The notes below the pieces were generated by a model that had not been told where the DNA came from, searched no databases, and worked only from the letters and a program-made list of their open reading frames with translations. Positions 1 to 42,774 of a stretch of 42,774 bases of DNA are shown one piece after another. The DNA is from a virus, in IMG/VR virus record IMGVR_UViG_3300043548_000646, positions 1 to 42,774 of that record; one strand, written 5' to 3'. Both the position numbers and the translations under genes were made by a program. Every line of letters begins with the position of its first letter. The first letter of the stretch is position 1.

Positions 1-3000
1 GTGCCACCGATAGCTGTGGTTTCCAGCCAGACGAAACTGTTGGCTGGGATGGAGGCAGAAGTGACAGTGATGGCTTGACCTGTTGTAGTGTTCGTGACAG
101 CAGTTGATGCAATGATGGCAGTACCTGTAGCATTTCTATCTGGGGCATGACGTATAATCAATGTCACTGAAGGTGTTGCTGAACCACGAACAACTGCTTC
201 AACAGCACTGACGGTGATGGCATTGAATGTGTAGAACATTGTGATATCTTCTGCTGATGTAGGATCCATGATACTTATAGATTTAGGTGCAATTGATCCT
301 TGACTTCCAGTGAAACCTACTCCTTGACTTCCGGTGAAACCAAGACTACCCGTGAAACCTGCTCCTTGACTTCCGGTGAAACCAAGACTACCCGTGAAAC
401 CTGCTCCTTGACTTCCGGTGAAACCAAGACTACCCGTGAAACCTGCTCCTTCACTTCCTGTGAACCCGACACTTCCTGTGAATCCAGTTGTACCTTGTGA
501 TCCTGTGAATCCAATTGATCCAGTGAAGCCAGTGGTTCCTTGTGACCCAGTAAAGCCTACACTTCCTGTGAAACCAGTAGTTCCTTGACTTCCTGTGAAT
601 CCGATGCTTCCTGTAAACCCTTGAGCTCCCTGACTTCCTGTGAAGCCTACTGAACCCGTAAAGCCCACTGAACCCGTAAAGCCCACTGAACCTGTGAATC
701 CTGTAGTGCCTTGACTTCCAGTGAATCCTATACTTCCAGTGAAGCCAGTGGTTCCTTGAGACCCCGTGAATCCTATTGACCCAGTAAAGCCTGTGGTTCC
801 TTGAGACCCCGTGAATCCTATTGACCCAGTAAAGCCTGTGGTTCCCTGTGATCCAGTGAAGCCGATGCTTCCTGTGAAACCAGTAGTTCCTTGACTTCCT
901 GTGAATCCGATGCTTCCTGTGAAACCAGTAGTTCCTTGACTTCCTGTGAATCCGATTGACCCGGTGAAGCCAGTGGTTCCTTGAGACCCTGTAAATCCGA
1001 TTGACCCGGTGAAGCCAGTGGTTCCTTGAGACCCCGTGAATCCTATTGACCCAGTAAAGCCTGTGGTTCCCTGTGAACCTGTGAATCCAACACCTTGCGA
1101 ACCTGTGAACCCTAAATCACCTGAACGGAATGCGTTGAATACAAAGTATGCACCTGTTTGTATGGCTCCTGTATGACCTGAAATGTACGTTACATTTACT
1201 GTTTTATATCCACTAGAATCAACAACACTGGTTATACGATACACCGCAGAAACAGATGTTGCACCAAAATTTCCCATTAGATGTAAATAGCCCTTAACAG
1301 GATTGGTACTGTCATCAATCTGTAACCACCAATTTGCCTGATTGTCTGCTGCAAAATCTAGGTCATCAATGTAAAACTGTGTAACTAAATCTATACTACC
1401 ATTATTACCACGAAATACGCCTGAACCAGGATCTGCATTACCGGTATTATTATCATATTGGTACTTTAATCCTCCTCTGTCTCCGTACGAACCAGTAAAT
1501 CCGAGCGAGCCAGTGAACCCAACAGAACCTGTAAATCCGATACTTCCAGTGAATCCAGTACCACCTTGTGATCCAGTGAAACCAATACTACCAGTGAACC
1601 CAACAGAACCTGTGAATCCAATACTTCCAGTGAATCCAGTACCACCTTGTGATCCAGTGAAACCAATACTACCAGTGAATCCCACAGAGCCTGTAAACCC
1701 GACACTTCCTGTAAAGCCTGTGCCACCTTGACTTCCTGTAAAGCCTGTGCCACCTTGGGAGCCTGTGAAACCGACACTTCCTGTGAAACCGTCACTTCCT
1801 GTGAATCCAAGTGATCCGGTGAATCCTACACTACCCGTGAACCCCGTTCCGCCTTGGCTACCAGTGAAGCCTGTGTCACCTTGACTTCCGGTGAAGCCAA
1901 CACTACCTGTGAAGCCCACAGAGCCGGTGAATCCTACGCTACCAGCGAAGCCTGGTCCACCTTGACTTCCTGTGAATCCAGCGCCGCCTTGACTTCCTGT
2001 GAATCCGATGCTTCCTGTAAAGCCTGAACCACCTTGACTTCCTGTGAATCCGATGCTTCCTGTAAAGCCTGAACCACCTTGACTTCCTGTGAATCCGATG
2101 CTTCCTGTAAAGCCTGAACCACCTTGACTTCCTGTGAATCCGATGCTTCCTGTAAAGCCCACTGAACCTGTGAAACCAGCACCACCTTGAGAGCCAACAA
2201 ATCCTGTGGTACCTTGTGAACCAGTAAATCCTTGAGCACCAACTGATCCTGAAAGATTGACGGTCCAACTAGTGTATGTTCCTGAACCTACTGTAGTAAT
2301 TACATTTACTACTAAACTTCCTGTTCCAACATCGTAACTTGTTACAGTGCCTTCCAGGTAATTGTTTGTATCATAAACAATTTTCACAGCTTGAGTAGCA
2401 CTGTATGACAAATCTGTTTCAACAGTGAACGTCTTAGAACCTGTGGAAATTGAATTGGATGTAGTACTGGAAGTAAGATAACGGTCACCATCTAATCCAT
2501 TAGAACCAGTGAAACCAGTATCGCCTTTACTTCCAGTGAAGCCTAGTGATCCAGTGAAACCAGTATCGCCTTTACTTCCAGTGAAGCCTAGTGATCCAGT
2601 GAAACCAGTATCGCCTTTGCTTCCACTGAAGCCGATACTCCCAGTAAAGCCTGTAGTACCTTGCGACCCAGTGAATCCGATTGACCCAGTGAAGCCAGTG
2701 GTTCCTTGTGACCCAGTAAAGCCTACACTTCCTGTGAAGCCTGTAGTTCCTTGACTTCCAGTGAAGCCGATACTTCCTGTGAATCCGATACTTCCGGTGA
2801 ATCCGATGCTACCAGTAAATCCAACATCACCTTTACTGCCAGTGAAGCCAATACTACCAGTGAAACCAATGGTGCCTTGTGAACCTGTAAATCCTACTGA
2901 GCCAGAGAATCCTACTGAGCCAGAGAATCCTGTCGTTCCTTGTGAACCTGCGAAGCCGATACTCCCTGTGAAGCCAGAATCACCTTTGCTACCAATGAAT

Positions 3001-5885
3001 CCAACACTTCCGGTAAAGCCGGTAGTTCCTTGCGACCCACTGAAGCCGATACTCCCAGTAAAGCCTGTAGTACCTTGACTACCTGTGAACCCCAGCGACC
3101 CTGTGAATCCTGTAGTTCCTTGTGACCCTGTAAATCCAGAATCGCCTTTGCTACCAGTGAATCCAACAGAACCTGTAAAGCCTGTGGTTCCTTGTGACCC
3201 AGTGAATCCGATTGAACCTGTAAATCCAGAATCGCCTTTGCTACCAGTGAACCCGATACTTCCTGTGAAGCCTGCGGTTCCTTGTGACCCAGTGAATCCG
3301 ATTGAACCAGTAAATCCAACAGAACCTGCGAAACCAGTTGTTCCTTGTGACCCAGTGAATCCGATTGAACCAGTAAATCCAACATCGCCTTTGCTACCAG
3401 TAAATCCAGAATCGCCTTTGCTACCAGTAAAGCCTATTGAGCCTGTGAAGCCAGTAGTTCCTTGTGACCCAGTGAAGCCTACACTTCCTACGAAGCCAGT
3501 AGTTCCTTGTGACCCAGTGAAGCCGATACTTCCTGAGAAACCAGTAGTACCTTGCGAGCCTGTGAAACCAACACTACCCGTGAAGCCAGTAGTTCCTTGC
3601 GACCCAGTGAAGCCGATGCTACCTGTGAATCCTTGATTACCTTGACTGCCTGTAAACCCAACATCACCTTGAGAGCCAGAAAATCCAATACTTCCTGTGA
3701 AGCCAACACTTCCAGTGAATCCAATATCACCTTGACTGCCTGTAAACCCAACATCACCTTGAGAGCCAGAAAATCCAATACTTCCTGTGAAGCCAACACT
3801 TCCAGTGAATCCAATATCACCTTTACTTCCAGAAAATCCAATACTTCCTGTGAAGCCTGTAGTACCTTGACTTCCAGTGAAGCCAGTAGTTCCTTGCGAA
3901 CCAGTGAACCCGATACTTCCTGTGAAACCTGCGGTTCCTTGAGAACCTGTGAAGCCAACACTTCCAGTGAATCCAATATCACCTTTACTTCCAGTGAAAC
4001 CTGTGGTTCCTTGTGAGCCTACAAAACCAATACTTCCAGTAAAGCCTGTAGTACCTTGACTTCCAGTGAATCCTAATGAACCAGCAAAGCCTGTGGTTCC
4101 TTGCGACCCAGTGAAGCCGATGCTACCGGTGAATCCTGTATCTCCCTTACTACCAGTGAAGCCTACAGAGCCACTGAAGCCAGTGATTCCCTGTGAGCCT
4201 GTGAACCCGATACTTCCTGTGAAGCCTGTGGTTCCTTGTGACCCAGTGAAGCCGATGCTACCGGTGAATCCTACACTACCGGTGAAGCCAACACCACCTT
4301 GACTACCTGTAAACCCAGAACCTTGACTTCCAGTGAATCCTGAACCACCTTGACTACCAACAAAACCGCGACTACCGGTATAACCTAAAGCACTACTGGC
4401 GGCATCAACCCATTGAGTACTGGTGCCGTCATTGTAATAAATTTTCAGTTGTCCAGATTCTTCGTCCCACCATAAATCACCATCACTAGGAGTTTCTGGG
4501 GGTGTGGATGAAGTTGAAACAGATGCACCGCCACCGCCGCCACCTGAACCTGTATAACCAACAGCACCTTGACTACCCGTGAAACCACTGGTACCCGCAG
4601 AACCTTGTGAGCCTGTGAAGCCTTGAGCACCATCAGTTACAGTTGGATCCGCAAACAACACCCATTGACTACTAGTACCATCATTATAATAGAAATAGGA
4701 TTTACCAGAAGTTGAATCAAACCAAATAGTTCCTGTGTTTGGTAATACTGGAGGAGTTGTAGATGCAACAACCGTGTATTGTGACCCTGTGTATCCAAGA
4801 CTTCCTGTAAATCCAGTAACACCAAAGGATCCGGTGAAACCGACACTTCCTGTGAAGCCAATTTCACCTTTGCTACCATCAAAGCCTGTGGCACCTTGTG
4901 AACCAGTGAAGCCGATATCACCTTGACTACCTGTGAAGCCTAAAGAACCTGTGAAGCCTAAAGAACCTGTGAAGCCAGTACTACCCTGACTTCCCACATA
5001 ACCAGTGTCACCACGGTCACCTGTTCGAGCGAACGTGATGATGATGTCCAAGTTGTTGGTGAATGATGTGGAACCAGAAAGCCAAGATATTGGAACTGCA
5101 AAATAATTACTGTATTCAGTGTGCGCGCCCGTGATAGCGAACATGGCAAAATTGTTCGTATCAGTCTTTTCTGTGATTGTGAAATGTCCTTTAATTGATG
5201 ATGTAGAATCATCAATGGTTTGGAGATAATTGAAAACAGAAATTGCTGCATCATCAAACTGATTGATGTAGAGAACTGACGATGTTGAAAGGTCAGTAGA
5301 ATTTAAACGTAACTTTCCAGAACCAGGATCAGAATTTGTGGTACTAGTATCAAACGTGTAATCAAACGCGGCGCCGCCGAAAGTACCTGGGTCACCTTTG
5401 CTACCAGTATAACCTAAATCGCCCTGTGACCCGACAAATCCTGTATCTCCTTGACTACCAGTGAAGCCACGACTTCCTGAAAATCCTATACTGCCAGTGA
5501 AGCCCGTATCTCCTTGACTTCCAGTAAATCCAATAATACCAATACTTCCAGTAAATCCAATAATACCCTGACTGCCAGAATAGCCAATATCTCCTTGACT
5601 TCCAGTATATCCAAGAATTCCCTGCGAACCAGTGAAGCCTGTGGCGCCTTGACTGCCGGTGAAGCCATTATCACCCTTGCTTCCAGTGAAGCCGAGTGAC
5701 CCAGTGAAGCCGGTGCTACCAACTAAACCTGATGAAATTTCTACAATGGATTCTACACCATCGTTTTTCTTGAAGTAAATTTTACCATCATTGGTATTGA
5801 TAGCCAATTCACCCAACTGCAAGTCGGATAATTGCGGAACTTTACCTGGTACAGCAGACCGTTTTATTTTAATCAAATTCGCCAT
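1..5885 (-). CDS. Giant collagen-like tail fibre protein (3' end beyond window)
   Basis: An open frame of 1961 codons runs from ATG at 5885 to the left edge without a stop. The N-terminus (MANLIKIKRS..., with LGELAINTNDGKIYFKK at about aa 27-43) is the usual phage fibre attachment head. Most of the rest is collagen-like Gly-X-Y, dominated by the hexamer G-F-T-G-S-x. Non-collagen islands lie at about aa 167-287, 366-421, 446-502, 1129-1209 and 1466-1591. From about aa 1866 to the edge there is a beta-type domain (PANSFVWLETTA) that usually sits near a fibre C-terminus, so probably little is missing. Collagen-like stretches in phage proteins form trimeric rod segments, so this is probably a long trimeric adsorption fibre. 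A T4-type late promoter lies about 80 bp upstream. The glycosyltransferase gene diverges from it. The identity as a collagen-like fibre is firm; the receptor is unknown. Confidence 0.9.
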   Translation of the reverse strand, partial: MANLIKIKRSAVPGKVPQLSDLQLGELAINTNDGKIYFKKNDGVESIVEISSGLVGSTGFTGSLGFTGSKGDNGFTGSQGATGFTGSQGILGYTGSQGDIGYSGSQGIIGFTGSIGIIGFTGSQGDTGFTGSIGFSGSRGFTGSQGDTGFVGSQGDLGYTGSKGDPGTFGGAAFDYTFDTSTTNSDPGSGKLRLNSTDLSTSSVLYINQFDDAAISVFNYLQTIDDSTSSIKGHFTITEKTDTNNFAMFAITGAHTEYSNYFAVPISWLSGSTSFTNNLDIIITFARTGDRGDTGYVGSQGSTGFTGSLGFTGSLGFTGSQGDIGFTGSQGATGFDGSKGEIGFTGSVGFTGSFGVTGFTGSLGYTGSQYTVVASTTPPVLPNTGTIWFDSTSGKSYFYYNDGTSSQWVLFADPTVTDGAQGFTGSQGSAGTSGFTGSQGAVGYTGSGGGGGGASVSTSSTPPETPSDGDLWWDEESGQLKIYYNDGTSTQWVDAASSALGYTGSRGFVGSQGGSGFTGSQGSGFTGSQGGVGFTGSVGFTGSIGFTGSQGTTGFTGSIGFTGSQGITGFSGSVGFTGSKGDTGFTGSIGFTGSQGTTGFAGSLGFTGSQGTTGFTGSIGFVGSQGTTGFTGSKGDIGFTGSVGFTGSQGTAGFTGSIGFTGSQGTTGFTGSQGTTGFTGSIGFSGSKGDIGFTGSVGFTGSIGFSGSQGDVGFTGSQGDIGFTGSVGFTGSIGFSGSQGDVGFTGSQGNQGFTGSIGFTGSQGTTGFTGSVGFTGSQGTTGFSGSIGFTGSQGTTGFVGSVGFTGSQGTTGFTGSIGFTGSKGDSGFTGSKGDVGFTGSIGFTGSQGTTGFAGSVGFTGSIGFTGSQGTAGFTGSIGFTGSKGDSGFTGSIGFTGSQGTTGFTGSVGFTGSKGDSGFTGSQGTTGFTGSLGFTGSQGTTGFTGSIGFSGSQGTTGFTGSVGFIGSKGDSGFTGSIGFAGSQGTTGFSGSVGFSGSVGFTGSQGTIGFTGSIGFTGSKGDVGFTGSIGFTGSIGFTGSIGFTGSQGTTGFTGSVGFTGSQGTTGFTGSIGFTGSQGTTGFTGSIGFSGSKGDTGFTGSLGFTGSKGDTGFTGSLGFTGSKGDTGFTGSNGLDGDRYLTSSTTSNSISTGSKTFTVETDLSYSATQAVKIVYDTNNYLEGTVTSYDVGTGSLVVNVITTVGSGTYTSWTVNLSGSVGAQGFTGSQGTTGFVGSQGGAGFTGSVGFTGSIGFTGSQGGSGFTGSIGFTGSQGGSGFTGSIGFTGSQGGSGFTGSIGFTGSQGGAGFTGSQGGPGFAGSVGFTGSVGFTGSVGFTGSQGDTGFTGSQGGTGFTGSVGFTGSLGFTGSDGFTGSVGFTGSQGGTGFTGSQGGTGFTGSVGFTGSVGFTGSIGFTGSQGGTGFTGSIGFTGSVGFTGSIGFTGSQGGTGFTGSIGFTGSVGFTGSLGFTGSYGDRGGLKYQYDNNTGNADPGSGVFRGNNGSIDLVTQFYIDDLDFAADNQANWWLQIDDSTNPVKGYLHLMGNFGATSVSAVYRITSVVDSSGYKTVNVTYISGHTGAIQTGAYFVFNAFRSGDLGFTGSQGVGFTGSQGTTGFTGSIGFTGSQGTTGFTGSIGFTGSQGTTGFTGSIGFTGSQGTTGFTGSIGFTGSQGTTGFTGSIGFTGSQGTTGFTGSIGFTGSQGTTGFTGSIGFTGSQGTTGFTGSIGFTGSQGTTGFTGSVGFTGSVGFTGSVGFTGSQGAQGFTGSIGFTGSQGTTGFTGSVGFTGSQGTTGFTGSIGFTGSQGTTGFTGSVGFTGSEGAGFTGSLGFTGSQGAGFTGSLGFTGSQGAGFTGSLGFTGSQGVGFTGSQGSIAPKSISIMDPTSAEDITMFYTFNAITVSAVEAVVRGSATPSVTLIIRHAPDRNATGTAIIASTAVTNTTTGQAITVTSASIPANSFVWLETTAIGG
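322..447 (-). repeat. Three tandem 42-bp copies in the collagen region
   Basis: Copies begin at about 322, 364 and 406 and are essentially identical. Each encodes 14 residues (GAGFTGSLGFTGSQ). Because 14 is not a multiple of three, every copy carries a Gly-Ala-Gly step that breaks the G-X-Y register. Confidence 0.85.
1989..2159 (-). repeat. Four tandem 45-bp copies in the collagen region
   Basis: Copies begin at about 1989, 2034, 2079 and 2124 and are nearly identical. Each encodes 15 residues, i.e. five in-register triplets of the GFTGSI/GFTGSQ type. This is consistent with recent slippage or unequal recombination. Confidence 0.85.
3641..3820 (-). repeat. 90-bp direct duplication in the collagen region
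   Basis: The segment starting at 3641 is repeated starting at 3731 with almost no change. It equals 30 residues, or ten collagen triplets, so the reading register is kept. It is one of several tandem expansions in this gene. Confidence 0.8.
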
Positions 5886-5926
5886 TTGGCTCCTCTAGAT
5901 TCGCTATGTAGCGTAGATAAATAAAC

Positions 5927-5955
5927 TTGACAAAATACTATATGTATAGTATATT
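5927..5955 (+). promoter_or_regulatory. Sigma70-like promoter of the glycosyltransferase/FkbM cassette
   Basis: TTGACA (5927-5932), a 17-bp spacer and TATATT (5950-5955) lie about 40 bp before the start of the large glycosyltransferase gene. This is a near-consensus host-type promoter. Its -35 region shares CTTGACAAAATA with the promoter of the other glycosylation cassette at 13384-13411. Confidence 0.65.
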
Positions 5956-5962
5956 ATTGTTA

Positions 5963-5970
5963 TATTTATA
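5963..5970 (-). promoter_or_regulatory. T4-type late promoter for the collagen fibre
   Basis: An exact TATAAATA octamer reads on the minus strand, about 78 bp upstream of the fibre ATG. In T4 this octamer is the whole late promoter, read by the gp55 sigma factor with gp33 and the sliding clamp. The same octamer recurs before several other structural genes here. Confidence 0.6.
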
Positions 5971-5992
5971 ATATTTTTACGAGGTGAATTGG

Positions 5993-8900
5993 ATGTCAAA
6001 GACAAAGATTGCTATAGTAGACCTTATTGGTTTAACCTATGACCCAACAACTTTAGAAAAGTATGGTCTAGGAGGATCGGAATCCGCTGTAATTTACATG
6101 GCTCGGGAACTGCAAAAGGCAGGATTCGATGTTACAGTTTTCAATAACTGTATAGATAGCAGAGCAAGAGAAGGTGTGTATGATGGTGTGACTTATGTAG
6201 ATAATCAACGCCTCCATCATATGAATGATTACACATGTGATGTGTTTATCGTGTCACGCACAGTAATTCCATTTCTGCCTGAAAAATATTGGAAAAATGT
6301 AAATTACAATCCTGGGGTTTATCAGCAATTAAAAAATAGTGCCAAAAAGAAAATTTTATGGCTGCATGACACATTCTGTTCAGGAGATGAATTATTAGAA
6401 GAATTGGTCATGGATGGACATATTGATGAGGTGTTCACCTTGTCTGATTTTCATACTACATATTTCGCCAATTCTCATCACGGTAGAAGAAGAAATTTTG
6501 AAGTATTAAAGAACAAGATTTTCATGACACGTAATGGTATCAAACGCCATATTCATGAAATTGATGTTACCAAGAAAGATAAAAACTTGTTTGTGTATAA
6601 TGCTTCTATTACCAAGGGCATGTTACCCTTAGTTGAAAACATTTGGCCTCTAGTTAAACGTAGAATTCCAACTGCCAAGTTGAAAGTGATTGGCGGGTAT
6701 TATCGTTTCCGTGACGGAGCCCCTCCAGATGCACAAGAGGAAACATGGCATAAGTTAATTGCTCGTCCTGAAATGAAAGCCATGGACATTGAGTTCACAG
6801 GTGTTATTCCACAAAAACAAATTGCTGATATACTATCAGAAGCATCATTCATGATTTTTCCTGGCGCATTCCCAGAAACATTTGGAATTTCCAGTCTTGA
6901 ATCTCTTGCATACAACACACCATTAATTACAACTCGATTTGGTGCATTAGAAGAAACTGCTGTAGACATGGCATGTTACAAGATTGATTATGCCATTGAA
7001 CCAAACAATTTGTTCACTGATATTAACAAAGACAATCAAGTACGGAAATTTGTTGATATGGTGGTGTATGCATATAACAATCCCTATCTACATGCACAAA
7101 AGATGCAGTACTGTAACATCGTTCATGATATCTGTGAATGGGACACAGTAGCTTTACAATGGAAACAACACATCTATAAAATTTTAGGGTTGTATCTTCC
7201 TGTTGATGAATATAAGAAAGTGTCATATATCAATCAAAAGGTTCATGAAGTGTATACTCGTAGATATAGCAATCCAGAAGAATGGCAACCTGTAAGAAGT
7301 TACCCACAACAAAACATTTCAGTTGTATCTCCCTTTTATAATGCAAAGGATTACATTGCCGATTGCATTTTGTCAGTTGCATCTCAGGATTATGAGAATT
7401 ACACTCATTATTTAATTGATGATGCTTCTACAGATGGTAGTTTTGAAATTGCTAAAGAAACTATAAACACACTCTCTGAAAACATTAAATCAAAATTCAA
7501 GTTGATTCGAAATGGAGAGAATCAAGGAGCTGTTGCCAATCAAGTGTTAACCATCATGTCATGCAATGACGAGGACATTGTTATGATGCTTGATGGTGAT
7601 GACAAACTAGTAAATGATAATAACATATTTCAATATTATAATTCTGTGTATGATGGCACAACCGAATTCACCTATGGATCCATGTGGTCCATGGTGGATA
7701 ACATCCCGTTAATTGCACAGCCCTACCCTGAAAGGGTGAAACAGAACCGAGACTATAGAAAACATTTGTTTGCATGGAATATGCCATATACACATCTTAG
7801 AACATTCAAGAAGTTTTTGTTCAACGATATCCCAATGACAAATTTTCAAGATGAACATGGTAAGTGGTATCGCGCAGGGGGCGACACGGCAATTTTCTAT
7901 AATGCGATTGAAAAGGCAGAACCTTCGAAAGTAAAAGCTCTGCAAAAAATCGTATATAACTATAATGACAAGAACCCATTAAATGATTATAAAGTTAATG
8001 GAGTTGAACAAACTAAAACTGCAAATAAAGTACTGCACAACACTGAAACACATACAACTCATACTATGACCTCACAAAACAAAAAGAAAATACTTTTGGC
8101 AATCCCCACAGCCAAGTATATTGAATCTGAAACATTCAAGAGCATCTATGATTTAGAAGTACCTGATGATGTAGAATTAACCTTTCAATATTTCTATGGT
8201 TACAATATTGACCAAATTAGAAATTTGATTGCACACTGGGCAACACATTATGATTATCTGTTTTCTGTAGACAGTGACATTGTTCTGCCTAAAGATTGTT
8301 TAGTGAAGATGTTGAATCATGATAAAGATATGGTCTCAGGTGTGTATATTCAACGTAAACCTGACCAGGAAATTTTAGAAATTTACAGAAAGAATGAACA
8401 TGGAGGAGTTTCCAATGTTCCGTTCATTCACTTGCAACCGGCAGGATTACATCCAGTTGACGGGTGTGGATTTGGTTGTGTTCTTGTGAAGTCTGAAGTT
8501 ATTCGTAAGATTGGTTATCCGCAGTTTGTGTACAAGTCAGCATTGGACCACAGGAACACAATTTCCGAAGATGTGTACTTCTGTACAAGAGCCCGCCAAC
8601 TAGGATTCCAAATTTTTGCTGATTCTACAATTGTATGTAATCACATTGGTAATACCGTGTTCGTGCCGAAAGACATCATGAGTGATGAACAACAAAAAAA
8701 TTACCTCCGGCATCTCTCGACATGGGACTTCAGAAAGGAAGATGTTGATTATCTGAAAACCATGAAGAAGCACGGCGTGAATCCTAAAGTAATTTATGAT
8801 ATTGGTGCTTGCACAGGTAATTGGACCCGTGAAGCACGAAAGATTTGGGACAATAGCAATTTTGTGTTGTTTGATGCCATGCCACAAGTTGAATTCCTGT

Positions 8901-9349
8901 TGAAGGAAACAGGATTTGATTATCACATTGGTGTGTTAAGCGATGTATCTCATAAAGAAGTTGAATTCTTTGAGAATGTGTGGCAACCAGGTGGTAACAG
9001 CTATTATCGTGAAATTGGTCATCCTGAATCAGGACGAGTATTTTCAGATGCACACAAGGTGAAGAAAACTACTCGTTCATTGGATGATGTAGTACGATAC
9101 AACAATTTCCCATTACCTGATATGATGAAGATTGATGTTCAAGGTTGTGAAATTGACGTATTGAAGGGTGCTGAATATACATTGTCCAAGTGTACGGACT
9201 TGTTGATTGAATTGCAACATACAGAATATAACCAAGGTGCGCCATTAAAGGATGAGGCTATTGAATTCTTAAAGAGTATTGGTTTCAAACAAAAGTATGC
9301 GTTACCAGCTACACCGTTTGATGGTGACTATCATTTTGTGAGGGTGTAA
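5993..9349 (+). CDS. Four-domain glycosyltransferase-methyltransferase (GT4 + GT2 + GT-A + FkbM)
   Basis: 1118 aa from ATG 5993. A GAGGTG Shine-Dalgarno sequence about 6 nt upstream makes the in-frame GTG at 5984 unlikely as start. Domain 1 (about 1-390) is GT-B/GT4-like, with GLGGSE near the start and an acceptor-side E-x7-E (PETFGISSLES). Domain 2 (about 437-690) is GT2-like, with DDASTDGS and a DGDD metal motif near 533. Domain 3 (about 695-925) is another GT-A-like unit with DSD near 760, related to the 233-aa protein at 12203-12904. Domain 4 (about 929-1118) is an FkbM-type SAM methyltransferase (YDIGACTGNW, then MKIDVQGCEIDVLKG). The natural reading is sequential sugar transfers capped by O-methylation. 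It overlaps the next gene by one base (TAATG). The substrate is unknown; fibre decoration is inferred from position. Confidence 0.85.
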   Translation: MSKTKIAIVDLIGLTYDPTTLEKYGLGGSESAVIYMARELQKAGFDVTVFNNCIDSRAREGVYDGVTYVDNQRLHHMNDYTCDVFIVSRTVIPFLPEKYWKNVNYNPGVYQQLKNSAKKKILWLHDTFCSGDELLEELVMDGHIDEVFTLSDFHTTYFANSHHGRRRNFEVLKNKIFMTRNGIKRHIHEIDVTKKDKNLFVYNASITKGMLPLVENIWPLVKRRIPTAKLKVIGGYYRFRDGAPPDAQEETWHKLIARPEMKAMDIEFTGVIPQKQIADILSEASFMIFPGAFPETFGISSLESLAYNTPLITTRFGALEETAVDMACYKIDYAIEPNNLFTDINKDNQVRKFVDMVVYAYNNPYLHAQKMQYCNIVHDICEWDTVALQWKQHIYKILGLYLPVDEYKKVSYINQKVHEVYTRRYSNPEEWQPVRSYPQQNISVVSPFYNAKDYIADCILSVASQDYENYTHYLIDDASTDGSFEIAKETINTLSENIKSKFKLIRNGENQGAVANQVLTIMSCNDEDIVMMLDGDDKLVNDNNIFQYYNSVYDGTTEFTYGSMWSMVDNIPLIAQPYPERVKQNRDYRKHLFAWNMPYTHLRTFKKFLFNDIPMTNFQDEHGKWYRAGGDTAIFYNAIEKAEPSKVKALQKIVYNYNDKNPLNDYKVNGVEQTKTANKVLHNTETHTTHTMTSQNKKKILLAIPTAKYIESETFKSIYDLEVPDDVELTFQYFYGYNIDQIRNLIAHWATHYDYLFSVDSDIVLPKDCLVKMLNHDKDMVSGVYIQRKPDQEILEIYRKNEHGGVSNVPFIHLQPAGLHPVDGCGFGCVLVKSEVIRKIGYPQFVYKSALDHRNTISEDVYFCTRARQLGFQIFADSTIVCNHIGNTVFVPKDIMSDEQQKNYLRHLSTWDFRKEDVDYLKTMKKHGVNPKVIYDIGACTGNWTREARKIWDNSNFVLFDAMPQVEFLLKETGFDYHIGVLSDVSHKEVEFFENVWQPGGNSYYREIGHPESGRVFSDAHKVKKTTRSLDDVVRYNNFPLPDMMKIDVQGCEIDVLKGAEYTLSKCTDLLIELQHTEYNQGAPLKDEAIEFLKSIGFKQKYALPATPFDGDYHFVRV

Positions 9350-10077
9350 TGTCATTACCTACATATAATAAAAAATACGCACTTGAAGAATTTCAATTGC
9401 ACGGTGAATATCAGATGCAAGAAAAATTGAGTACGATTCCTATGACTTCAATTTTTGATGTAGGGTGTAATATTGGTGAATGGACAAGAATGGTTCGAAG
9501 TTTTCAACCAAAAGCATTAATTCACATGTTTGATATTTCTCCGTTCACCTTTCAAAAGATGCTTAGAAATATACCATTAGATAATGGCATTTTCGCTAAT
9601 TCCTATGGACTTTCCAATGCAACCAAGGAAATTCCATTAAAGGTTGTCACTGATAATGATAGAGTTACAACCACTGTGATGAATATAGCTCATGATAACA
9701 GCGTATATAAAAATGCCTTAGTTTCAACTGGTGAGTTTTATACTAAACATTATGGTATAGAACACATTGATTTCTTGAAAATTGACACTGAAGGGCATGA
9801 ATATGAAACACTACAAGGATTCATGCCTATGATTGAAAAAGGAAAAATAACCTGTATTCAATTTGAATTTGGTTATATCAATGTGTTGACAAGAAGATTT
9901 TTAATGGACTACTATCAATTACTTACTCCTCACGGCTATTTGTTAGGAAAGCTAACAAAAAATGGAGTAAAGTTTAAAGATTATCATTTAATGGATGAAG
10001 ATTTTAAAGGTCCGGATTATATAGCAGTTCACATCTCCAGACCTGACATCATTGAATTAATAGGCGCCGCCGTCTAA
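9349..10077 (+). CDS. FkbM-family SAM-dependent methyltransferase
   Basis: 242 aa. The SAM-binding motif I is FDVGCNIGEW at about aa 36-45, and the FkbM hallmark FLKIDTEGHEYETLQG lies near aa 142. FkbM enzymes commonly O-methylate sugars. The ATG overlaps the stop of the multidomain glycosyltransferase (TAATG), so translation is probably coupled and both come from the sigma70-like promoter at 5927. It is a paralogue of the C-terminal domain of that neighbour, so two sugar methylations or two targets are possible. Its last 21 bp overlap the end of the minus-strand fibre gene tail to tail. The family assignment is strong; the substrate is inferred only. Confidence 0.85.
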   Translation: MSLPTYNKKYALEEFQLHGEYQMQEKLSTIPMTSIFDVGCNIGEWTRMVRSFQPKALIHMFDISPFTFQKMLRNIPLDNGIFANSYGLSNATKEIPLKVVTDNDRVTTTVMNIAHDNSVYKNALVSTGEFYTKHYGIEHIDFLKIDTEGHEYETLQGFMPMIEKGKITCIQFEFGYINVLTRRFLMDYYQLLTPHGYLLGKLTKNGVKFKDYHLMDEDFKGPDYIAVHISRPDIIELIGAAV

Positions 10078-10725
10078 ATCATCGAACACAGGAACGCCGC
10101 CAACACCGGCTTGCAATACTTTTCCTTGAGTCCCCGCTGCAGTCACCTGTAGTGGGGATGTTCCATTTCCATATACGATACCATTAAGTGTGAATGTGCT
10201 TGCTCCGGTACCGCCATAAGATACTGCAATAGGAGAACCATTCACAATAATTGTTCCACCTACTGTCAAGGTGTTGCTGATGGAAATGCTACTTGCTAAA
10301 GAAAATGTTACAGTGTTGTTGGTAACTACCGTTGATATTTGATTGGTAGTGCCAAGAAATGATAATGTTTGCCCGTTAGTGAATACATCAGATCCTGTGT
10401 TGCCTGCGATATTAAATGTACCTGCAGGGATAGGGGCAAAAGATAACACACCATTTGCATCAGTTGTTAAAAACTGATTGGCAACAATGGTATCTGGAAA
10501 TGTGTATGTGATGTCTCCTGCTAGTGCGTCAGGAGCCTTTAACAGAATACGGTCAGTTCCGTTTACAGTGGCTTCACGCAGGTAGAATTGTCCCCCTTCA
10601 CTATCAGTTTCATTGATAAAAAACGCATCAAATGATGTTCTTTTAACCGATGTGTTGATAACTGCTGGTTCTACAACCGCTGTATTAATTGTCGTTGGTT
10701 GTACGACTCTTACCCGCAAAGCCAT
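10057..10725 (-). CDS. Small tail-fibre/virion structural protein
   Basis: 222 aa. The middle contains phrases typical of phage fibre repeats (GDITYTFPDTIVANQFLTTD, and later SYGGTGASTFTLNGIVYGNG), and the sequence is rich in Thr, Ser, Asn and Gly with no catalytic motif. It starts one base into the stop of the 110-aa gene upstream (TAATG), so both are probably co-translated from the late promoter at 11089. The end overlaps the plus-strand FkbM gene by 21 bp, where the C-terminal DLDGGAY is encoded opposite the methyltransferase C-terminus. It is probably an accessory short fibre or fibre connector. Confidence 0.75.
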   Translation of the reverse strand: MALRVRVVQPTTINTAVVEPAVINTSVKRTSFDAFFINETDSEGGQFYLREATVNGTDRILLKAPDALAGDITYTFPDTIVANQFLTTDANGVLSFAPIPAGTFNIAGNTGSDVFTNGQTLSFLGTTNQISTVVTNNTVTFSLASSISISNTLTVGGTIIVNGSPIAVSYGGTGASTFTLNGIVYGNGTSPLQVTAAGTQGKVLQAGVGGVPVFDDLDGGAY

Positions 10726-11057
10726 TATCGGGTAACCTCAGGAGTGACCGTGATGATGCCTTCCAGTACTCTAGTAACAATGTTTCCAGGACTGATGATT
10801 TCCACATCATAAACATAACGACCACTACGTAAAGCAGACGTTTGAGTATTAGTCAATGACATGGTAATTTCACCATTTAAAGCTGATGAAATTACCATGG
10901 TTATTGCTGTATATGTATTGGAACCGTAACTTTTTCTCAGTTGCGAACGTGCTGTGTATCCTGTTAAATCCAAAGGAGTTTCTAAACTATCAGTGATAAC
11001 AACCGTTACAGAAAAATGGGAACCCTGGTCTATAACTAGATTTTTTACAGTTGCCAT
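10725..11057 (-). CDS. 110-aa virion structural protein (Ig-like, fibre-associated)
   Basis: Short beta-rich protein with DLTGYTARSQLRKS (about 30-43), YVYDVE (about 85-90) and a conserved-looking end VLEGIITVTPEVTR. Small proteins with these signatures occur beside fibre genes in many T4-like and other tailed phages, where they are annotated as structural or baseplate-associated. It has its own T4-type late promoter 32 bp upstream and is the first gene of a two-gene late unit. No enzymatic motif is visible and the exact role is unknown. Confidence 0.65.
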   Translation of the reverse strand: MATVKNLVIDQGSHFSVTVVITDSLETPLDLTGYTARSQLRKSYGSNTYTAITMVISSALNGEITMSLTNTQTSALRSGRYVYDVEIISPGNIVTRVLEGIITVTPEVTR

Positions 11058-11088
11058 AGTTTCCTTCTATATTAGTAGGTGACAACTA

Positions 11089-11096
11089 TATTTATA
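11089..11096 (-). promoter_or_regulatory. T4-type late promoter restarting structural transcription
   Basis: Exact TATAAATA on the minus strand, 32 bp before the 110-aa structural gene and just after the stop of the glycosylation cassette. It would restore late transcription downstream of the inserted cassette. Confidence 0.6.
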
Positions 11097-11100
11097 ATGG

Positions 11101-12213
11101 TTATGACTCGTATTGTTCCTTGAAGTAATTTTCCAGCCAATTCCAATCAACTGTCTTATTTAGTGCTTCTTTATTATCACGATATTGTTCAGCATATTCA
11201 TACCCATCTTTAGCACCCTTCATCACCCAATCGGAGTTTTGCCCCTCAGCAAATGCCAGCCAACGTTCCAACCAAAGATGTGAATCAGATGTATATTGGA
11301 GAGTCAGTTTCACAACTTCACGGAAAGCTGTTCTCCAGGCTTCATAAGGAGTTGTGGCAAATGTGGCTTCTGAAACAGTTCTTGGGACTGTGATGTTTTT
11401 GCTGTACTGTGTGAAATCCAAGCCGAAGTTTTCTGGCGTGTTTAATACTAGATTGCTGTTGTAACATACAATGCCCATATGTCCATATTGCAATCTATTA
11501 CTCATGTTTTTAGCTTGGAAAATGACATGAGCATCTGAAATGGTTTCAACTGGGTAATCAAATACAGACGCATCTGTGACATAATTCTTTCCAGTGACAA
11601 CAAAGAATTGCTTTGCATTATCCGATAAGTCCACACATTTATGAAACATGTTTCTACGTCCATTGATACCATCAATACGAACAGCACGTGGACATAATTT
11701 TACTAGATGTTCCCAATTATCATCGGCATTACTTTCTCCATTACTGGCAAAAAATACCGGCACTTGATCCTTTTTGCTAGTTCTACGAACCTTCAAAGTA
11801 TGTAATGCCACAATTGGATCCACTTCAACAATCATCTTGTCAGTCCATTCCCATGGGTCAGAAGAAATCTTCTTCTGCTTTTCAATGAGTTTTCTTTCTC
11901 CTGCCCAACCAGCAATGAATACTTGTTCATCATCCTTACGAACAACAAACACCACAGGACCAGAAATATGTTCCCATGTCACGCCATTCAAACACCGATA
12001 TAATTTCTTCTGTGCTAATGGGGCATCAATGATGTCAACATAATCAAACACAGTGAGTTCTTTATCTCCTGCTTGTGCCCAGCCTTGTGCATCTTTCACA
12101 GTTTCAATAAAGTCTGTGAACCAACCTAAACTTCTCACCCAAGGCTTAGTTTCAATCACCCAGTACTTCTCAAACAATTCACTATGTGCTAACCATGATT
12201 CATTATTTAGCAT
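11101..12213 (-). CDS. Base-J glucosyltransferase/GREB1-like glycosyltransferase
   Basis: 370 aa. The central segment (about 150-260) resembles the JGT/GREB1 type of GT-A glycosyltransferase. It reads FFASNGESNADDNWEHL, then PRAVRIDGINGRRNMFHKC, then FFVVTGKNYV, and later LQYGHMGIVCYN. As I recall the family, the aligned positions carry an acidic DxD-type motif after the FFVV strand, and here that position reads TGKN. The C-terminal half contains WRTAFREVVKL and further conserved-looking aromatic residues. The start overlaps the preceding glycosyltransferase gene by 11 bp, so the genes form one operon. It could glucosylate modified DNA bases, as JGT does in kinetoplastids, or modify virion proteins. 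The fold assignment is from memory of motifs and is moderate; activity is uncertain. Confidence 0.6.
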   Translation of the reverse strand: MLNNESWLAHSELFEKYWVIETKPWVRSLGWFTDFIETVKDAQGWAQAGDKELTVFDYVDIIDAPLAQKKLYRCLNGVTWEHISGPVVFVVRKDDEQVFIAGWAGERKLIEKQKKISSDPWEWTDKMIVEVDPIVALHTLKVRRTSKKDQVPVFFASNGESNADDNWEHLVKLCPRAVRIDGINGRRNMFHKCVDLSDNAKQFFVVTGKNYVTDASVFDYPVETISDAHVIFQAKNMSNRLQYGHMGIVCYNSNLVLNTPENFGLDFTQYSKNITVPRTVSEATFATTPYEAWRTAFREVVKLTLQYTSDSHLWLERWLAFAEGQNSDWVMKGAKDGYEYAEQYRDNKEALNKTVDWNWLENYFKEQYES

Positions 12214-12904
12214 TCTTTTTCACCTTTTTAACGTGACGTTTCACAATTTGTTCATCATTAACACCAATACTTGGTCCGAATGCCCATTGACCAATATGTC
12301 GTACTTGGGTACTTAAATTCATATCAACTAAAATCTTGTGTCCTGCATCTCGCAATTTTTGTTGAAAATAGAAATCTTCTCCATGCCATTCACCATCTTT
12401 ATATTCAAATGCGAAAAACGGAGGTTCAATATTTTTCAACACTTCAGTTTTCATCATCATGCAACCCATACCAATTCCTTCAACTTCTTGCAATTCGCCA
12501 TCATGTTCCAACGGCAACCAATCTTCCCAGTTACCTCGTTCTGGATAGGCAACTGTTTGCAAAGGAACTGAACGCTTCATGTAATTGGAACACACAATGT
12601 CTTTGTTATGTCCCATCAAACGCATGGCAGTTGTGCTTGGAAACATCATGTCTGAATCTAACCACAGAGCATAATCCGCCTTTAAATTCAATGCCTGTTT
12701 TGCTAGCTTCTCGCGTTGACTTAACAGAATGGTGCTTTGGTCATAAATCACATGAATATCAATACCTGCCATGGTTGTTGTTTTCACTAACTCAACTAAA
12801 CTAGCAGTAAACAAACTGGGAACAGTATCTCGACAAGGAACCAGAACTGCTAATTTTGTAGGTTTGGCTTTCCAGATGCTCATGTCATAAATGTTCTTGC
12901 TCAT
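12203..12904 (-). CDS. GT-A (GT2-like) glycosyltransferase
   Basis: 233 aa. The N-terminal strand is KLAVLVPCRDTVP, followed by SQREKLAKQAL and the DxD-type motif ALWLDSDMMFP near aa 84-93, then VCSNYMKRSVP and GIGMGCMMMK. WHGEDFYFQQKLRDAGH (about 180-196) is a typical acceptor-side motif of such enzymes. It is shorter than usual but holds the whole GT-A core. It resembles domain 3 of the 1118-aa enzyme at 5993 (DSD, then a GxGxG-type Gly/Cys segment, then EDVYFC). Its ATG overlaps the stop of the 151-aa gene (ATGA), and its end overlaps the next gene by 11 bp. The sugar and acceptor are unknown. Confidence 0.8.
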   Translation of the reverse strand: MSKNIYDMSIWKAKPTKLAVLVPCRDTVPSLFTASLVELVKTTTMAGIDIHVIYDQSTILLSQREKLAKQALNLKADYALWLDSDMMFPSTTAMRLMGHNKDIVCSNYMKRSVPLQTVAYPERGNWEDWLPLEHDGELQEVEGIGMGCMMMKTEVLKNIEPPFFAFEYKDGEWHGEDFYFQQKLRDAGHKILVDMNLSTQVRHIGQWAFGPSIGVNDEQIVKRHVKKVKKNAK

Positions 12905-13356
12905 AAGCCAGCAACCCCTGCTGCCAGATTGGTTGATTGAGTTGTGATATCACGAATCAATGTACTAATTTCATACACGCGCTTCACAACAAATTGATAA
13001 TCGGCAAGCGGTAGTTGTGTGATGGTGTTCAATGTATCAATACTGTACTTATCGAAAATCAATATTTCCATTGCCGCCTGTCTTGCCAATTTCTCAATGA
13101 GACTAAAACGTGATGTTTGCGGTTCATTGTTCAACAGATTTAACAGATGTTCAAAATCATGTTCAGCAAGAAGTCCTTCTAAAAAGGCAACTCGTTCAGG
13201 CCATTCATTCTTTTCCTTTAGATATTTCAATTCATACAAAAGTTCGGCAAGAACCTTTTTATCATATCCAATAGAAACCCATCGGACATACCGTTCTTCG
13301 TATTCCGATGGGTTTGTATTGATTGCATCAATTAACTTGTCAACTGTAATTTCCAT
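12901..13356 (-). CDS. Unknown 151-aa protein leading the glycosylation operon
   Basis: I do not recognise this protein. It is predicted mostly helical, Leu/Glu-rich, with no signal peptide, membrane segment or Cys motif. It is the first gene after the sigma70-like promoter at 13384-13411 and has a good GAGAGGG Shine-Dalgarno sequence just upstream. It overlaps the glycosyltransferase gene by four bases (ATGA). The tight coupling suggests an accessory or partner of the glycosyltransferases, but this is inference. Confidence 0.75.
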   Translation of the reverse strand: MEITVDKLIDAINTNPSEYEERYVRWVSIGYDKKVLAELLYELKYLKEKNEWPERVAFLEGLLAEHDFEHLLNLLNNEPQTSRFSLIEKLARQAAMEILIFDKYSIDTLNTITQLPLADYQFVVKRVYEISTLIRDITTQSTNLAAGVAGL

Positions 13357-13383
13357 AATACCCTCTCAAAAATAGTATAATCA

Positions 13384-13411
13384 AATATAACTACAATTTT
13401 TATTTTGTCAA
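13384..13411 (-). promoter_or_regulatory. Sigma70-like promoter of the three-gene glycosylation cassette
   Basis: On the minus strand, TTGACA (13411-13406), a 16-bp spacer and TATATT (13389-13384) lie about 30 bp before the ATG at 13356. The 12-mer CTTGACAAAATA is identical to that of the promoter at 5927. No T4 late octamer is nearby. Confidence 0.6.
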
Positions 13412-13414
13412 GTC

Positions 13415-13591
13415 TTAATAAGTGTTGGGTGTAGTTCTTCCACCAAAGTCTGTTGATAACCGAATTTGACCAGATGAAATACCAATTTGTGCACCTAGGT
13501 TTCCGCGAAGTGATACTTGCCCGGATAACCCATATGCATTTCTTACTCTTCCCATCGCAATCGCGGAACCAGTGGCTGGTATTAGACCCAT
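13415..13591 (-). CDS. 58-aa small tail-associated protein
   Basis: Reading ATG 13591 to TAA 13415 gives 58 residues: MGLIPATGSAIAMGRVRNAY, then GLSGQVSLRGNLGAQIG and an end GGRTTPNTY. The PATG-x-I-x-MG-x-V opening resembles very small proteins found beside fibre genes in T4-like aquatic phages. It sits 22 bp downstream of the S74 fibre stop and just before the promoter of the glycosylation cassette, so it is the last gene of the late operon. Function is unknown; a fibre-tip or joint protein is possible. Confidence 0.65.
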   Translation of the reverse strand: MGLIPATGSAIAMGRVRNAYGLSGQVSLRGNLGAQIGISSGQIRLSTDFGGRTTPNTY

Positions 13592-13613
13592 TGTAAACTC
13601 CTAATGACTGAAA

Positions 13614-15644
13614 TTATTTAGTATTCTTTAGAACAGCGATTTCAGCCTTGAGTTCCTTGATGGCTTCAATTAGTAATGGAACAATCTTTTCGTAACGAAC
13701 TGCCTTGAAACCATTATTGCGAGTGGCGACAACTTGAGGAAGAACAGCCTCAACTTCTTGAGCGATGACACCAACATCATGTTTGCGAACGAAATAATCA
13801 TCCTCGCCGCCGCGTTCAGCAATATGTTCTTCTGTCCAATCAAATGAAACACCACGAATCAATGACACCTTATCAAGAGCACCATATAATGGAGTAACGT
13901 TTTCCTTCAAGCGAGCATCTGAAGTATAATATGCTGTAACTTCACCTTCCACTCGAATTTCACCTGTTGTACTTGTTCCTGGAGCGACACCGACACCAAT
14001 ATTACCAAATTGAACATTTGCATCTGTGTGAATATTTTGTGGCAATGATAGAGTAATAGCACCTGTACTTGCTGATGCTGTAATTTGGTTCGATGTTCCA
14101 GTGATGGACAACACACCTGTATTGGCAATCGTAACAGCAGTTGAACCGTTATAGGAAGTTCCACTTAAACCAGTACCAATAGTAAGAGCTTGTGTTGCAA
14201 TTGCTGATACAGAAATACTTCCACCTAAAGCAACAGCAGAACCGTTAATTGTGATACTACTATTTACCAACATGGTGTTTGTTACTGAACCAGCATCGCC
14301 GGTTGTAACGATGGTTCCGCTAACGTTCGGTACAGTTAATGTACGAACTTGTCCAGTAGTGATACCAGACAACTGGAATGTCATTTTCTTGGTGTTATCA
14401 GCATCATCAACGAAAAAGGTTGTACTATCTGAAAAACTCTTGTTTGTTAATGTCTGTGTAGCACTTAATGTGACAACAGTTCCTGTATCAATGGCAATAG
14501 TTACAGCACTTGAACCATTATATGTTGTACCAGACAAACCTGAACCAATTGTTAAACTGAATAAGTTACCACCAAGTGCAACACCTGAAATGGTACTATT
14601 AGCTAAGTTGGCGTTGGTGATACCAGCTGAACCGCTTAAATTGGAATTTGTTAAGCCAGTGATAGTGTTGGAACCGGCAGCAATAGTCTTATTGGTTAAT
14701 GTCTGTGATTCAGTTAAACCAACAAGAGTGAAATATGTTGAACCATCTTTGGTGTATTCCCATATGTCCGAAGTTTCATTCCAACGGAATGCAACTGTTG
14801 CTGAACCACCACGAAGAACTTCAATGCCTGCATTTTCAGAAGGTGTGCCTGTAGTGAAGTTGCTATTTAATGTGATGATGTTATCAGCAAGATTGATTGT
14901 TTCAGAATTCACAGTTGTTGTTGTGCCTGAAACTGTTAAATTACCAACAATGGTTACGTTGGCACCAGAGAAGGTGATGGCAGTTGTTGATGACGATCCT
15001 GAATTGATGGCAAGTTGTCCACCTGAGTTTACAAACTTGGCAAATTCTGTGCCGTCATCACGAAGAATCACATCAGCGCCGCCGGCATCAAGAATAACGT
15101 CACCGGCTGCATCAAGTGTGATATTAGCCGGACTATCAATTTCTTCAATGATAGGTGTTGTTAATGTCTTGTTAGTGAGTGTTTGAGTGACATCAGTACC
15201 CACCATGGTTGTAGTGGCGTCTGGGATGGTAACTGTTCTATCGGCAGAGGGGTCTACAACATTCAATAGAAGTTCGAAGGCATCTTCAGTTGCTCCTTCG
15301 AAATAGATACCCGTGGTAACAACTGGCGCGGCTAATATTTTGTTTGTGAGTGTTTGAGCGCCAGTTAAAGTTGCTATTGTATATACTGTAGCTCCATCAT
15401 AAAACTTTAAATTTCCACCATTGTTCCAAAAGTCACCTTGAACTGGAGAACTAGGATCAGCAGAGCCTTGAGTAAGTTTAATACTTGCAGTTGTTGTACT
15501 ACTCACTACAGTATTCAACTTTCCTGTCATTGCTGTACTGCCGTCTTTCTCCAATTTATCAGTATTTAAATTACTAAAGTTGTTGTCAACTTCAGTATTT
15601 GTTAATGGCGAACCCTTTACGTTTCTAAGAGTTAATGTGGACAT
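13614..15644 (-). CDS. Tail fibre with C-terminal S74 intramolecular chaperone
   Basis: 676 aa. The N-terminus (MSTLTLRNVKGSPLTNTEVD, then NFSNLNTDKL) is the standard baseplate-joining head. The body holds repeated QTLTNKT-type motifs (several copies between about 90 and 410) and GLSGTTYNGSSAVTIA-type beta repeats. The C-terminal ~100 aa are an S74 peptidase/endosialidase chaperone: TSDARLKENV, with the expected catalytic Ser near aa 575 and Lys five residues later, then DVGVIAQEVEAVLPQVV and a terminal coiled coil. S74 domains trimerise the fibre and then cut themselves off just before the Ser. A late promoter (15712-15719) lies inside the upstream small gene. This is a second receptor-binding fibre beside the collagen one. 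Confidence 0.9.
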   Translation of the reverse strand: MSTLTLRNVKGSPLTNTEVDNNFSNLNTDKLEKDGSTAMTGKLNTVVSSTTTASIKLTQGSADPSSPVQGDFWNNGGNLKFYDGATVYTIATLTGAQTLTNKILAAPVVTTGIYFEGATEDAFELLLNVVDPSADRTVTIPDATTTMVGTDVTQTLTNKTLTTPIIEEIDSPANITLDAAGDVILDAGGADVILRDDGTEFAKFVNSGGQLAINSGSSSTTAITFSGANVTIVGNLTVSGTTTTVNSETINLADNIITLNSNFTTGTPSENAGIEVLRGGSATVAFRWNETSDIWEYTKDGSTYFTLVGLTESQTLTNKTIAAGSNTITGLTNSNLSGSAGITNANLANSTISGVALGGNLFSLTIGSGLSGTTYNGSSAVTIAIDTGTVVTLSATQTLTNKSFSDSTTFFVDDADNTKKMTFQLSGITTGQVRTLTVPNVSGTIVTTGDAGSVTNTMLVNSSITINGSAVALGGSISVSAIATQALTIGTGLSGTSYNGSTAVTIANTGVLSITGTSNQITASASTGAITLSLPQNIHTDANVQFGNIGVGVAPGTSTTGEIRVEGEVTAYYTSDARLKENVTPLYGALDKVSLIRGVSFDWTEEHIAERGGEDDYFVRKHDVGVIAQEVEAVLPQVVATRNNGFKAVRYEKIVPLLIEAIKELKAEIAVLKNTK

Positions 15645-15646
15645 CG

Positions 15647-15844
15647 TTATCCTCTATTGGTAATAATTTGTTGGAGCATATTTTTAATTTCTTTTAGCTC
15701 TTGTTTAACAGTATTTATATCAGTTTCAAGTTCTTTCAATTTTTTAGCACTTGCTCTCCGAGCTTTATATGCAGCCAACGCTTTGGAGTCGGTGTTAATA
15801 ACCGCAGAACTGTTTCTATCTCGTTTGATTTGACTAATATCCAT
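15647..15844 (-). CDS. 65-aa coiled-coil protein preceding the S74 fibre
   Basis: MDISQIKRDRNSSAVINTDS, then about 40 residues of heptad-like helix (KKLKELETDINTVKQELK) ending in MLQQIITNRG. Its ATG follows the stop of the 817-aa gene at once (TAATATG) with no clear Shine-Dalgarno sequence, which suggests coupled translation. It ends two bases before the fibre ATG. The context and the trimeric-coiled-coil look fit a fibre connector or assembly factor; this is inference. The late promoter of the next gene lies inside its coding region. Confidence 0.7.
   Translation of the reverse strand: MDISQIKRDRNSSAVINTDSKALAAYKARRASAKKLKELETDINTVKQELKEIKNMLQQIITNRG
15712..15719 (-). promoter_or_regulatory. 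T4-type late promoter for the S74 fibre
   Basis: Exact TATAAATA on the minus strand inside the 65-aa gene, 68 bp upstream of the S74 fibre ATG. Spacing is like that of the collagen fibre promoter. Confidence 0.5.
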
Positions 15845-15845
15845 A

Positions 15846-18299
15846 TTACGCCATTAATGCTAATGCTCGCATACTGTAGACTGTTGGAGAGTAGTAAGGA
15901 TCTGTACTCAACAACACGATTTTTACTGCAAATGTGCTGAATTGATTGAACAACACACCATTCTTTGCATAACTGAACACACCTGCATTGTCCAAGCCGC
16001 CAACTTTAGTGGCAAAGTCTAGAGAATTTTTACTGAGCTTATAAACATGTTCGCCGGCGCCCAATGTATTTCTATTTAATGAATAGTTCAATCTTGTCCA
16101 AGGTCTTTCATCAATTAATGCAGCATCGCCGGGTGCGATAAAACGACCATAGACACGAATTTCAGTGGAGTTGGGAATGTCGGCATCCAAGAACACCCAT
16201 AAATCATCTGCTTCTTGTCCAGAAGGAAGAGTGACATATTTTGTATGATATTTTGAATTGCCCTTCACATCAGTTGCTTCATAATCAACCGTGACAATTT
16301 CATTTGTTACGTCAATGATGGGAGCTTCTTCCAACGTTAATTGTGTTGAAGATGTTATTGACTTTACAATTCCTATAACTCGATTATCAGAAGCACGTAA
16401 AACTGAACCAGGAATCACTTGATTGATGAATGCTGTATCAGTACCATTGACAGTGGCTCCTGTATTTGTTATGGTCCCATTCAAGGTTCTACGAACACTT
16501 CGAATGATGTTTCCATATCCTACAAGTGATGATTTGCTGATGTCAATGACTGGAGAGATGTTGTTATTTGTAGTTGCTAAACTAGCTTTAATCATCACAG
16601 TTCCATCTTCAGTATCCGTGATACCCAAACCACCAGAACCTGTGGCTAAGCGTTCAAATGAATAGGAATATGCTGTCTTTTCTTCACCCAAACGGAACTT
16701 TCCTTCTTTAGATACTGCACTATATGCTGCAGGTTCATTTCCTTCTGAGTCCCAAATTTTATGTTCAAATGTAACGGCTGATTCATTGAATTCAATATAT
16801 GAAATTCCATGTGCCAATTCATGTAGCACTTTACCGCTTACATTGTTGTTATATGGTTCCAATGTAATAGTCGCTGTCTTTTCACGAACATATACTGCCG
16901 TATTATTCAACTCATAACCAGCATTCGCTGTTAAAGTTAAACTGGTGTTATTTGTTATTGATGAAACTGTTCCTACTACAGTGTTGTTGCTTCTGATGAT
17001 TACATCAGATGCATTCAAATCATTAATAAATGATGTGTTTGTTCCTGTGACAGTTGTTGATAAAGTTGATGAGTTTATAGTTCCTTGAATTACTTTACCA
17101 ACAGAAATTGATTGCCCTTCAGAAAATGTTCCAGAAGTGACTTCAGTGTGTGCAATATTTCTTGAGATATCAAGTGAACGAACAACACCTACACCTGTAC
17201 TAGAAATGATGATGTCACCCACTACAATGTTATCTGATGCTGCTGTTATTCCTAAAAAGTCAATTTTCTTGTTTTTTAAATACAATGTACCGTTTGATAC
17301 ATTAAATGTTGCCTTATATAAACTGAACTTTAAATCTCTGGTTTCAGAAACGGTCCAATTTACACTATTGGAAGAAATGTACAAACGACCAGCATTTGGT
17401 TGCTTGTCAATCTTTTCTTGTGTTCCCAACTTGTTTTGTCCCACTTCAGCCGTCCACACTTCATATCCTTCACGAAGACCTGCAGGTAACAACACAACTG
17501 CGTATTCTTCATTGTTCTTTAAATGAATAGGAGAAGTGAATGTGAATTGTGTGGGAGCAGATGCATCAGCGGATACATTCACATCTTTAGGATACAATGT
17601 AACATTACTAAATGGTAGAATAACGTTGCCTGGATTACCATTTATTGTATCACGAATTTGTAGTGTGATGGGAATGTTTGGATCTGAAGGCTTAGACTTG
17701 AAATACACATCAATTTTTGTAGTGAAAATTCCGTTAGGATTTCCTGACACAAAGAAAGTTTGTGCAATGGGGTCTTTGAAATTTGTTGAAGAAGGATTAA
17801 CTGTGGTTAAACGGTCAACTGAAATTTCTCTTGGTGATGTGGAACGCGCAAAGGTGATGTTGGGTGCGCGCGTGGAAGCAATTCTTCCTGAATCATAGGT
17901 GATGGCACCGTATGAATTAAATGTCGCCACACCCACACAATCTGTATCAGCAGTAGGATCAGTTGGGTGATTGATTAAGATGAATAATCTAACACCCGTT
18001 TTAAATGTTTCAGCAGGAATACGAAACACACCTGTAATTTCACCAGATGTGTCCGTCACTAAATCACTTCCAAATACATTACTTGTGGTCAAACGACAAT
18101 GTTGTGACACTAGCTGTCCGTCAAAAAACGGATATACTTGTGTGTTTGGCTTTAACCCTTTAGCATTAAAAGTAACTAATGCACTTCGCATGTATGGTAA
18201 CGGAATATCATCACTGGATACAAATTGTGAGATATCTGGTGGTGTTATTCCCGTTACGCTACGAGATATTCTTGACGAAGATTGAGCTATAGTTGTCAT
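15846..18299 (-). CDS. 817-aa baseplate-associated virion structural protein
   Basis: The N-terminal third contains FNAKGLKPNTQVYPFFDG and the segment DPIAQTFFVSGNPNGIFTTKID (about 178-200), which recurs in structural proteins of T4-like aquatic phages. Two internal beta repeats share the pattern VTGTNTSFINDL (about 425) and VNGTDTAFINQV (about 625), each followed by V-x-S-I-T-x-x-T-x-L-T-L. There is no enzymatic motif. An AGGAA ribosome site precedes ATG 18299. It stands between the 1432-aa protein and the fibre genes, so it is probably a peripheral baseplate component in the place of T4 gp9-gp12. Exact T4 equivalence cannot be claimed. Confidence 0.75.
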   Translation of the reverse strand: MTTIAQSSSRISRSVTGITPPDISQFVSSDDIPLPYMRSALVTFNAKGLKPNTQVYPFFDGQLVSQHCRLTTSNVFGSDLVTDTSGEITGVFRIPAETFKTGVRLFILINHPTDPTADTDCVGVATFNSYGAITYDSGRIASTRAPNITFARSTSPREISVDRLTTVNPSSTNFKDPIAQTFFVSGNPNGIFTTKIDVYFKSKPSDPNIPITLQIRDTINGNPGNVILPFSNVTLYPKDVNVSADASAPTQFTFTSPIHLKNNEEYAVVLLPAGLREGYEVWTAEVGQNKLGTQEKIDKQPNAGRLYISSNSVNWTVSETRDLKFSLYKATFNVSNGTLYLKNKKIDFLGITAASDNIVVGDIIISSTGVGVVRSLDISRNIAHTEVTSGTFSEGQSISVGKVIQGTINSSTLSTTVTGTNTSFINDLNASDVIIRSNNTVVGTVSSITNNTSLTLTANAGYELNNTAVYVREKTATITLEPYNNNVSGKVLHELAHGISYIEFNESAVTFEHKIWDSEGNEPAAYSAVSKEGKFRLGEEKTAYSYSFERLATGSGGLGITDTEDGTVMIKASLATTNNNISPVIDISKSSLVGYGNIIRSVRRTLNGTITNTGATVNGTDTAFINQVIPGSVLRASDNRVIGIVKSITSSTQLTLEEAPIIDVTNEIVTVDYEATDVKGNSKYHTKYVTLPSGQEADDLWVFLDADIPNSTEIRVYGRFIAPGDAALIDERPWTRLNYSLNRNTLGAGEHVYKLSKNSLDFATKVGGLDNAGVFSYAKNGVLFNQFSTFAVKIVLLSTDPYYSPTVYSMRALALMA

Positions 18300-18310
18300 T
18301 TATATTCCTA

Positions 18311-21300
18311 TTATATTGCGTTATAATGTTGTGATCCTGCTACATCATATCTTCCTTCTAAGCCGGCAATCAATGTACTGTCAACCCAGAAATTGCCGCC
18401 ACCGCCACCGCCGCCACCTCCATATGAAGGGGGTTCTTCTTGCGGAGGAGCCGGTGAGTCATCAGGCAATGCTGGTGGTTCACCTTCATCAATAATTATT
18501 GGTGTTTCTTCCGGAACATATGTAATTATTGGTAAATCTTCTACAGGTAGGTCTCCCCCACAGACATACCATTGGTCATCTCGGTGAAATTCATCAGGTA
18601 TAGGAAGTGGATGTGCGTCGGGAAAATCTATAACTACAAAGGTAAACACCTCTGTTGGATCACCTGGAGGTATTACAACAGGTGGAGTTTGAATGACAGT
18701 TTCGACAACTGTTGGTGTACTGACCACAACAGGATCACGAACAATTTCAACAATTTTCTCAACTTCAATCACCTGTGGTACATATACAACTTCTTCAACA
18801 CGAACTTCTACTTCCTTGGTGATTTCTCTTACAACCTCTACTTCATTATATATGATTTCTGTATTATAATGATTGATGATTTGAGGTTGACTTCTGTGTT
18901 CAAACCAAATATCTTCAGCAGGAATTAATCCAATTTCTCCTTCATAACCATACACAACATTATTCGTCACTGAAATGGCTTCAGAGGCATATGGATTTTC
19001 TGTGTATACTTCATGTACATATGGTAATGTTGCCAAATCACCAGAGACAGGTAATGTTATTAAATCTGGGCGCATATTTGATGGCATGATGGTTTCTGTC
19101 ATACCAATATATGTGATGACACCAGTTGAATTGGTGGTTGATCCAGTTACATTATATGAAACATTGTTGGAGAATGTTCCAGACACGTTTGTCAAATATA
19201 AGCGAACCCATTTGAAATTTCCGCCGCGTGCAATTTCAACAGCATGTTCAACAACACCTGTTGCTGATGATGTTGCTTGAGTTGCTGTTTCACCCTTCAA
19301 AAACACACTAGCACCAACAGCCTGACGAATAACAACTTTCACATCTTTAGGTGCAACTACAACATTGGTTGAACTTGAAAGTTCCAAATCAAGGGCGTCA
19401 TAATCATAACGTGATGTTAGGATACCATTACCTACTAAACAGTTATTGGTTGGATTTTCTTTATCAACTTTTGAAGAACGTTCAAATGAATCAACTAATA
19501 CCCCATTTTTAAATCGTTCATCACCAGCAACATTGTAAACCAAGGTGTTAATGGTTTTTTGTTCCAAGAATGATAGTTTTGTATATAATTCAAGATTTTG
19601 CAAACGCTTTTCAATTGTACCAATATCAGACATGGTATAGCGACGCTGCAAATCTGATTTTGTGAAATTCACAGCATTCTTGGGACGACCAGAATCTTTC
19701 GCTGTCTTGGGTGATAGTGAAGGATATGGAGGGAACACTGCAACACCTAATGTCATGGCATTGTTCGGTTCATTAGGCGGAGTAGGTGTTTCTGTTGGAA
19801 CGCCGGTAACTGCTGTGAAGTTTCCATCTGCATCTAGGATAATTCTATCCACACGCGGCAAGTTCCATTCAACGTCTGTTAAAAATTCTTCTTGTGGATG
19901 TGGCGTATAGAATGGAGTGAATCCAGTAAATGCCTTGGACGCTGCGGTATAACTTCCAGGATTTATTGTTGCTAAATTTAACGTTGCAGTAGAAGCAGCA
20001 ATGTTAGCAACAGTATTTCTAAAGTCGATACAATCACGTAAATCATAACGATTACCATTACTTGACACATAAATTGGAATCTTATGCCAATCAATTTCTC
20101 CAGCAATTTTATTATCACCCTGAGTAGGTAATGGATATGAATCCACACAGAAGAAGGCACTACTTGATGAACCATGTATGAAGTGATCCAATTGAATTAC
20201 ATAACGGCGTTCTTCAGCAAAAGAACCAGTCATATATGCGATATCGTACAGAGCATCTGTCTGACCGTTATTCACCTTAAACTTGGTTGTAACATCGGTA
20301 CCAGAGGATGCAACAGTGCTCCAAGCAGTTGCTGAAGAGCCTGCCTTAATGTAATCAATAGCATACAAATCATACAAGCCCAGTGAAACTGGTGCAGTGA
20401 ATCTACTAGTAGACATATCCCAATTAGGATGTGCAACTGTCACATATGCAGTAGTTGTAGGAATATCAGGTATTGAATATGCAGGACTTGAAGTTAATGT
20501 TATTTTAGGTCCTACTGTTAGTGTATCATTTCTTGGTGTAACTGATGCGACTGTTCCTAACAATCTGTTTGCTGAGTCGTAAAGTTTATCTCCTACTGCC
20601 AAATCATCAGACGTAATATTATCCGTTAGAGAATGTGTGAAAGTAATTTCATTGCCTGATACTGAAGAAACAGCGAGAGCAAATGTTTTTGTTGTTTGAA
20701 TTTTAACGTAACGATTTTCATTCAATGTTTTAGTTCTTGGTGTTACATTTGTATATTGTACAGAAACAATTACAGTAACAGTTGGAGAACCTGCAACACT
20801 ACCAGGTGTATACACATTCAATGACAACGATTGTGGAGCAACACTAACAGTTGTGTTAGCAGATGACATGTTAATAACTTCACCCGCCTTGTAAATAGTG
20901 GTAGGTGTAGATGTGGCAATGTCTGTTTCTGCAATTACAATAATTTCACTATTGATTGTTGTTTTTGTTGCAGTACTAAACGCGTAGGTTTCATCACCTG
21001 TAATATTAACTGTTACTGCACCTGCTGATGTGACAGACTTGTTTGTGATGACCTTTTTATACACAAATGAATTGTCCACACCATATGGTTGTAAAGTTTT
21101 CACATAGTTATATCCTACAGGGAAAATATAACTGGAATAACCTATTTCTTGAAGTGTAGTGGGTGTGATAGCAACGTCGGCAAACAAATCTTTGATACCA
21201 TTATTATAATACACCCCGCGAATATCTGCAATAGACCCACCAGTCATTGTGATATCATACAAATATAAACGATACGCAGCGGCGGCAGTTCCTATTTCTC

Positions 21301-22609
21301 CGGCAGAATATTCAATTGTACCCACACGCGCTGTTCCAATGATGGCACCAGAAATGGGAGCAGTGGTTCCAGAAAATGTTCCACTTGTTACTGCTGTTTT
21401 TGCCACATTTGTTAAATTAATCAACGTGCCATTTGTTGGAATAGGTCCGCACAATTCATTCACAACTAGGTAATTTCCAATACCTGTTGAGGCGCTAATT
21501 GAAGTTCTTTTCAATGAATCTAGTGGCTTATCAATATCAATATATTTGGTTGCAAACAATTCATATTCAAATCCACGTACATAGGCTTTTCCTGGCTCAA
21601 TACCAAAAGCAATTTTCCCTGCATCACCACCTTGTCCTGAAGTATACACACCATCGTTAGAAGCATCACTCAAATGTTCACGAATGTGAAAACTAAATGG
21701 TGTAACTACATAGTCACCTGATTCGTCGTAGGTTCTGCGTGCAAGTGTTTTATTTAATTCGGCGTATTGAGTTCTGTCATAACGACGACTAATTTTACCA
21801 ACACTGACTTCATACAAAACGAAGAATCCTTCAACTACTTCATTGATAGGATATGCAACCAACACTGTTGATAGCTTGTATCTGTCAGCACCTGGAGCTG
21901 TGTAGTTGAATGCGCCCTGAGCAGGGTCTAGTAGAGTATCGTCATCATCAGATGTGATGATTTCTTCGTTAACAAGAAATCCTACTTTTTTACTTGGTGT
22001 TCCACTGAATTTTTCTAGAACAATTGTTTGTGTGTAATGGCGAACAAAGTGACCATTAGCATATACGATACCATCGCCTACAGAGAACAAAGATCCTTTG
22101 GTGATAGGATCATGAGAAATGTCTGCAATAACTAATGTTGTATCTGAATCTTCTTCCCATTCAATGATTTCATCAGGTTCGAATGTAGATGTGGTTCCGT
22201 CGGTGCCTTGAGAAATGTATTGCAGGAACAATGCCTTGTGTGAGGTATCTTCACTACCTTCACCAGTTTTCTTGACAACCGCCTTAACACCATTGTTTCT
22301 TCCAATAAACACCAAATTTTCATAAGTAGGTAATTGACTGTTTTCAATAGTCACACCTGCAGTATTGATATCTAGAATCTTAACAACATCAACATTGAAA
22401 TTTGTGGATTCAGGACAACCAGAAATGACACTTCCTTCTTTGAAAATGTTATCACCGAATCTTTTAATTTGGTCTTGAAGAACTGTTTGTAATTGTGTTA
22501 ATTCACGAGCTTGAACTGCAAACCCAGGCTTAAACAATATGCGATGAAAATTCTTATCTTCATCAAAATCATCATAGTATGGGTAGGTATTTAAATTTAG
22601 TTTAGCCAT
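18311..22609 (-). CDS. 1432-aa DUF4815-type baseplate/structural protein
   Basis: The N-terminus is typical of the DUF4815 family: NTYPYYDDFDEDKNFHRILF and then GFAVQARELTQLQTVLQDQI. The middle (about 400-900) is a long run of beta repeats. The C-terminal 200 residues are low-complexity: a charged V-E-V-type region (VREITKEVEVRVEEVVYVP), a Pro/Glu-rich stretch and nine consecutive glycines before NFWVDS. Start ATG 22609 has an AAGGAA site that overlaps the stop of the gp8-like gene. DUF4815 proteins are large baseplate proteins of T4-like aquatic phages, perhaps playing the gp10 role. The family is firm; the position in the baseplate is inferred. Confidence 0.8.
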   Translation of the reverse strand: MAKLNLNTYPYYDDFDEDKNFHRILFKPGFAVQARELTQLQTVLQDQIKRFGDNIFKEGSVISGCPESTNFNVDVVKILDINTAGVTIENSQLPTYENLVFIGRNNGVKAVVKKTGEGSEDTSHKALFLQYISQGTDGTTSTFEPDEIIEWEEDSDTTLVIADISHDPITKGSLFSVGDGIVYANGHFVRHYTQTIVLEKFSGTPSKKVGFLVNEEIITSDDDDTLLDPAQGAFNYTAPGADRYKLSTVLVAYPINEVVEGFFVLYEVSVGKISRRYDRTQYAELNKTLARRTYDESGDYVVTPFSFHIREHLSDASNDGVYTSGQGGDAGKIAFGIEPGKAYVRGFEYELFATKYIDIDKPLDSLKRTSISASTGIGNYLVVNELCGPIPTNGTLINLTNVAKTAVTSGTFSGTTAPISGAIIGTARVGTIEYSAGEIGTAAAAYRLYLYDITMTGGSIADIRGVYYNNGIKDLFADVAITPTTLQEIGYSSYIFPVGYNYVKTLQPYGVDNSFVYKKVITNKSVTSAGAVTVNITGDETYAFSTATKTTINSEIIVIAETDIATSTPTTIYKAGEVINMSSANTTVSVAPQSLSLNVYTPGSVAGSPTVTVIVSVQYTNVTPRTKTLNENRYVKIQTTKTFALAVSSVSGNEITFTHSLTDNITSDDLAVGDKLYDSANRLLGTVASVTPRNDTLTVGPKITLTSSPAYSIPDIPTTTAYVTVAHPNWDMSTSRFTAPVSLGLYDLYAIDYIKAGSSATAWSTVASSGTDVTTKFKVNNGQTDALYDIAYMTGSFAEERRYVIQLDHFIHGSSSSAFFCVDSYPLPTQGDNKIAGEIDWHKIPIYVSSNGNRYDLRDCIDFRNTVANIAASTATLNLATINPGSYTAASKAFTGFTPFYTPHPQEEFLTDVEWNLPRVDRIILDADGNFTAVTGVPTETPTPPNEPNNAMTLGVAVFPPYPSLSPKTAKDSGRPKNAVNFTKSDLQRRYTMSDIGTIEKRLQNLELYTKLSFLEQKTINTLVYNVAGDERFKNGVLVDSFERSSKVDKENPTNNCLVGNGILTSRYDYDALDLELSSSTNVVVAPKDVKVVIRQAVGASVFLKGETATQATSSATGVVEHAVEIARGGNFKWVRLYLTNVSGTFSNNVSYNVTGSTTNSTGVITYIGMTETIMPSNMRPDLITLPVSGDLATLPYVHEVYTENPYASEAISVTNNVVYGYEGEIGLIPAEDIWFEHRSQPQIINHYNTEIIYNEVEVVREITKEVEVRVEEVVYVPQVIEVEKIVEIVRDPVVVSTPTVVETVIQTPPVVIPPGDPTEVFTFVVIDFPDAHPLPIPDEFHRDDQWYVCGGDLPVEDLPIITYVPEETPIIIDEGEPPALPDDSPAPPQEEPPSYGGGGGGGGGNFWVDSTLIAGLEGRYDVAGSQHYNAI

Positions 22610-22615
22610 AGTTCC

Positions 22616-25516
22616 TTAGAAGTTGATATACATTTTAATAGTTTCTGTTTGGTCATCCTGACGTTGCAATGGCGGGATGTTGTTCAAGAAAATGATGTTA
22701 CCTGAGTTTTGTGTAATGTCAGGTTCAACAAAGTTATCAGTAACTAACGTAGTATTAGGCAATATTGGTAAATTGGAAATACCGGTTGTGACATTTGTTA
22801 GAACACTATTTTCCGTGATATTATTTATAGAGGGTAACAAATAAATTTTATTGTTGTTTACATATACTACAGTGAATTTGCCGCCACCGTCTGTGGTAAT
22901 AACATCATCCAAATTATATTGTGTATCATCGGGAACGGTCACAACAAAGCATCCATTGCCTGTGTTATCCGTTAAAAAGGTATCTGTCCCATATTCGTTG
23001 ATATTTTTTATAATACCATATTGTCTGAAATCATTATCTAAGAAAAAGTCAGATTGGAAATCTTCGATATTCAATGACACACCTAATGTAGTTGCCAACA
23101 ATTCTTGTGGAATGTTGGAACCATGACCACCTTGAGGAGAAATCACTGTTCGTAAATCAGCACCTACGCCGTCACCTGTGATGACTACATCAGCAAAAGT
23201 GTAATTGGTACCACGGTCTGTGATGATAACTTCTGTGATGACACCTTCAACAACCGTGACTTCTGCTGCAGCGCCGGAACCATTTCCCACAATATTCACA
23301 CCTGTGGTGCCTTGTAGATATCCAGAACCACCATCAATGATTTTGATGAAGTCAATTTGCCCTGATGATGCAACTGCATACCCTGCAACATTTTGATTCA
23401 CAACATTGGGTAAGTCGGTTGTTTCAATGATTGCTGTTGCAGTCGCTCCAGAACCGCCGCCACCGACAAATTGTACGAAGGCGAAGCTGTATCCAGAACC
23501 ACCATTTGTTAATTCAATTTTAGTGACTAATCCAGATTGAACAGTGGCTTGTGCTGTTGCGCCTACGCCATCTCCCAAGATTAACACAGTGGGTGTTGAA
23601 GTGTAACTTGCGCCAGTTGAATCTAAAATAAGCTCAGTTACAGTTCCATTATGGTCAAATCTTGTTGATGTGCCGTAGAATTTCACAGGAATATATTCGT
23701 CATTTAAGAATTTTGTTCTATCGGCAGCAGGAACTTCATACATCAATTGCCAGACATAACCATCTGATAAGGTCTTGGGACCCACTTCTGAAAAACTAGG
23801 AAGGACTGTTGATGGATTTCCTGTATTGTTATCCAAACACTTGTATAAACGGAAATTGTTTGGATTAAACACAAAGAAATCTAAATCTGACAAATCAACC
23901 GAATCGTCATAGTTGTCATAAACAGTACCTGTTTCCCAATCAAGTCTACGAACTAAGAGGCATGTATCGCTGGCATTGATTTTCTTAACACCAAGAATAT
24001 TTCTTTTTACTTGTGATTCTTCAAACCGACTATCAATGGGTGTAGGAGGAACAGTCTCCACATCCCATTCATCGGATTTTGCCAAGAACATGTAAAAGTA
24101 ATCTCTTGGATTTGGATAATTGTAAATGGTGAACGTGTTCACAACCACAGTTTGAACTAACGGACCTTGTAATGTGTATGACGCAACTTGAATAGGTGAC
24201 AACAAATCTATTGCAATATCAGCAAGTGCATTTGATAATGATGTTGTCAACTTTATTGCATTCTCATTCACCTTTATAACATAATAGGTTGAGGTATCAC
24301 TCAAACCATTAATACTGCCTGTATTTTCACTGTATCGAACAGTTTGACCAGTAGCTAAACCATGGTCGGGAATGATAATTTGGTTGTTAGCTTGCAGATA
24401 AAAATACTGAGAATTGTTTCCAGTTCCACTCAAATCTACTAATCCAGTTACACCACCTAATAATGAATTTGCATAGGTGGTATACAATTTGAATGTTGAA
24501 TCTGTTACCTTGTATACGTAATATGTTGAACCGCTAGTCAATCCAGTAATGGATGTTCCCCCGGCATTAGAATACACTACAGCATCACCAGTAACAAATG
24601 GATGTGATGTATAAGTTATCACATCTGTTGAAGTGTTAACACCAGAAGTTGCTATCACAGCATATGTGGTGTTGTTTACAACTAAACGTTTCACTAAAAA
24701 CGTGAAGTCTGCTCCTAGAATATCTAAGTCAATACTAATATTAGCATTAGCGTTTGCTAATGTTGTAGCTAGAGTGAAGTTGTTTCTGTCATAACGAATT
24801 ACAAAATATTGTGTTTCTGTTGTGCCTGCCGTTGGACGATATATTACAATATCTCCTGTGGAAAGCCCGTGTCCTTCAATATTCACATATTCACCAGCAG
24901 CAACCACTTCAATTTTTTCATAAGGAAGAAACAGATAATCAGAACCAGAACTAGATAATGCACTAATATCTACTTGTGTTCCTGCTAATGCATTAGTTAG
25001 GTTAGCTGCAACTTTAAATGAATTATCTGTTACTTTGATGACATAATATGGTGTGTTATCCACCAATCCTACAATTGGCGATCCTGAGTTCTTCTTGTAT
25101 ACAACCACATCTCCTGTTTCTAGATTATGGGATGTGTAAGAAATTGTATCGGTAGAGGAATTAACATCTGTGTCAGAAAAAACTATTCCTGAAACAGAAA
25201 ATGTTAATTCCTCTTCACCTGTAGGAGTTTCCAATACAATTGTATCACCATCATTAGCTAAAAATTTATTTGTGTCAACTTTATCACCGTCGATAAACAC
25301 TTCTACGCGACCGGGTGTATATGTTAAAGTTTTACCTTTATCATCTTCGCCGGTGATAGTCGTGGTTGATTCATCCACTGTGTATATGTAGGATGTTGTA
25401 TCTAATGTGTTTAGAGTGTTTAACTCATCATTAGGTACATTTAATGTACTGACAATATCACGATGAAAACTACGTGCTAATTCAGTACGAAAACGAATCG
25501 GTAATAAAGAAGGCAT
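22616..25516 (-). CDS. 8: Expanded gp8-like baseplate wedge protein
   Basis: 966 aa versus 334 in T4 gp8. The gp8-like core is visible at about 460-640: YPNPRDYFYMFLAKSDEW, PPTPIDSRFEE, RNILGVKKI, VRRLDWETGTVYDNYDD, then YKCLDNN and DGYVWQLMYE. Ahead of it (about 115-455) are four divergent copies of a repeat with the pattern D-x-I-T-Y-T-S-H...TGD-x-V-x-Y...TYYV-x-K-V-x-D. Behind it (about 650-800) are Gly-rich GGSGY-type repeats (GGGGSGATATA). In T4, gp8 dimerises in the baseplate wedge and contacts gp7 and gp10. The order gp25-gp6-gp7 position-gp8 agrees with T4. The core assignment is good; the role of the inserted repeats is unknown. Confidence 0.75.
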   Translation of the reverse strand: MPSLLPIRFRTELARSFHRDIVSTLNVPNDELNTLNTLDTTSYIYTVDESTTTITGEDDKGKTLTYTPGRVEVFIDGDKVDTNKFLANDGDTIVLETPTGEEELTFSVSGIVFSDTDVNSSTDTISYTSHNLETGDVVVYKKNSGSPIVGLVDNTPYYVIKVTDNSFKVAANLTNALAGTQVDISALSSSGSDYLFLPYEKIEVVAAGEYVNIEGHGLSTGDIVIYRPTAGTTETQYFVIRYDRNNFTLATTLANANANISIDLDILGADFTFLVKRLVVNNTTYAVIATSGVNTSTDVITYTSHPFVTGDAVVYSNAGGTSITGLTSGSTYYVYKVTDSTFKLYTTYANSLLGGVTGLVDLSGTGNNSQYFYLQANNQIIIPDHGLATGQTVRYSENTGSINGLSDTSTYYVIKVNENAIKLTTSLSNALADIAIDLLSPIQVASYTLQGPLVQTVVVNTFTIYNYPNPRDYFYMFLAKSDEWDVETVPPTPIDSRFEESQVKRNILGVKKINASDTCLLVRRLDWETGTVYDNYDDSVDLSDLDFFVFNPNNFRLYKCLDNNTGNPSTVLPSFSEVGPKTLSDGYVWQLMYEVPAADRTKFLNDEYIPVKFYGTSTRFDHNGTVTELILDSTGASYTSTPTVLILGDGVGATAQATVQSGLVTKIELTNGGSGYSFAFVQFVGGGGSGATATAIIETTDLPNVVNQNVAGYAVASSGQIDFIKIIDGGSGYLQGTTGVNIVGNGSGAAAEVTVVEGVITEVIITDRGTNYTFADVVITGDGVGADLRTVISPQGGHGSNIPQELLATTLGVSLNIEDFQSDFFLDNDFRQYGIIKNINEYGTDTFLTDNTGNGCFVVTVPDDTQYNLDDVITTDGGGKFTVVYVNNNKIYLLPSINNITENSVLTNVTTGISNLPILPNTTLVTDNFVEPDITQNSGNIIFLNNIPPLQRQDDQTETIKMYINF
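22822..22829 (-). promoter_or_regulatory. Possible internal T4-type late promoter
   Basis: TATAAATA on the minus strand, within the 3' end of the gp8-like gene and about 213 bp before the 1432-aa gene. It may be fortuitous because it lies deep in coding sequence. Confidence 0.25.
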
Positions 25517-25528
25517 GTATTTTAGCTA

Positions 25529-25993
25529 TTATGAAAGTTTTACAGTCCAAGTTACAGTCATTGCGTCTGAACTACCCTTGTTAACAGTAGCAAACGTAGT
25601 ACGGCACAACATGGTACCACCTGATGAGGCGTTGAACACACCAGCTTCTTGTAATGCACCTGTGCCTGTACCGGCTGGGAATGTGCACACATATTGAACT
25701 GAGTCATTTGTTGTGGTTGTGGTGACTTGTGTACCACCAGAAGTTGTTAAAGCTGTACGTGAAGCTGACACAGCAGCAACTAGTGCAGTTTGAGCTGCAT
25801 CAGCAGCAGTTGATGATGTACCCACTTCCATGTGTGACATAACACCTGAAGCGGTGCCGGACATACGTGAAGTGATGAATGCCTTACCTACAGTTACCAC
25901 AAGATTGTCAATATTGCGTTCTTCTTTAACTACACCATTTTCATCACGAATCACAATGTTAACTTTACCTGTTGCTTTTAATGATTCTTGCAT
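25529..25993 (-). CDS. 154-aa conserved phage structural protein
   Basis: The N-terminal part reads GKVNIVIRDENGVVKEERNI, then NLVVTVGKAFITSRM and MSHMEVGTSSTAA, a pattern I recognise from small structural proteins in many tailed phages. The rest is Thr/Ser/Ala-rich with a final beta-like segment (MTVTWTVKLS). It lies between the gp7-position and gp8-like genes, with short gaps of 20 and 12 bp. No catalytic residues are seen. It is probably a tail or baseplate decoration; the role is not established. Confidence 0.75.
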   Translation of the reverse strand: MQESLKATGKVNIVIRDENGVVKEERNIDNLVVTVGKAFITSRMSGTASGVMSHMEVGTSSTAADAAQTALVAAVSASRTALTTSGGTQVTTTTTNDSVQYVCTFPAGTGTGALQEAGVFNASSGGTMLCRTTFATVNKGSSDAMTVTWTVKLS

Positions 25994-26013
25994 TGTTACT
26001 CCTTTAAAGTTGA

Positions 26014-28683
26014 TTAAAAGTTGCTAATTGATCCTACATATCGTGAAACTACATACGGACTTAGGCTATTTTCATGCCCTTCAAAATAACTTTCTATGAA
26101 ATACTCGCCGCCTACGTCTTGTAGACTTTGTGTATCTGAGGCTTGAATGTTAGTATTTATAACAATTGAATCAGTATTGGTTACATTTTCATTTGGAATT
26201 ACAATACTGGTTGTTTTTGTCACCGTTTCTGATGAGGAAACTTCATCATTATTAAATGGTACAGCTATACTATAGGACAGACTATCTGTTGTTGTAACCA
26301 ATTCAGATTTTGATGCGCTATAGTTGAGGGAGAGAATTTCGCTATTAGAAAGTGTATCAAGAACTATTTCAGCATATGTGAATGTGATGGTTTCACTGAA
26401 TGTAATTTCATCCAACAACACACTATTTACGTCATTGTTTTGTGAGAATGAGAATTGGAACAATTCTGATGTTGAAACAGTATCACTCAATACATCACTG
26501 ATATTAAATCTGATAGTATCTGATGTTGTTGCTGTATCTGATAAACTTGGTTTCGGTTCTAGTGATAGAATGTCAGTCGTGGATTGTGTATCAAGCAAAT
26601 CCACAGGAATTACTAGAATAACATTGATATTATCAGTTAAAGATAATGTTTCATTAACTGCACCCTGTGTGTAATCATTTATATATGCATCAGTAATAGT
26701 AATATTTTCACTGATGTTTTTACTAAAAGTTGTTGTTACTGTTTCTGTGTTACTTACAACTTCTGATATATTCATGTTGTATTGCAACACACTTGTGTCA
26801 GTAATCAATACTGTTTCATCTACTATCTTATTCGGATTAAGTGACGCAATATCTGAAACAGTTATAGTATCTAAAAGTATACTGTCCGGATCATTTTGCT
26901 GTTGGAAATTGATAACAGCAACATCAGTTACCATGATTTCATCAGTAGGTGCAAGTTGAACATGAATTGAATCTAGCGTGTCTGAAACTGTTGCAGTATC
27001 ATTATATTGAACATTATAGGCAACTACTTGACGTTGGAAAACGTCATCAGTAGATGTAGTGGTTGTTAAAATCTTACTGAAGTCTTGTACAGGAGACTCA
27101 GTTAATGTAAGTGTATCGAGTAATGAAAGCGTGAAAGCCAAGTTTGTACTGAAGGTTTCAGATGTTGTTACAGTTTCACTAAATGGTAAACTTGGTTGTA
27201 AGGATACACTGTCTGTTACACCTTGTAATGTATTGAATGCAACTGAACCTGAATCACTAATAATGATGGATGTGATTGATGAATCTATAGATGAAGAAAC
27301 TTCTATATTACCAGTCAAAATTAAATCAGCAAATAACTTGAACCCGGCAGGATGTGTACTATTTAAATAGGTATCCTTCCATGTGTTCAACGGCTTAGTA
27401 GTTTGCACCACATAGGAATATGGTTGATAATAATCATTATCTTGTAGTTTTACAATATCAGACAAGAAGCCTGCATTATCTTTATATTCACCAGGCGCAT
27501 GATAAACATGCCCTGTCTTGAATGTTACTTCTGAATCTGCCCCTCCTCGACGGCGCGGTGTCAAATCCACTGTGAATGTTTTCACAGGTTCTTCATCATC
27601 ATTGCGAACTAGGAATTTTTCACCTGTATCAATGATGGCGAGTTGATGAAGCAATCCACGAACAGGTGCTGAAGCATAATCACCATAGATGGTGTAATCT
27701 TGCTGGAAATATTGTTCTGCAATGGTGTTTCTTGTTTCAACAACACGAACAATGGCATTGTTCTGTAATAACTCATATACGTATGCTGATGGTCCTGTTA
27801 AGTTAACAACATAGGACTCAGAACCTGACGCTGCAAAATAATTACCTTCAACACCAGTTTCACTGATGAAGTAGGAGTCATCACGGGCAAATCTACTACC
27901 GCGATTATCAATTGATACCACACCTGTGATTTGCTTAGAAATGGTACCATAGGTTGTTGTAGTGGCACCATTGACAAATTGAACATATACGTGTGTATCA
28001 TAGTTACCTAAACTGGCAGCTAAACTGGTATTAGCAACTATGAAATCAGGAAATACATAATCAGGATTTAAATCAACTTCCAGTTGATAAATTTTAGGGC
28101 GTGATGATTCAAACACATCAAAACAACGTGTTGTGACTGTTCGTTCAAATGTTCCCGCACCTGCAATATATTCGGTATACCGCAACGTTACAATTTTTCC
28201 CACCAACTCGTAAATGTTGTTGTTTGGAAAATTTGTTGTTTCTACCTTAATGAATTTCTTTCGTGACCAACGACCATCAGATGCACGTAAAATAAAATCA
28301 CCTGGATATTCAACAGAGATGGTGTCATTGAACATGAAACGGAAAAACATTTCTGTTGCATTCTCAGAACCCTTTCCCTCATAATACTGATTGATATATT
28401 TGATTAACTTACGATTCCCAATGATGGTATCAGAAGGAATATCGTAAATGAATTGATTTCTGTAATATGGGATGAATAAATCTAATGTTTTATCAATGTC
28501 TCTCCAATCTGCTGAATTCAACAGTGCATGATTAACACCTGGTAGTTGTAAATCACCAATAGATAATTGTTCCAGAAACTTGTAATAGTACTCTAGAAAT
28601 TTTACAAATTGAGGATATTCAGCTCTTACAAACTCTGGGATTTGCCCAGATATAAGATGATGGAGTTTCTTTTTGATAGACAT
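26014..28683 (-). CDS. Baseplate wedge protein in the gp7 position with a long repeat tail
   Basis: 889 aa. The N-terminal domain reads ISGQIPEFVRAEYPQFVKFL, EYYYKFLEQL, DWRDIDKTLDLFIPYYRNQF, then GKGSENATEMFFRFMFND and ILRASDGRWSRKKF. This is a conserved arrangement in wedge proteins of T4-like aquatic phages. From about 450 to 850 there are many short repeats of the form D-T-[VIL]-T-x-S-[DE], each about 20-30 residues. It starts in the stop of gene 6 (TAATG). The gene order matches T4 gp7, but T4 gp7 is 1032 aa and I see no clear sequence match, so this is a positional equivalent only. Confidence 0.7.
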   Translation of the reverse strand: MSIKKKLHHLISGQIPEFVRAEYPQFVKFLEYYYKFLEQLSIGDLQLPGVNHALLNSADWRDIDKTLDLFIPYYRNQFIYDIPSDTIIGNRKLIKYINQYYEGKGSENATEMFFRFMFNDTISVEYPGDFILRASDGRWSRKKFIKVETTNFPNNNIYELVGKIVTLRYTEYIAGAGTFERTVTTRCFDVFESSRPKIYQLEVDLNPDYVFPDFIVANTSLAASLGNYDTHVYVQFVNGATTTTYGTISKQITGVVSIDNRGSRFARDDSYFISETGVEGNYFAASGSESYVVNLTGPSAYVYELLQNNAIVRVVETRNTIAEQYFQQDYTIYGDYASAPVRGLLHQLAIIDTGEKFLVRNDDEEPVKTFTVDLTPRRRGGADSEVTFKTGHVYHAPGEYKDNAGFLSDIVKLQDNDYYQPYSYVVQTTKPLNTWKDTYLNSTHPAGFKLFADLILTGNIEVSSSIDSSITSIIISDSGSVAFNTLQGVTDSVSLQPSLPFSETVTTSETFSTNLAFTLSLLDTLTLTESPVQDFSKILTTTTSTDDVFQRQVVAYNVQYNDTATVSDTLDSIHVQLAPTDEIMVTDVAVINFQQQNDPDSILLDTITVSDIASLNPNKIVDETVLITDTSVLQYNMNISEVVSNTETVTTTFSKNISENITITDAYINDYTQGAVNETLSLTDNINVILVIPVDLLDTQSTTDILSLEPKPSLSDTATTSDTIRFNISDVLSDTVSTSELFQFSFSQNNDVNSVLLDEITFSETITFTYAEIVLDTLSNSEILSLNYSASKSELVTTTDSLSYSIAVPFNNDEVSSSETVTKTTSIVIPNENVTNTDSIVINTNIQASDTQSLQDVGGEYFIESYFEGHENSLSPYVVSRYVGSISNF
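26154..26161 (-). promoter_or_regulatory. Possible T4-type late promoter before the 154-aa gene
   Basis: Exact TATAAATA on the minus strand inside the 3' end of the gp7-position gene, 161 bp before ATG 25993. The octamer is exact but the leader would be long. Confidence 0.35.
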
Positions 28684-30569
28684 TAGTTATTTGTGTAAGG
28701 CTTTGCTGTTACGGTTAACCCTGCACTGATATTGGCATCAGAGTTACTTATACTATTGTCCAAAGTCAAGATGGTGTTTTTTGCCGGCTTTGCCGCTACG
28801 GCAAATTGTGACATGTCTGAAGTGCGGACAATTCCACTAGTGATGTTTTGATATAATGGTTGTGGGTTCAATGTCAAATACACTTGATTCAAGTTACCCA
28901 AGTAACGTGTCACATTTAAATTTTGAACATTTACCAATCCTGCTTCGTAATCAACAACACCTATATTGGCAACAGGTTCATTGGTTAAGATGTTTATAAA
29001 CTTCAATGTGCCTGTTCCTGTTTCACTTTGAATTACGGTATCACTGAAATCTTGAATGAATCCTTGATATGTTAATCCATTGATTGTTGTTTCAAACAAA
29101 GAACTCTTAATGGTTTCTGGGTCAATGGCTGCAAGATAATTCAATGTTTGTGAGTATGATGAATTTCTGCCTGTTCCAATAGTGATTCTTTTTTGTAAAT
29201 GCATCTTGAACAATGAACTGATGAATGCTGAATTTGCACCGTTCACTCGTTCAGATAATTTTGACAAAAAGAATGTTCTGTCTAGTGTGCCTAAATCAGT
29301 ATTGAAATAATCTTCAATTTCTGTCTTAGCTAAATATGCCAAATCGGAAGGTTTCAAACTGGTTAATTTAGGATTGTAGTTTACAATGGTATCAAACCCA
29401 ATGAACACGTAATCTGGGTCAACAAATTCATGCTGAATACTCATGACACTACGAGGACGCAAAATATTTTCTAGAATGAAATCTTTGTCAGCTTCCGTTA
29501 CAATTGCACCAGCCACAGGGTCAATTGAAATGAACACTTTTCCATAAATAGGTGGTTCATTTTCTTCACCACCCCATACAACAACTTCTCGCGTTTTGTT
29601 GTAATTTTGCTTGATTAATGTTTTGTAATCTTCAGCAGTAACAGCTCTGTTTCTACTAGCATTAAATTTTGGTGCATTGAATCGCACTGAGTCAATGGAT
29701 TCTCTAACAGCACCGCCGGCAGCAGCAGAAAGAATTGTGATATCAACTTGGTTTTCACCATCAATATCGCCAATCAATGTGAAGTTTCTACTACCATTAC
29801 TGTTTGGTCCTTGTGATGCCAAGTAGGTGACTAGAACAATATTACCAGGTGTCAATTGCTTTCCAATGTTATCATCACCGAAAATTAATTGATATGTCCC
29901 CGTGTTGTTTTCTTCAACCCAAAACACTTGACTTGTGTTTGTGACATCGACAATTGTTGTTTCTCTTGTGAAAATTCGTGTTGTTAAATCTGATACTGAA
30001 TTTTGAACCAACACTTGTATTGTTGTGATGTCAACCGTGTTTACCGGAATAACTAATGGTCCATTAACAATATCTGGTGTGATGACATATGAGTTGGATA
30101 AACGAACACCTTCAATCAACTCCACATCAGTGAACACAAACTTGCCATTTTGATTCACTGTGGCAGTTTGTGTTTCATTCACGTTGAATGTGAATGTTTG
30201 ATTGTTATATTGTGCTCCAAATTTAACACTAGGTGTTATGGATAAAGTGGAACCAGAAGTTGTGTTTCTAGTGACACTCAAATCAACTCTAGCCTTTGCT
30301 GATGTTGTAGAACGAGGTATATACCCCAAAGTTTTAGCGATAGAAATCACTGAACTTCTTTTAATCGCCGTGTCAATGAACATTTCGTTCGCTTGCATGT
30401 TGGCTAAAATGGCATTGTAATGGGTGTTATATGCCAATACATCCAACAGAACACTTAATGCAGAACCTTCAAAGTCATAGTCAGCAAACTCAGTCTGTGA
30501 GGCTAGATAACTTCGTAAGTTGGTTTTGATTTCATCAAAATCAAGTTCTGTGACCTTTAATTCTGCCAT
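28683..30569 (-). CDS. 6: Baseplate wedge protein gp6
   Basis: 628 aa, close to T4 gp6 (660). The N-terminus is diagnostic: LDFDEIKTNLRSYLASQTEF, DYDFEGSALSVLLDVLAYNT and ANEMFIDTAIKRSSVISIAK. Gp6 belongs to the baseplate J-like superfamily and dimerises to form the inner iris that holds the wedges together. Its ATG overlaps the stop of gene 25 (TAATG) and its stop overlaps the next ATG in the same way, so the three genes are translationally coupled. Confidence 0.9.
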   Translation of the reverse strand: MAELKVTELDFDEIKTNLRSYLASQTEFADYDFEGSALSVLLDVLAYNTHYNAILANMQANEMFIDTAIKRSSVISIAKTLGYIPRSTTSAKARVDLSVTRNTTSGSTLSITPSVKFGAQYNNQTFTFNVNETQTATVNQNGKFVFTDVELIEGVRLSNSYVITPDIVNGPLVIPVNTVDITTIQVLVQNSVSDLTTRIFTRETTIVDVTNTSQVFWVEENNTGTYQLIFGDDNIGKQLTPGNIVLVTYLASQGPNSNGSRNFTLIGDIDGENQVDITILSAAAGGAVRESIDSVRFNAPKFNASRNRAVTAEDYKTLIKQNYNKTREVVVWGGEENEPPIYGKVFISIDPVAGAIVTEADKDFILENILRPRSVMSIQHEFVDPDYVFIGFDTIVNYNPKLTSLKPSDLAYLAKTEIEDYFNTDLGTLDRTFFLSKLSERVNGANSAFISSLFKMHLQKRITIGTGRNSSYSQTLNYLAAIDPETIKSSLFETTINGLTYQGFIQDFSDTVIQSETGTGTLKFINILTNEPVANIGVVDYEAGLVNVQNLNVTRYLGNLNQVYLTLNPQPLYQNITSGIVRTSDMSQFAVAAKPAKNTILTLDNSISNSDANISAGLTVTAKPYTNN

Positions 30570-30967
30570 TATCGTAATCTCTGTAGAGTTAATGTTAGTG
30601 AAGCAGGTTGGCTAACGCCGAGTACAGTGAAAAATATTGAAATTTCATATTCATTATCATCATAGTTTGGAACAACATCAATATAATCTAACAACACTCT
30701 TGGTTCATAATTCGTGATGAGATTTTCAATACTTCTTCTGATGGTTTCAGTTGTGATGGGATCAATCGGCTCAAACAATAATGCATACATGGGAGACCCA
30801 ACATCAGGCTTGAACAATTTTTCACCATATTGTGTAAATATCAATAATTTCAATGACTGACGAATGGCATTAATATCAATCTTTTTCAGCACATCTTTTG
30901 TTTGAGGATGTGCTGAAAAAGATAAATCTAAATCTTTATAGAGTTTGTTCGGTGATAGAATAGCCAT
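30569..30967 (-). CDS. 25: Baseplate wedge protein gp25
   Basis: 132 aa, the same size as T4 gp25. GPW/gp25-family motifs are clear: an N-terminal YKDLDLSF, the central TQYGEKLFKPDVGSPMYALL, then IENLITNYEPRV containing the conserved E-P-R. Gp25 joins the wedge to the sheath initiator position and has the same fold as pyocin and type VI TssE. The start has no Shine-Dalgarno sequence; the upstream 21 bp are AT-rich and contain an exact late octamer. It is followed by gp6 with a one-base overlap. Confidence 0.9.
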   Translation of the reverse strand: MAILSPNKLYKDLDLSFSAHPQTKDVLKKIDINAIRQSLKLLIFTQYGEKLFKPDVGSPMYALLFEPIDPITTETIRRSIENLITNYEPRVLLDYIDVVPNYDDNEYEISIFFTVLGVSQPASLTLTLQRLR

Positions 30968-30977
30968 TTTTATTTAA

Positions 30978-30985
30978 TATTTATA
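30978..30985 (-). promoter_or_regulatory. T4-type late promoter almost abutting gene 25
   Basis: Exact TATAAATA on the minus strand ends 10 bp before ATG 30967. If used with normal T4 spacing, the mRNA leader would be only about five bases, with no ribosome-binding site. Confidence 0.4.
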
Positions 30986-30988
30986 TGG

Positions 30989-32839
30989 TTATGCCAACTG
31001 GACAAGAACGCCGCGTCCGTTCGGAGCAGTTTTATGATTCATGAATGTGCTGCAAGTGTTTCTACAACCATTTCTATTGAATGAAATGTGAATCCATGGG
31101 TTACGAGTTCCTGTTGTCTTGTATTCCAACAACATTTGGTCATAGTTAACATTCTGTTTAATCCACTTGGCAATTTCAAAATAATCTGCCTTGGATGCAC
31201 CTCTGAATTGTAAGTCAGCAGCTTGCCCCTTCATGTGTTGGGAAGTTGTAGAACCGCCTTCTGGTACATAATTTCTGAATCCACTTGTGATGAACATGTT
31301 CGGGTATTTGTCCTTGATGGGATCAAGCACTTGTTCAGCCAAAGCTTTCATGTTACAAGCAATTTCTCGTTCAGTTAATCCAGCAAATGCTGTTAAACGA
31401 GACTTGGATGCTGCTGCCTGAGTTGTGAAACTGGCAATAGTGAAATGTTTTGACAACTTCAAACTTTCTGTGAGCTGAGTCACACTGTTGATGTCTCCAC
31501 ATCCTGGGATGACATCTTCTTTCTTAGGTGTAGGAGTTTCGTCCACTTCTTTCGGGGCTGGGGGTGGTTCTTCAATTTCTGCTCTAGTGATAACACCATC
31601 AGTGATGGCTTGTTCAACCAACTGTTTAATTACTTTACTATTCTTTTCAAAATCTTCACCGAGTACATCCAAGGTGAATGTCAACACTTCTTCGCGCGTT
31701 GGAACAATCAAATCAGGGAATGTAGGTAATGTGGGTGACTTTTCTGAGATGGTTGATGGTGGGACAATCACAGGTGGGACAGGTGGTGTGGGAGTAATTG
31801 ACATACCATTCATCTTCAACACTGCCACTTCTGTGATAGGACTTGCAATAGTTGTTTTTAACGTGCCTGTCATTATCAACCCCTTCAATGATTTGATGTT
31901 AATCTTGTCATTGGCATTGATGTTAACAGTTTTATCAGTATGAATATCAACACCTTCCGGTGCCGTCACACTGAATTTTTTGCCTGCCTTCATTTCAATA
32001 TCGCCGTGCGCATGTGCCTTTAAATTGCCATCCACTTGAAGATTACAATTGTTCTTCACATAGATGTTACAGTTGCCTTCTATTGTGACATTGGCACTAC
32101 CTTTAATCAACACATTGTTATTACGCATGATTATTTCATAGTTGTCACCCACAACTTTGCGTAACATGGTACCATTTCTATCCACTTCCCAATAGGTGCC
32201 TTTTTTATGATAGGTTGCCAATCGTTCATTTTCTTTTGTATCATCAACTTCAACAATATGTCCTGATTCAGATTCATAGACATGATTGTACGGATACATG
32301 GCATTGTATGGTGTCATGGGTTGATCCCATGTGCCCTCAAATGCTATAGGTACACCTTTTTGACGCTCATCATCTTTCATCTTGATGATGGTTTCATTGA
32401 TTTGCTGATTTCGTGCAAGACGATTGGTATCAGGTTCACTATTTTTTAAATAAGCTTCTCTTGGATATTCTTTGTTAGGATCCTGGAATCCATAGTTTGC
32501 CGTGTTACGAATTTCATCATAATAGGATTTGCCAGGAATACCAGAAATGGTACCCATGATGACAGGTTCTTGGCAATCTTCTCCATCACGAAAGAATCCC
32601 GTGACCCATGTGCCCTCCACAGGTCCTGTAGGTGTGATACCGACACCTGACATGGCAGCAGATGTGATGGGTTGCATGGGAAACGCCCAAGGCAAATCAG
32701 TTGTAGGAAGTTCCACCTTATCAGAGGTATGATACCCTACAATACGGACCTTACAACGTCCTAAAAATATCGGATCATTTCTATCTTCTACAACACCTAC
32801 CCACCAATAGAATCCTGTTCTTGAATATGCGTTTTCCAT
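30989..32839 (-). CDS. 5: gp5-like baseplate hub spike with C-terminal M15 peptidase
   Basis: 616 aa. The N-terminal OB-fold domain is clear (FYWWVGVVEDRNDPIFLGRC, then WAFPMQPIT and GTWVTGFFRDGEDCQEPVIM). Residues about 200-340 form a VgrG/gp5-type beta-helix with short repeats (VLIKGSANVTIEGNCNIYVK). A Pro-rich linker follows at about 350-450. The C-terminal ~150 aa look like an M15 D-Ala-D-Ala carboxypeptidase/endopeptidase: TSGFRN, the zinc motif SQHMKGQAADL and the final zinc histidine in WIHIS. T4 gp5 carries a GH24 lysozyme between the OB-fold and the helix instead. It presumably cleaves peptidoglycan peptides during tail penetration. It follows the gp27-like gene directly. Confidence 0.85.
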   Translation of the reverse strand: MENAYSRTGFYWWVGVVEDRNDPIFLGRCKVRIVGYHTSDKVELPTTDLPWAFPMQPITSAAMSGVGITPTGPVEGTWVTGFFRDGEDCQEPVIMGTISGIPGKSYYDEIRNTANYGFQDPNKEYPREAYLKNSEPDTNRLARNQQINETIIKMKDDERQKGVPIAFEGTWDQPMTPYNAMYPYNHVYESESGHIVEVDDTKENERLATYHKKGTYWEVDRNGTMLRKVVGDNYEIIMRNNNVLIKGSANVTIEGNCNIYVKNNCNLQVDGNLKAHAHGDIEMKAGKKFSVTAPEGVDIHTDKTVNINANDKINIKSLKGLIMTGTLKTTIASPITEVAVLKMNGMSITPTPPVPPVIVPPSTISEKSPTLPTFPDLIVPTREEVLTFTLDVLGEDFEKNSKVIKQLVEQAITDGVITRAEIEEPPPAPKEVDETPTPKKEDVIPGCGDINSVTQLTESLKLSKHFTIASFTTQAAASKSRLTAFAGLTEREIACNMKALAEQVLDPIKDKYPNMFITSGFRNYVPEGGSTTSQHMKGQAADLQFRGASKADYFEIAKWIKQNVNYDQMLLEYKTTGTRNPWIHISFNRNGCRNTCSTFMNHKTAPNGRGVLVQLA

Positions 32840-32841
32840 AA

Positions 32842-34095
32842 TTAATCCACAGATTTTTTAAATGATTCTTTCATAATTTCCATAAACATCTCATGCTTAT
32901 TTAATGTGAATTGATGGCGTATAGCAGTGATTAGATAACGTCCTGACAAATATGGGTCAATGAAATCTTCTATTGTTTTACCTTCTTCATTTTTAGCAAG
33001 TGATTTTGGAATCAAACATTCAATCACCTTACCTACTTCAATATCTGTTCTTCCAGGAATTTGTATTGAGAACCGAAGGTTGTTTGCCTCATACATTAAA
33101 CTGTTTCTTTGCATTGCCCAGTTTTCAAATAATGGATCAACATAATCATCAAACATTCTGTATTGTTTTGTTTTCACAATGGCATGACTATCTGGACTTC
33201 TCGGAATATCTTTTGGAAAAGTTGAGGCATCATGTAGATTGAAATACTTTTTACGTAGTTCATAATGGTCAGATAGAAATTCTTTATATTGTTTCAATGT
33301 GATATCATGTGTAATCAACTTACTAGCATAATATCCAAAATCCTGACCACGAAACACATCCATGTATGTCATGGGTGTTAGTTTGATGATATTGTTATAC
33401 CGTGATGCCAAGTCTTTGTAAGGACCTGTGTTTGCAGTAGGAATATATGAATAGGTACCAAACACAGAATTTTTCTGACTTTGTGCTAGTTGTTCTATAC
33501 TTGTTAAATAGAAATTTTTGTTACCTTCAAAAAATAAAACATTGGGGGCTTGTTTAAAACTTCTTGTTGCCACCCAATTAATAACTTTCAATGGAGACCA
33601 ATAAGGAGATACTAATGCCACATTGGTTGTATGTTGTTCCAACACTTTCAACGGCTTATCTTCTTTCAGATATTCATTGAATACACGTTCAATAACCGTG
33701 TGTGTTGCTCCTTTGAATTTCTTACTAATTCTAGTGATATTATCTTTTAACCCTTCTGTAGAAATGAAGTTCATCACATATACTTGTTCTTTTTCACCTA
33801 AAATACGAGCATCAATACTTGTGATATAGAATTTTCTTTCTATGCGTTCACTGCGAAATCCTGGACTTTTGAATGATAGTTCAAGCGTTTCTAAACCTGT
33901 GAGAGGTAACTGTGTTATTAAACTGGCAGCATCTTTCATAACAATATATCCCGTCATCACGTTGGAAAAAATATCCTCGTAGATGATGGTTTGTGCTGCC
34001 ATGGTTTTAATACTATACCGTTTACCACGAGAAATTAAATCAATCTTCTCTGTGGTAACCTCACCAGTATCCTTGATTAGTTCAACATTATCCAT
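32842..34095 (-). CDS. gp27-like baseplate hub protein
   Basis: 417 aa, close to T4 gp27 (391). The pattern suits the hub fold shared with gpD: an early strand-rich domain (IYEDIFSNVMTGYIVMKDAA, LPLTGLETLELSF), a YWSPLKVINWVATRSF segment near 165-182, and a closing domain with IPGRTDIEVGKVIECLIP and GRYLITAIRHQF. In gpD-type proteins this end binds the spike. It sits immediately before gp5, its known partner, and starts in the stop of gene 53. Sequence identity with T4 gp27 is not obvious, so the call rests on motifs and order. Confidence 0.7.
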   Translation of the reverse strand: MDNVELIKDTGEVTTEKIDLISRGKRYSIKTMAAQTIIYEDIFSNVMTGYIVMKDAASLITQLPLTGLETLELSFKSPGFRSERIERKFYITSIDARILGEKEQVYVMNFISTEGLKDNITRISKKFKGATHTVIERVFNEYLKEDKPLKVLEQHTTNVALVSPYWSPLKVINWVATRSFKQAPNVLFFEGNKNFYLTSIEQLAQSQKNSVFGTYSYIPTANTGPYKDLASRYNNIIKLTPMTYMDVFRGQDFGYYASKLITHDITLKQYKEFLSDHYELRKKYFNLHDASTFPKDIPRSPDSHAIVKTKQYRMFDDYVDPLFENWAMQRNSLMYEANNLRFSIQIPGRTDIEVGKVIECLIPKSLAKNEEGKTIEDFIDPYLSGRYLITAIRHQFTLNKHEMFMEIMKESFKKSVD

Positions 34096-34796
34096 TATTC
34101 ACCAATTTTATTTCTGAAATCTTTAATGATTTCTGAGATGTAACGTTCATTCAAAATTTTAATAGTGCGTTTTTCATCATTTCTATCCGTTTCATATTCA
34201 TAGTTTGTAACAGCTACAATGTTAGGATTGGATATATCATTGTCAACGATATATTCAATTTCAGTATCATAGTAATGGTGAATTCCTTCTGTTGGGTCAA
34301 CGACAGAGGTGACCGGCAAATCATTTTCTTCAGTTGTGACATTAGACAACTGAGATGTTGTTGATAGCCGAGTTATGCCTTTTTGAGAACGTAATGATAC
34401 CGTAGTAGCGCCCACTTCTGTAACAATGAATTCACCTCCCGTGTCACTGTTCACTACATCATCAACATTATATTTTGATGTATCAGGAACAGTAACAACA
34501 AAATCATAAGACGCAAACACAAACTCTGTAACCTTTGCATCAGGCATAGGCCATTCTTCTCTTGGGTCAATGATATCATTCACAAGAAAGATGATCCAAT
34601 GATACAACGGGGTGTTGTACATTTTGTAACTTACCATTTCAGGTGTTTCACCATCGCGCACAAAGTAATCATCAAGCAACACCAAATTATTTCGAAATTC
34701 CTTTGAGATGGTTACACGACTTAGAAAATCTTCAACAACAATAGGATTACCGTTGTTGGAAATAACTGTTCGTGGAAAATATGAGAAGAATGCCAT
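34095..34796 (-). CDS. 53: Baseplate wedge protein gp53
   Basis: 233 aa versus 196 in T4. The N-terminal half matches the gp53 family well: MAFFSYFPRTV, then the DYFVRDGETPEMVSYKMYNT motif and HWIIFLVNDIIDPREEWPMP. Residues about 105-145 form an insert (SKYNVDDVVNSDTGGEFIV) of the same type seen near the end of the gp8-like protein. Gp53 closes the T4 wedge. The gene overlaps both neighbours by one base (TAATG-type), so it is co-translated with gp48 and the hub gene. Confidence 0.85.
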   Translation of the reverse strand: MAFFSYFPRTVISNNGNPIVVEDFLSRVTISKEFRNNLVLLDDYFVRDGETPEMVSYKMYNTPLYHWIIFLVNDIIDPREEWPMPDAKVTEFVFASYDFVVTVPDTSKYNVDDVVNSDTGGEFIVTEVGATTVSLRSQKGITRLSTTSQLSNVTTEENDLPVTSVVDPTEGIHHYYDTEIEYIVDNDISNPNIVAVTNYEYETDRNDEKRTIKILNERYISEIIKDFRNKIGE

Positions 34797-35989
34797 TAAT
34801 ATCCTTCCTCGATGCGGTCTTCTGTGAGAAGTTCCAATTCTGTGAATTGTAATTGCATAGAAATTTCTGCAGGAGCACCGTTCGTATTTTTAAATGTGAT
34901 GAAATCGTTACCACCATATTCCACTTTCATGTCTGTTAGCGCACAACTACTGATTCTGAATAGATGGTCATTTTCCATATCTCTGTAATAATACGCCATG
35001 GAAAATTCAGCAGGATACCCCATGATGAAGGCATTTGCTCCTAGTGAGGGATGCATATATTTTTTAAACAACTTGATGATTTTTTGTGCTGAATCATATT
35101 CAGCTGCATTTTTAGGCAGAAATGTATAATTGAAACTGAATGTTCTGAATCCCATACTTTTGAACAATTGTGCTGTATAAGGATTTGCTACCGTTCCTGT
35201 TGTACTACTTAAAAGCGCTGAAACATCTCCAAGTCCTCCTAAATTAGGTGCGTTTTTCAATGCGAAAGCTCCAGCACCTTTTCCTATGGTATTGAATGCA
35301 TTGCTCAATGAACTCATCGCTGCATCCATGGATGCCTTTGCTGCGTCCATATCTAACGAAACCGCATTTCCCAATGCCTTGGCTCCTGAAGTGATGGCAT
35401 CAGTGAATCCACTAACTACCTCAGGGGCATTGGCAATCATACCTACATCACCATCTTGCCAATTGGCTTTGTAGCTGACAGAAGGCTTATCATTTACATA
35501 TAAAGCAATCACATCTTTCAATAACACACGGTCACGGGGTGAGGTGATGATGGATTCACCTGCATACTTAGCTCCTATTCCACCAGCAGCAATAACTGCG
35601 GCAGTTTTTGCCGCACCTTCAACAGCACCGGGCAAAACTTGTGCTGCTGAATCGGCAATAGCTGCACCACCAAATGCAGCCGAAGCTGTGAGAAGAGCTC
35701 TAAGCTGTGCTGGCGAAAGACTTTTAGTTGCAGGATTATTTTGTCTGCTTACGTCAATTTTTAAGCCTCCACCAGCTACCTTTGCGTCACGTGCTTCTCC
35801 TGTACCGATATCACTATTTCTTTTACTGATGTAAAACATCACATAATGCGGATGTTGGGGTGTGGCAATATCTTGCGGATACCGATGAACACTAAGATTG
35901 CCATTCGGGCGTTTTAATGCTTCTGCTCCTGCATTAAAGACTGCGGCGTTTTCTGTTCGTTTTTTTGGAGGTGTTACGCCATCTGCCAT
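34796..35989 (-). CDS. 48: Baseplate tail-tube cap protein gp48-like
   Basis: 397 aa from ATG 35989 (MADGVTPPKKRT). The open frame extends further upstream to 36106, but that part overlaps gene 4 and the late promoter, so I reject it. The C-terminal third resembles T4 gp48 in pattern: FRTFSFNYTFLPKNAAEYDS, AFIMGYPAEF, then a final ISMQLQFTELELLTEDRI. The middle is Ala-rich and helical. Gp48 sits between baseplate hub and tail tube. It starts a run of coupled genes 48-53-27-5. The call is by position and pattern; gp54 is the main alternative. Confidence 0.7.
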   Translation of the reverse strand: MADGVTPPKKRTENAAVFNAGAEALKRPNGNLSVHRYPQDIATPQHPHYVMFYISKRNSDIGTGEARDAKVAGGGLKIDVSRQNNPATKSLSPAQLRALLTASAAFGGAAIADSAAQVLPGAVEGAAKTAAVIAAGGIGAKYAGESIITSPRDRVLLKDVIALYVNDKPSVSYKANWQDGDVGMIANAPEVVSGFTDAITSGAKALGNAVSLDMDAAKASMDAAMSSLSNAFNTIGKGAGAFALKNAPNLGGLGDVSALLSSTTGTVANPYTAQLFKSMGFRTFSFNYTFLPKNAAEYDSAQKIIKLFKKYMHPSLGANAFIMGYPAEFSMAYYYRDMENDHLFRISSCALTDMKVEYGGNDFITFKNTNGAPAEISMQLQFTELELLTEDRIEEGY

Positions 35990-35994
35990 AAATA
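35987..35994 (+). promoter_or_regulatory. Possible late promoter for gene 4 (one mismatch)
   Basis: CATAAATA on the plus strand, 38 bp before the ATG of gene 4. It overlaps the start codon of the divergent gp48-like gene. One mismatch to the T4 octamer makes it weak evidence. Confidence 0.3.
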
Positions 35995-36024
35995 GAGTAT
36001 CCTTGCTGTTATTGGGAGTGACAA

Positions 36025-36032
36025 TATTTATA
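36025..36032 (-). promoter_or_regulatory. T4-type late promoter of the main structural operon
   Basis: Exact TATAAATA on the minus strand, 36 bp before ATG 35989 of the gp48-like gene. It overlaps the first base of gene 4 on the other strand. It is the first promoter of the long 48-to-fibre operon. Confidence 0.6.
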
Positions 36033-36484
36033 TGACATATACAAAAGATACGTACAAAGGACGCTTTGTTGCTGAAAATCCTCACAAATATGTCGGGGAT
36101 TCTCAAAACATCATCTATCGCAGTTCCTATGAATTGAAGTTCATGAAATGGTGTGACACCAACGCTTCAGTGTTACGCTGGGCGAGTGAAGAAGTTGTCA
36201 TACCCTACGTGAGTCCGTTAGACAACATGGTGCATCGTTACTTCGTGGATTTTTACATTGAAGTACAAACGAAAGATGGAAAAAAGAAAAAATATCTTGT
36301 GGAAGTGAAACCGTTTCGTTTCACACAGCCGCCGGTGATTCCAAAAAGAAAATCTCCCCGATTCATTTCAGAAGTGAAACAATGGGGAGTGAACAATGCC
36401 AAATGGGACGCAGCTAAGAAGTATGCCAAGACCTATGGATGGGAGTTCATGTTAGTTACTGAGAAGGATTTAGGAAGTTTCTGA
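36032..36484 (+). CDS. 4: Head completion protein gp4
   Basis: 150 aa, the same size as T4 gp4. Shared pattern: KYVGDSQNIIYRSSYELKFM, WCDTNASVLRWASEEVVIPY, HRYFVDFYIE, then YLVEVKPF and a closing KWDAAKKYAKTYGWEF and LVTEKDL. The D...E-x-K arrangement is that of a restriction-endonuclease-like nuclease fold; gp4 is needed to finish DNA-filled heads. It diverges from the gp48-like gene across only 42 bp. A GGGAGTG sequence ends about 11 bp before the ATG, a rather long spacing. Confidence 0.9.
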   Translation: MTYTKDTYKGRFVAENPHKYVGDSQNIIYRSSYELKFMKWCDTNASVLRWASEEVVIPYVSPLDNMVHRYFVDFYIEVQTKDGKKKKYLVEVKPFRFTQPPVIPKRKSPRFISEVKQWGVNNAKWDAAKKYAKTYGWEFMLVTEKDLGSF

Positions 36485-36490
36485 TAACAC

Positions 36491-36498
36491 TATAAATA
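36491..36498 (+). promoter_or_regulatory. T4-type late promoter for the 190-aa to gp29 operon
   Basis: Exact TATAAATA on the plus strand in the 93-bp gap after gene 4, about 80 bp before ATG 36578. It presumably drives the plus-strand tail operon ending at the terminator at 41084. Confidence 0.65.
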
Positions 36499-36577
36499 GT
36501 AATAGTATTTCATATTATTCCTGACATAGGAATTTTAACATGTTGTCAAGCTCAAATCAAGTCCCAATTTAACCACT

Positions 36578-37150
36578 ATGGCACAAAACCCCTTCGATAT
36601 TATCAGAAGTCAAGAAACCCCCACTAGTTCATTTCGTTGGTATCAAGAGATGATTAGAAAAGTGGGGCTGGGGTCTGTCCAACCCCAGCGCGTGATGAGA
36701 AGTAACGTTGGTGAGTTTGTCACCAGTGTGTTGCCAGGGCAGATGTACATGTTTTTGTACAATCCAAAGACAGCCGAGAAACTGCCATATTATGATACTG
36801 TACCAGTTGTGTTACCATTCAGAAAAGTTGCTGATGGATTTTATGGGTTGAATTTCCATTATCTTCCTCCTATGCTTCGTATGAGATTGTTAGAACGATT
36901 GATGACTCTTGTGAATAATGAAAAGATGACTGAAACCACACGGGTGAATTTAAGCTGGAAGCTGTTAAACAATGCAGCGAAATTTCCAGGTGTTCATGCT
37001 TGTGTTAAGCGTTATTTGTACAAACAGATGCAATCTAGAATCATGAGAATTTATCCACAAGATTGGAAAAAAACCATTATGCTACCAATTGATAATTTTG
37101 AGAAAGAACCTATAAACGTAGTATTCAACGACTCATGGAGTAAAATGTAA
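36578..37150 (+). CDS. Unknown 190-aa T4-type phage protein
   Basis: The pattern looks familiar from T4-like aquatic phages, but I cannot name a T4 equivalent. Visible features: SSFRWYQEMIRKVGL (about 17-31), PGQMYMFLYNPKTAEKLPYY (about 54-73), VLPFRKVADGFYGLNFHYLP (about 78-97), and a basic helical C-terminal half with CVKRYLYKQMQSRIMRI. There is no signal peptide or membrane segment. It is the first gene of the operon after gp4 and is coupled to the gp54-like gene by a one-base overlap. It probably belongs to tail or head completion; the function is not known to me. Confidence 0.75.
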   Translation: MAQNPFDIIRSQETPTSSFRWYQEMIRKVGLGSVQPQRVMRSNVGEFVTSVLPGQMYMFLYNPKTAEKLPYYDTVPVVLPFRKVADGFYGLNFHYLPPMLRMRLLERLMTLVNNEKMTETTRVNLSWKLLNNAAKFPGVHACVKRYLYKQMQSRIMRIYPQDWKKTIMLPIDNFEKEPINVVFNDSWSKM

Positions 37151-38112
37151 TGGCATCATCTGGCGAATCAATAGATAAAGTAAATCCACCTACTTTAGAA
37201 CAATTTATATCTTTTATAAAAACAACTAATCTATCTAAAATGGAAAGATTTTTTGTTAGTTTTCCTGTTATAGGAGGAGTTGAAAAATCCTTAATGTTAT
37301 TGTGTGAAGAAGCAGCTATTCCAGGAAAAACCATTAACACCAGAACACTGCGTATTAATGGTATGAATGAATATAGAGCAGAATCCATGGATTTCATGGG
37401 AGATAGTATCACTTTACAGTTTTTAATGGATGCTGAATGGAAAGCACGGTATGCAATGGAATATTGGATGGATTTGTGTGTTACAAAGCCAATGGAAGGG
37501 AGAGAAGTAAATTTTTACTCGGACTATGCTTTCGATATTACATTACATGCATTAATGCCTGCAGGAATACCAGGTGAGAAAATAGCCAACTGGAGCCCAA
37601 CACAATCAGACTTCTCTTTACGTAGGGGATTACCGAAATCTTGGCAAGAAGGTAATAAAGGATTACTTCTTAACAAAGCAATAAATGCAGGAAAAAGAAA
37701 AATTGACCAAATTACTAATAAAGCTAAAACACAATTATTCGGAGCAATAGCACCATTAGCAAATCCTTTAATAGAAGCGTTCAGAGACACAGAAAATATT
37801 GTATACAGTATTAAATTAATTGAGTGTTGGCCTAAAAGTATTAATGTGATGCCAGTATCTTGGTCCAATCCAGGTGTTCATAGAATGAATGTCACATTTT
37901 CTTACAAATATTGGGTATCGCATGTTGAATCCATTGATGAAAACGATGATTTTGAAAGTAAAGTAGTTGGCGGTCTTAATAAGAAAGTTGGTGAATTTTT
38001 AGATAAAAATCTTGGTAGTAGAATTCCATCTGTTGCAAATAAATTATCAAGTTTAGGTAACGACTTGAAGGCAAAAGCAATTAGTAAGTTTGGCAAACGT
38101 TTTGGTGGTTAA
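37150..38112 (+). CDS. 54: Baseplate tail-tube initiator, gp54-like
   Basis: 320 aa, exactly the size of T4 gp54. Tail-tube-type pattern: MERFFVSFPVIGGVEKSLML, then CEEAAIPGKTINTRTLRINGM, ITLQFLMDAEWKARYAMEYW, and near the end VYSIKLIECWPKSINVMPVS followed by VTFSYKYWVSHVE. The last 50 residues are a helical tail. Gp54 binds gp48 and starts tail-tube polymerisation. Its ATG overlaps the preceding stop (TAATG), and gp26 follows after a GGAG ribosome site. Gp48 and gp54 share a fold, so the two names could be swapped with the divergent 397-aa protein. Confidence 0.7.
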   Translation: MASSGESIDKVNPPTLEQFISFIKTTNLSKMERFFVSFPVIGGVEKSLMLLCEEAAIPGKTINTRTLRINGMNEYRAESMDFMGDSITLQFLMDAEWKARYAMEYWMDLCVTKPMEGREVNFYSDYAFDITLHALMPAGIPGEKIANWSPTQSDFSLRRGLPKSWQEGNKGLLLNKAINAGKRKIDQITNKAKTQLFGAIAPLANPLIEAFRDTENIVYSIKLIECWPKSINVMPVSWSNPGVHRMNVTFSYKYWVSHVESIDENDDFESKVVGGLNKKVGEFLDKNLGSRIPSVANKLSSLGNDLKAKAISKFGKRFGG

Positions 38113-38131
38113 CATAATTTAGGAGAATAAT

Positions 38132-38833
38132 ATGAATATACCTATGGTGAAGGTCCCAACTTTTTCTATGACACTACCTGTGTCAAAAGAGAAAATTGAT
38201 TTTCGACCTTTTTTAGTGAAAGAAGAAAAATTGTTGATTTTAGCAAACGAAGCATCAGACACAGAATCAGCATTAAAAGCTATTGGTGAAGTTGTTGAGA
38301 GTTGTACCAACGGTAAAGTTCAACTTCACAAACATTGTTTAGCGGATATGCAATATGCATTTCTTCAAATACGAGGTAAGTCTGTAGGACCTGAGATTAA
38401 CTTCTATTTAATTTGTGGTGATTGTGGGCATCGTCATCTTTCAACAATTTCTGTTGAAGATTTCGACATCAAGTTACCAAAAAAACTTGAAACTGTTTTT
38501 GCAATTGATGGCGATATTCGTGTGGAAATGAAGTTCCCTGGGTTGGCACATTACACAAAATTATTTGATGAACAAACAGATGAAGCTGTGTTTGATGTGG
38601 TTGCAGATTGTATAGTGAAGATTTTCAATGATGAGGAAGTGTTTGAAAACACCAAAGATACAAAAAATGAAGTGCGTGTGTTTTTAGATAATTTAACACC
38701 TGAACAGTTTGAAAAATTTGAAGATTTCTTTGTGAACATGCCAGTCTTATATAAAGAATTATCATTCACATGTACAAGTTGCAGTAAACAAAACAGTTTA
38801 ATTGTGGATAGTATACAAAATTTTTTCGAATAA
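38132..38833 (+). CDS. 26: Baseplate hub/assembly protein gp26
   Basis: 233 aa (T4 gp26 has 208). It fits the T4 baseplate hub family: an N-terminal PVSKEKIDFRPFLVKEEKLL, then a central CGDCGHRH and a C-terminal CTSCSK, two Cys pairs that could bind zinc. In T4, gp26 is needed to assemble the hub but is hard to find in the mature baseplate, so it may be a chaperone. The gene ends in AAT TTT TTC GAA TAA, containing in-register slippery heptamers, and the following small ORF is in the -1 frame. It lies directly upstream of the tape-measure gene. Confidence 0.85.
   Translation: MNIPMVKVPTFSMTLPVSKEKIDFRPFLVKEEKLLILANEASDTESALKAIGEVVESCTNGKVQLHKHCLADMQYAFLQIRGKSVGPEINFYLICGDCGHRHLSTISVEDFDIKLPKKLETVFAIDGDIRVEMKFPGLAHYTKLFDEQTDEAVFDVVADCIVKIFNDEEVFENTKDTKNEVRVFLDNLTPEQFEKFEDFFVNMPVLYKELSFTCTSCSKQNSLIVDSIQNFFE
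38818..38827 (+). promoter_or_regulatory. Candidate -1 ribosomal frameshift site at the end of gene 26
   Basis: Bases 38818-38824 (A AAT TTT) and 38821-38827 (T TTT TTC) both fit the X XXY YYZ slippery pattern in the gene 26 frame. A -1 slip here skips the TAA at 38831 and continues through the small ORF to 39009. No strong downstream stem-loop is evident by eye. Confidence 0.5.
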
Positions 38834-38850
38834 CTCTTTCTCATGATAAC

Positions 38851-39009
38851 ATGGTGAATTTTTACAAGACGAATTTTTTGTTGATGCAACTTCACAAATA
38901 TTCGTTGAGTGAAATAGAAAATATGATGCCGTGGGAAAGAGAAATTTACATAGCAATGTTACTACAACACTTAGAGAAAAAGAACAACGAACAGGCAAAC
39001 AATGGCTAA
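38851..39009 (+). CDS. 52-aa gp51/tail-assembly-chaperone-like small ORF
   Basis: ATG 38851 to TAA 39007-39009 gives 52 residues with the motif LHKYSLSEIENMMPWEREIY and a charged end (HLEKKNNEQANNG). This SLSEIE-MPWER pattern is typical of the short second product of tail-assembly chaperone pairs and of proteins labelled gp51 in aquatic T4-like phages. No Shine-Dalgarno sequence precedes the ATG. The frame is open upstream to 38812, so it could instead be the C-terminal extension of gp26 made by -1 frameshifting, giving a 292-aa fusion. It overlaps the tape-measure start by 8 bp. Confidence 0.7.
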   Translation: MVNFYKTNFLLMQLHKYSLSEIENMMPWEREIYIAMLLQHLEKKNNEQANNG

Positions 39010-41077
39010 TAAAAGCGTCTCCGCAAAAAGAATACGAAAGAGTTTCGTTCAAAAAAACATGTTCGATACTGAAGAAGCAGCAACTGCCAATGTGGAATCT
39101 GCACAAGAATTGGCAAATGTTGCCATCAGCATTGAAACATTGACAGAAAATCAAGAAAGAATTTTTCAGGACATGTTGGAAGCACTTCAAGAAATTCCTG
39201 ATAGTGTTCGTGAGCGTGAGCGCCAATCTGAAAAATTATTAGACAAGATTTTTGATGCCATCTTTGAACTGGAAAAAAGTTTAGAAACTGAAACGGATCC
39301 GGAAAAGAGAAAAGTATTAGAAGCGGGAATCAGCACCTTGAAAGGTAAAGGTGCTGATATGTTTAAAACCACTGGATATAATCAGCGAGATAATCGTCCC
39401 GCTTCATTGGGAGAAAGTATTGCAAGTCATTATTTTGGTGTTGATCCTGCGTTAAAAAGACAACATGGGTTTGTGAAAGGATTTGGAAAAGCATTAGTTC
39501 GTGACACTAAGAAGGCGTTTGGAATATCTTCCAGACCTAACAAAGTATCATTTGATGAAATGCTCGAAAGTAAGAAAATGATTGCAAATTCATCACGCAG
39601 CATTTCTGAAATTAGTGAGTCAACCCGTCAAAAAAGAATTGCTGATAGTTTAACTGAAGAAGTGGCAGAAGAACCGAAATATACAGCAGATTTAGCACCT
39701 GATTTTGCTGCAGCTGCCAATAAGTTTGATGAACAATTTGGAGTACCGAAACAACGGGGAAGAAAATCATCAGGCACAGGTTCTGCGAAACTATCAAAGG
39801 AACGAATGAAAAGTGTTTCTGGAGGAGCTGATTATCAAACGGCATCCTTGAAACTCTTGAAAGATATTGCACAGAACACAAAAAATCAATTAGAACTGTT
39901 ACGAGATAATTTAGGCGCAGATAAGAATGAAAATGTGTCCCGAGGAACAGTTGCTGCAGGTGCTGTAGCTGGGGCTGCTGCAGCAAAAACAACACCTAAA
40001 TTTGCCAGTTCTGGTACTGATTATGATGACCCTAATCGTGAAGTAACAAAAGAGGAAGGTGGCGGAACTGACGAAGGAGGTTTAGCTGGAGGAATTGGCG
40101 GATTATTACCTGTAGCAGGCGGAGCAATAGCAGGGTTAGGAGCAGCACTTCTTGGTAAAGGAAAACAATTATTTAGCAGATTAAATCCATTTAACAGAAC
40201 AAGCGCAGGAGGACCATCTGCTGCACCTAATGCAAGAAATGCTGCCAATTTAGCTTCTGATTCGCCAGCAACAGCATTAAGAACAGCTAACAACGTAGCA
40301 CCTAATGCTCCAGCAACAGCATTAAGAACTGCGGGTGCAGGGGTTCCACCAGTAACACCCCCTCCACGAGCTGCAGGAGGTTTTTTCAGTAATCTTTCTA
40401 ATAAAGTAAAAACTAAAATACCTGCAGGATTGACTAGCAGAGTTGCAAGTTTGCGTGGGGGTTTAAGTGGAAGATTAGGTGGTCTTGCACGTGGGGGTGC
40501 AGCCAGAGTTGCAGGTAGAGGAATTCTTGGTAGATTTGGAAAAGTAGGACTAAAAAGTGTATTGAAGAAAATTCCTTTGGTTGGCGCAGTTGCTGGTTTA
40601 GGATTTGGTGCATCTCGGTTATTAACCGGTGACTGGAAAGGGGCGCTCGGTGAAGTGGCATCTGGGGCAGCGGGCAGTATACCTGGAATTGGTACCGCAG
40701 CAAGCATGGGAATTGATGCTGCTATGGCAGCACGTGATGCCGGCATGTTTGAAGGGGGAGAAGCGCCTCCTGAAGCCATGGAAGATATGCCTATAACACC
40801 AGGCATAGAACCAGTACCTCAGGCACAAATACCTGCCACGGCTACAATGGCTGCAAATCCTCAATCTGGTAGAGTTCCCGTGGCGAATGCACTAGAACAA
40901 GCTACCAATCGCCAACCACAAGCAGCTCCGCCCATAATTAATAACATTACTAATAATAATGTTGCTCCTCAAGGAGGCGGCGGTGGTCAACAAACAGTTG
41001 TGACCTCAGTTAGCATTCGTGATGTGCATAGTAGTTACATGAGGTTCCAAGAACGAAGAATGTCACGGGTACTATAA
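39002..41077 (+). CDS. 29: gp29-like tail tape-measure/baseplate hub protein
   Basis: 691 aa (T4 gp29 has 590). The N-terminal third is helical and charged (ENQERIFQDMLEALQEI and so on). The centre (about 325-400 and 480-590) is rich in Ala and Gly with hydrophobic helices such as GGAIAGLGAALLGKGKQLF and LVGAVAGLGFGASRLL. The end is a Pro/Asn/Gly linker, then VTSVSIRDVHSSYMRF. Such a protein runs through the tail tube and sets its length, and may enter the host membrane. The start overlaps the 52-aa ORF by 8 bp. The position after gp26 supports gp29; sequence similarity to T4 is low. Confidence 0.75.
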   Translation: MANKSVSAKRIRKSFVQKNMFDTEEAATANVESAQELANVAISIETLTENQERIFQDMLEALQEIPDSVRERERQSEKLLDKIFDAIFELEKSLETETDPEKRKVLEAGISTLKGKGADMFKTTGYNQRDNRPASLGESIASHYFGVDPALKRQHGFVKGFGKALVRDTKKAFGISSRPNKVSFDEMLESKKMIANSSRSISEISESTRQKRIADSLTEEVAEEPKYTADLAPDFAAAANKFDEQFGVPKQRGRKSSGTGSAKLSKERMKSVSGGADYQTASLKLLKDIAQNTKNQLELLRDNLGADKNENVSRGTVAAGAVAGAAAAKTTPKFASSGTDYDDPNREVTKEEGGGTDEGGLAGGIGGLLPVAGGAIAGLGAALLGKGKQLFSRLNPFNRTSAGGPSAAPNARNAANLASDSPATALRTANNVAPNAPATALRTAGAGVPPVTPPPRAAGGFFSNLSNKVKTKIPAGLTSRVASLRGGLSGRLGGLARGGAARVAGRGILGRFGKVGLKSVLKKIPLVGAVAGLGFGASRLLTGDWKGALGEVASGAAGSIPGIGTAASMGIDAAMAARDAGMFEGGEAPPEAMEDMPITPGIEPVPQAQIPATATMAANPQSGRVPVANALEQATNRQPQAAPPIINNITNNNVAPQGGGGGQQTVVTSVSIRDVHSSYMRFQERRMSRVL

Positions 41078-41083
41078 AAGGGA

Positions 41084-41112
41084 AGAGGGAGTCTTTCGAC
41101 TCCCTCTTTTTA
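41084..41112 (+). terminator. Strong rho-independent terminator after gene 29
   Basis: AGAGGGAGTC (41084-41093), a TTTC loop and GACTCCCTCT (41098-41107) form a perfect 10-bp stem followed by a T-run. It separates the convergent tail operon and gene 32; the gap between them is only 37 bp. Confidence 0.9.
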
Positions 41113-41114
41113 TT

Positions 41115-42035
41115 TCAATCTTTTGCCAGATTGGCAAAGTAACTTAGTGTATCGTCATCATCCTCATCAACAGGTGTTGACGCTCTTGGCTGAGGAGCTC
41201 GTGCAGTTCGCATAACTGGAGCCTCGGCAACTTCTTCATCTTCCATGCGACTTTCAGAAATCTTATCAGCAGTCACACCTGCTGCCGGACTACCCTTCAG
41301 AACAATTTCCAACTTCTTCTTCAATTCATCATAACTCTTGAAGTTCTTGGCATCCAAGAATTCCTGAAGTGGGTACTGCTGATTCCAGATGGCTTCAATT
41401 TCATCATCAGAATCCGCGATAGCGGTCATGGTATCAAACTCCGACTTGTCATAGTTACGATACCCTTCAACATTACGAATCTTCAACTTGAAGTTCGCAC
41501 CCTTCCAGAAATCGAACGGATTGATGGGTTCCTCATCCTCAAACTGCGGCTGCATGATATCCTTCACTTTGTCGAAAATCTTCTTTCCAAACTTGTAGAG
41601 GAATACCTTGCCTTCGTTCTGTGGATTAGCAGAATCCTTGATAACAAGAATGTTTGCGATATATGTGAGCTTGCGCTTCTGCTTACGTGCAATTTCCTTG
41701 TTACTTTCGATACCAGAGTTCCACAGTTCAGAATTCAATTCTGAAACTGGGTCAGCCTGATTCAACGTGGTCAAGCTGTTCTCAATATACCAACGACCTG
41801 AGGGACCTTGGAATCCATGATTCCAAATACGTACCCAAGGAAGTTCTTCACCCTTCGGCGGCGGAAGGAAACGAATTACAGCATAACCATTGCCTGCCTT
41901 GTCAACTGCCGGACTCCAAAACCGGTCATCTTCTCGGCGTTCGCCTGTGGGCTTGGCAATCTTCTCCACTTCCTTCATGAGTGAATCAAAGTTGCCACGG
42001 GACTTACGTAAATCTGATAAACTAGTATACGACAT
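41115..42035 (-). CDS. 32: Single-stranded DNA-binding protein gp32
   Basis: 306 aa (T4: 301). Basic N-terminus (LRKSRGNFDSLMKEVEK) for cooperativity, then an OB core with WVRIWNHGFQGPSGRWYIEN, LTYIANILVIKDSANPQNEG and VFLYKFGKKIFDKVKDIM, followed by NPFDFWKGANFKLKIRNVEG. The C-terminus is acidic (DEDDDDTLSYFANLAKD), as needed for partner binding. The whole protein has no cysteine, so the zinc site of T4 gp32 is absent. An AGGAG site precedes ATG 42035, and an 11-bp direct repeat lies in the leader. Gp59, its partner, is encoded upstream. Confidence 0.9.
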   Translation of the reverse strand: MSYTSLSDLRKSRGNFDSLMKEVEKIAKPTGERREDDRFWSPAVDKAGNGYAVIRFLPPPKGEELPWVRIWNHGFQGPSGRWYIENSLTTLNQADPVSELNSELWNSGIESNKEIARKQKRKLTYIANILVIKDSANPQNEGKVFLYKFGKKIFDKVKDIMQPQFEDEEPINPFDFWKGANFKLKIRNVEGYRNYDKSEFDTMTAIADSDDEIEAIWNQQYPLQEFLDAKNFKSYDELKKKLEIVLKGSPAAGVTADKISESRMEDEEVAEAPVMRTARAPQPRASTPVDEDDDDTLSYFANLAKD

Positions 42036-42050
42036 GTGTTCTCCTTGTAT

Positions 42051-42073
42051 AACGGTGTATGAAACGGTGTATG
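42051..42073 (-). repeat. 32: Tandem 11-bp direct repeat in the gene 32 leader
   Basis: On the plus strand AACGGTGTATG occurs at 42051-42061 and again at 42063-42073 (12-bp period). In the mRNA it lies about 16-38 nt before the gene 32 start codon. T4 gp32 represses its own translation by binding its leader, so this may be the local operator; that is inference. Confidence 0.5.
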
Positions 42074-42098
42074 TTACTACGATTGTACTGCCATGATA

Positions 42099-42278
42099 TT
42101 ATTCTTCATCAAACTCATAACCACGATTGTCAGTGAAATACTCCTCGTCATCGTCATCTTCAATCATATCATAGATGGCTTTTCTATGCTTATTTAGCTT
42201 GTCTTTTTCCACCTTCTTAGGCTTTTTGAAATTACGGTACTCATCTTCATCGTAATCCCAATCACGATGTCTACTCAT
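42099..42278 (-). CDS. 59-aa charged protein between genes 59 and 32
   Basis: ATG 42278 to TAA 42099. The N-terminal half is basic-aromatic (MSRHRDWDYDEDEYRNFKKP and then KKVEKDKLNKHRK); the second half is acidic (IEDDDDEEYF, ending GYEFDEE). The ATG overlaps the stop of gene 59 by 8 bp. I do not recognise it. T4 has no gene at this place, although 33, a late-transcription co-activator, is close by in T4; the size and composition do not prove equivalence. Confidence 0.65.
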   Translation of the reverse strand: MSRHRDWDYDEDEYRNFKKPKKVEKDKLNKHRKAIYDMIEDDDDEEYFTDNRGYEFDEE

Positions 42279-42774
42279 AAAAAACCTTGCTAGTAATCAT
42301 TGAAAACTTGTCCTTGTCAATTCTGACGAATGGTGAATATTTGTGTAATGTGGTTGAAACTTGTGACCAAACTGGGTCGAGAAGAAGTTGTTCATCTACT
42401 ACATAACTAAATTTATATAGTTTATTTAGAATAACAAGTGTTTCTAGGCTACAAGTTTTACCAAGATACAGTTTCAAAATCAACGGATGACCATCTTTAC
42501 AGTTCCATAATTCATCAATACTATTCACCATTAACGACATTTTTTCAACATCAGACCGATAGGTGTATGTCATGCTTTCTTGTACTCGGGTCCATTGTAG
42601 ATAAACATCTGGACCTTCTGGTGTGTATAATCCACCCCATTTATCACCATACAAGAAATTGGACATGATGTATTCCACATACTGTTCAGTAGTTGGATAC
42701 TTCCGTAAAACTTTTTCCAACGCCATTTGCATCTTCGGCTTCACACCATTCTTCGGCTTTCTGGGTTTCACACC
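42271..42774 (-). CDS. 59: Helicase loader gp59 (5' end beyond window)
   Basis: 166 residues from a GTG at 42771, but the frame is open to the edge, and by comparison with T4 gp59 (217 aa) about 40-50 N-terminal residues lie outside. The alignment by eye is persuasive. KYPTTEQYVEYIMSNFL corresponds to KYKLKELALIFISNLV, and the C-terminal part shares K-L, ETL-type, DEQ, VW, L-x-x-Y and ID-x-x-K positions (SLETLVILNKL, DEQLLLDPVW, RIDKDKF). Gp59 brings the gp41 helicase to gp32-coated DNA. The order 59-32 agrees with T4. Confidence 0.75.
   Translation of the reverse strand, partial: GVKPRKPKNGVKPKMQMALEKVLRKYPTTEQYVEYIMSNFLYGDKWGGLYTPEGPDVYLQWTRVQESMTYTYRSDVEKMSLMVNSIDELWNCKDGHPLILKLYLGKTCSLETLVILNKLYKFSYVVDEQLLLDPVWSQVSTTLHKYSPFVRIDKDKFSMITSKVFYE

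Follow-up and report, generated by a model that had tools for sequence, protein, structure and literature searches.

In phage lambda, gpG and gpGT are a short form and a rarer -1 extension made near the end of the first open reading frame (ORF), ahead of a long gene. In 2016, shifts of the G/GT type were termed general 'except T4' (PMC5009743). According to PMC10885494 and PMC12846349, tail assembly chaperones of T4-like phages were identified by Vladimirov, Gautam & Davidson in 2022; the former, citing that work, describes some T4-like phages in which a longer fusion is encoded apart from a short gene, and the latter attributes to it the poly-T slippery sites of T4-like genes. As far as these two citing papers convey it, the idea of a frameshifted T4-like chaperone is already published and not new, and the original prediction for the locus described here, made from its sequence, overstated how new such a shift is for T4-type phages. 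A poly-T -1 shift into an unbroken -1 frame is also found at the end of the short chaperone gene of Vandenendeviridae and Andersonviridae (PMC12846349). Outside phages, the frameshift signal of E. coli dnaX combines a Shine-Dalgarno (SD)-like element, the heptamer A6G and a downstream structure. As to gp51, Sullivan et al. 2010 (PMC3037559) reported that the cyanophage protein is short of ~200 N-terminal residues and that phage Aeh1 is without it.

We analyzed a stretch of viral DNA of 42,774 nucleotides (IMG/VR record IMGVR_UViG_3300043548_000646; hereafter the window). Genes 26 and 51 of the window are very likely a single tail assembly chaperone gene, in which the gp51 domain is reached by a -1 shift. 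The layout is that of gpG/gpGT, with a short form, a -1 extension that branches off close to where the first ORF ends, and a long gene, possibly the tape measure, behind it. However, no sequence relation to gpG/gpGT was found (the Pfam scan matched PF12322 only), the slippery site is T TTT TTC, and the genes belong to a baseplate cluster of the T4 type, where their annotation is that of hub assembly proteins. The two protein families are those of the T4-like chaperones gp26 and gp51, as Vladimirov et al. are cited; in T4 the two forms are encoded by separate, divergent genes, whereas the window has one gene and a shift. Compared with Vandenendeviridae and Andersonviridae, the gene cluster is a different one, and the GTTTTT motif of these phages is shorter.

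Window gp26 matched the Pfam profile PF12322 (T4_baseplate) over residues 9-233 (E=2.6e-49, better than the curated cut-off) and the PHROG profile phrog_150 (E=1.8e-49). With the profile covering the whole protein, it belongs to the T4 gp26 family. An AlphaFold2 model, built on an alignment of the window and IMG/VR rows only, had a pLDDT of 90.6. Foldseek found no match for gp26 in the PDB at E<=0.001, so membership in a structural chaperone family is not supported by fold; named BFVD matches of the model were mostly gp26-type or uncharacterised baseplate proteins.

The 3' end of gene 26 reads CAA AAT TTT TTC GAA TAA. Direct reading confirmed that, as had been predicted, it holds two overlapping in-register heptamers near the stop, and that the -1 frame, after a TAG stop at 38809-38811, stays open over 38812-39009. 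The window thus has an in-register X XXY YYZ heptamer overlapping an open -1 frame, as expected of programmed -1 frameshifting. The -1 frame at 38812-39006 matched phrog_634 (E=9.7e-26), identifying it as a member of the gp51 family, and also matched positions 230-278 of phrog_150 (E=1.5e-9). A slip is predicted to yield a product of 232 + 60 = 292 amino acids, the length originally proposed, with the junction sequence IQNFFRITLSHD. Among the 34 ORFs of at least 130 amino acids on both strands of the window, gene 26 was the only one with this layout, scored as an in-register slippery heptamer among the last 12 codons together with a -1 frame that is open and extends the protein by at least 40 amino acids. 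A search of window positions 38700-39100 against Rfam gave no match.

Table 1. Features of the gene 26/51 region (window coordinates)
Feature	Position	Strand	Remarks
Upstream gene, tail tube / gp54-like	37150-38112	+	phrog_45, E=1.6e-23
AGGAG ribosome-binding site of gene 26	38121-38125	+	TTAGGAGAATAAT ahead of ATG 38132
Gene 26, short product (TAC-N / gpG-like)	38132-38833	+	233 aa; PF12322, phrog_150
Position of the relatives' SD-like stimulator	38801-38818	+	GTGGAT in the window; weak, -3.1 kcal/mol
Overlapping heptamer A AAT TTT	38818-38824	+	In register; not conserved, probably incidental
Slippery heptamer T TTT TTC, conserved -1 shift site	38821-38827	+	In 0-frame register
-1 extension (gp51 / T-like domain)	38827-39009	+	60 codons after slip, plus stop
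0-frame stop TAA	38831-38833	+	One codon past heptamer T TTT TTC
ATG sometimes used as gp51 start	38851-38853	+	Inside conserved -1 peptide
Next gene, tape measure candidate by position only	39002-41077	+	691 aa; overlaps gp51 stop

In the mechanism we propose, most ribosomes would stop at TAA 38831 and release the short form, gp26 (233 amino acids). In a minority, the two Phe-tRNAs paired with TTT TTC in the P and A sites would slip back by one base to pair with TTT TTT, and these ribosomes would bypass the stop and read 60 more codons to complete the 292-residue gp26-gp51 fusion. Lambda gpG/gpGT suggests by analogy that the two forms may coat the tape measure and that the extension may serve to recruit tail-tube subunits. 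What we infer is that the shift takes place in the window phage, how efficient it is, and that its products act as chaperones. In E. coli, the best shift motifs have cognate ZZN to ZZZ re-pairing in the A site (PMC4066793), and re-pairing from TTC to TTT fits this rule for efficient bacterial motifs.

To follow the site in relatives, IMG/VR was scanned with gp26 alone. The single window sequence as query returned no relatives, and an alignment as query returned 80 loci. All 80 had T TTT TTC/T/A in register together with an open -1 frame, which reached the gp51 domain in 76; in the other 4 it was cut by the contig end. Among the first 13 loci (the window and twelve isolates), 11 had T TTT TTC/T no more than two codons away from the stop of gene 26, as well as gp51 in the -1 frame; the two without the heptamer are Ackermannviridae. 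In a set of IMG/VR loci and isolates picked partly by hand, all 97 gene 26 homologues examined outside Ackermannviridae carried an in-register T TTT TTN, with gp51 lying in the -1 frame. The site was also found in Kyanoviridae, Pootjesviridae, Emdodecavirus and several Straboviridae (PX29, 65, CC2, KVP40-like, Aeh1, S13 and VmeM-32). The comparison of relatives that had been proposed as a check therefore came out in favor of the shift, with Aeh1, S13 and VmeM-32 in agreement. A conserved site together with conserved -1 coding, as expected of programmed -1 frameshifting, was thus found across relatives, and judging from these sequences the shift site appears to have been kept in most of the T4 superfamily.

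Conservation extended to the wobble level. In 53 clusters at <60% identity, the wobble base ahead of the T run was always T (log10 P = -13.1) and the first Phe codon was always TTT (log10 P = -10.4), values that were computed against each gene's own codon use and overstate independence because the clusters share ancestry. Three loci (L055, L059 and L089) kept the run as T TTT TTA, though the residue turns from Phe to Leu. In L091 (around 3160-3220), the 0-frame stop lies nine codons later than in its relatives, and the heptamer and the -1 frame are still kept. The original prediction had named both heptamers; T TTT TTC is the one that stood, while A AAT TTT, present in about 7 of the 97 loci, was rejected as a shift site and regarded as incidental. 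A +1 shift was rejected as well, the +1 frames being mostly short and without a gp51 domain.

In Ackermannviridae and Vibrio K362 (L008 3151-3438, L011 3229-3402, L095, L096, L104 and L106), a gp51-like -1 frame was kept. These loci have no heptamer, and ATT TTC, CTT TTC or CTT TTT is found ahead of the stop. Perhaps they slip on a T_TTY tetramer, to which the GTTTTT motif of Vandenendeviridae and Andersonviridae is closer.

Like dnaX, many relatives combine an SD-like element, a heptamer and downstream structure. The SD-like element, GAGGG, lies about 9 nucleotides upstream of the heptamer, with a mean energy of -6.56 compared to -4.84 under synonymous resampling (p=3e-7). The Glu of the upstream LEG motif was GAG at 25:5, compared to 308:863 elsewhere (p=2e-10). 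Thus, an internal SD-like element is selected in many relatives. The 60 nucleotides 3' of the site folded with a mean z of -1.68 (control windows, -0.1 to -0.76); RNAalifold predicted no stem common to the relatives downstream of the site. In contrast to dnaX, the heptamer of the window is U6C, with a weak SD-like element upstream and a weak stem: the downstream fold had a z of about 0 at 40-60 nucleotides, reaching -2.1 only at 80 nucleotides.

Database annotation treats gp51 as a separate short gene. It would then have a start of its own, ATG 38851 or a later one, used perhaps through translational coupling or by reinitiation past the gene 26 stop, with the T run a by-product of two Phe codons, and in some relatives the ATG does have a fair SD-like sequence (e.g. 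-8.8 in L035 and L072). In the window, ATG 38851 has no Shine-Dalgarno sequence (anti-SD energy +0.6 kcal/mol), as originally noted. Moreover, start positions were not conserved among relatives. In 21 loci the -1 frame held no ATG, GTG or TTG between the slip and codon 20, and Aeh1 and S13 likewise had no -1 start codon ahead of the conserved peptide. This peptide, FFRI-LSHD-LENYYKTNF (~20 codons), lies 5' of the annotated type of start and is conserved in the -1 frame of the start-less loci, so that only a shift can make it there. Over the start-less stretch, non-redundant loci had an amino-acid identity of 0.54 and codon-position identities of 0.61/0.70/0.42, with position 3 varying most; the -1 peptide is under coding constraint, with a purifying pattern. 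A separate gene also leaves the wobble-level conservation of the T run unexplained, and T4 gp51 carries a 26-like domain fused in frame. We therefore consider independent initiation of gp51 improbable.

Slippage of RNA polymerase on the T run, adding one extra U, would yield the same protein as a ribosomal shift, and homopolymer runs are involved in both. With usually just six Ts before a C, G or A, however, the run is short for transcriptional slippage to be efficient. Selection acts on the register, and the element selected upstream in relatives is an SD-like one that acts on ribosomes; polymerase slippage is improbable as well. Homopolymers are also prone to sequencing error, and gp26 and gp51 might in truth share one frame, or gp51 might be the relic of a decayed gene. 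Against this, the frame relation is the same in isolates that many different groups sequenced and in 80 independent contigs, and the -1 frame shows a purifying pattern. The comparison has already refuted both readings, leaving them a negligible probability, and a ribosomal -1 shift at T TTT TTC is the reading we retain.

In T4, genes 26 and 51 are separate and divergent. Residues 1-201 of T4 gp51 matched PF12322 (E=3.9e-52), and the protein aligned end to end with the window fusion, including the T domain and without a gap at the junction. T4 gp26 is the counterpart of the short form, and its gene ends in GAG TTC TTT GAG, without a heptamer. By sequence, short and long forms with a common N domain are thus present, the fusion corresponding to T4 gp51 and the short form to T4 gp26. 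T4 itself does not use the shift, its gp51 being the in-frame equivalent of the fusion. Phi1 and Aes508 are arranged like T4.

On balance we favor the view, drawn from distribution only, that the -1 shift making both chaperone forms is ancestral in the whole T4 superfamily, many lineages having a dnaX-like three-part signal (GAGGG, 9 nucleotides, T TTT TTN, stop, stem). A Straboviridae sub-lineage including T4 would have swapped the shift for gene duplication and inversion, and in Ackermannviridae the heptamer would have decayed into a T_TTY tetramer, with the -1 gene kept. Replacement of a recoding event by gene duplication becomes testable within one phage family.

The shift explains the oddity reported in PMC3037559: the ~200 residues missing from marine gp51 are gene 26, joined by the shift. 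Testing the prediction for Aeh1 turned up T TTT TTC and, in the -1 frame, 69 codons that include the gp51 domain. Thus, the gp51 reported missing from Aeh1 sits in the -1 frame. The 'baseplate hub assembly catalyst' of the sampled cyanophage records would then be a fragment with an arbitrary start, for which a joined CDS is due.

In records L002, L003, L012, L013, L107 and L108, gp51 starts were arbitrary or gp51 was unannotated (S-H9-1, Aeh1 and S13). None of the sampled records gave gp51 as a joined CDS.

The best profile matches of the 691-residue ORF that follows were PHROGs named peptidase and endolysin, covering only ~residues 424-586. The PHROG named peptidase includes the P-HM1 gene that comes after gp51, so these names may be wrong. 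BLASTP of the ORF against the putative tape measure of HTVC008M found no significant similarity. Further upstream in the window (36032-36484), a gp4-like head completion protein matched the Tn7 TnsA-like endonuclease N-terminal domain (PF08722, E=1.4e-21).
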